Positions 1-24,299 of a stretch of 24,299 bases of DNA are shown here, one piece after another. Positions within the stretch are counted from its first letter, which is position 1, and each line of letters begins with the position of its first letter. The notes beneath the pieces were generated by a model, which saw only the letters and a list, made by a program, of their open reading frames with translations, did not search any database and had not been told where the DNA came from. The DNA is from a virus: positions 1 to 24,299 of the IMG/VR virus record IMGVR_UViG_3300031857_001338; one strand, written 5' to 3'. The position numbers and the translations under genes were made by a program.

Positions 1-26
1 ATACAGAATGCTTCATATCCTGTCAT
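1..26 (-). CDS. 59: Start of a gp59-like helicase loader gene (partial)
   Basis: An ATG at 26-24 overlaps the stop of the preceding gene as ATGA and opens a frame (MTGYEAFC...) that leaves the window after eight codons. The N-terminus MTGYEAFC is the one I recall for gp59-type helicase loaders of T4-like phages of aquatic bacteria. In T4, gene 33 is followed directly by gene 59, which loads the gp41 helicase on recombination and replication forks. The match rests on eight residues plus gene order, so the identification is an inference. Confidence 0.5.
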
Positions 27-247
27 ATCGGTAAACGATTGCCTTTCACTTTCAACATATTCAAACGTTCTGCTTGTTCATGAATTTTTGCTTTAAGATT
101 TGGTGTAATGAGTGAAGCAGCAACCTCTAACTCCAAACCAGTTTCTTTACAGTGTTCGGTGATGGCCTCAAGATATGTGTAATCTGTATTGGCCACCAGC
201 CGTTCTATCTGCAAAGAGAACTTCAGCATTTCATCTTTTGTTGGCAT
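23..247 (-). CDS. 33: Late-transcription coactivator, gp33-like
   Basis: A 74-residue acidic, helical protein ending in LPI. The pattern of a short helix, an EAI..HC stretch near residues 28-33, an E(V/L)EVAASL(I) helix and a C-terminal KxxLNxL...LPI resembles the Phage late-transcription coactivator family (T4 gp33) as found in marine T4-like phages. gp33 bridges the gp45 sliding clamp and host RNA polymerase carrying gp55, so that late promoters of TATAAATA type are used. Such a promoter is present at 14807-14814. It starts at 247 in a TGATG overlap with the upstream gene and overlaps the next gene, a gp59 candidate, by ATGA. The 33-59 order is that of T4. The family call is by eye. Confidence 0.68.
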   Translation of the reverse strand: MPTKDEMLKFSLQIERLVANTDYTYLEAITEHCKETGLELEVAASLITPNLKAKIHEQAERLNMLKVKGNRLPI

Positions 248-663
248 CAGAATTGAACTCTAATTTTGCTGCCTGTGCTACTTGGCAATTCTGCCGACCA
301 CGATGCTGCCATGCCTGCGGGTGATGCAGACAAAGTTTGCTCTCCAACCAAAGATTGAATCTGTGCAGTTGTTAATGGTTGGATATCAGCAGTAGTCAAA
401 GATTGCACAGGCTGACCTAAACCAAAAGGCCATCCATTGTTAGGCAAGTGATCCATAGAAAACTTATCTTCAAAAATTTCTTCTTCAAATGGTACAACTT
501 CAATCGTACCATCAATTTCATAACCACATCCCTGCAAAAAGTCTCTCATAAAAGAAAGAATATCACCAACATACAAGGCGTTACAGTTCATCTCTAAATC
601 TCGTTCACCTTCAGCAGAATGAAAGCGGAATGTAAACGAATGTTCATCACTATTGTAACTCAT
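247..663 (-). CDS. Conserved phage protein with an LTTAxIQ repeat tail
   Basis: 138 residues, function not recognised. The N-terminal 60 residues look like a compact alpha/beta domain (FTFRFHSAEGERDLEM, then a helix with ILSFMRDFLQGCGYEIDG) typical of small conserved proteins near replication genes in T4-like phages. Around residues 86-103 two near-identical units occur in tandem (SLTTADIQP, LTTAQIQSL), followed by an Ala/Ser-rich low-complexity tail ending KIRVQF. Start at 663 has GGGAGA nine bases upstream. It occupies the place that dsbA has in T4 (upstream of 33), but I see no sequence reason to call it DsbA. Confidence 0.7.
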   Translation of the reverse strand: MSYNSDEHSFTFRFHSAEGERDLEMNCNALYVGDILSFMRDFLQGCGYEIDGTIEVVPFEEEIFEDKFSMDHLPNNGWPFGLGQPVQSLTTADIQPLTTAQIQSLVGEQTLSASPAGMAASWSAELPSSTGSKIRVQF

Positions 664-677
664 AATATAATCTCCCT

Positions 678-896
678 TTATTTACGATTAGCAGCGTGTG
701 CAATACAAACAATATCATCACTCTTGGCATATGAACACCGTACAGTCAATGGGTCAATACCTTTTGCAATAGCGTTTTCAATATTTGCTGCCATCAGTTT
801 ACGGTCGTTTAAACCGTAGATACATGCCGCAGCAACGATTGAAAGTAAAACCAAAGTAACTGAAACTGTGGTTATACTACTCAATCCTTTTTCCAT
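678..896 (-). CDS. Small single-span membrane protein
   Basis: 72 residues from the ATG at 896, which has AAGGAG at the best distance. The ATG just before it at 899 is equally in frame. A longer form from 929 overlaps the endolysin stop as ATGA but has a poor Shine-Dalgarno. One hydrophobic segment (residues about 9-28, TTVSVTLVLLSIVAAACIYG) is followed by a short soluble part with KGIDPLTVRCSYAKSDD and a second Cys (IVCIAH). This pattern is a recurrent small membrane protein of phages of unknown role. It lies directly downstream of the endolysin, so a lysis-accessory role is possible, but nothing in the sequence proves it. Confidence 0.65.
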   Translation of the reverse strand: MEKGLSSITTVSVTLVLLSIVAAACIYGLNDRKLMAANIENAIAKGIDPLTVRCSYAKSDDIVCIAHAANRK

Positions 897-925
897 CATC
901 TTCTCCTTTTTGCTTGATAAAATAC

Positions 926-1477
926 TCATGAATTTTTCTTTGCCTTATTGTAGAATAAATGTCTACCTATTTGTGTGGTATATCTCATATTATTCCAACC
1001 CGGTTTTACATAGTCTGCATGAAAGAACAAAGCACCTTTTGTTGGGTCTTTAAACTTCTCAGTATAAAGATAAAACGCCAATGCTAACTCAGTAACACTA
1101 TTATACAACGAATTGCTCTCTAATGTCAAGAGGCCTTTTCGCATCATATCCTTAGGGCGATTTTCACATACCCAAGAGAATTGGCAAACAGTGCCAACTT
1201 TTTGTTTAACAACGCCACAATACGTATCTGGAAATACACCAGATTGCACTCTATTGTGTGTAACGAATGCTACAGCAAGTTGACCTAATCGTGGTTCTAG
1301 ACCCGCTTCAAAATACATGTTTTGTGCAAGGCATTCTACCTCTGCTCTAGCATTGGGTGATAAATCTTGTAGTTGAACTCTTGGTTCAATCGGTACTTTT
1401 ATTTGTGCTGCTGCATGTCCAATGTAAACAATAAATGCTGCAAATATACTACAAAGTAATAGTGTGATGTAACGCAT
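926..1477 (-). CDS. Exported SleB-like cell wall hydrolase (endolysin)
   Basis: 183 residues. Residues 1-24 form an N-terminal signal sequence with an AHAAA-Q type signal peptidase site, so the enzyme should reach the periplasm by Sec. The rest matches the Hydrolase_2/SleB family of peptidoglycan hydrolases: CLAQNMYFEAGLEP (residues 49-62, with the likely catalytic Glu57), GQLAVAFVTHNRV (65-77), CQFSW (98-102) and FFHADYVKPGW (151-161). The inferred role is lysis of the host wall at the end of infection. An exported endolysin need not depend on holin for transport. Its Shine-Dalgarno (TAGGAGA) lies inside an inverted repeat that competes with a second hairpin (see 1482-1516), which may time its translation. 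Confidence 0.85.
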   Translation of the reverse strand: MRYITLLLCSIFAAFIVYIGHAAAQIKVPIEPRVQLQDLSPNARAEVECLAQNMYFEAGLEPRLGQLAVAFVTHNRVQSGVFPDTYCGVVKQKVGTVCQFSWVCENRPKDMMRKGLLTLESNSLYNSVTELALAFYLYTEKFKDPTKGALFFHADYVKPGWNNMRYTTQIGRHLFYNKAKKNS

Positions 1478-1481
1478 TATT

Positions 1482-1516
1482 TCTCCTATAAGTTAGGAGA
1501 GTGCCAAAGCACTCTC
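1482..1516 (-). promoter_or_regulatory. Two mutually exclusive hairpins over the endolysin Shine-Dalgarno
   Basis: In the minus-strand RNA, hairpin A pairs GAGAGTGC with GCACTCTC (1497-1516, 8 bp, TTTG loop). Hairpin B pairs TCTCCTA with TAGGAGA (1482-1500, 7 bp, 5-base loop) and buries the whole Shine-Dalgarno of the endolysin. The two share 1497-1500, so only one can form fully. Hairpin A leaves the Shine-Dalgarno free and forms first during transcription. No U-run follows hairpin A, so a simple terminator is less likely. The regulatory role is inferred; the pairings are visible. Confidence 0.5.
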
Positions 1517-1523
1517 GTTCCCG

Positions 1524-1796
1524 TCAGGCAGTTTTTTTGCTCTGTGATTTTTCTGCTGTGATATTTGAAACGAACCCATTCAAGGACTGTGCCTTGGTGA
1601 TGATCTCGGTTTCTGTGGGATAAGTTGGAAAGGCTGGATGTTCAGGTATTGCTTGTCCGTTTAACTTAGCGGACTCTACCTTTACTTGCCATTCATTGAT
1701 TAAGCGATCTTTGCCGGAATGATATTCTTCCAACAAAAGGTCTTTCGCCATTTTAAGAAGTTCAAGACGAATCTCGAACGGTGTAAGATTACTCAT
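1524..1796 (-). CDS. Conserved small phage protein
   Basis: 90 residues, mostly helical and charged (PFEIRLELLKMAKDLLLEEY, then a helix and a linker with HPAFPTYPTETEIITKAQ). Proteins with this ELLKMAKD...(Y/F)PTxxxIxxKAxxLxxFV layout are common in T4-like phages and have no known function that I can name. Start at 1796 has AGGAG (ACAGGAGTAATTATG) at good spacing. The 70 bases upstream of it contain a small inverted repeat, ACTGGC/GCCAGT, and TAAATA but no convincing promoter. Confidence 0.7.
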   Translation of the reverse strand: MSNLTPFEIRLELLKMAKDLLLEEYHSGKDRLINEWQVKVESAKLNGQAIPEHPAFPTYPTETEIITKAQSLNGFVSNITAEKSQSKKTA

Positions 1797-1865
1797 AATT
1801 ACTCCTGTGTTGTGTGTGTTTACTGGCGGTTTGTGTGTGATGCCAGTATACTTATTTAGTTACTT

Positions 1866-2549
1866 TTAATCCCAGAGACCACGGTAGTATTTGCCAAACA
1901 AACGAAAACCATTATCCATACGGTCATAAACTTTTCTCATACCATCGTAATCACATTGATATGTGTGATTAGGTCCATCTTCAAATATGTAGAGTGTTGG
2001 TTTACCATTTTCATCCCATTCACATGGAACAGATTGTGTGTCAATCTCACCAGAACGATATGCTTCCTCCCATGATTCATCAATAAGATGTTCAAAGGCA
2101 AAAATCATTTCATTTAATACCCATTCCCAACGACGATGTGTGATATCCCAAGAATCTTTTTGATACTGTTCTTGATCTTCAAACTTCAATATGAATTGTG
2201 ATGAACCGTCTTCATAGCCAACTCTGCGTAGTTCTTCTGGTACATCTTCGGCATCAACCATTGGTGAACCGTGTTTGGTATCACGCAGTTGTTTCAACAT
2301 CGGTAGAATGATATCTGCTAATGTGTGATCCATTGACCATGTATCGTAACGGTCAATCTTCACATAGTTTATTTTTGGATGTACAAAGTCAAGAAACTTT
2401 TGCCATGCCCTACTAAAAGGAATCAGAAAATTGGAAAGTTTTTTGATGATAGGCTCATCATAATCAATTTCACGCCAGAAGAAAACTTTCTCCAGTATGG
2501 TATAAGGAGAAAGCCAATGATTACGATAATTTGATTTGTAAATTTTCAT
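1866..2549 (-). CDS. Conserved phage protein of unknown function
   Basis: 227 residues, rich in Trp, Tyr and acidic residues. The central segment (residues about 55-100: FVHPKINYVKIDRYDTWSMD, then HTLADIILPMLKQLRDTKHG) is strongly conserved in homologues that I recall from T4-like phages, where it remains a hypothetical protein. There is no signal peptide, no membrane segment and no motif of a known enzyme. The start at 2549 lacks a clear Shine-Dalgarno. The gene lies immediately downstream of the tmRNA, with a 9-bp hairpin (2567-2598) between them, and could be cotranscribed with it. Confidence 0.75.
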   Translation of the reverse strand: MKIYKSNYRNHWLSPYTILEKVFFWREIDYDEPIIKKLSNFLIPFSRAWQKFLDFVHPKINYVKIDRYDTWSMDHTLADIILPMLKQLRDTKHGSPMVDAEDVPEELRRVGYEDGSSQFILKFEDQEQYQKDSWDITHRRWEWVLNEMIFAFEHLIDESWEEAYRSGEIDTQSVPCEWDENGKPTLYIFEDGPNHTYQCDYDGMRKVYDRMDNGFRLFGKYYRGLWD

Positions 2550-2563
2550 AATGTATAGAATTT

Positions 2564-2885
2564 GGTGTAGAGTGTTTTGGTAATAAGGTACACTCCACTA
2601 AAACCCCATGAGAATTAAGCCGCTAGGCGTTCTTCTCCATAAAATGCGTCATTTGCATTTATAGATTTGCTTGATTTACAGTCATCGCCTACTGTGTTGC
2701 CTTCTCCACTATCTCACCCTGTCGAAACCAAGTCTAGCCCATCAGAAGTGTCCTGCTGTTCACAGGTCGGGAATTCCAATCCTCAGAGTCTTGTTAAACT
2801 CTTACATATCACCCTAAACAACACTTCTGGTGGACTAGGGCGGAGTCGAACCGCCGTCCAGAATGCCTTCACTTTGAAGGGATTA
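2564..2885 (-). ncRNA. ssrA: Circularly permuted (two-piece) tmRNA
   Basis: Read on the minus strand, the acceptor piece comes first. It has a T-arm (GGCGG-TTCGACT-CCGCC, 2855-2839), acceptor strand CTAGTCC (2838-2832), discriminator A and an encoded CCA (2830-2828). After an 87-base intervening segment comes the coding piece, starting GGGCTAG (2740-2734) and followed by GACTTGGTTTCGACAGG. GGGCTAG and CTAGTCC form a 7-bp acceptor stem with G-U at the third pair, the alanine identity element. The intervening segment closes with AGAAGTGT/ACACTTCT, extending the stem as in precursors cut by processing enzymes. The tag reads GCA (2656) to TAA (2615): ANDAFYGEERLAA, with the conserved A four bases before the resume codon. 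Outer limits are approximate: a hairpin at 2567-2598 may close the 3' end, and the acceptor piece probably starts near 2885. Confidence 0.92.
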
Positions 2886-3039
2886 CAACAATTCCTTCCT
2901 GCTGCATTTGTCGATAAAACTCATTTTTCTTTGCTGCATACCAGCCCCACGAACCAAAGAAAGTAGTACCAGGATTTGGTCCTTGCTCTCTCAAGTACAC
3001 ATCAAGTTTTTCGTCGTATTCTTTTTCAGTAATTTGCAT
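2869..3039 (-). CDS. 56-residue phage protein abutting the tmRNA
   Basis: Small protein starting MQITEKEYDEKLDVYLREQG and ending VVIPSK. The middle, PNPGTTFFGSWGWYAAKKNEF, is aromatic and probably structured; I do not recognise the family. The start at 3039 follows the upstream stop with one base between (TGATATG), indicating coupled translation. Its last codons and stop lie in a perfect 6-bp hairpin (CCTTCA-AAG-TGAAGG, 2867-2881) directly upstream of the tmRNA acceptor domain. Coding sequence and RNA gene therefore probably share bases, and the hairpin may help release or protect the RNA end. Confidence 0.65.
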   Translation of the reverse strand: MQITEKEYDEKLDVYLREQGPNPGTTFFGSWGWYAAKKNEFYRQMQQEGIVVIPSK

Positions 3040-3040
3040 A

Positions 3041-3571
3041 TCACACCGTTGTAAATCTTGCAGAACCTTTGCTTGTTCTACCAGGTTTCAGCGGCTTGTC
3101 AGATTTTGGTTTTGTTTCTGTTTGAAACGATGCTTGTGGCTTATTGAAAGCCATCTTGCCTACATTCTCTGTCTTGCCGTGACCTGGGAATCCTGTTTTG
3201 TTTGTTCCATGTAGGGTCGCTGTTTTTCCATCGTGATGTAAGATTGAGTCTTGATTATAATGTTCTCCATGTTTTTTAATATCATGGAGGAGTTGTTTGC
3301 CGTGTTCATCTCCCTTTCCTTTTGCATGTACCAGTATAGACTTCTCTTTACCACCTTCCCAATGACCTTCAACTTCTTTGTGAGTGTAGCCTTGTGCAGT
3401 CAGTTTCTTTTTAAGTTCTTCATGATGCTTTTTATTTTGTTCTGGCGATACTTCATCATGTGGTCGCTGTGAGGAAATAACAGCATAGTGCCTACCCTCT
3501 TCAGCGTGTTTAGCCAATCTTGCCAGCGGATTACCTTCATCTAATTGCGTATGTTGTTTGAATGATAGCAT
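3041..3571 (-). CDS. Predicted capsid-targeted protein, DUF3293-like
   Basis: 176 residues, rich in His, Lys and Gly. The N-terminus MLSFKQHTQLDE-G looks like the capsid targeting sequence of T4-like internal proteins, ending in LDE-G, which fits the T4 gp21 prohead protease consensus (L/I)xE-(A/G/S). The body (YAVISSQRP near residue 30, HHEELKKKLTAQGY, VEGHWEGGKEKSILVHA, QDSILHHDGKTATLHG) resembles DUF3293 proteins, function unknown. A GATAAATA late-promoter-like box lies 22 bases before the ATG and GGAGG sits at the correct spacing. The inference is that it is made late, packed into the prohead, trimmed and possibly injected. No protease gene is in the window to confirm this. Confidence 0.72.
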   Translation of the reverse strand: MLSFKQHTQLDEGNPLARLAKHAEEGRHYAVISSQRPHDEVSPEQNKKHHEELKKKLTAQGYTHKEVEGHWEGGKEKSILVHAKGKGDEHGKQLLHDIKKHGEHYNQDSILHHDGKTATLHGTNKTGFPGHGKTENVGKMAFNKPQASFQTETKPKSDKPLKPGRTSKGSARFTTV

Positions 3572-3586
3572 AGTGCCTCCAACTTG

Positions 3587-4252
3587 TCAAGCATATTTAT
3601 CAATCATTTCAATCAACGGTTGCCGATAATCATGTATCTGTCGTTCAAACACCTGTGCAGGACCTTCTTCGGTAGCGATCAATACCACGATGTCATCAAT
3701 CCAAATGCCAGTTCTTTCAGCAAACATTATTGCATATGCTGTACACTGCATAAAATAGTTCAGAATGTAGTCTTCATCTTTTTGCTTGGTGGAAGTCTTA
3801 AAGTCAATGACTGATAACTTACCATTCCATTCAGCAATCAAGTCTACACGACCAGCAATACGATATTTGTCAGAATACAGTGCTTGTTCCTGCGAATAAA
3901 CTTTACCAACGTTATCATCAATAATTGGCTTAATTTTGAAAAATAATTCTTTCAGATCAGGCATCAACATCTGCATTCTGAATTCATTTATTTCATTGTT
4001 GATGTAGTCTTCGCAAATCTTATGCACTTTCGTACCACGATTTGACGCCTTGCGTGATATCTCATTTGCTCGTTCTTCACCTACAGCCTGTCGCCACTCA
4101 TAGAGTGCCTTTTTGCCATAATGCGAAAGCACCGTAGTGATAGACTTATACTGATTGCCTTCTGGCGTAGTATAGAGTCTACCATTATCGGTAGTTTCTG
4201 CTTTTAGATCGAATTGTAGTTGCGGTAAACTTACATGTTCAAATGTTCTCAT
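3587..4252 (-). CDS. PD-(D/E)XK superfamily nuclease (RecB/Cas4-like exonuclease)
   Basis: 221 residues. Motifs in order: RGTKVHKICE with His77, a Glu at 123, GRVDLIA with Asp137, VIDFKTS with Asp150 and Lys152 (the D-x-K core), and QCTAYA with Gln169 and Tyr173 (the QxxxY helix). These are the metal-binding and catalytic positions of the RecB-like branch of the superfamily. The protein probably degrades or resects DNA during phage replication, recombination or host DNA breakdown. Homologues are common as stand-alone exonucleases in T4-like phages of aquatic bacteria. It starts two bases after the oxygenase stop and may be expressed with it. Confidence 0.85.
   Translation of the reverse strand: MRTFEHVSLPQLQFDLKAETTDNGRLYTTPEGNQYKSITTVLSHYGKKALYEWRQAVGEERANEISRKASNRGTKVHKICEDYINNEINEFRMQMLMPDLKELFFKIKPIIDDNVGKVYSQEQALYSDKYRIAGRVDLIAEWNGKLSVIDFKTSTKQKDEDYILNYFMQCTAYAIMFAERTGIWIDDIVVLIATEEGPAQVFERQIHDYRQPLIEMIDKYA
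3594..3601 (-). promoter_or_regulatory. Candidate late promoter for the capsid-targeted protein
   Basis: GATAAATA matches the T4 late -10 consensus TATAAATA at seven of eight positions. It lies 22 bases upstream of the ATG at 3571, leaving room for a short leader with GGAGG. It overlaps the end of the nuclease gene. The spacing is close to that of the perfect TATAAATA box before the fibre operon. It is a short motif in AT-rich DNA, so it may be chance. Confidence 0.4.
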
Positions 4253-4254
4253 TA

Positions 4255-4818
4255 TTAGACATAGTGTAAATAGCCCCCTATAATATACTTAGAGCCACTG
4301 ATTGGTGGCAAAGCCACATGAGGATGTGTCCATAAGCAAGGAAATATCAGTAAAGTTCCTGCTTTTGGTTTAACTTTAATTTGCGGTAAAACATTTCTAT
4401 TCATTTGAAATGCAGTTTCTCCACCATCTTCAACATCATTCAGATACCAAAAGTAAACTAAAAATCTTCTAGCAGATGCATAGTCTTGCACATCAACGTG
4501 AAATTTAATTTGATCTTCATCATTTGGAAGATATCTTTTCATTCTAAACTCTTCATAACCCATTTGTTCTGGCCACGATTTGTCATCAATACCAGAATCC
4601 GCTTTGTATCGAAATAGACACGTGTGTAATGAAGTCATGAACGTGTCTATTTCTGGCTGCCAAACATCAGGGTGTTGATTTAGATTTATTTCGGTAAACG
4701 AACGATGCCCTTCCAAGTATGTTGGAATATGATGATCAGTGTTGGACTCAAACTTTTCAATAACATCTTTACAAAATTGTTTTGTAATGACGTTACCATA
4801 AGTCCTAATATAACTCAT
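4255..4818 (-). CDS. 2-oxoglutarate/Fe(II)-dependent oxygenase, prolyl-4-hydroxylase type
   Basis: 187 residues. The double-stranded beta-helix fold is shown by the iron-binding FHVDV (His107, Asp109), the GGETAF strand (132-137), and a distal His in CLWTHPHVA (His165 or His167). SGSKYIIGGYLHYV at the C-terminus carries Lys177 where a basic residue binds 2-oxoglutarate. The enzyme should hydroxylate a protein, nucleic acid or small molecule, using oxygen and 2-oxoglutarate; the substrate is unknown. Such oxygenases are frequent in T4-like phages of aquatic hosts. The start at 4818 is preceded by TAGGAATTTTTAA. Confidence 0.85.
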   Translation of the reverse strand: MSYIRTYGNVITKQFCKDVIEKFESNTDHHIPTYLEGHRSFTEINLNQHPDVWQPEIDTFMTSLHTCLFRYKADSGIDDKSWPEQMGYEEFRMKRYLPNDEDQIKFHVDVQDYASARRFLVYFWYLNDVEDGGETAFQMNRNVLPQIKVKPKAGTLLIFPCLWTHPHVALPPISGSKYIIGGYLHYV

Positions 4819-4828
4819 TTAAAAATTC

Positions 4829-5011
4829 CTATGTAAAGTAATGATTTCGGCTGTAGTGTGGATAACTTGGTCTATGATACTTCTTTTCTATCTTTGCAGT
4901 AACACTTTCTTTTTCTATCTGTAAAATTTCTGTAGTCATTTCTTTTTCTAGTTCTCTGGTGATGTATTCGTTCAGTAGTGCTACTTTTTTCTGCAAAGAT
5001 TTTTTAGCCAT
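4829..5011 (-). CDS. Small basic helical protein, unknown
   Basis: 60 residues starting MAKKSLQKKVALLNEYITRE. The first 45 residues are predicted helical and could form a coiled coil (LQKKVALLNEYI, LEKEMTTEILQIEKE). The tail is rich in His, Tyr and Arg (KKYHRPSYPHYSRNHYF). No family is recognised. A strong AAAGGAG lies before the ATG at 5011 and the gene is followed at ten bases by the oxygenase, so the two probably share a transcript. Confidence 0.6.
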   Translation of the reverse strand: MAKKSLQKKVALLNEYITRELEKEMTTEILQIEKESVTAKIEKKYHRPSYPHYSRNHYFT

Positions 5012-5044
5012 ATATGCTCCTTTGTAAAAGTTCGCATAATATAG

Positions 5045-5350
5045 TTACTGCCCAAATTTTCCTAGATGTTTATCTACAAGCCTTTGTGTTTGTGCTTCTT
5101 TAATAGATTTCTTACCGTGTTTGTTAGCCACGGAAGATTGTTTGTGATTCTCGGAAACTTTTGCTAGAACTTCTTTAAAGCCGTCTGGTACTTTACCAGT
5201 AATTGATACGCCACTGACAATTGACATGGCGCCAAGATGAATTTGTTGAATGTGTGAATTTTCTTTGAGATATTCTTCTTTACCAGAAAGGCTTAGAAAT
5301 TTCTCAAAAGTTTCACCAGTTTCAGTATTTAAAAAATCGTATGTCGGCAT
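5045..5350 (-). CDS. Conserved phage protein with an FmdB-like N-terminus
   Basis: 101 residues from the ATG at 5350, which overlaps the upstream stop as TAATG; a longer reading from 5368 is less likely. The start MPTYDFLNTETGETFEKFL resembles the first strands of FmdB-type zinc ribbons (MPTYEY...), but the zinc-binding cysteines are absent. The fold may be a degenerate ribbon. The C-terminal 40 residues are Lys-rich and helical (SSVANKHGKKSIKEAQ, TQRLVDKHLGKFGQ). Similar proteins occur in T4-like cyanophages, function unknown. Confidence 0.7.
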   Translation of the reverse strand: MPTYDFLNTETGETFEKFLSLSGKEEYLKENSHIQQIHLGAMSIVSGVSITGKVPDGFKEVLAKVSENHKQSSVANKHGKKSIKEAQTQRLVDKHLGKFGQ

Positions 5351-5892
5351 TATGCAGGTATGTACCAATTAGGTGCGGGTCGTTTTGTCCATCGTGCAAA
5401 ACGTGTTTTCTTTTCATTGTAATATTTATGATATGATGCTAGTGAATTGTTGACTATTTTACAGTCATCAGGCATTGCAGGTGTTGGTTCTGTTTCACAC
5501 AGACCAACAGGAATTTTTTCTGGCAGTTTTGCCAAATCATCTCTCAGTCTTGCACATGCATGAACTTTACCATAACGATATGTATACTCATCAAGCAAAT
5601 AACACCACATTTCATATAACCATTTGTAGTTCAAATGATTTGCCCGAGCCCAAACATTCGATGGATGATTAATATGTGATGCTTTCATCAATCGTTGTTC
5701 ACGGTCATCGGGCAAACGCCAACGCTTGATCTTACGACCATTCGCAGTCAAATCATAATATTCTTGACCATCACGAATTCTATGCGCCGTTGACAATAAT
5801 TGTGCATACTCAATAATCATCTTCACTACGTGTTTATCGCAGTGCATTTCGGCGCAAGTCTTCGGATTGTGATCAAGATAAAAGATGTTCAT
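5350..5892 (-). CDS. Conserved phage protein (MNIFYLDHNP family), unknown function
   Basis: 180 residues, beginning MNIFYLDHNPKTCAEMHCDK, with HVVKMIIEYAQLLSTAHR, then HINHPSNVWARAN, YKWLYEMWCYLLDEYTYRYGK and a C-terminal SYHKYYNEKKTRFARWTKR. The conserved Asp, His, Cys, Lys and Trp residues suggest an enzyme or nucleic-acid-binding protein. Homologues are widespread in T4-like phages and remain uncharacterised to my knowledge. It overlaps the upstream membrane protein by ATGA and the downstream gene by TAATG, so the three are translationally coupled. Confidence 0.75.
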   Translation of the reverse strand: MNIFYLDHNPKTCAEMHCDKHVVKMIIEYAQLLSTAHRIRDGQEYYDLTANGRKIKRWRLPDDREQRLMKASHINHPSNVWARANHLNYKWLYEMWCYLLDEYTYRYGKVHACARLRDDLAKLPEKIPVGLCETEPTPAMPDDCKIVNNSLASYHKYYNEKKTRFARWTKRPAPNWYIPA

Positions 5893-6131
5893 TCTTGTTT
5901 ATCGTCTTTGTCAGGTGGTGTCATCTTACTCATGATATAAACTAGTGCAATAAATTGAACTGCACCGTGTAAACCAGAAAGTGCAAACAAACCCATAAAA
6001 AATACTACGATGTTAAACTTCTGTCTATCAGTAAATAAATTACCATAAAAATTGGCAGTGTTAATAGCATCAACGGCTTGTTCCTCAATCTTTAGATATT
6101 TGGTAACAAGCCACTGTTTAAGTTTTGACAT
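5889..6131 (-). CDS. Small membrane protein
   Basis: 80 residues from the ATG at 6131. A soluble amphipathic N-terminal part (MSKLKQWLVTKYLKIEEQAV) precedes a hydrophobic region, residues about 46-70 (FNIVVFFMGLFALSGL, then a second stretch HGAVQFIALVYIMS), so one long or two short membrane spans are likely, with an acidic tail. AGGTGAAA gives a good Shine-Dalgarno, partly paired with CACCT upstream (5-bp hairpin). The same frame stays open to a GTG at 6221 and would add a 30-residue hydrophobic and Cys-containing N-terminus; I prefer the ATG. Function unknown. Confidence 0.6.
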   Translation of the reverse strand: MSKLKQWLVTKYLKIEEQAVDAINTANFYGNLFTDRQKFNIVVFFMGLFALSGLHGAVQFIALVYIMSKMTPPDKDDKQE

Positions 6132-6232
6132 TTTCACCTCATAAAAGGTGGGGCACGTGTATGTCTCCCGACATTCATTGTTGTTTAATGGCAAGCCTAT
6201 TGCAACGCTGACGGCAGCCACCCCGAAACTGA

Positions 6233-6676
6233 TTATTCGGTGATTTCGGTTACTTCATCCTCAATCACAGGAGCAACAGGTGCAGCAACCTTAGCAGGTT
6301 TTGCTGCTTTAGCCTTAGCAGGCTTTGCACTCAAAGCAGCCAGTGACTTCACAGGCTTGTTTGCAAATTTGCTGGTAGAAGGTTTTAGTAAACCCTGACC
6401 AGGAACAAACTTATCTGCACCACAAGATTTCAGATATGCTTTCACTTCATCTGGATTTGTGATTTGATAGCCAGTCACAGTGCGACCATTTTTAAGAACT
6501 TTCACCACGCCAGGTGTCTTTGTTTTGACTTCCCAAACGTAGGTAGAAAGTTTGTAAATGTAGATATCACTACCAAGTTTAGATTCAATCTCATCTTTGG
6601 TAACAACATCACCCTCTTGCATTAAAGTCAAGAGTTTTTGGTAAGGTGTAAAATCACCTGCTTTAGTACGTGCCAT
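6233..6676 (-). CDS. Probable DNA-binding protein with histone-like tail
   Basis: 147 residues from the ATG at 6676, which has GGAGG at good spacing. Residues about 9-85 look like a winged-helix domain (FTPYQKLLTLMQEGDVVTKD, EIESKL, then strands around VVKVLKNGRTVTGYQI). The C-terminal 50 residues are low-complexity Ala/Lys/Pro repeats (AKPAKAKAAKPAKVAAPVAP) like bacterial H1-type histone tails, followed by an acidic end. The likely role is DNA binding or control of transcription early in infection; this is inference. It is served by a sigma70-type promoter at 6711-6739. Confidence 0.7.
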   Translation of the reverse strand: MARTKAGDFTPYQKLLTLMQEGDVVTKDEIESKLGSDIYIYKLSTYVWEVKTKTPGVVKVLKNGRTVTGYQITNPDEVKAYLKSCGADKFVPGQGLLKPSTSKFANKPVKSLAALSAKPAKAKAAKPAKVAAPVAPVIEDEVTEITE

Positions 6677-6710
6677 AATAAAGGCCTCCATTATCAACAG
6701 TAGAAATGAT

Positions 6711-6739
6711 AGTGTAACATGATTCGGACACTTTGTCAA
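6711..6739 (-). promoter_or_regulatory. Sigma70-type promoter for the histone-tailed protein
   Basis: On the minus strand TTGACA (6739-6734), a 17-base spacer and TACACT (6716-6711), with TG one base before the -10. The -35 is perfect and the -10 has four of six matches. The predicted start lies about 28 bases before the ATG, leaving a leader with GGAGG. A second TTGACA at 6749-6744 has no matching -10. Confidence 0.6.
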
Positions 6740-6751
6740 GTATTGTCAAAA

Positions 6752-7144
6752 TCATAACACCTCGTTTTTCCGACCAAGCCCCGCCGGATTGATGCCAGGA
6801 GTAACATAGACATAATTACCCTTGTGCATCGGCGCCGTGCAGGACGCAACATCAGCCACAATCTCACGGTCAGAAGATGAGAGTTTGTGGTAATCTTTCA
6901 TGATACCAGTTTTTGTCAAAGCACCCTTATGTGTGTCTGGTAGACTCGGCGCATGTGATACCTCACGTGTAACACGATACGGCATCAATGACTTAGCCTT
7001 GATTTTTTTGGGTGCAGCAGCAGGAAACCGACCACCAGATGGTAGCGGAATCTTGTTGATTGACGAAATAAAATCTTGCTGTTCTTGCAATTGCTTTTTC
7101 GTCAATTTTTTTTTCTTTGAACTGGAATATATGCGAATCATCAT
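6752..7144 (-). CDS. Phage protein with basic N-terminus, unknown function
   Basis: 130 residues, with two adjacent possible starts (ATGATG at 7144 and 7141). The N-terminus MMIRIYSSSKKKKLTKKQLQ is a type seen repeatedly in phage proteins of unknown role. A Pro/Lys/Ala linker follows, and the C-terminal part contains ADVASCTAPMHKGNYVYVTP, with Cys102 and a conserved-looking MHKGN(Y/F) motif. No Shine-Dalgarno precedes the start. A consensus sigma70 promoter ends nine bases before the ATG, so the mRNA should have almost no leader. Confidence 0.65.
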   Translation of the reverse strand: MMIRIYSSSKKKKLTKKQLQEQQDFISSINKIPLPSGGRFPAAAPKKIKAKSLMPYRVTREVSHAPSLPDTHKGALTKTGIMKDYHKLSSSDREIVADVASCTAPMHKGNYVYVTPGINPAGLGRKNEVL

Positions 7145-7153
7145 AATATAACT

Positions 7154-7182
7154 ATTATATCAAAGACTGCGCCAATTGTCAA
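7154..7182 (-). promoter_or_regulatory. Perfect-consensus sigma70 promoter, leaderless output
   Basis: TTGACA (7182-7177), 17-base spacer, TATAAT (7159-7154). Transcription should start about seven bases after the -10, at or within three bases of the ATG at 7144. The stop codon TGA of the upstream SWIM gene (7181-7179) is contained in the -35 hexamer. Confidence 0.85.
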
Positions 7183-7535
7183 GAGGCAATCTTTTCTTTT
7201 ACCTTAGTAATATGCTTACATTTGTTGTGATATTTGAAACCAATGCAGGAACAAGAAAAATGCTCATTTGATAATGTTACCAAATATTCACCTTTCGAGC
7301 CAGCAACTTTGAACTTACGGATAGTTGTTGTCGAACCGTTAAGTATTTTCAGATTGACAACATTTGCAAGATTGATAACAGATATGGGAAAATCGGGATT
7401 TCCAGTTTGCAAACAAAATTCGTTAGCATTTAGAAAACGATAAGGCTTGACTACGACACCTGTAAAAGTTGTCGATTTAGTAATATACTGACAATCTACG
7501 GTGACCGTAGAACCAACAGAAGGCAGATTTTTCAT
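7179..7535 (-). CDS. SWIM zinc-finger protein
   Basis: 118 residues. The C-terminal part contains the SWIM pattern CxCx8CxH: Cys95, Cys97, Cys106, His108, within EHFSCSCIGFKYHNKCKHIT. SWIM domains bind zinc and mediate DNA or protein contacts. The N-terminal 65 residues look like a small beta-barrel (VGSTVTVDCQYITKS, TFTGVVVKPYRF). Small SWIM proteins are frequent in phages of aquatic bacteria; the role is unknown but a nucleic-acid function is likely. No Shine-Dalgarno is present and a consensus promoter ends nine bases before the ATG. Confidence 0.82.
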   Translation of the reverse strand: MKNLPSVGSTVTVDCQYITKSTTFTGVVVKPYRFLNANEFCLQTGNPDFPISVINLANVVNLKILNGSTTTIRKFKVAGSKGEYLVTLSNEHFSCSCIGFKYHNKCKHITKVKEKIAS

Positions 7536-7544
7536 AGTATATAC

Positions 7545-7573
7545 AGTATATCAGAATCTCTACCCTCTGTCAA
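7545..7573 (-). promoter_or_regulatory. Sigma70 promoter for the SWIM gene, leaderless output
   Basis: TTGACA (7573-7568), 17-base spacer, TATACT (7550-7545). The -10 ends nine bases before the ATG at 7535, so the transcript should begin two or three bases before the start codon. A second TATACT touches the ATG, but it is too close to serve it. Confidence 0.82.
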
Positions 7574-7576
7574 GTG

Positions 7577-7594
7577 TGTTGTATTTTTACAACA
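7577..7594 (-). terminator. Hairpin directly after the adhesin operon
   Basis: TGTTGTA-AAAA-TACAACA forms a 7-bp stem immediately after the stop codon of the last adhesin gene and just before the -35 of the next promoter. There is no U-run and the stem is AT-rich, so it may be a weak terminator or an RNA-stabilising end. Confidence 0.4.
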
Positions 7595-10021
7595 TTAAGT
7601 CCATTTAAGAATAACGATACCCGAACCACCGGTACCGCCGGATCCTCCACCACCCCCACCACCAGTGCCAAATACACCATTACCTGCTAAACGTGAATCT
7701 GAGGGAGCAACGTAATTATTCCCACCACCACCTTGACCACCAGCAGTTATAAAAACGGGTTGTCCTCCTGGTGCGCCGCCGCTTACGCTTGTGCCACCAC
7801 CACCACCAGCATAGAAAGTGGAAGTTCCTGTGATTGTTGAAGCAAGACCTACTCCGCCATTTCCACCAGTTGTGCCACTTACTGCATTAGCACCGTTAGC
7901 ACCGGCACCTCCACCGCCACCTCCAGCTCCATTCCATGAAAGACCAGCACCAGCGCCGGTACCACCACCAGTTCCTTGTGCTGGCGAAACAGCGGGTACA
8001 TTTCCTAAACCGCCTATTCCTGTGGCATAAGTGTTGTTGTCGCCGCCAGTGCCACCTCCACCCGATCCGCCACTGGCACCATTATAACCAAATGTGCCCG
8101 GCTCATACAAAACTGCCGTGCCACCACATCCACCACCGGCAGACCAAATGGATGATGATACATTAAAAATTCCAGAATTTGTACCATTACTTCTTCCAGC
8201 GCCGCCGGAACCAACAATAATTGTATATGTTCCAGGTGAGACAGAATAAGATGTTGATGTGCGATACCCACCAGCACCACCACCCCCACCGTGTGTTCCA
8301 CCGCCACCACCTCCACCACCGACGACAAGGTATTCTATACTTGTGACGCCTGTTGGAACATTCCATGTTGCTGTGTTAGAGAACACTGCGATTTTGTTTT
8401 GTGATGCGGATATTTTAATGACGGCAAAGCCAGAACCTCCAGCCGAACCACTGACATAGGTTGCGCCGGTGTAACCACCACCGCCACCGCCACCTCCGGT
8501 ATTTGTATTTCCGGTTGACGATACATAACTATTATTATTTCCACCGCCATTACCACCACCACCTTGACCACCATTACCTGCACGTGACTGATTTGCGCCA
8601 CCACCTCCACCACCGGCGTATGCTACATTAGAACTTGTGATTGTAGAAAATACTCCTACACCACCATTTCCGCTTTGTTGCACTCCTGGATGTGGAGGTG
8701 CTGCTCCAACTGAACCGCCAACTGCGCCTGCGCCACCACCGCCACCACAAAAACCAGCAGGACTATTACCTCCATTGTTGCCTTGTCCGGGTGTTCCAGA
8801 ACCAGCACTCCCATTACTCTGTCCAGTTCCACCGCCAGAACCTCCACTAGCACCTTCTTTTTGACCAGGATCATCGCCACCTCCGCCACCACCACCTCTT
8901 GCCGAAAAGAGTATCGCATTTGCTGTATTACCTGCAAAAAGAACTGTATTTGAACCAGAGGCGCCTCTTAGAGCCGGAAATGGAGCCGGTGCGCCTGCAC
9001 CACCACCTCCACCAGCACCAACTCGGATTGTGTAAAGTTGATTCGGTCCTACAGGATAACTAGTGCCTTGTAATAGACCACCAGCACCACCACCGCCACC
9101 CAAAGAGCCGCCACCGCCGCCACCAGCGACTAACAAATAATCAATTGTTGTGACTCCATTAGGTATTACTATTTGACCTGTATTTGCAAAAACATAGACT
9201 CCTTCACCACCCGGAAGTGTTTCTACATAACGAAGAATAATAACACCTGAGCCACCTGCACCAGCACTAGAACCATTACCCTCTGATCCTCCTCCACCAC
9301 CACCTTTGTTGGCCACAGCAGAAGAACTTACATTAGCACCACCATAAACTGGATTGCCACCGCCACCCGATGAACCTCCACCAGGAAAATAACCGGCGCC
9401 GCCACCACCTGCATAACCAGTATTTGAGCCGGACAATGATGAGAACAATCCTATGCCACTGGCAGCCTTTGCTCCCGCACCGCCAGCGCCGCCACCACCA
9501 CCAGCAGTATATGATCCCGGACCCCACGGTGCAGAGGGACCTCCATCATTACCTTGTCCTGGTGTTCCTAATCCACCAGCAACACCTTCAGAACCTCCTC
9601 CACCAGAACCACCACTACTACCTCCAAAAGGCGCTCCAGCGGGAGCATTGTTTCCACCACGGCCGCCGCCAGTTGACCAAAAGGAAGCGGTTGATGTAAA
9701 TAATCCCGAATTAGCGCCATTGGCAGCAGCAGAACCACCGGCACCAACAATAACATTCCATGTTTGTGCTGATACTACGTTGAAGCCTGTGCCGGTTCTA
9801 AAACCTCCAGCACCACCACCGGCGCCAGTGCCTTGACCACCACCACCTCCACCTGCAACGATAAGATAATCTACACTTGTTACACCCGTTGGTGTTATCC
9901 ATGTAGTTGTTTCAGTAAATATTCTTGTTACTGTGTAATTCTCTACAGCAAGTACCGAAGGTCTTCTTACAAGACCGTATGAACGAACTGATGCTGCGCT
10001 AAACGATGCAAAGATTGGCAT
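7595..10021 (-). CDS. Glycine-rich adhesin / tail fibre tip paralogue 1, three modules
   Basis: 808 residues with three modules of about 260. Each opens with a short beta part ending TP(T/N)GVTS(V/I)(D/E)YL, passes into long glycine runs (YLIVAGGGGGG, GYAGGGGG) and ends in a beta strand of GGSGVVILRY type. Modules start near residues 28, 270 and 547. The N-terminus MPIFASFSAASVRSYGLV is shared in form with the two next genes and probably attaches to the fibre. The family is the glycine-rich domain group (Gly_rich_2 type). By analogy with the polyglycine-II tip adhesin gp38 of phage S16, these runs may pack as a polyglycine-II sandwich and bind the host surface. It is the last gene of the late fibre operon. 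Confidence 0.82.
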   Translation of the reverse strand: MPIFASFSAASVRSYGLVRRPSVLAVENYTVTRIFTETTTWITPTGVTSVDYLIVAGGGGGGQGTGAGGGAGGFRTGTGFNVVSAQTWNVIVGAGGSAAANGANSGLFTSTASFWSTGGGRGGNNAPAGAPFGGSSGGSGGGGSEGVAGGLGTPGQGNDGGPSAPWGPGSYTAGGGGGAGGAGAKAASGIGLFSSLSGSNTGYAGGGGAGYFPGGGSSGGGGNPVYGGANVSSSAVANKGGGGGGSEGNGSSAGAGGSGVIILRYVETLPGGEGVYVFANTGQIVIPNGVTTIDYLLVAGGGGGGSLGGGGGAGGLLQGTSYPVGPNQLYTIRVGAGGGGGAGAPAPFPALRGASGSNTVLFAGNTANAILFSARGGGGGGGDDPGQKEGASGGSGGGTGQSNGSAGSGTPGQGNNGGNSPAGFCGGGGGAGAVGGSVGAAPPHPGVQQSGNGGVGVFSTITSSNVAYAGGGGGGANQSRAGNGGQGGGGNGGGNNNSYVSSTGNTNTGGGGGGGGYTGATYVSGSAGGSGFAVIKISASQNKIAVFSNTATWNVPTGVTSIEYLVVGGGGGGGGTHGGGGGAGGYRTSTSYSVSPGTYTIIVGSGGAGRSNGTNSGIFNVSSSIWSAGGGCGGTAVLYEPGTFGYNGASGGSGGGGTGGDNNTYATGIGGLGNVPAVSPAQGTGGGTGAGAGLSWNGAGGGGGGAGANGANAVSGTTGGNGGVGLASTITGTSTFYAGGGGGTSVSGGAPGGQPVFITAGGQGGGGNNYVAPSDSRLAGNGVFGTGGGGGGGSGGTGGSGIVILKWT

Positions 10022-10024
10022 TTT

Positions 10025-12565
10025 TTAATTCCATTTGAGAATAACGACACCAGAGCCGCCGGCGCCGCCGATGGATGATGCACCTCCTCCACCACCACCG
10101 CCACCAGTAAATGAACTAGAAGAAAGACCAATACCACCCACTACACCATTAGCCCCACCACCTTCACCACCAAAACCATTTGTGACCGGTCCATCACCAC
10201 TTCCACCGCCACCACCAGCATATGCTGTATTTGAGCCAGATATAGTTGAATATATTCCTATGCCACCGTTACCAGCTCTATTAAATGGAGTTACTGGCGC
10301 ACCTGTACCATCTTGACCTGCGGCTCCAGCACCACCGCCTCCACCCCCAACAGTGTAGGTAAAGTTATCACTTCGACCTCTGCCTCCATTATTGCCCTGT
10401 CCTGGTGTACCAAAGGCCGCTGGTACAAGGCCATTTAAATTTCCAGTTGAACCTCCACCAGATCCACCATTAGCACCACTTAATGCAGGTGCTATTCCTC
10501 CATTTTGACCACCGCCACCCCCACCGCCACCGATTGATGTAATTGTGTCGAATGTAGAATTACTTCCTGATGGTGCATTTGAATTTTCAACTGAACCTCC
10601 AGACCCACCTGCACCAATAGTCACAATAATAGATGCACCAGGAGTTACTGGATAAGATGGAGAGACTCTAAGACCACCTGCACCTCCCCCCCCACCTCTA
10701 CCTCTACCGCCGCCACCACCACCTGCTACAACAAGATATTCGACACTTGTTACACCCGTTGGCACATTCCATGTTGCTGTGTTAGAAAAGACTGCTATTT
10801 TATTTTGTGATGTAGATACTTTGATGACAGCAAACCCAGACCCTCCGGCGCCTCCACCTCCTGCACCACTAGTGCCGGAAAAACTTGCAGCGCCTCCACC
10901 TCCTCCAGTGTACGTGTTACCAGAAGAAGCAAATCCACCATTGACTGGTGATCCATCACCGCCACCAAACGGTGTGCCTAACCAAGGAGAACCAGCAGAG
11001 TATAATGCGTAACCACCACCACCTTTACCTTCAGTTGTGCCACGATAATCTCCACATCCACCACCACCGCCTGCATATGCTACATTAGAGCCCGTGATCG
11101 AAGAAAATATTCCTATGCCACCATTGCCCGATCTTGCGGGACTTGCTTGTCCGTTTGCTCCTGCGCCACCAGCACCACCACCGCCACCACCATTGCCCAC
11201 ACCAGGAGTAAATGCCTGAGCGCCACCAGCAAACCCTTGTCCCGGTGTACCTAAACCAGCACCACTTCCACCACCTCCTCCTGACCCACCAGAAAAACTA
11301 GGTATATTATACGCAGCACCAGCACCACCACCTATCGCAGTAAGTATCGCAGCATTTGTTGTATTACCAGCAGACAACACAGTATTTACACCATTACTTC
11401 CACTTCCTGAGAAAAGTGGTGCTGTAGGCAATCCACCACTCCCACCAGCACCAATTCTAACTGTATAAAGTTGGCCTGGACCTACTGGATACCCTGTACC
11501 TTGTAACACACCACCAGCACCACCACCACCACTTGAATTATGAGAACCACCCCCACCACCAGCAACTAATAGATAATCAATTGATGTAACACCTTGAGGT
11601 ATTACTAATTGTCCTGTGTTAGCGAAAACATAGACACCATTTCCAGTTGATCGCTCTGTATAACGAAGAATAACTACGCCAGATCCACCCGAACCACCGG
11701 TATATGCTTCTCCAGGATTATTTCCTACTTGTCCTGCGCCACCACCTCCACCACCACTGTTTATTGATCCACTACCGCCTGCTCCATCTCCAGTACGGCC
11801 AAATCCCCCTCCACCATCACCACCAGATGCATTTGCAGGTCCAGCAGATGCGCCACCACCGCCACCGCCAGCATAACCAGTGTTTGATCCAGTAATTGAA
11901 GAAAATGCACCAACACCACCAGCACCACCTCTTGATCCCGGCCCCCCGTTTCCACCAACACCACCGGCTCCACCACCACCGCCACAAGATGTAGAATCTG
12001 TGCTTATGCCGCCACCAGTATGTGAGCCACCTGCATTACCAAAAACACCACCAGGTCCACCAACTCCACCACCACCACCTGCGCCTCCAGCACCAGAACC
12101 CGAAGCATTACCATTACCTCTTCCGGGCATGGCATTAGGCGCACTACCTTGATATGTTCCAGCTCCGGCTCCACCATCAGACCATATTGAAGGAAATGGT
12201 GAAGCAGAAAAAATACCTGAATTTGAACCGTCTGAACTGTAAACGCCTGGAGTTGCTGGAGCAGATGTTCCACCACCACCAACAGTAATTGTGTGAGTAG
12301 CACCTGGTGTTACGCTTAGTCCTGTTCCTGTCCTGAAAGCACCAGCACCACCACCGCCACCGCAGGCAGACCAATAAAATGAAACTCCACCACCTCCGCC
12401 ACCACCCACAACAATATAGTCAACTGATGTTACACCTGATGGTACTACCCATGTATCACTCTGAGTAAATATTCTACTGACTGTGTAATTGATTATGGCG
12501 TCTGGTTTACCAGCAATTCTGAACGATGCTAATATGTTCGAACTTAATGAAGCAAGAATCGGCAT
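10025..12565 (-). CDS. Glycine-rich adhesin / tail fibre tip paralogue 2, three modules
   Basis: 846 residues and the same three-module plan as the gene downstream. Module starts are near residues 27 (YTVSRIFTQSDTWVVPSGVT), 310 (GVYVFANTGQLVIPQGVTSI) and 583 (NKIAVFSNTATWNVPTGVTS). Modules 2 and 3 are closest to modules 2 and 3 of the neighbour, showing that whole genes were duplicated after the modules had multiplied. Variation is concentrated between the glycine runs, where surface loops are expected. It ends three bases before the next ATG. The Shine-Dalgarno signals inside this block are weak, so translation is probably coupled. Receptor binding is inferred. Confidence 0.82.
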   Translation of the reverse strand: MPILASLSSNILASFRIAGKPDAIINYTVSRIFTQSDTWVVPSGVTSVDYIVVGGGGGGGVSFYWSACGGGGGAGAFRTGTGLSVTPGATHTITVGGGGTSAPATPGVYSSDGSNSGIFSASPFPSIWSDGGAGAGTYQGSAPNAMPGRGNGNASGSGAGGAGGGGGVGGPGGVFGNAGGSHTGGGISTDSTSCGGGGGAGGVGGNGGPGSRGGAGGVGAFSSITGSNTGYAGGGGGGASAGPANASGGDGGGGFGRTGDGAGGSGSINSGGGGGGAGQVGNNPGEAYTGGSGGSGVVILRYTERSTGNGVYVFANTGQLVIPQGVTSIDYLLVAGGGGGSHNSSGGGGAGGVLQGTGYPVGPGQLYTVRIGAGGSGGLPTAPLFSGSGSNGVNTVLSAGNTTNAAILTAIGGGAGAAYNIPSFSGGSGGGGGSGAGLGTPGQGFAGGAQAFTPGVGNGGGGGGAGGAGANGQASPARSGNGGIGIFSSITGSNVAYAGGGGGCGDYRGTTEGKGGGGYALYSAGSPWLGTPFGGGDGSPVNGGFASSGNTYTGGGGGAASFSGTSGAGGGGAGGSGFAVIKVSTSQNKIAVFSNTATWNVPTGVTSVEYLVVAGGGGGGRGRGGGGGAGGLRVSPSYPVTPGASIIVTIGAGGSGGSVENSNAPSGSNSTFDTITSIGGGGGGGGQNGGIAPALSGANGGSGGGSTGNLNGLVPAAFGTPGQGNNGGRGRSDNFTYTVGGGGGGAGAAGQDGTGAPVTPFNRAGNGGIGIYSTISGSNTAYAGGGGGSGDGPVTNGFGGEGGGANGVVGGIGLSSSSFTGGGGGGGGASSIGGAGGSGVVILKWN

Positions 12566-12566
12566 C

Positions 12567-14273
12567 TTATCTCACTTTGATATGAACAAAACCTGAGCCA
12601 CCGGAACCACCAGTGACAGGATCACCACCGAGTGGTCCACCACCAATTGACGCACCACCACCTCCACCACCACCGCTATTTGTAATAGCACTTGTACCAG
12701 ATGCACCGTAACCAGTTCCACCGGCACCACCACCAAACTGTGGATGTGCAGGTCCTCCTGTACCAAAAAATGGTGCTGCGCCGCCACCACCACCAGCATA
12801 TCCAGTGTTAGCACCTGTGATTGAAGAAAATAATCCTAGTCCACCAGAACCACCACCAGGTGTAGCATTACCACCTACACTTCCAGCACCACCTCCACCA
12901 CCACCGGCAGGTTGACCACCAGCAGGACCGGAAGAGAATCCGCCAGTTCCACCAGCACTGCCTTGTCCGGGTGTACCAGCAGCACCAACACCATTGGGTC
13001 CGGCACCTCCTCCACCAGAGCCACCGCCACGGGCGTTTGTGCCTGGAGTGACACCTGAACCGCCACCAATTGCTACTAAGTTTGAGAAAAATGGTCCCGT
13101 TGAAGTTATTGATGAGTTTGTGCCATTTGTACCACTGACACCAAGACCTGTTATGCCAGCACCACCAGCACCAACAGTAATTGTATAAACTTGATTTGAT
13201 GTTATCGGATAGTTTGTTCCAGTTATAAAACCTCCACCGCCACCACCACTATCGCCACTACCACCGCTACCACCACCAGCAACAATCAAGTAATCCATAA
13301 CTTGACCTGGCGGCATTATTATTTGTCCACTACCAGTAAATGTAAAGTTATATTCTTTTGTTGTGAAGTAACGAAGAATAACAACACCAGAACCACCTCC
13401 ACCACCAGTAACAGGTTGATTACTTAATGGGCCTCCACCAACTGATGAGCCTCCACCACCCCCACCTCCACGATTTGTGTCAGCACTTGTTCCCGAACTA
13501 CCCCAACCGGTGCCACCAGAGCCTCCACCAAACTGTGGATGTGCTGGACCACCAGCAGAATAAGAGGGTGAACCGCCACCACCACCACCAGCATAACCGG
13601 TGTTTGCACCTGAAAATGAAGAAAATACTCCTAAACCACCTCCACCATTTCGTGTTAAAACTCCAAAAGGTCCTCCTGGAAAAAGTTGTTCTCCAGGTTG
13701 ACCTGGACCACCCCCAACACCTCCAGCACCACCGCCACCACCACCAGAAGTAAATTGACCGGCCGGTCCTTGCCCTGCTGTAGAAGCGCCTCCATTGTTT
13801 CCCTGTCCTGGAGTTCCTAATCCAGCAGGACCACCCGTTGGACCTGCACCTCCACCACCTGAACCACCAGAACGACCTCCAGTACCAGGTGCTACACCCG
13901 ATCCACCACCAATTGCTATTAAGTTTGCAGCCGGCGCAGCGGCAGTTATAGATGAATTCGTTCCGTTTGAACCGTTTAAGCCAAGACCTGTTATGCTGGC
14001 ACCTCCAGCACCAACTGTAACAATATAATTAGCACCGGCAACAACAGGAAAATCTGTGCCAGTAAGAAAACCACCCGCACCACCTCCACTTTCACCAGCA
14101 GCACCACTTCCACCGCCAGCAAGAACTAGATAATCAATTTTATCAACATCAGTGGGAACTGTCCAAGGATTTGAACCGTAAAAAATTCTGAGTACAGGGA
14201 ATCTAGGCGTTACTCTACCAACAAGTTTAAACGATAACAAAAGATTGGAGTTTATTGATGCTAAACTTGGCAT
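12567..14273 (-). CDS. Glycine-rich adhesin / tail fibre tip paralogue 3, two modules
   Basis: 568 residues with two modules, beginning near residue 27 (PVLRIFYGSNPWTVPTDVDK) and residue 307 (EYNFTFTGSGQIIMPPGQV). The two modules are close copies of each other (both contain YAGGGGG, PAHPQFGGG and a GG(P/G)L...PVTGG end), implying recent internal duplication. The N-terminus MPSLASINSNLLLSFKLVG matches the pattern of the other two paralogues. It starts two bases after the fibre gene stop and ends one base before the next ATG, so all four genes behave as one late unit. Function as fibre-tip or adhesin is inferred from composition and position. Confidence 0.82.
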   Translation of the reverse strand: MPSLASINSNLLLSFKLVGRVTPRFPVLRIFYGSNPWTVPTDVDKIDYLVLAGGGSGAAGESGGGAGGFLTGTDFPVVAGANYIVTVGAGGASITGLGLNGSNGTNSSITAAAPAANLIAIGGGSGVAPGTGGRSGGSGGGGAGPTGGPAGLGTPGQGNNGGASTAGQGPAGQFTSGGGGGGAGGVGGGPGQPGEQLFPGGPFGVLTRNGGGGLGVFSSFSGANTGYAGGGGGGSPSYSAGGPAHPQFGGGSGGTGWGSSGTSADTNRGGGGGGGSSVGGGPLSNQPVTGGGGGSGVVILRYFTTKEYNFTFTGSGQIIMPPGQVMDYLIVAGGGSGGSGDSGGGGGGFITGTNYPITSNQVYTITVGAGGAGITGLGVSGTNGTNSSITSTGPFFSNLVAIGGGSGVTPGTNARGGGSGGGGAGPNGVGAAGTPGQGSAGGTGGFSSGPAGGQPAGGGGGGAGSVGGNATPGGGSGGLGLFSSITGANTGYAGGGGGAAPFFGTGGPAHPQFGGGAGGTGYGASGTSAITNSGGGGGGGASIGGGPLGGDPVTGGSGGSGFVHIKVR

Positions 14274-14275
14274 TT

Positions 14276-14788
14276 TTAACCCAATGCAAAAAGAGTGTTA
14301 CCAGTAATTACAGTGTAAGTAGCGGGTGCAGTTTTGAAAACAGAATAACTGAACATATTAATCTCACCAGCAGAAATTGAAACATTTGCTGGTTTAGTGT
14401 TGCCAGCATAGTTCAGGGTTTGAAGAACACCGTCTATGTGAAGATTGGCTTCGTGACGCACAGTGCCATGTTTGACGGCAATTGATACTGACACCGCCTC
14501 ACCGTTTGTGACAATAGAATCAAATGTGTGCGTAGAATTTGCACGAAGATTGAAAGTTACGTTTGCCGTAGTGTTGGCATTGAAGAAAAATACAGTGCTG
14601 TCAGATACATCGATGTTGACATTACCACCAATACCAATTGTATTGACATTTGCTTCGTCTACAACTCTAGTAAGAGAAACAATGAGATTTGACGCCAACT
14701 TGGGTGAAGTGACGTTGGCATTGGCCAGTTTTACTGTTTGTACATTGGCATCAGCCAATGAATCAGTTATGATTTTTGTTAATGGCAT
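14276..14788 (-). CDS. Tail-fibre-like structural protein
   Basis: 170 residues. The N-terminus MPLTKIITDSLADANVQTVK, followed by LANANVTSPKLA, is a typical phage fibre shaft start with pseudo-repeats. A beta-rich region follows (VNTIGIGGNVNIDVSDSTVF, FFNANTTANVTFNL, HIDGVLQTLNYAG) like the fibre proteins of T4-like phages of marine bacteria. It probably forms the proximal or connecting part on which the glycine-rich adhesins sit. AGGAGA lies at the correct spacing. It is the first gene behind the only perfect TATAAATA box in the window, consistent with a virion protein made late. Confidence 0.8.
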   Translation of the reverse strand: MPLTKIITDSLADANVQTVKLANANVTSPKLASNLIVSLTRVVDEANVNTIGIGGNVNIDVSDSTVFFFNANTTANVTFNLRANSTHTFDSIVTNGEAVSVSIAVKHGTVRHEANLHIDGVLQTLNYAGNTKPANVSISAGEINMFSYSVFKTAPATYTVITGNTLFALG

Positions 14789-14791
14789 AGT

Positions 14792-14827
14792 AGTCTCCTA
14801 TTCGCTTATTTATACGAACAGGAGACT
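14792..14827 (-). promoter_or_regulatory. Late promoter inside an SD-sequestering hairpin
   Basis: On the minus strand AGTCTCCTGTTCG (14827-14815), loop TATAAATAAG (14814-14805) and CGAATAGGAGACT (14804-14792) form a 13-bp stem with one G-U pair. The loop contains the exact T4 late -10 TATAAATA (14814-14807) and the 3' arm contains the Shine-Dalgarno AGGAGA of the fibre gene. Read-through RNA from the early operon would hide the Shine-Dalgarno. RNA started at the late promoter begins within or after the loop and cannot form the stem. This is the arrangement known for T4 genes such as e and soc. Confidence 0.8.
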
Positions 14828-14832
14828 TAGCA

Positions 14833-15006
14833 TTAACCTTTGAGTAGTTGCTGACCTTCGGTACGCAAGTCTTCTTCAAATTCCTGCATGTTCAGTCTGG
14901 CTAGTTCTGAACGCAGACTTTCTAGTTGAACCTTGTCAACGTTAGACTCAGCAATCTTGTCTTCAAGTTCACGTATGCGTTTTCTGATTTGTTCTTTATA
15001 CGACAT
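14833..15006 (-). CDS. Small coiled-coil protein
   Basis: 57 residues from ATG 15006 (AGGA nine bases upstream). It starts MSYKEQIRKRIRELEDKIAE and continues with heptad-like Leu spacing (VQLESLRSELARLNMQEF), so a coiled coil or helical hairpin is expected. No family recognised. It overlaps the preceding small gene by eleven bases and is the last gene of the long early operon, ending just before the fibre-operon hairpin. Confidence 0.65.
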   Translation of the reverse strand: MSYKEQIRKRIRELEDKIAESNVDKVQLESLRSELARLNMQEFEEDLRTEGQQLLKG

Positions 15007-15148
15007 AATCTTTTTCCTGCTTGAGTAAGCGGTACAGAGACTTGTCATGATGCTTCTGATTCTTCATTTGTTGACTCTCATACTGCTCACGGTTTTTGTG
15101 AAATTTGGTTTTCTTCGGTTTTTGAAATTTCTTACCGCCAGACAACAT
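14996..15148 (-). CDS. Small very basic protein
   Basis: 50 residues from the ATG at 15148 with AGGAG at good spacing; about a third are Lys, Arg or His (MLSGGKKFQKPKKTKFHKNR). It could bind nucleic acid or the ribosome, but nothing specific is recognised. An AATAAATA box overlaps the start codon region, too close to serve this gene. It follows clpP by eleven bases. Confidence 0.6.
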   Translation of the reverse strand: MLSGGKKFQKPKKTKFHKNREQYESQQMKNQKHHDKSLYRLLKQEKDYVV

Positions 15149-15159
15149 ATTTATTGCTC

Positions 15160-15702
15160 CTAAAAGATAATATCTGCAATACCATACTCTACCAACTCTT
15201 CTGCGGTCAGCCAAACATCGGTTGGTCGCAGAAACTTGGATTTCACATCTTTGACCGACAGTTTGGAACGGTCGGAAAGAATCTTTGCCATCTTGTGATG
15301 ATACCGATCACACTCTTTGGCATAAGCCCGCATATCATGATACTTGCCACCCATTTCGTCATTAAATTGATGAATCATGATTGTCGTGTTTTTACCTACT
15401 GCACGATAACCTTTTTCACCAGCAGCAAATATCACAAATGCGGCACTCATCAAATTTCCATACGCTAGTGTGCGAACAGGTAAGCCCAGACCCGACATCA
15501 AGTCTGCCAATCCAATCGCATCACCTAGGTTACCGCCCTCTGAGTTAATGTGTAGCGTCAGTGGCTTTTCAATCTTGTTGAATTTTGCATAAAGTAACCA
15601 GCGTGACGCAGCCTCAATGTTTGTCGGCTCAATGCTGCCAGACAAAAAATGGGCATAGTGTTCAAACTGTACTTCCTGTACTTCGTTCTCTTTGTCGCTC
15701 AT
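15160..15702 (-). CDS. clpP: ClpP-like serine protease
   Basis: 180 residues, the usual core length of ClpP without a long propeptide. The catalytic triad is visible: Ser86 in YGNLMSAAFVIFAAG, His111 in TIMIHQF, and Asp162 in RPTDVWLTAEELVEYGIAD. The Ser-His spacing of 25 equals that of bacterial ClpP. LTLHINSEGGNLGDAIGLAD is the substrate-strand region. The protein should form heptameric rings and depend on a ClpX or ClpA ATPase, which would have to be the host's since none is in the window. T4-like phages use gp21 as prohead protease, so here ClpP more likely alters host or phage protein turnover. The tmRNA tag in this window ends in LAA, the ClpX signal. Overlaps galE by 41 bases. Confidence 0.9.
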   Translation of the reverse strand: MSDKENEVQEVQFEHYAHFLSGSIEPTNIEAASRWLLYAKFNKIEKPLTLHINSEGGNLGDAIGLADLMSGLGLPVRTLAYGNLMSAAFVIFAAGEKGYRAVGKNTTIMIHQFNDEMGGKYHDMRAYAKECDRYHHKMAKILSDRSKLSVKDVKSKFLRPTDVWLTAEELVEYGIADIIF

Positions 15703-16636
15703 ACCAATTATACGCCGTTCTCAAAATGGATTTTAAATCGTGCTTGGGTTTGAAATTAAGATGTTCTTTGGCGGCATCAGAGTTGGCGACTAACCTTCGT
15801 GGGTCACCTTCTCTTCGTTTACCGATTTTGTATTGAATTGGAACGTTTAGTTCCTGTTTAGCAGCATCAATCACTTGTAGTACAGTATATCCTTTACCAG
15901 TGCCTAGATTGAAAAGACTAGGTTGATTGTTTCCTTTTTTCTGTAAATATTCGTCAGCCAGTAGATGCGCCTCTGCAACATCAGACACATGAACATAATC
16001 ACGAATGCAAGTACCATCTACTGTTTGATAATCATTTCCGTATACGATGAACTCTTCGTTATTTAGACTTTTGAACATCAGCGGAATCAAATGTGTTTCT
16101 GGATGATGATCTTCACCCATCTCACCATCAGGATCAGCACCCGCTAAATTGAAGAAACGGAAAATAATAGAATTCACTTTTGCATCACGAATCGCACACT
16201 CAGCCGCATACTTGCTGTTAGCATACGGATTGTTGTTATCTATTTCTGATTTCTCAGAGAGGCTGGTAAACTGAGAACGATAAACGCCGGCAGTAGAAGA
16301 ATAAACAATATTACTAACATCAAATTTTCTCATTGTGTTAAGTAGGTTGCATGTGCCACCCACATTGATGTCCCAAAACTCTTCGGGGTGTAAAACTGAC
16401 TCACCAACTTCAATACGACCTGCCAAATGAAATACAATATGTGGTGGCCAGTTTGTAAACACTCTTGATAGGTCTTGATATGACCGAGTATCACCAGGAT
16501 GATAGACATCCCAGTACAAATCATTCTGTGGTGTTTTTATATCAAAACAAACTGTGTAGTAACCTGCTTTTTTAAGTGCCTTGCCTAAGTGTGAGCCAAG
16601 ATAACCTGACCCACCAGTTACCAACGCTGTTCTCAT
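15662..16636 (-). CDS. galE: UDP-glucose 4-epimerase-like NAD-dependent epimerase
   Basis: 324 residues, extended short-chain dehydrogenase/reductase family. The NAD site is VTGGSGYLGSHL (Gly8, Gly11, Gly14); the catalytic Ser/Thr lie in VYSSTAGVY (113-119) and the Tyr-Lys pair in NPYANSKYAAE (Tyr138, Lys142). FFNLAGADPDGEMGEDH and GTCIRDYVHVSDVAEAH are GalE signatures, making UDP-glucose/UDP-galactose or a GlcNAc/GalNAc pair the likely substrates. It follows the RmlC-like gene by an ATGA overlap and extends 41 bases into clpP. With its neighbours it suggests synthesis of a nucleotide sugar for a phage-directed glycan. Confidence 0.88.
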   Translation of the reverse strand: MRTALVTGGSGYLGSHLGKALKKAGYYTVCFDIKTPQNDLYWDVYHPGDTRSYQDLSRVFTNWPPHIVFHLAGRIEVGESVLHPEEFWDINVGGTCNLLNTMRKFDVSNIVYSSTAGVYRSQFTSLSEKSEIDNNNPYANSKYAAECAIRDAKVNSIIFRFFNLAGADPDGEMGEDHHPETHLIPLMFKSLNNEEFIVYGNDYQTVDGTCIRDYVHVSDVAEAHLLADEYLQKKGNNQPSLFNLGTGKGYTVLQVIDAAKQELNVPIQYKIGKRREGDPRRLVANSDAAKEHLNFKPKHDLKSILRTAYNWYERQRERSTGSTV

Positions 16637-17124
16637 CTATCTCTTTCCGATAAAATAGGATTTTTAATTGGCCAGTAAATATTAAATCTGTCGTCGTTCC
16701 ACTTCACGGTGTATTGTGAAGCACGGTCATAGTATTGATCAAGTTTGTAGTTGAACACACAATGATCAGACATCACCAAATGTGCATTTCCATGATTTGG
16801 TGGTACTAATACTTGATAGCCATTTCTATCAGACAATGTAAACTCTTGCCACTGACCATACTGATCAGAATCTTCATCAAGGTTTAGAACAACAAAATAA
16901 ATTGTACCATGTAAACAAGAAATCAATTTTGTTGTACGGTCATCACCATGAATGCCACGTAAGGTATGACGGCGTGATGTAGATACACTATCAAGAATAA
17001 AATTTACACCTAACTGTGCGTAATTATCTTTGTGCCATGTTTCAATGTTCGTACCACGATAATCTTCATGCACAGTTGGCTTGATGAGTTTTACACCTTT
17101 GAGATTCGTATCTTCAACTATCAT
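16633..17124 (-). CDS. RmlC-like sugar 3,5-epimerase (cupin)
   Basis: 163 residues from the ATG at 17124, which overlaps the glycosyltransferase stop as TGATG. RmlC-type features: an N-terminal GVKLIKPTVHEDYRG, RHTLRGIHGDD with the putative base His59, KLISCLHGTIYFVVLNLD, VLVPPNHGNAHLVMSD and NYKLDQYYD with Tyr126. These match dTDP-4-dehydrorhamnose 3,5-epimerase and related nucleotide-sugar epimerases. The exact sugar is unknown: no RmlA, RmlB or RmlD lies in the window, so it may act on a host-made 4-keto sugar. Confidence 0.82.
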   Translation of the reverse strand: MIVEDTNLKGVKLIKPTVHEDYRGTNIETWHKDNYAQLGVNFILDSVSTSRRHTLRGIHGDDRTTKLISCLHGTIYFVVLNLDEDSDQYGQWQEFTLSDRNGYQVLVPPNHGNAHLVMSDHCVFNYKLDQYYDRASQYTVKWNDDRFNIYWPIKNPILSERDR

Positions 17125-17879
17125 CAGCCACTCACAATTGTTATACCTGGTCCTACAATATATTCTTCTTTGAATGTTTTCTTCCAAGGAAAGCCATTCG
17201 GATAATTCTTTTCGTTTTCAGCGTTGCCCTTTTCAAAGAACTCAGCATTGACAGAATTTGGATTGCCGTCTAAACGATAGCACAATGAATATTCTCTTGA
17301 GCATGAATAGTTTGGAAAGTATTGTTTGAGTGCATTGAAGAATTGTCTATCAGCACCCCACTGACCATACCACGCTGCACCAAGTTTTCGTGCAATATCA
17401 ATCTTCACCATGTACGATGAAGTGTCGATATGAAATGCATCTTTGTTGAAATAGATTGGCCATTGACCCAGTGATTCGCAATTATCTTCAGCAACAAAAT
17501 TACCTTCTTTATCAACTATCTTTCTGAGTGAGTATGCCCAATCAACACCCTTTTTGATTCTCTCAACAAGTTTCTCAACATGATTAGGCTCAAACCAATT
17601 GTCTTCGTCAAGATAACATATAACATCAGCATTGACAAGATAACCACATGCTGCATATACACGATGACCGTACCAACCTTTGCCGATATTTTCTTGCAAA
17701 CGGATTGTTTTGACTTTTGATGCGCCTTGGAGTTGATTCCAGATTTTGTCGCCATGCTCTTCCTCACCATCAAGAAAAACATAATGTGTCACATCGTCGT
17801 ATGTTTGTGCTTCGACAGATTCAACACACTGTCTAAGTGTTTTTGCTCCGATTGTTGGTGTTACGACTGCTACTTTCAT
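17124..17879 (-). CDS. Family 2 glycosyltransferase
   Basis: 251 residues. The GT-A fold is shown by the start MKVAVVTPTIGAKTLRQCVE, the VFLDGEEEHGD strand, and the nucleotide/metal motif ICYLDEDNWFEPNH (Asp91-Asp93). No membrane segment, so a cytosolic enzyme. Substrate unknown. It sits between a cytidylyltransferase and two epimerases, suggesting one pathway that makes and transfers a sugar, either to the phage particle, to phage DNA or to host surface glycans. The first 47 bases overlap the 48-residue gene upstream in another frame. AAAGGTGAAA gives its Shine-Dalgarno. Confidence 0.85.
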   Translation of the reverse strand: MKVAVVTPTIGAKTLRQCVESVEAQTYDDVTHYVFLDGEEEHGDKIWNQLQGASKVKTIRLQENIGKGWYGHRVYAACGYLVNADVICYLDEDNWFEPNHVEKLVERIKKGVDWAYSLRKIVDKEGNFVAEDNCESLGQWPIYFNKDAFHIDTSSYMVKIDIARKLGAAWYGQWGADRQFFNALKQYFPNYSCSREYSLCYRLDGNPNSVNAEFFEKGNAENEKNYPNGFPWKKTFKEEYIVGPGITIVSG

Positions 17880-17979
17880 TTTTCACCTTTTTACCAAAAA
17901 TTTTATCCCAGTTATCGTTAAATTTTTCACGTGGTATTTCAATTGGTCTAGGTTTAGAACCTTTTCCACCGTCACTCAT
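17833..17979 (-). CDS. Tiny conserved phage protein (MSDGGKGS type)
   Basis: 48 residues: MSDGGKGSKPRPIEIPREKF, then NDNWDKIFGKK and a polar tail. The pattern M(S/x)(D/G)GKGSxxRP...(F/Y)xxNWDxIF(G/R)K is a very common tiny protein across unrelated phages, function unknown. Start at 17979 has GAGGAG in optimal position and overlaps the cytidylyltransferase end by eight bases. The last 47 bases overlap the glycosyltransferase start. Both the family pattern and the coupling support a real gene despite its size. Confidence 0.75.
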   Translation of the reverse strand: MSDGGKGSKPRPIEIPREKFNDNWDKIFGKKVKNESSSRNTNNRSKNT

Positions 17980-18412
17980 TCCAACTCCTCAATAACCAAG
18001 ATGAAGAATTCTTTTTGTTGCTGCCACCGACACCGTATACAAAGTTGATGCCAGGAACTTCTGCTTCTGCATTATTTGTTTCATTACGATCACCACCATT
18101 TGCAAACCAGATTGAATAGTTTGAAAGTGTAGGTAAAACATTACAATAGTGATCTCTCACACGTTCAAGCAAATCACATGCAGTGCCATCAGAATCATCA
18201 AACTCCCACACTTCATCAACCCAACGAATTGATTCGAGTATGGCTTTGCGTTCACGAATATCCATGAATGGCTTACCCTTTTTACGTGTGAGCCACGCAT
18301 CAGAGTTTACACCCACGATAAGTTTGTCACCTAAACCAGATGCTTCACGCAATAAGGCAAGATGACCCGAATGAATGGGATCAAAGCCACCAGATACCAC
18401 AACAATTTTCAT
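17972..18412 (-). CDS. Cytidylyltransferase-like nucleotidyltransferase
   Basis: 146 residues. GGFDPIHSGHLALLREA carries the HxGH nucleotide-binding motif (His14-His17), VGVNSDAWLTRKKGKPFM and the RER (53-55) are typical of the glycerol-3-phosphate cytidylyltransferase / HldE adenylyltransferase group, and SSSWLLRSW at the C-terminus corresponds to the ISTT-type nucleotide motif. It would activate a phosphorylated sugar or polyol as a CDP or ADP derivative. It starts in an ATGA overlap with the DUF6433-like gene and leads the sugar cluster. Its substrate cannot be read from sequence. Confidence 0.85.
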   Translation of the reverse strand: MKIVVVSGGFDPIHSGHLALLREASGLGDKLIVGVNSDAWLTRKKGKPFMDIRERKAILESIRWVDEVWEFDDSDGTACDLLERVRDHYCNVLPTLSNYSIWFANGGDRNETNNAEAEVPGINFVYGVGGSNKKNSSSWLLRSWNE

Positions 18413-18840
18413 ATCGCTAAATCAGGAAATGCTTCTCTAACTAAATTGGCAGTGAGTTGTTTTACTTTGAATCTTTTCTGTAGAACATCCAATATGATAG
18501 CAGCCTCATCTTTATGTAATGATTCTACCATAACTAGAATTTGTTGTGTAGTCTTTTCTGCGGTGAAACCCGGAGGGCGCATAGGATGATTCTTGATGAA
18601 CCGATACATTTTCGGCATCTGTGTGTCAAGATAAGCATAGTTCAAGCCAGCAGGTTCTTTTGCTGGCCGATATCTATCAGGTAACGCAATATCAAATTCT
18701 ATGGCAGGATTGAATACTAATTGAAGAAAGAAACGAAAACGCTCATCACCTTCACGGCGCAAGAGTTCAATTCGTTCTTGTTTAGTTGTTAGTTTTTCAA
18801 ACTCCTCAAATATTTCGGAGTATAGTTTTTCAGAACTCAT
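18409..18840 (-). CDS. DUF6433-like phage protein
   Basis: 143 residues from the ATG at 18840 (GAGG seven bases upstream), inside the end of the RNase H gene (overlap 11 bases). Layout of the family: an N-terminal helix (YSEIFEEFEKLTTKQERIEL), FRFFLQLVFNPAIEFDIALP, YAYLDTQMPKMYRFI and a C-terminal ESLHKDEAAIILDVLQ...LVREAFPDL. I recall this as DUF6433, found next to replication genes in T4-like phages, function unknown. The linkage to RNase H suggests a replication or nucleic-acid role. Confidence 0.75.
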   Translation of the reverse strand: MSSEKLYSEIFEEFEKLTTKQERIELLRREGDERFRFFLQLVFNPAIEFDIALPDRYRPAKEPAGLNYAYLDTQMPKMYRFIKNHPMRPPGFTAEKTTQQILVMVESLHKDEAAIILDVLQKRFKVKQLTANLVREAFPDLAI

Positions 18841-19678
18841 CAATGACCTCAATTAGATTTTTAAGTTTGTTTGCAATCATGTAATTCATAAAATGCTGTT
18901 TGGTATGACCAGCAGCACTTTCATATGTATCTATAATACTTTTCTGTAGCGGTTCTGGCACTTTGGTCAGATCAATCATCATTTCGTTGCGTTTGTAATT
19001 ACGCAGCATTTCACCCTCACAGAATTCATCTGGCGATTGATTTAGCCAGTTGATGATTTTGGCTTCAGTGATCGGCTTCTGTCGTACACCGTTGACGATA
19101 CTGTCATCAGCAGACAGAATATTAGGTATACCATCACCCTTATCACCACGAATGATCATTTGCTTTAGTTGCACTGCCGGTAGAGGTTCTTTGATGAACT
19201 TTTTCAGTATCGGCGAATACTGTTCAACATTGTCAAACTTCTGCAATTGTGCAAAGTCTTTATCGGAAGATAGAATCATCACCTTCTGGTGTGCAGAATA
19301 TCGTATCGTCAGTGTGGCGATAATATCATCAGCCTCAGCAGTATCAACATCAACTACTTTGTACGGTGAATGTTCTTTCAGTTCTTCTTTGATTTTATGC
19401 AGGCATTCAAAGATAGAATTCCAATCGTGACCAGAAGCATCACGTGTTTTCTTACGACCTGCTTTGTATTGTGGAAAAAACTCACGGCGCCAGTAATTAC
19501 GATTGTCACAAGCAATCACAACTTCGGGACCGTGCGTGGCTTTAAACTTTTTGACATATGTACGAATCACATTCAATATCATATGTCGCACCAATGCCTC
19601 TTCAACCGGTTTCTTAGATGAACCGATTTGTTCCATCAATGAAGAGATGGCTACTTGATTGTAGTCAAAGATTATCAT
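18830..19678 (-). CDS. rnh: T4-type RNase H (FEN-family 5'-3' nuclease)
   Basis: 282 residues. Conserved acidic metal ligands: Asp5, Asp58 in VIACDN, AEADD (114-118), Asp139 and Asp141 in LSSDKDF, and Asp179 and Asp182 in RGDKGDGIPNI (the H3TH region). FFPQYKAGRKKTR is the bridge-region motif. This enzyme removes RNA primers from Okazaki fragments during phage replication. In T4 rnh stands in the same transcription direction ahead of dsbA, 33 and 59; here 33 and 59 lie some 18 kb downstream, so the neighbourhood was expanded or rearranged. Starts in an ATGA overlap with a 33-residue peptide gene. Confidence 0.92.
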   Translation of the reverse strand: MIIFDYNQVAISSLMEQIGSSKKPVEEALVRHMILNVIRTYVKKFKATHGPEVVIACDNRNYWRREFFPQYKAGRKKTRDASGHDWNSIFECLHKIKEELKEHSPYKVVDVDTAEADDIIATLTIRYSAHQKVMILSSDKDFAQLQKFDNVEQYSPILKKFIKEPLPAVQLKQMIIRGDKGDGIPNILSADDSIVNGVRQKPITEAKIINWLNQSPDEFCEGEMLRNYKRNEMMIDLTKVPEPLQKSIIDTYESAAGHTKQHFMNYMIANKLKNLIEVIDEF

Positions 19679-19776
19679 TTTACATGTTGTCCTAGAATTA
19701 CACCCTTGAAAAGAAACAAGAATGCAATTCGTAAATGGAATTTAAATTTGCGGTAATAATAGCCACGCATTGTCAT
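19675..19776 (-). CDS. 33-residue coupled peptide between two replication-region genes
   Basis: Starts with ATG at 19776 (a second in-frame ATG at 19770) and reads MTMRGYYYRKFKFHLRIAFL, then FLFKGVILGQHVK. It is very basic and aromatic with a hydrophobic centre, so a membrane-associated peptide is possible. It fills the gap exactly: its ATG overlaps the stop of the 355-residue gene (ATGA), and its TGA overlaps the ATG of rnh (ATGA). That double coupling is the main evidence. It is too short for most gene finders. Confidence 0.6.
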   Translation of the reverse strand: MTMRGYYYRKFKFHLRIAFLFLFKGVILGQHVK

Positions 19777-20840
19777 TTTACAGTTCTCAGTAGTATTGTA
19801 TCATTGTTTATACGACCTGTCAATGCACTTTCAACGGCACGAATGTCGTTCAATATATTACGCAACGCAACTTTGCCACCTTTCAATACTTCAGATATTG
19901 TTACATTTGGTTTGCGTAACTTTTTGCTTACCGATTTACTTTCGGCAAAGTTTTGTATCGATGAGCCTTTTACATTTAAACCAGCAGCATCAGCGGCCTG
20001 ATATACACCAAGTTTTCGTGTTTTGATATTATACACCCACAATGATGATGCACCGATGATTGTCTTAGGATCAATCGATACGAGTTTCAATTCGGCAAAA
20101 TCTTTTGCGTAGTTCATTTTGGCAATCAACTGATCTGCCGACTTTGCCTTGCGTTTGCGTGGCTTACGGGTTTTTACCGCTTCACCAGCCAGTTTCATAC
20201 CATCAACAATTACTTGATCACAGTATGCTATCAACTTTTTAAGTTGTGTTTTTGTAAAGTTGGAATATGCTTCTTTGATATCAATATCAGTTGTTGTCAA
20301 AACATCATCGTACTCTGCACGGCGTGTTTTAAAATGATCAATTACAAATTTTGTATGTGCATTTTTGACATCCATGCCGGTCATTGTTGCATAAGGTGAA
20401 ACATTTGCTTTGAATTCAGATGTTATCAATTCGTCAATCTGACCTTCTAATTCACCGATGCAATCACTTGCTTTTCTTTTAATATGATCTTGAATTGAAA
20501 CAACAGCAGCAGTTGCTTTTTTAGCAACAGGTGTTTCTTCTTGCAACTTCTTGATTATGTCATTGAACCAGGTAGCATTAGAATCGCTCAGAACGCCGCC
20601 TAGACTCACGATTCGACAAACGAATCCAAATGTACTGGGCTGTGATTTAAGACCGTCAGGCGCTTGGCTTTTGAGTTTCTTTTTGAAGTATTCGATAGCA
20701 TATTTTGTTGCATCTTTGCTATCACGATTTTGAGCATACCAGCTCAGGGCTTGGGTTAGTTGCGTTTGTGACAACTCACCCGCAAACTTGGGTTCTTTGT
20801 TATTTGATAATATTGCTTTAATGTCAATTGACCTATTCAT
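19773..20840 (-). CDS. 355-residue phage protein, first gene of the long early operon
   Basis: Function not recognised; homologues exist in T4-like phages of aquatic bacteria as far as I recall. The N-terminal 120 residues are helical. A strongly basic patch lies at residues 224-234 (TRKPRKRKAKS). The C-terminal third (LWVYNIKTRKLGVYQAADAA, SSIQNFAESKSVSKKLRKP) looks like a compact alpha/beta domain that could bind nucleic acid. Lys-rich composition fits such a role. GAGGA precedes the ATG at 20840, and an extended -10 promoter stands 35 bases upstream, so it is an immediate-early gene. Confidence 0.75.
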   Translation of the reverse strand: MNRSIDIKAILSNNKEPKFAGELSQTQLTQALSWYAQNRDSKDATKYAIEYFKKKLKSQAPDGLKSQPSTFGFVCRIVSLGGVLSDSNATWFNDIIKKLQEETPVAKKATAAVVSIQDHIKRKASDCIGELEGQIDELITSEFKANVSPYATMTGMDVKNAHTKFVIDHFKTRRAEYDDVLTTTDIDIKEAYSNFTKTQLKKLIAYCDQVIVDGMKLAGEAVKTRKPRKRKAKSADQLIAKMNYAKDFAELKLVSIDPKTIIGASSLWVYNIKTRKLGVYQAADAAGLNVKGSSIQNFAESKSVSKKLRKPNVTISEVLKGGKVALRNILNDIRAVESALTGRINNDTILLRTVK

Positions 20841-20874
20841 AACGTCCTCAGACTCTATTTATTCGACAAATTAC

Positions 20875-20904
20875 ATTATAGCATAAATAGACGGTGATTG
20901 TCAA
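20875..20904 (-). promoter_or_regulatory. Extended -10 sigma70 promoter of the long early operon
   Basis: TTGACA (20904-20899), 18-base spacer ending TGC, TATAAT (20880-20875): perfect hexamers plus an extended -10 TG. It directs the 355-residue gene and, by close packing, probably all genes to 14833. AATAAATA (20863-20856), one base from the late consensus, lies just downstream and might give a second late start. Confidence 0.88.
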
Positions 20905-20961
20905 GATTGTCTTTTTTGAATCAAATAATGTTTCTTCTAAGAAAGGTTACGAAAAAGACAA

Positions 20962-21756
20962 ATGGATCCGTTTACGCTCTTTGCTTTGGCAAATGGGGCA
21001 GTTCAAGCGGTAAAAAAAGGTTGTGAGTTATACAAAGAAATTGCCGGTGTTGCTGGTGATGTAAAAGGTGTTTTATCGGATTTAGAGTCGCAATTCAATT
21101 CTCGTCATAAAGACAAGCCGCCTACTATTGCTGAGAAAAATCAGTACATAGAAGAAAAAAATCGCATACTTGAATTAAGTAAGAAACAACCCAACGATAT
21201 CTATACTCAGATAGGGGAAGAGTTGGGCGTTTACTTTGAAAACTATGCCAAGTGTTCGGCTATCTTTGAAGAAGAAGAAAAGCACTCTCAAGAAGTTTAT
21301 ACTGGCGAAACAAGTCTAGGTAAAAGAGCATTACAGCGTGTTCTTATGCAAAGTCGCTTAACTGCGATGGAAGCAGAACTTCGTGAACTCATGGTTTACA
21401 ATTGTCCACCTGAATTGGGTGATTTGTACACACGTGTGTACGCCATGATGGAGAAAATGAAAAAAGAGCAGTCAGTTGCATGGGCAAAGAAAAGAGAAGC
21501 CGACAGAATCGCTGCTATCAAAAGACATAAGAGAATTCAGCATATAAAATGCAACGCATGGAAATATGGCATTGCAACAGTTTTCATTCTTTATTTGATT
21601 TTATTAGTATGGTCAGTATTACAAATACGTATCATGGAAAAACCCGAACTTGGTAGTTGTCTGATACCAAAAGGTCAATGGCCATACAAACAATATAGCA
21701 ATTTAAAATGGGTTGACTGTGAGGTTCCTGATTACCAAGACGATGCTAAAAATTGA
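20962..21756 (+). CDS. Phage protein with C-terminal membrane segment, plus strand
   Basis: 264 residues. N-terminal MDPFTLFALANGAVQAVKKG and GVAGDVKGVLSDLESQFN, a long charged helical body including LGKRALQRVLMQSRLTAMEA and LRELMVYNCPPELGDLYTR, and one membrane span at about residues 202-222 (YGIATVFILYLILLVWSVLQ). The N-terminal and GKRALQR...ELRELMVY features recur in a phage family sometimes listed as tail-associated; function is not established. It is one of only two plus-strand genes, divergent from the early operon. The Shine-Dalgarno is weak. CATAAATA at 20881-20888 might be a late promoter. Confidence 0.75.
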   Translation: MDPFTLFALANGAVQAVKKGCELYKEIAGVAGDVKGVLSDLESQFNSRHKDKPPTIAEKNQYIEEKNRILELSKKQPNDIYTQIGEELGVYFENYAKCSAIFEEEEKHSQEVYTGETSLGKRALQRVLMQSRLTAMEAELRELMVYNCPPELGDLYTRVYAMMEKMKKEQSVAWAKKREADRIAAIKRHKRIQHIKCNAWKYGIATVFILYLILLVWSVLQIRIMEKPELGSCLIPKGQWPYKQYSNLKWVDCEVPDYQDDAKN

Positions 21757-21931
21757 GTTCTTAGACAATGAACTTTTTTACTATGTTTTCACAAACGTAG
21801 GTAATAATTTAATTCTTGTCACACGTGATGGTATGTTAGCCACTCAAGTGAATGCTGCATTGAAAAATAAAAGGAATGATGCCGATTACAGATTGGCGCT
21901 GATGAACAAAAAAGGAAAAGCGGCTTGGTAG
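21743..21931 (+). CDS. Small protein downstream of the plus-strand membrane protein
   Basis: 62 residues from the ATG at 21743 (MLKIEFLDNELFYYVFTNVG), overlapping the previous gene by 14 bases. Beta-rich N-terminus and basic C-terminus (KNKRNDADYRLALMNKKGK). Not recognised. Its stop codon TAG lies at the loop/stem border of the terminator that follows. A longer reading from 21713 exists but the overlap would then be larger. Confidence 0.6.
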   Translation: MLKIEFLDNELFYYVFTNVGNNLILVTRDGMLATQVNAALKNKRNDADYRLALMNKKGKAAW

Positions 21932-21942
21932 CCGCTTTTTTT
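21916..21942. terminator. Bidirectional intrinsic terminator
   Basis: AAAAGCGGCT-TGGT-AGCCGCTTTT gives a 10-bp stem followed by further T on the plus strand. Read on the minus strand the same stem is followed by CCTTTTTTG. It separates the convergent plus-strand pair from the rubrerythrin-pqqA unit and can stop transcription from both sides. Confidence 0.88.
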
Positions 21943-21947
21943 ACTGA

Positions 21948-22022
21948 TTAACGATTTGCGATGTACATTGTGATTTCGAAACCAAAACGCATATCATTTG
22001 CTGTAGGTGTAGTCCATGCCAT
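21948..22022 (-). CDS. pqqA: PqqA-like precursor peptide for pyrroloquinoline quinone
   Basis: 24 residues ending GFEITMYIANR, with Trp3, Pro6, Glu16 and Tyr20. PqqA peptides share the pattern W(T/K)KP...DxRxGxEVTxYxxxR, and the Glu and Tyr three residues apart are the two side chains joined by PqqE to form PQQ. The phage peptide keeps both. AAGGAG lies seven bases before the ATG, 15 bases after the rubrerythrin stop, and the bidirectional terminator follows directly. No pqqB, C, D or E is in the window, so host enzymes would have to mature it. It would raise PQQ supply for host dehydrogenases such as methanol dehydrogenase (inference). Confidence 0.85.
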   Translation of the reverse strand: MAWTTPTANDMRFGFEITMYIANR

Positions 22023-22036
22023 GTTACTTCTCCTTA

Positions 22037-22465
22037 TTATTCTGAAAGATGTTTTTCTAATGCTTTTGCATAACGATTGGCATGTGAACGTTCTGCTTTC
22101 GCAAGTGTTTCAAACCAATCGGCTACTTCATCAAAGCCTTCTTCACGTGCAGTCTTTGCCATACCTGGATACATGTCAGAGTATTCGTGCGTTTCGCCAG
22201 CGATAGCGGCCTCTAACATTTGTCGTGCATTTTTTGCTGGCATGTTTGTGCCAGGTTCTCCTGCACCACCTTCAATGAGATATTCCATATGACCATGTGC
22301 GTGTCCAGTTTCACCTTCTGCTGTAGAACGGAACAATGATGCTAAATCGTTCTCACCTGCAATATCACACTGATTTGCGAAATAAAGATAACGGCGGTTT
22401 GCCATTGATTCACCTGCAAAAGCCTCTTTCAAGCACTCAGCAGTTTTTGTGCCTTTCAAACTCAT
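22037..22465 (-). CDS. Rubrerythrin-like diiron protein (no rubredoxin domain)
   Basis: 142 residues, a four-helix ferritin-like bundle. Iron ligands fit rubrerythrin: Glu19 (AFAGES), Glu52 and His55 (GETGH), Glu91 and Glu94 (GETHEY), Glu125 and His128 (AERSH). The C-terminal rubredoxin domain is missing and the protein ends after helix four (YAKALEKHL). Rubrerythrins reduce hydrogen peroxide or protect iron proteins under oxidative stress. AGGGAG precedes the ATG. TTTAAATA at 22494-22501, one base from the late consensus, might be its own promoter. Cotranscribed with pqqA. Confidence 0.88.
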
Positions 22466-22506
22466 ATCAACTCCCTATAAAATAACTACGATTTATTTAA
22501 ACAGTT

Positions 22507-22701
22507 TCACTTCTCTGGAGACTCAGTATTTTCTTGATTCTTATCTAATTTTTTCAGCGACCACGAACCATTGCCGTTATCAATCCACTTCAGTGTGTCT
22601 CCTTCTGCCCAACCAACTTCGGCTAGCACTTCATCAGGAAATTCAATAAAGTAATCACCATCTTCGTGTTGTTTTACTTCTAAGGTCCAAGATTTGTTCA
22701 T
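22507..22701 (-). CDS. Small AbrB/SpoVT-like phage protein
   Basis: 64 residues. FIEFPDEVLAEVGWAEGDTL, then KWIDNGNGSWSLKK has the shape of a swapped-hairpin AbrB domain (a (F/L)P.E.L...GW.EGD.L.W pattern), common in phages as a stand-alone protein. It may bind DNA, but in phages its target is unknown. The start lies 11 bases from the CCA end of tRNA-Gly and has no Shine-Dalgarno, so after tRNA processing its mRNA would have a very short leader. Confidence 0.72.
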   Translation of the reverse strand: MNKSWTLEVKQHEDGDYFIEFPDEVLAEVGWAEGDTLKWIDNGNGSWSLKKLDKNQENTESPEK

Positions 22702-22712
22702 AATATAAAATT

Positions 22713-22786
22713 TGGAGCGGGATGTCAGAATCGAACTGACAACGTAAGATTGGAAATCTCAAGTTTTACCATTAAACTAATCCCGC
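22713..22786 (-). tRNA. tRNA-Gly (anticodon UCC)
   Basis: 74 bases. Acceptor GCGGGAT/ATCCCGC, D-arm with TTTAATGGTAAAAC, anticodon stem TGAGA/TCTTA with loop TTTCCAA (anticodon TCC), T-arm TCAG-TTCGATT-CTGA, discriminator T and an encoded CCA. All stems are intact. It reads GGA and GGG and may help translate the glycine-rich adhesins, which need several hundred glycines each. Confidence 0.93.
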
Positions 22787-22792
22787 ATTAAA

Positions 22793-23083
22793 CTATTTGA
22801 TGAGAATCTCTTTTCGTTCTACATCTTCACCTGATGGGTGATGATATGCGACATATCCATCTTTATCTTTGTATGTTACACCAGCCCAAAAGTATTGCTT
22901 GTCTTTGAAGTAAGCAATTCGTTCATCACTATACTCATTTATGTCAATTTTCAGATTACCGAGCCATTCTTGCCAATTGTCATCAGCATATTCAGAAATT
23001 TTAACGGCTTCTTCTTCGGTGTCTGCTTCAATCACGTAAACATTACGAAAAACGGACATTTGCTCAACGATGTACTTAGGCAT
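22793..23083 (-). CDS. Conserved phage protein, unknown
   Basis: 96 residues from the ATG at 23083, which has GGAGAG upstream; the GTG at 23089 is less likely. MPKYIVEQMSVFRNVYVIEA, then DTEEEAVKI forms the strand-helix start of an 'EADTEEEA' type domain seen in many phage proteins, followed by YFWAGVTYKDKDGYVAYHHP. Acidic and aromatic; no catalytic motif. Overlaps the WYL_2-like gene by eight bases and is followed by tRNA-Gly. Confidence 0.68.
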   Translation of the reverse strand: MPKYIVEQMSVFRNVYVIEADTEEEAVKISEYADDNWQEWLGNLKIDINEYSDERIAYFKDKQYFWAGVTYKDKDGYVAYHHPSGEDVERKEILIK

Positions 23084-23369
23084 CTTCACTCTCCAATGAA
23101 AAATTCACTTGCTTGATAGAATCCCAACGAAAACTACGCCAGCCTTCTTTTTCTAAATCGTAAACGGCAAGAACTTCATCATTTTTTGTTTTTTCTGAGC
23201 CCACTGTTTCGGGAAGATAGTCTTCCATCAGCGTACATTTCATTGTACGTTCGGTTCCGTCTTTTTTCGTAAAAACAATTTCAACGGGTCGTTCTTCAAG
23301 CAAACCAATCAACCACTTACGGCCGAGTTTTGCATCTTTACTATCACCAGCAAAAACATTTGTATTCAT
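23076..23369 (-). CDS. WYL_2 / DUF2693-like SH3-fold protein
   Basis: 97 residues. The pattern ..VEIVFTKKDGTERTMKCTLM.., then VLAVYDLEKEGWRSFRWDSI matches the WYL_2 (DUF2693) group of small Sm/SH3-like beta-barrels that occur in many T4-like phages, function unknown, possibly a regulator. Start at 23369 has GGAG upstream (GGAGTAAAAATTATG). Confidence 0.78.
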   Translation of the reverse strand: MNTNVFAGDSKDAKLGRKWLIGLLEERPVEIVFTKKDGTERTMKCTLMEDYLPETVGSEKTKNDEVLAVYDLEKEGWRSFRWDSIKQVNFSLESEDA

Positions 23370-23374
23370 AATTT

Positions 23375-23809
23375 TTACTCCGCTAAAGATTTGAGTGCTT
23401 CGTTCACTTTTTGCTTAAATTTACCATTTGTTATAAAATCAAGATACTCTACCCACCAATTTTCTGATTTTTCTGTTTTTTTGACAATGCAACCAGACAA
23501 TCCCGATCCGACAAGATTTTTTATGTACACAATTGGGTCAGCAAGTATGGCTTCAAACGCATCATCGAACTGTGGCATACCATCTTCGTCTTCTTTAAAG
23601 AATGCCATGTGATATTTGTAACCCAAATTTGATTTTTCGATGGGTTTTGCCATTGTCCACTCTTCTTTGAAGTTGAAAAATGCTAATTTGTAGTTGCCAT
23701 CATAGTCATCATAGTCAGGAACAAAGTAAAAACCGTCAAATTTACTCATTTCATCGCCAGAAATTGCTTCGGCTTCAATTTTTTGCATTTTTTCATCAGA
23801 AGATGGCAT
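23375..23809 (-). CDS. Phage protein, unknown function
   Basis: 144 residues from the ATG at 23809 (AGGA eight bases upstream). Acidic, with a Tyr/Asp-rich stretch (FDGFYFVPDYDDYDGNYKLA), a middle LGYKYHMAFFKEDEDGMPQF and a C-terminal helix (FKQKVNEALKSLAE). No family recognised with certainty. A longer reading would extend into the preceding gene without a start signal. Overlaps the basic 52-residue gene by 14 bases. Confidence 0.68.
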   Translation of the reverse strand: MPSSDEKMQKIEAEAISGDEMSKFDGFYFVPDYDDYDGNYKLAFFNFKEEWTMAKPIEKSNLGYKYHMAFFKEDEDGMPQFDDAFEAILADPIVYIKNLVGSGLSGCIVKKTEKSENWWVEYLDFITNGKFKQKVNEALKSLAE

Positions 23810-23954
23810 AAATTTTCCTAAAATTTTGTTTTTCGACTGCTCGGTTATGAATTTTTGTCGCCGAATGCTCAACTTTCATGCGGAATTTCGGCGTGAACAA
23901 GTCTTTAGCAACAAAATTTCGTGGTTTTTGCAACTTTTGTGATTTTTTACTCAT
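23796..23954 (-). CDS. Small basic protein, first gene of an early unit
   Basis: 52 residues: MSKKSQKLQKPRNFVAKDLF, then TPKFRMKVEHSATKIHNRAV and a short tail. The KxxKPRN.(V/L)AK start followed by Arg/Lys/His-rich helix recurs in tiny phage proteins; function unknown, RNA or DNA binding plausible. There is no Shine-Dalgarno. A consensus promoter ends seven bases before the ATG, so the mRNA should start at or next to the AUG. Confidence 0.7.
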   Translation of the reverse strand: MSKKSQKLQKPRNFVAKDLFTPKFRMKVEHSATKIHNRAVEKQNFRKIYAIF

Positions 23955-23961
23955 AGAAAAC

Positions 23962-23990
23962 AGTATACTACAGAAAAAAATGTTTGTCAA
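23962..23990 (-). promoter_or_regulatory. Sigma70 promoter giving a leaderless early transcript
   Basis: TTGACA (23990-23985), 17-base spacer, TATACT (23967-23962), then seven bases to the ATG at 23954. It starts one base after the CCA end of tRNA-Ser, so the tRNA gene and the promoter are packed back to back. It should drive the unit down to pqqA. Confidence 0.85.
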
Positions 23991-23991
23991 G

Positions 23992-24079
23992 TGGCGGAGA
24001 GTATAGGATTCGAACCTATGCGTCACTTTCGCAACGACAGTTTAGCAAACTGCTGCCTTAACCACTCGGCCAACTCTCC
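23992..24079 (-). tRNA. tRNA-Ser (anticodon GCU)
   Basis: 88 bases, class II. Acceptor GGAGAGT/ACTCTCC, D-arm GGCCGAGTGGTTAAGGC, anticodon stem CAGTT/AACTG region with anticodon GCT, long variable arm around CGTTGCGAAAGTGACG, T-arm ATAGG-TTCGAAT-CCTAT, discriminator G and an encoded CCA. Reads AGC and AGU. Confidence 0.93.
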
Positions 24080-24184
24080 CAAAACTACTGCCAACCCATA
24101 AAAAAGTGACATCATGAGTGCAACACTAACACCCATAAGCACCCAGTAACAAATAATTGTTAGAATAATTTTTAATGTTATCAT
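24023..24184 (-). CDS. Possible small membrane protein overlapping tRNA-Ser
   Basis: 53 codons starting MITLKIILTIICYWVLMGVS, then VALMMSLFYGLAVVLGE. The first 36 residues are strongly hydrophobic (one or two spans). The frame then runs 57 bases into the tRNA-Ser gene (LGELAEWLRQQ... is tRNA sequence read as protein) and stops in the variable arm. There is no good Shine-Dalgarno. The hydrophobic bias before the tRNA is the main support. It may also be an accidental open frame. Confidence 0.35.
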   Translation of the reverse strand: MITLKIILTIICYWVLMGVSVALMMSLFYGLAVVLGELAEWLRQQFAKLSLRK

Positions 24185-24198
24185 ATTTTCTTTTATTT

Positions 24199-24271
24199 TG
24201 GTGTCTCAGTTTGGATTCGAACCTTGTCCTAGTGTTGTCCATCTGTACGTCCCACCGTACTGACCGAGACA
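24199..24271 (-). pseudogene. Irregular tRNA-like element
   Basis: 73 bases with a 7-bp acceptor stem (TGTCTCG/TGAGACA, one G-U), an encoded CCA and a canonical T-loop TTCGAAT. However, the T-stem has only two pairs next to the loop (GG/CC), and the region between shows one clean hairpin (GTACG-GTGGGA-CGTAC) where a D-arm and an anticodon arm should be. No standard anticodon loop can be assigned. It is either a decaying phage tRNA or a tRNA mimic. Confidence 0.5.
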
Positions 24272-24273
24272 TT

Positions 24274-24299
24274 TGGTGGAAGCGGTGAGATTCGAACTC
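24274..24299 (-). tRNA. 3' end of a further tRNA (partial)
   Basis: The edge of the window holds T-loop TTCGAAT flanked by GAG and CTC, then AC, an acceptor strand CGCTTCC, a discriminator A and an encoded CCA (24276-24274). The anticodon lies outside. It is two bases from the irregular tRNA-like element, so a tRNA array continues to the right. Confidence 0.75.

Follow-up and report, generated by a model that had tools for sequence, protein, structure and literature searches.

A conserved, circularly permuted two-piece tmRNA gene in an aquatic T4-like phage

tmRNA releases stuck ribosomes and marks the incomplete protein with a tag. Why would a phage carry a gene for it when almost all hosts have one of their own, and is such a gene a working part of the phage or a copy recently taken from a host? 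The question is raised by a 24.3-kb virus record with T4-type genes (the window, meaning the whole stretch of 24,299 nucleotides analyzed), in which an earlier note, made from the sequence alone, had recognized a circularly permuted tmRNA on a T4-like phage and had named a covariance-model search as one check. The search bore out the reading. The Rfam model RF04321 (tmRNA_permuted) matched at 2890–2615 with 142.5 bits (E 1.9e-28), full length (model positions 1–213 of 213) and above its gathering threshold of 47 bits, and RF01850 (beta_tmRNA) matched at 2938–2563 with 131.1 bits (E 4e-40; threshold 84), this betaproteobacterial subtype being the top scorer in its clan, with the post-tag hairpin included. 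ARAGORN likewise called a permuted tmRNA (tmRNA*) at 2524–2920, with the tag ANDAFYGEERLAA* at 2656–2615. The gene order is acceptor piece, intervening segment and coding piece (Table 1); the coordinates and pairings given earlier all hold, and the strand, which had been left unstated, is minus, CTAGTCC-A-CCA stopping at 2828 and GGGCTAG beginning at 2740. Judged from its sequence, the locus is a complete, circularly permuted two-piece tmRNA gene at approximately 2563–2890 and is under selection as a two-piece tmRNA.

The acceptor piece reads, 5′ to 3′, GTTGTAATCCC...GGCATTCTGGACGGCGGTTCGACTCCGCCCTAGTCC-A-CCA, and the coding piece holds a D-arm remnant, TGGTTTCGACAGGG, together with a GGCAAC strand pairing with the acceptor piece. 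The two pieces meet in an acceptor stem of 7 bp (GGGCUAG with CUAGUCC) that contains G3–U70, just as a 7-bp stem with an alanine-type G3–U pair had been claimed. In 95 distinct viral relatives, among the matches listed, this stem was 100% paired and showed 84 both-side changes, compared with a shuffled mean of 20.7. When sequences were extracted with a free spacer, the 7-bp pairing and G3–U70 were both present in 158 of 158; the pattern of the first scan prescribed a C, then TCC, in the 3′ acceptor strand and had U70 built in, while G3, the 5′ strand and the intervening segment were left free.

Table 1. Positions of the tmRNA gene, its parts and neighboring or related genes in the window
Feature	Position	Strand	Evidence and remarks
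Circularly permuted tmRNA (ssrA) gene	2563..2890, outer ends approximate	-	Rfam RF04321, RF01850, ARAGORN
Acceptor piece	2828..2890	-	T-arm GGCGG-TTCGACT-CCGCC; sequence, RF04321 alignment
3′ acceptor strand CTAGTCC	2832-2838	-	Followed by discriminator A and encoded CCA ending at 2828
Intervening segment, 87 nt, predicted to be cut out	2741..2827	-	Helix covariation, spacer counts, fold
Closing helix, 8 bp	2820-2827 with 2745-2752	-	96% paired in 95 relatives (among the matches listed)
UGAU spacer	2741-2744	-	Before 5′ end of coding piece
Coding piece, 5′ part up to tag end	2615..2740	-	RF04321 alignment, acceptor covariation
5′ acceptor strand GGGCTAG	2734-2740	-	Start of coding piece
Tag reading frame, 13 residues	2615..2656	-	ARAGORN; follows a resume codon, closed by a stop; GCA AAT GAC GCA TTT TAT GGA GAA GAA CGC CTA GCG GCT TAA = ANDAFYGEERLAA*
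Post-tag hairpin GTGGAGTGT-ACCTTATTACCAAA-ACACTCTAC	2567..2598	-	Tail comparison; matching helix of RF01850
56-aa upstream ORF	2869..3039	-	Final codons inside 5′ part of tmRNA gene
PD-(D/E)XK exonuclease, marks conserved tmRNA locus	3587..4252	-	phrog_298, PF12705
Downstream gene, phrog_11543, function unknown	1866..2549	-	ATG 14 bases past end of tmRNA model
ClpP-like peptidase, putative partner	15160..15702	-	PF00574, E 3.9e-30; Ser, His and Asp kept (alignment to 3q7h)

The base of the segment between the two pieces was also found to evolve as a paired structure. Its closing helix, with the strands GAAGUGUU and GACACUUC, begins right after CCA and is divided from the coding piece by UGAU; a helix closing this segment had been correctly proposed, the AGAAGTGT given at that time beginning at the A of CCA. 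Among the matches listed, the 95 distinct relatives contained 295 both-side changes in the helix, against a shuffled mean of 94 and maximum of 135, and their spacer was TGAT in 71 and TAAT in 21 cases. The signal occurs at the 4-nt offset only, and a shift by one or two bases destroys the pairing and covariation. The pre-tmRNA stem formed by the acceptor and coding ends and the intervening segment has a predicted energy of -39.4 kcal/mol (z -4.4), and 0 of 200 shuffles were as good. As the helix and UGAU are present also in plasmid copies from Cupriavidus (beta) and Microvirga (alpha) and in the phage Melnitz, they are a general trait of permuted tmRNA genes rather than a phage invention; a limited literature search found nothing on the intervening segment.

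The tag gives a second view of selection on the gene. It belongs to the family ANDAFYG(E/D)(E/D)RLAA, and 50 viral contigs contain the pattern ANDAFYG(E/D)(E/D)-x-LAA, nearly all of them with a permuted tmRNA by ARAGORN. Among the matches listed, seven sequences with the ANDAFYG tag had been found blind to the tag; these comprise six distinct DNAs with ten extra synonymous codon types against two extra amino-acid types, and their pooled pN/pS was 0.066. Across all 23 distinct tag DNAs the ratio was 0.044, but as most of these were found via the tag itself, only the former figure is unbiased. By this measure, the ANDAFYG tag is under purifying selection, its change being almost only synonymous. 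The finding bears on the possibility that the phage tmRNA is a decoy, binding SmpB or ribosomes and thereby blocking trans-translation by the host, a role proposed for a tmRNA-like gene without a tag in mycobacteriophage DS6A. According to PMC4131195 and PMC11915505, tmRNA in E. coli is inhibited by a DS6A-like molecule. The phage also seems to bring no SmpB of its own, none having been found in 19 related records; a decoy needs no tag, however, while the frame here is intact and conserved, and the acceptor end retains both G3–U70 and CCA in full. Because the gene has preserved its tag, we consider a decoy quite unlikely.

Downstream of the tag, the relatives keep the loop motif of the post-tag hairpin and show covariation in its stem, and the hairpin is possibly part of a pseudoknot. 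Otherwise similar genes can differ in the tag: tmRNA bodies 91–93% identical to the window's up to this point bear ANDSEYALAA or ANDERYALAA, suggesting that tmRNA bodies swap tags. The AFYG tag requires 10 changes on the tmRNA tree, which with ~150 columns and many open forks is too weakly supported to prove exchange. Very long tags (27–31 aa) were seen in at least 16 permuted phage tmRNA contigs (e.g., ANADTFDFSAMSFTGNTVSGKSKVALAA and AKANTFEYFQVPVTLATANDAEFAIAA) and are shared across contigs; some resemble a normal tag preceded by an insert of ~20 residues, and those of the first kind (ANADTFDFSAMSFTGNTVSGKSKVALAA) have a pooled pN/pS of 0.435.

The identity of the phage was approached through its relatives. 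The nearest phage matches of the window's RNase H are the Kyanoviridae S-CAM3 and Melnitz, with 46–49% identity, and a 133-kb relative, whose RNase H is 99% identical, encodes T4 Gp23 and the same tmRNA tag. The T4-type Gp23 capsid protein was found in 12 of 17 long related records, that relative included, and is not in the window itself, a 24-kb fragment; a megablast search of cultured phages with the full window gave no match. Gp23 in the relatives and the RNase H point to a T4-like phage related to the Kyanoviridae. In most close relatives, the tmRNA follows the exonuclease and at least one small ORF in the same orientation, and Melnitz and Mosig also have the exonuclease upstream of their tmRNA. 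The product of the 56-aa ORF is 59–88% identical in those relatives that possess it; in other phages, different ORFs end inside the tmRNA gene, some of them stopping at the TAA of TTGTAA. The protein encoded directly upstream of the locus, at 3041–3571, matches PF23780 (E 1.4e-12), a family of S-adenosylmethionine lyases, which are one type of anti-restriction protein in phages. Elsewhere, the window encodes a rubrerythrin-like ferritin-fold protein (22037–22465; PF02915, E 5e-25) and three consecutive large glycine-rich repeat proteins of 808, 846 and 568 aa (7595–14273) that are probably tail fibers or adhesins.

The earlier note had considered a permuted tmRNA unusual on a T4-like phage, and this part of it is not supported. 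With a single scan allowing a gap of 80–110 nt, we found the permuted pattern in at least 120 viral contigs, ARAGORN concurring in nearly all. Among 22 relatives picked by RNase H alone from contigs of at least 50 kb, 20 had a permuted tmRNA above threshold, and the two others are fragments of 54 and 62 kb; the gene is thus near-universal, or near-core, in this aquatic T4-like phage clade. Cultured phages carry such genes too, both the Kyanoviridae phages Melnitz and Mosig and unrelated phages of Pseudomonas, Stenotrophomonas, Xanthomonas and Acinetobacter. The hosts of the latter, Gammaproteobacteria, have one-piece tmRNA. Our numbers can be placed beside two earlier reports: one from 2022 counts 133 unique tmRNA structures in phages, of which 53 are two-piece and 50 of these aquatic, and includes Kyanoviridae isolates with the tmRNA gene at the same locus (PMC9004378), and the other, which presents the RF04321 model, has a list of 79 tmRNA sequences from phages (PMC11915505). 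In the Tunturiibacter phage Tunturi_4, a permuted tmRNA call with a 33-aa tag (536–1070) adjoins a gene annotated as a release factor with an RF-1 domain, placing two ribosome-rescue-like genes side by side.

Whether the phage took the gene from a host or carries its own lineage had been left as an either/or. Of the two, a long-standing phage lineage fits better than recent host capture, given the conserved locus and a tag family found in viruses only. At the extreme, the gene could be a recent copy of host ssrA with no phage function, for example one left behind by imprecise excision. Pieces of ssrA can be acquired by phages, as PMC9004378 discusses for Melnitz, and the RNA is betaproteobacterial in type. 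Against this, the gene is intact, the locus is conserved in many divergent relatives, the stems covary, the tag is selected, and its pattern was found in 0 of 84,980 species genomes scanned, a set in which each species is represented by a single genome and some regions are masked, so that rare carriers may be missed. We regard a functionless copy as highly improbable, and the tag as conserved and apparently virus-only. A permuted tmRNA on a Pandoraea plasmid has a tag ending in ...KNDAFYYEAA, and the NDAFY core is therefore not wholly foreign to bacteria. The tag scan is independent of gap length. A genome scan for the general permuted pattern (80–110 nt gap) also gave zero in bacteria; this result was discarded, as it reflects the gap chosen, the Cupriavidus copies having an intervening segment of 32 nt.

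The Rfam and ARAGORN matches, the covarying stems, G3–U70, the selected tag, the conserved locus and Gp23 in the relatives are best explained by a working phage-borne permuted ssrA, and we think it likely that its product is host-processed, charged with alanine and used with host SmpB for trans-translation during infection. A single precursor, presumably transcribed together with the neighboring genes, would fold back within the 87-nt intervening segment and so lengthen the acceptor stem. By analogy with known two-piece tmRNAs, host RNase P would cut before G2740 and 3′ processing would end the other piece at the CCA at 2828, giving two RNAs held together by the acceptor stem and a second helix. 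With G3–U70, the product should be a substrate for host alanyl-tRNA synthetase, and with SmpB it could enter ribosomes stalled on broken or nonstop mRNA; Ala plus ANDAFYGEERLAA would be added, translation would stop at UAA and the ribosome would be recycled, and the LAA end would send the fragment to a protease. No SmpB gene was found in 19 related records, so the host would have to supply the protein. The gene would maintain ribosome rescue as the host's RNA is broken down, and sustaining rescue during infection is its most likely purpose.

The protease need not be a host enzyme, and the tag could instead feed a viral tag-and-degrade route, directing proteins, for instance those of the host, to the phage's own ClpP-like peptidase. 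Such a gene lies in the window with its catalytic triad kept. Of 17 viral records with a permuted tmRNA, 14 had one, as did 21 of the 22 relatives picked by RNase H; the conserved tag, found in viruses only, is consistent with a dedicated route. Both genes are near-universal in the clade, however, and their co-occurrence is no independent association and is uninformative about a specific partnership. Moreover, Melnitz and Mosig have a tmRNA and no ClpP, close relatives have differing tags (ANDNYYAMAA, ANDERYALAA), and the phage ClpP may serve as a protease of another kind, such as a prohead protease. We consider this route unlikely. A broader idea, that the aquatic T4-like clade runs its own branch of trans-translation with a near-core tmRNA, a virus-specific tag, host SmpB and possibly phage ClpP, is doubtful; if true, the virus would take control both of rescuing ribosomes and of what becomes of broken proteins during infection. 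The gene is near-universal in the clade and selected both as a two-piece RNA and as a tag, and related genes are present in cultured phages, which makes the question of why phages carry tmRNA testable in the laboratory.

Among known systems, the gene resembles the betaproteobacterial permuted tmRNA (RF01850) in its gene order, tRNA-like domain, G3–U70, tag frame and post-tag hairpin with a CCUU..UUACCAAA loop. Our bacterial reference set consisted of four plasmid-borne betaproteobacterial copies and one alphaproteobacterial copy. The Cupriavidus plasmid copies share the intervening helix and UGAU spacer with the phage gene, but score 284–287 bits with RF01850 compared with its 131 bits and have the far shorter intervening segment; unlike the betaproteobacterial type, the phage gene has a 13-residue tag absent from the scanned species genomes, and the terminator hairpin of the RF01850 model does not follow it. 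Permuted genes on plasmids occur in Cupriavidus and in Pandoraea oxalativorans (pPO70-1), the Pandoraea copy, whose tag contains NDAFYY, being, at 131.6 bits, just as far removed from the betaproteobacterial model as is the gene in the window.

The Methylophilales phage Melnitz and the Pelagibacter phage Mosig (Kyanoviridae; PMC9004378) are likewise T4-like, with a permuted tmRNA downstream of a PD-(D/E)XK nuclease and no SmpB found. Unlike the window's gene, theirs, at the corresponding locus, score best as the alphaproteobacterial type (alpha_tmRNA, 106.7 bits for Melnitz and 67.6 bits for Mosig), and one locus thus holds two tmRNA types in related phages. Their tags, ANDNYVPVDYALAA and GEDNFALAA, also differ from the window's, and Melnitz has a glutamine riboswitch after the tmRNA gene where the window has none above the gathering score. 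Phage-borne permuted tmRNAs are found as well in Pseudomonas phages SM1, PaMx31 and UF_RH6, Stenotrophomonas phages Marzo, DLP_6 and BUCTxx99, Xanthomonas phage XacN1 and Acinetobacter phage BUCT628, and most of these match the betaproteobacterial model, as does the window's. These eight phages differ in belonging to unrelated groups and bearing other tags, and for the first blastn hits among them only 12–20% of the window's gene could be aligned. The records of UF_RH6, PaMx31, DLP_6, BUCTxx99, XacN1 and BUCT628 do not annotate the gene as a permuted tmRNA. The wide viral spread of the betaproteobacterial type raises the question of the direction of transfer between phages and bacteria. Set among these systems, the gene is of a known kind and normal for its phage clade, and what distinguishes it is the conserved, apparently virus-only tag and its near-core status.

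Follow-up and report, generated by a model that had tools for sequence, protein, structure and literature searches.

Two-piece, circularly permuted tmRNAs are already known in the phage group considered here, Melnitz being an example. The available text of a survey of phage tmRNAs counts 53 two-piece genes among 133 unique structures, 50 of these from marine or aquatic samples (PMC9004378), and the accessible part of a tmRNA database description gives 79 phage sequences (PMC11915505). Phage tmRNAs are thus known, yet their tags are hardly discussed in the literature that we found. Melnitz, a T4-like phage of Methylophilales (MZ577097), carries, as described in the available sections of its report (PMC9004378), a permuted tmRNA just 3′ of a PD-(D/E)XK exonuclease gene, as does the locus studied here; in our reading of its genome the tmRNA follows the exonuclease by about 490 bases. 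However, the Melnitz tmRNA scores 106.7 bits for RF01849 and so belongs to the alphaproteobacterial type; its tag is ANDNYVPVDYALAA, and a glutamine riboswitch follows it.

The fate of tagged proteins has been described in E. coli, where, according to the available text, AANDENY of the tag binds the adaptor SspB and ALAA binds ClpX (PMC8512704). In the same text, the engineered tag AANDENYSENYALAA, with a four-residue spacer, lowered KM from 3.38 to 1.55 µM without SspB, showed no gain from the spacer with SspB (0.48 versus 0.47) and shortened removal from 60 to about 15 minutes (PMC8512704). A comparable insertion is present in DAS+4 tags, as the accessible portion of a second paper indicates (PMC8138137). 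The same tag-adaptor-ClpXP branch of the host is touched by the T4-like Pseudomonas phage pf16, which carries SspB and, in the part of its description available, is reported without a tmRNA (PMC5587285), whereas the phages described below carry a tmRNA and SspB was found in none of the 24 phage records searched for it.

Here we analyse a virus fragment of 24,299 bases, an entire IMG/VR record (hereafter the window). ARAGORN placed a permuted tmRNA on its minus strand at 2920-2524, with the tag ANDAFYGEERLAA. Covariance models of Rfam scored the gene at 142.5 bits for RF04321 (gathering cut-off 47) and 131.1 bits for RF01850 (gathering cut-off 84); chance is excluded as the source of the match because both scores far exceed the cut-offs. 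The order is permuted: on the minus strand, the acceptor half (ACCA end at 2828) precedes the coding half (from 2740), which contains the tag at 2656-2615. The acceptor stem GGGCTAG/CTAGTCC forms seven of seven pairs, including G3:U70, which we take to be the alanine identity element of the tmRNA acceptor stem. The Rfam score, the acceptor-before-coding order, the stem with its G3:U70 pair and CCA end, and an open frame from resume codon to stop all identify a two-piece tmRNA. Hence, this bacterial virus carries a genuine two-piece tmRNA of the betaproteobacterial type. A sequence-only reading had placed a tmRNA tag ending in LAA at 2615-2656. ARAGORN and Rfam bear it out, the coordinates spanning exactly 13 codons plus TAA inside a real phage tmRNA, with the LAA end seen in the sequence; the tmRNA itself was correctly called, but the permutation had gone unrecognised. 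Coordinates are collected in Table 1.

Table 1 Features of the tmRNA locus and the clpP gene of the window
Feature	Position	Strand	Remarks
Downstream flanking gene, phrog_11543	1866..2549	-	synteny marker; function unknown
Permuted (two-piece) tmRNA gene	2563..2938	-	RF01850 limits; ARAGORN limits 2524-2920
Coding piece	2563..2740	-	starts GGGCTAG, acceptor strand 2740-2734
3′ hairpin GGAGTGT...ACACTC	2570..2596	-	3′ of tag
Tag reading frame ANDAFYGEERLAA + TAA	2615..2656	-	13 codons; resume codon GCA
87-nt intervening segment	2741..2827	-	closed by GAAGTGT/ACACTTC; fold -22.4 kcal/mol
Acceptor piece (tRNA-like 3′ half)	2828..2891	-	5′ end 2891 approximate
Acceptor strand CTAGTCC	2838-2832	-	then encoded ACCA ending 2828
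T-arm of acceptor piece	2855-2839	-	
Small ORF, 56 aa, ...GIVVIPSK	2869..3039	-	stop codon inside tmRNA acceptor piece; read from sequence
S-adenosylmethionine lyase-like gene, PF23780	3041..3571	-	upstream of tmRNA
PD-(D/E)XK exonuclease, phrog_298	3587..4252	-	synteny marker; basis of neighbour-gene tree
ClpP-like protease	15160..15702	-	triad S86/H111/D162

As with the small ORF of the window, the upstream ORFs of some relatives extend into the start of the tmRNA, and several relatives have a diverged version (about 33% identical) of the S-adenosylmethionine (SAM) lyase-like gene (PF23780) in its place. Elsewhere in the window, three successive large glycine-rich tail-fibre-like genes (PF21722, phrog_2295; 7595-14273) have a raised G+C content, up to 0.51 as compared to 0.38-0.40 at the window ends, and sugar-nucleotide and glycosyltransferase genes (epimerases, GtrB-like, adenylyltransferase; 15662-18412) lie beside clpP. 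A search by DNA for the phage records nearest to the window found none near, and a DNA search with the tmRNA region returned short weak matches only. By exonuclease, the nearest isolates are Phage C48C1 and Melnitz, each about 48% identical.

Relatives (L001-L146 and L253-L336) were drawn from IMG/VR through scans with ClpP, with the exonuclease and with two sequence patterns, one for the tag and one for the tmRNA core. After identical sequences and one edge-cut sequence were dropped, 89 distinct permuted phage tmRNAs were left. The acceptor stem was parsed in 79 of these (10 unparsed), the 3′ strand being chosen for best pairing, a choice that favours pairing; with this procedure all seven pairs formed in 71 of the 79, pair 3 was G-U in 75, and 15 distinct stems were found. 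Some loci depart from the common form. Three (L253, L265 and L333) have very long tags in the usual resume context, of 31 residues (ANANTFDFSAMSFTGNTVRGAANESRFALAA) and 26 residues, which could be real or reflect an early start call; the C-terminal end of the 31-residue tag is a complete ordinary tag. In L017 the resume codon is GTA rather than GCA and the tag is VNDAFYGEERLAA, while in L087 and L114 the tag stop codon is TGA. The tmRNA of L167 was considered as degenerate because of its GGGGCAGT T-loop; this was dropped, since the Melnitz tmRNA has the same loop. Two distant ClpP-bearing phages (G035 and G036) have a one-piece tmRNA (RF00023, 119.3 and 90.7 bits).

At the same locus, 3′ of the same exonuclease, these phages carry either a 13-residue tag, AND[ASN][FY]YGE[ED]RLAA, or a 10-residue host-like tag. 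In total, 32 different tag calls were made among the 89 distinct tmRNAs, with 10 residues in 48 and 13 residues in 33. On a tree of the exonuclease (38 rows), 11 changes are required to account for the tag class, and well-supported branches force at least 7 of these. Shuffled labels averaged 12.6-12.8 changes, and in 113 and 106 of 500 shuffles the number did not exceed the observed one, so that joint inheritance of the class and the neighbouring gene is not detectable. The type of SAM lyase served as a control trait on this tree (37 rows): it needed 6 changes versus 9.0 when shuffled, and the tag 11 versus 12.1.

When 28 parsed tmRNAs were compared, the 195 pairs that differ in tag class had a mean identity of 0.87 in the acceptor piece and 0.90 in the 5′ tRNA-like part, and of 0.60 in the tag; the corresponding means for same-tag pairs (47 pairs) are 0.91, 0.93 and 0.95. 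The immediate flanks of the tag vary along with it. In addition, two chimeric tags, ANDNYYGEDRLAA and ANDSYYGEDRLAA (in L135 and L132), join the start of an ANDNYYAMAA allele to the end of a GEDRLAA allele, and another phage contig (L094) holds near-identical tag DNA within a very different permuted tmRNA (89.9 bits). All close relatives being metagenome contigs, some of the switches could be assembly chimeras; against this, one tmRNA (L099) is identical in three contigs and another (L086) in two, from different metagenomes. Overall, close relatives among these phages exchange the tag as a cassette and retain the tRNA-like domain.

A homing endonuclease as the driver of this swapping is unsupported within the close clade. 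There, the large additional genes ahead of the tmRNA encode tryptophan halogenases, inserted between the SAM-lyase-like gene and the tmRNA (L008:12437-13609, L009:14840-15976, L013:8358-9515). A homing endonuclease (phrog_314; L094:1471-2223) does adjoin a tmRNA in L094, a divergent, unrelated permuted gene with the same 13-residue tag.

The tags could be copies of those of the hosts, the 13-residue tag being that of an unsequenced host, phages tracking host tags, and switching among phages reflecting host switching. The two-piece tmRNAs of betaproteobacteria have the same architecture and family (RF01850) as that of the window. We read tags from eight beta-like permuted host tmRNAs only: ANDERFALAA (twice), ANDEQFAIAA, ANDEHFAIAA, ANDENFALAA, ANDESYALAA, ANDENFAMAA and ANDDNFEVALAA. 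Burkholderiales genomes encode exactly two of the tags seen in phages, the short ANDERFALAA and ANDESYALAA, and several short phage tags therefore look host-like, whereas the 13-residue class does not: no YGE[ED]RLAA tag occurs among these eight tmRNAs, a small host sample. The host tag searches scored few candidates per genome, which makes absences there uninformative.

A wider scan, with the pattern ANDx[FY]YGE[ED], covered 84,980 species of bacteria and archaea and found 17 stretches. One lies in a tmRNA, of Pseudomonas, with a different tag (ANDKYYGEESIAA, ARAGORN), and the other 16 contain no tmRNA by Rfam; the scan thus revealed no tmRNA with the 13-residue phage tag. The sequence-only reading had noted that the tag differs from host-type tags, which the scan upholds. 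A protein search of phages with the doubled tag gave no match, which is weakly informative for a query so short. Host copying gains some ground from the 13-residue YGE-type tags that some bacteria carry (ANDKYYGEESIAA, ANDEFYGEAVAAA) and from the exchange between host lineages that the available text proposes for the group of Melnitz (PMC9004378). However, in addition to the outcome of the species scan, switching is frequent among phages whose neighbouring genes share at least about 90% identity, and would require very frequent change of host. We consider this origin unlikely.

The first reading had instead tentatively matched the tag to the ClpP of the phage, proposing that the tag is tuned to a protease containing that ClpP and that the virus controls both. 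The window ClpP is a genuine ClpP peptidase by family score, catalytic triad and fold: PF00574 matches at 3.9e-30, the structural model has a pLDDT of 90.1 and a TM score of 0.86-0.88 to solved ClpPs, and Ser86, His111 and Asp162, which that reading had described as an intact triad, are invariant in 49 aligned phage ClpPs. On the other hand, it is 28% identical to E. coli ClpP, with a shorter N-terminal region and no C-terminal tail, and its docking residues are changed. At the pocket for the ClpX/ClpA IGF loop, the aligned residues are T49, H51, L79, Y81, A101, G103 and F180, in place of what we take to be the E. coli docking residues Y60, Y62, I90, M92, F112, L114 and L189; the replacement of several of them may speak against a tuned pair. 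A role as head-maturation (prohead) protease, the best PHROG name of this ClpP, was rejected, since 7 of the 28 records searched, among them those of the large close relatives G003, G011 and G016, contain a separate T4 gp21-type protease (PF03420).

The tmRNA and clpP lie about 8-13 kb apart and occur together in 19 of 22 close records; the other three, of 4.9, 14.5 and 32 kb, may stop short of the site. Ten ClpP records in the same survey are 100 kb or longer, and seven of them hold a permuted tmRNA that scores above the cut-off. Among the 80 of 97 tmRNA-core stretches that were listed, seven belong to records of this size, five of these with ClpP. The expected co-occurrence of ssrA and clpP in relatives is therefore found, but it stems from shared descent of the region, as regional synteny, and says little on pairing. 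The tag class does not cluster on a ClpP tree built from 19 of the 29 tmRNA-linked ClpPs, the remainder being too distant: it needs 5 changes versus a mean of 6.5 for shuffled labels. The window and L013 ClpPs are sisters (98/98), and the L013 tag, ANDERYALAA, is of another class. Conversely, searches of some tmRNA-bearing phages found no ClpP. No ClpP was found by profile search in the Melnitz genome, the same profile finding the window ClpP at 1.2e-76, nor was there a ClpP match in G1008 (143 kb), which has the 13-residue tag ANDAYFGDERLAA, or in the tmRNA-bearing G1007 (192 kb).

Neither SmpB nor, among the 20 ORFs scanned, ClpX is in the window, as the first reading had stated, and SmpB was found in none of 28 phage records. 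ClpX is present in 4 of the 28 records only, all distant (G039, G040, G044, G045) and also with a second, host-like ClpP; ClpX and SspB are in none of the close-clade records searched. These four distant phages (G039, G044 and G045, in L180-L184, and G040) are 154-210 kb in size, their host-like ClpP scores 255-266 bits, and three of the four encode a permuted tmRNA. With near-identical ClpPs going with different tags, the tag is independent of the phage ClpP, and we reject the matched pair as very improbable despite the shared neighbourhood and the invariant triad.

The peptide itself is constrained. The 13-residue class comprises 31 distinct tmRNAs with 24 distinct tag DNAs, which vary at 2, 3 and 11 of the 13 first, second and third codon positions. 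This bias to third positions (11/13 versus 5/26; Fisher p 1.4e-4) is approximate owing to shared ancestry. Of all 89 tmRNAs, 86 have Y or F at encoded position 6; the tag starts with AND in 80, ends in LAA in 78 and ends in AA in 89. The 13-residue peptide is under purifying selection, although part of the constraint could act on RNA structure, the codons CGC and CTA hardly varying. That ribosome release alone matters, any peptide serving and the tag drifting and recombining freely, would fit the many alleles and the lack of clustering of tag class on the neighbour-gene tree, but it is very improbable in the face of the third-position bias, the constant AA end, the prevalent LAA end and the near-constant aromatic position 6.

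Overall, the locus probably makes a functional phage two-piece tmRNA in which the tag is a cassette with interchangeable alleles, the 13-residue allele serving as a degron for host ClpXP. No convincing promoter or terminator of its own was found for the window tmRNA, from which we infer cotranscription with its neighbours. The transcript would then be cut into acceptor and coding pieces, with removal of the 87-nt intervening segment. The tmRNA would be charged with alanine by the host synthetase through G3:U70 and, together with host SmpB, would rescue ribosomes stalled during infection. Recombination among related phages would replace the tag and its immediate flanks and leave the tRNA-like domain in place.

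The full tag, AANDAFYGEERLAA, shows the SspB-site pattern AANDxx[YF] ((A)ANDAFY), then a spacer, then LAA, the presumed ClpX signal. Its three extra residues lengthen the spacer between the SspB site and LAA. In the SspB site, the longer spacer and the ClpX signal, the phage tag resembles the engineered AANDENYSENYALAA and DAS+4 degrons as the available texts describe them (PMC8512704, PMC8138137), but it is natural, known from sequence alone, and has three rather than four extra residues and other spacer letters. By this analogy, the 13-residue tag may be a natural relative of the engineered spacer-tag design. A bolder version, which we offer only tentatively and think somewhat doubtful, is that these phages have in common a pool of tmRNA degron cassettes that can replace one another, of which the 13-residue one would be an 'improved' virus-made degron: its longer spacer would allow fast uptake by host ClpXP even with too little SspB, so that the phage would clear stalled products better than is possible with the host tag, and swapping would track changing hosts, adaptors or competing phages.

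What appears new is the tag, that is, the exchange of tag classes and the 13-residue allele; searches of the open-licence literature found neither these tags nor an exchange of tags among phage tmRNAs described. The tag is the fast-moving part of the gene: it differs even between near-identical phages, and selection acts on the peptide. This raises a testable question, namely how a phage benefits from encoding a degradation tag of its own. The 13-residue tag provides a natural test of the spacer effect known from engineered degrons and might serve as a strong laboratory degron.
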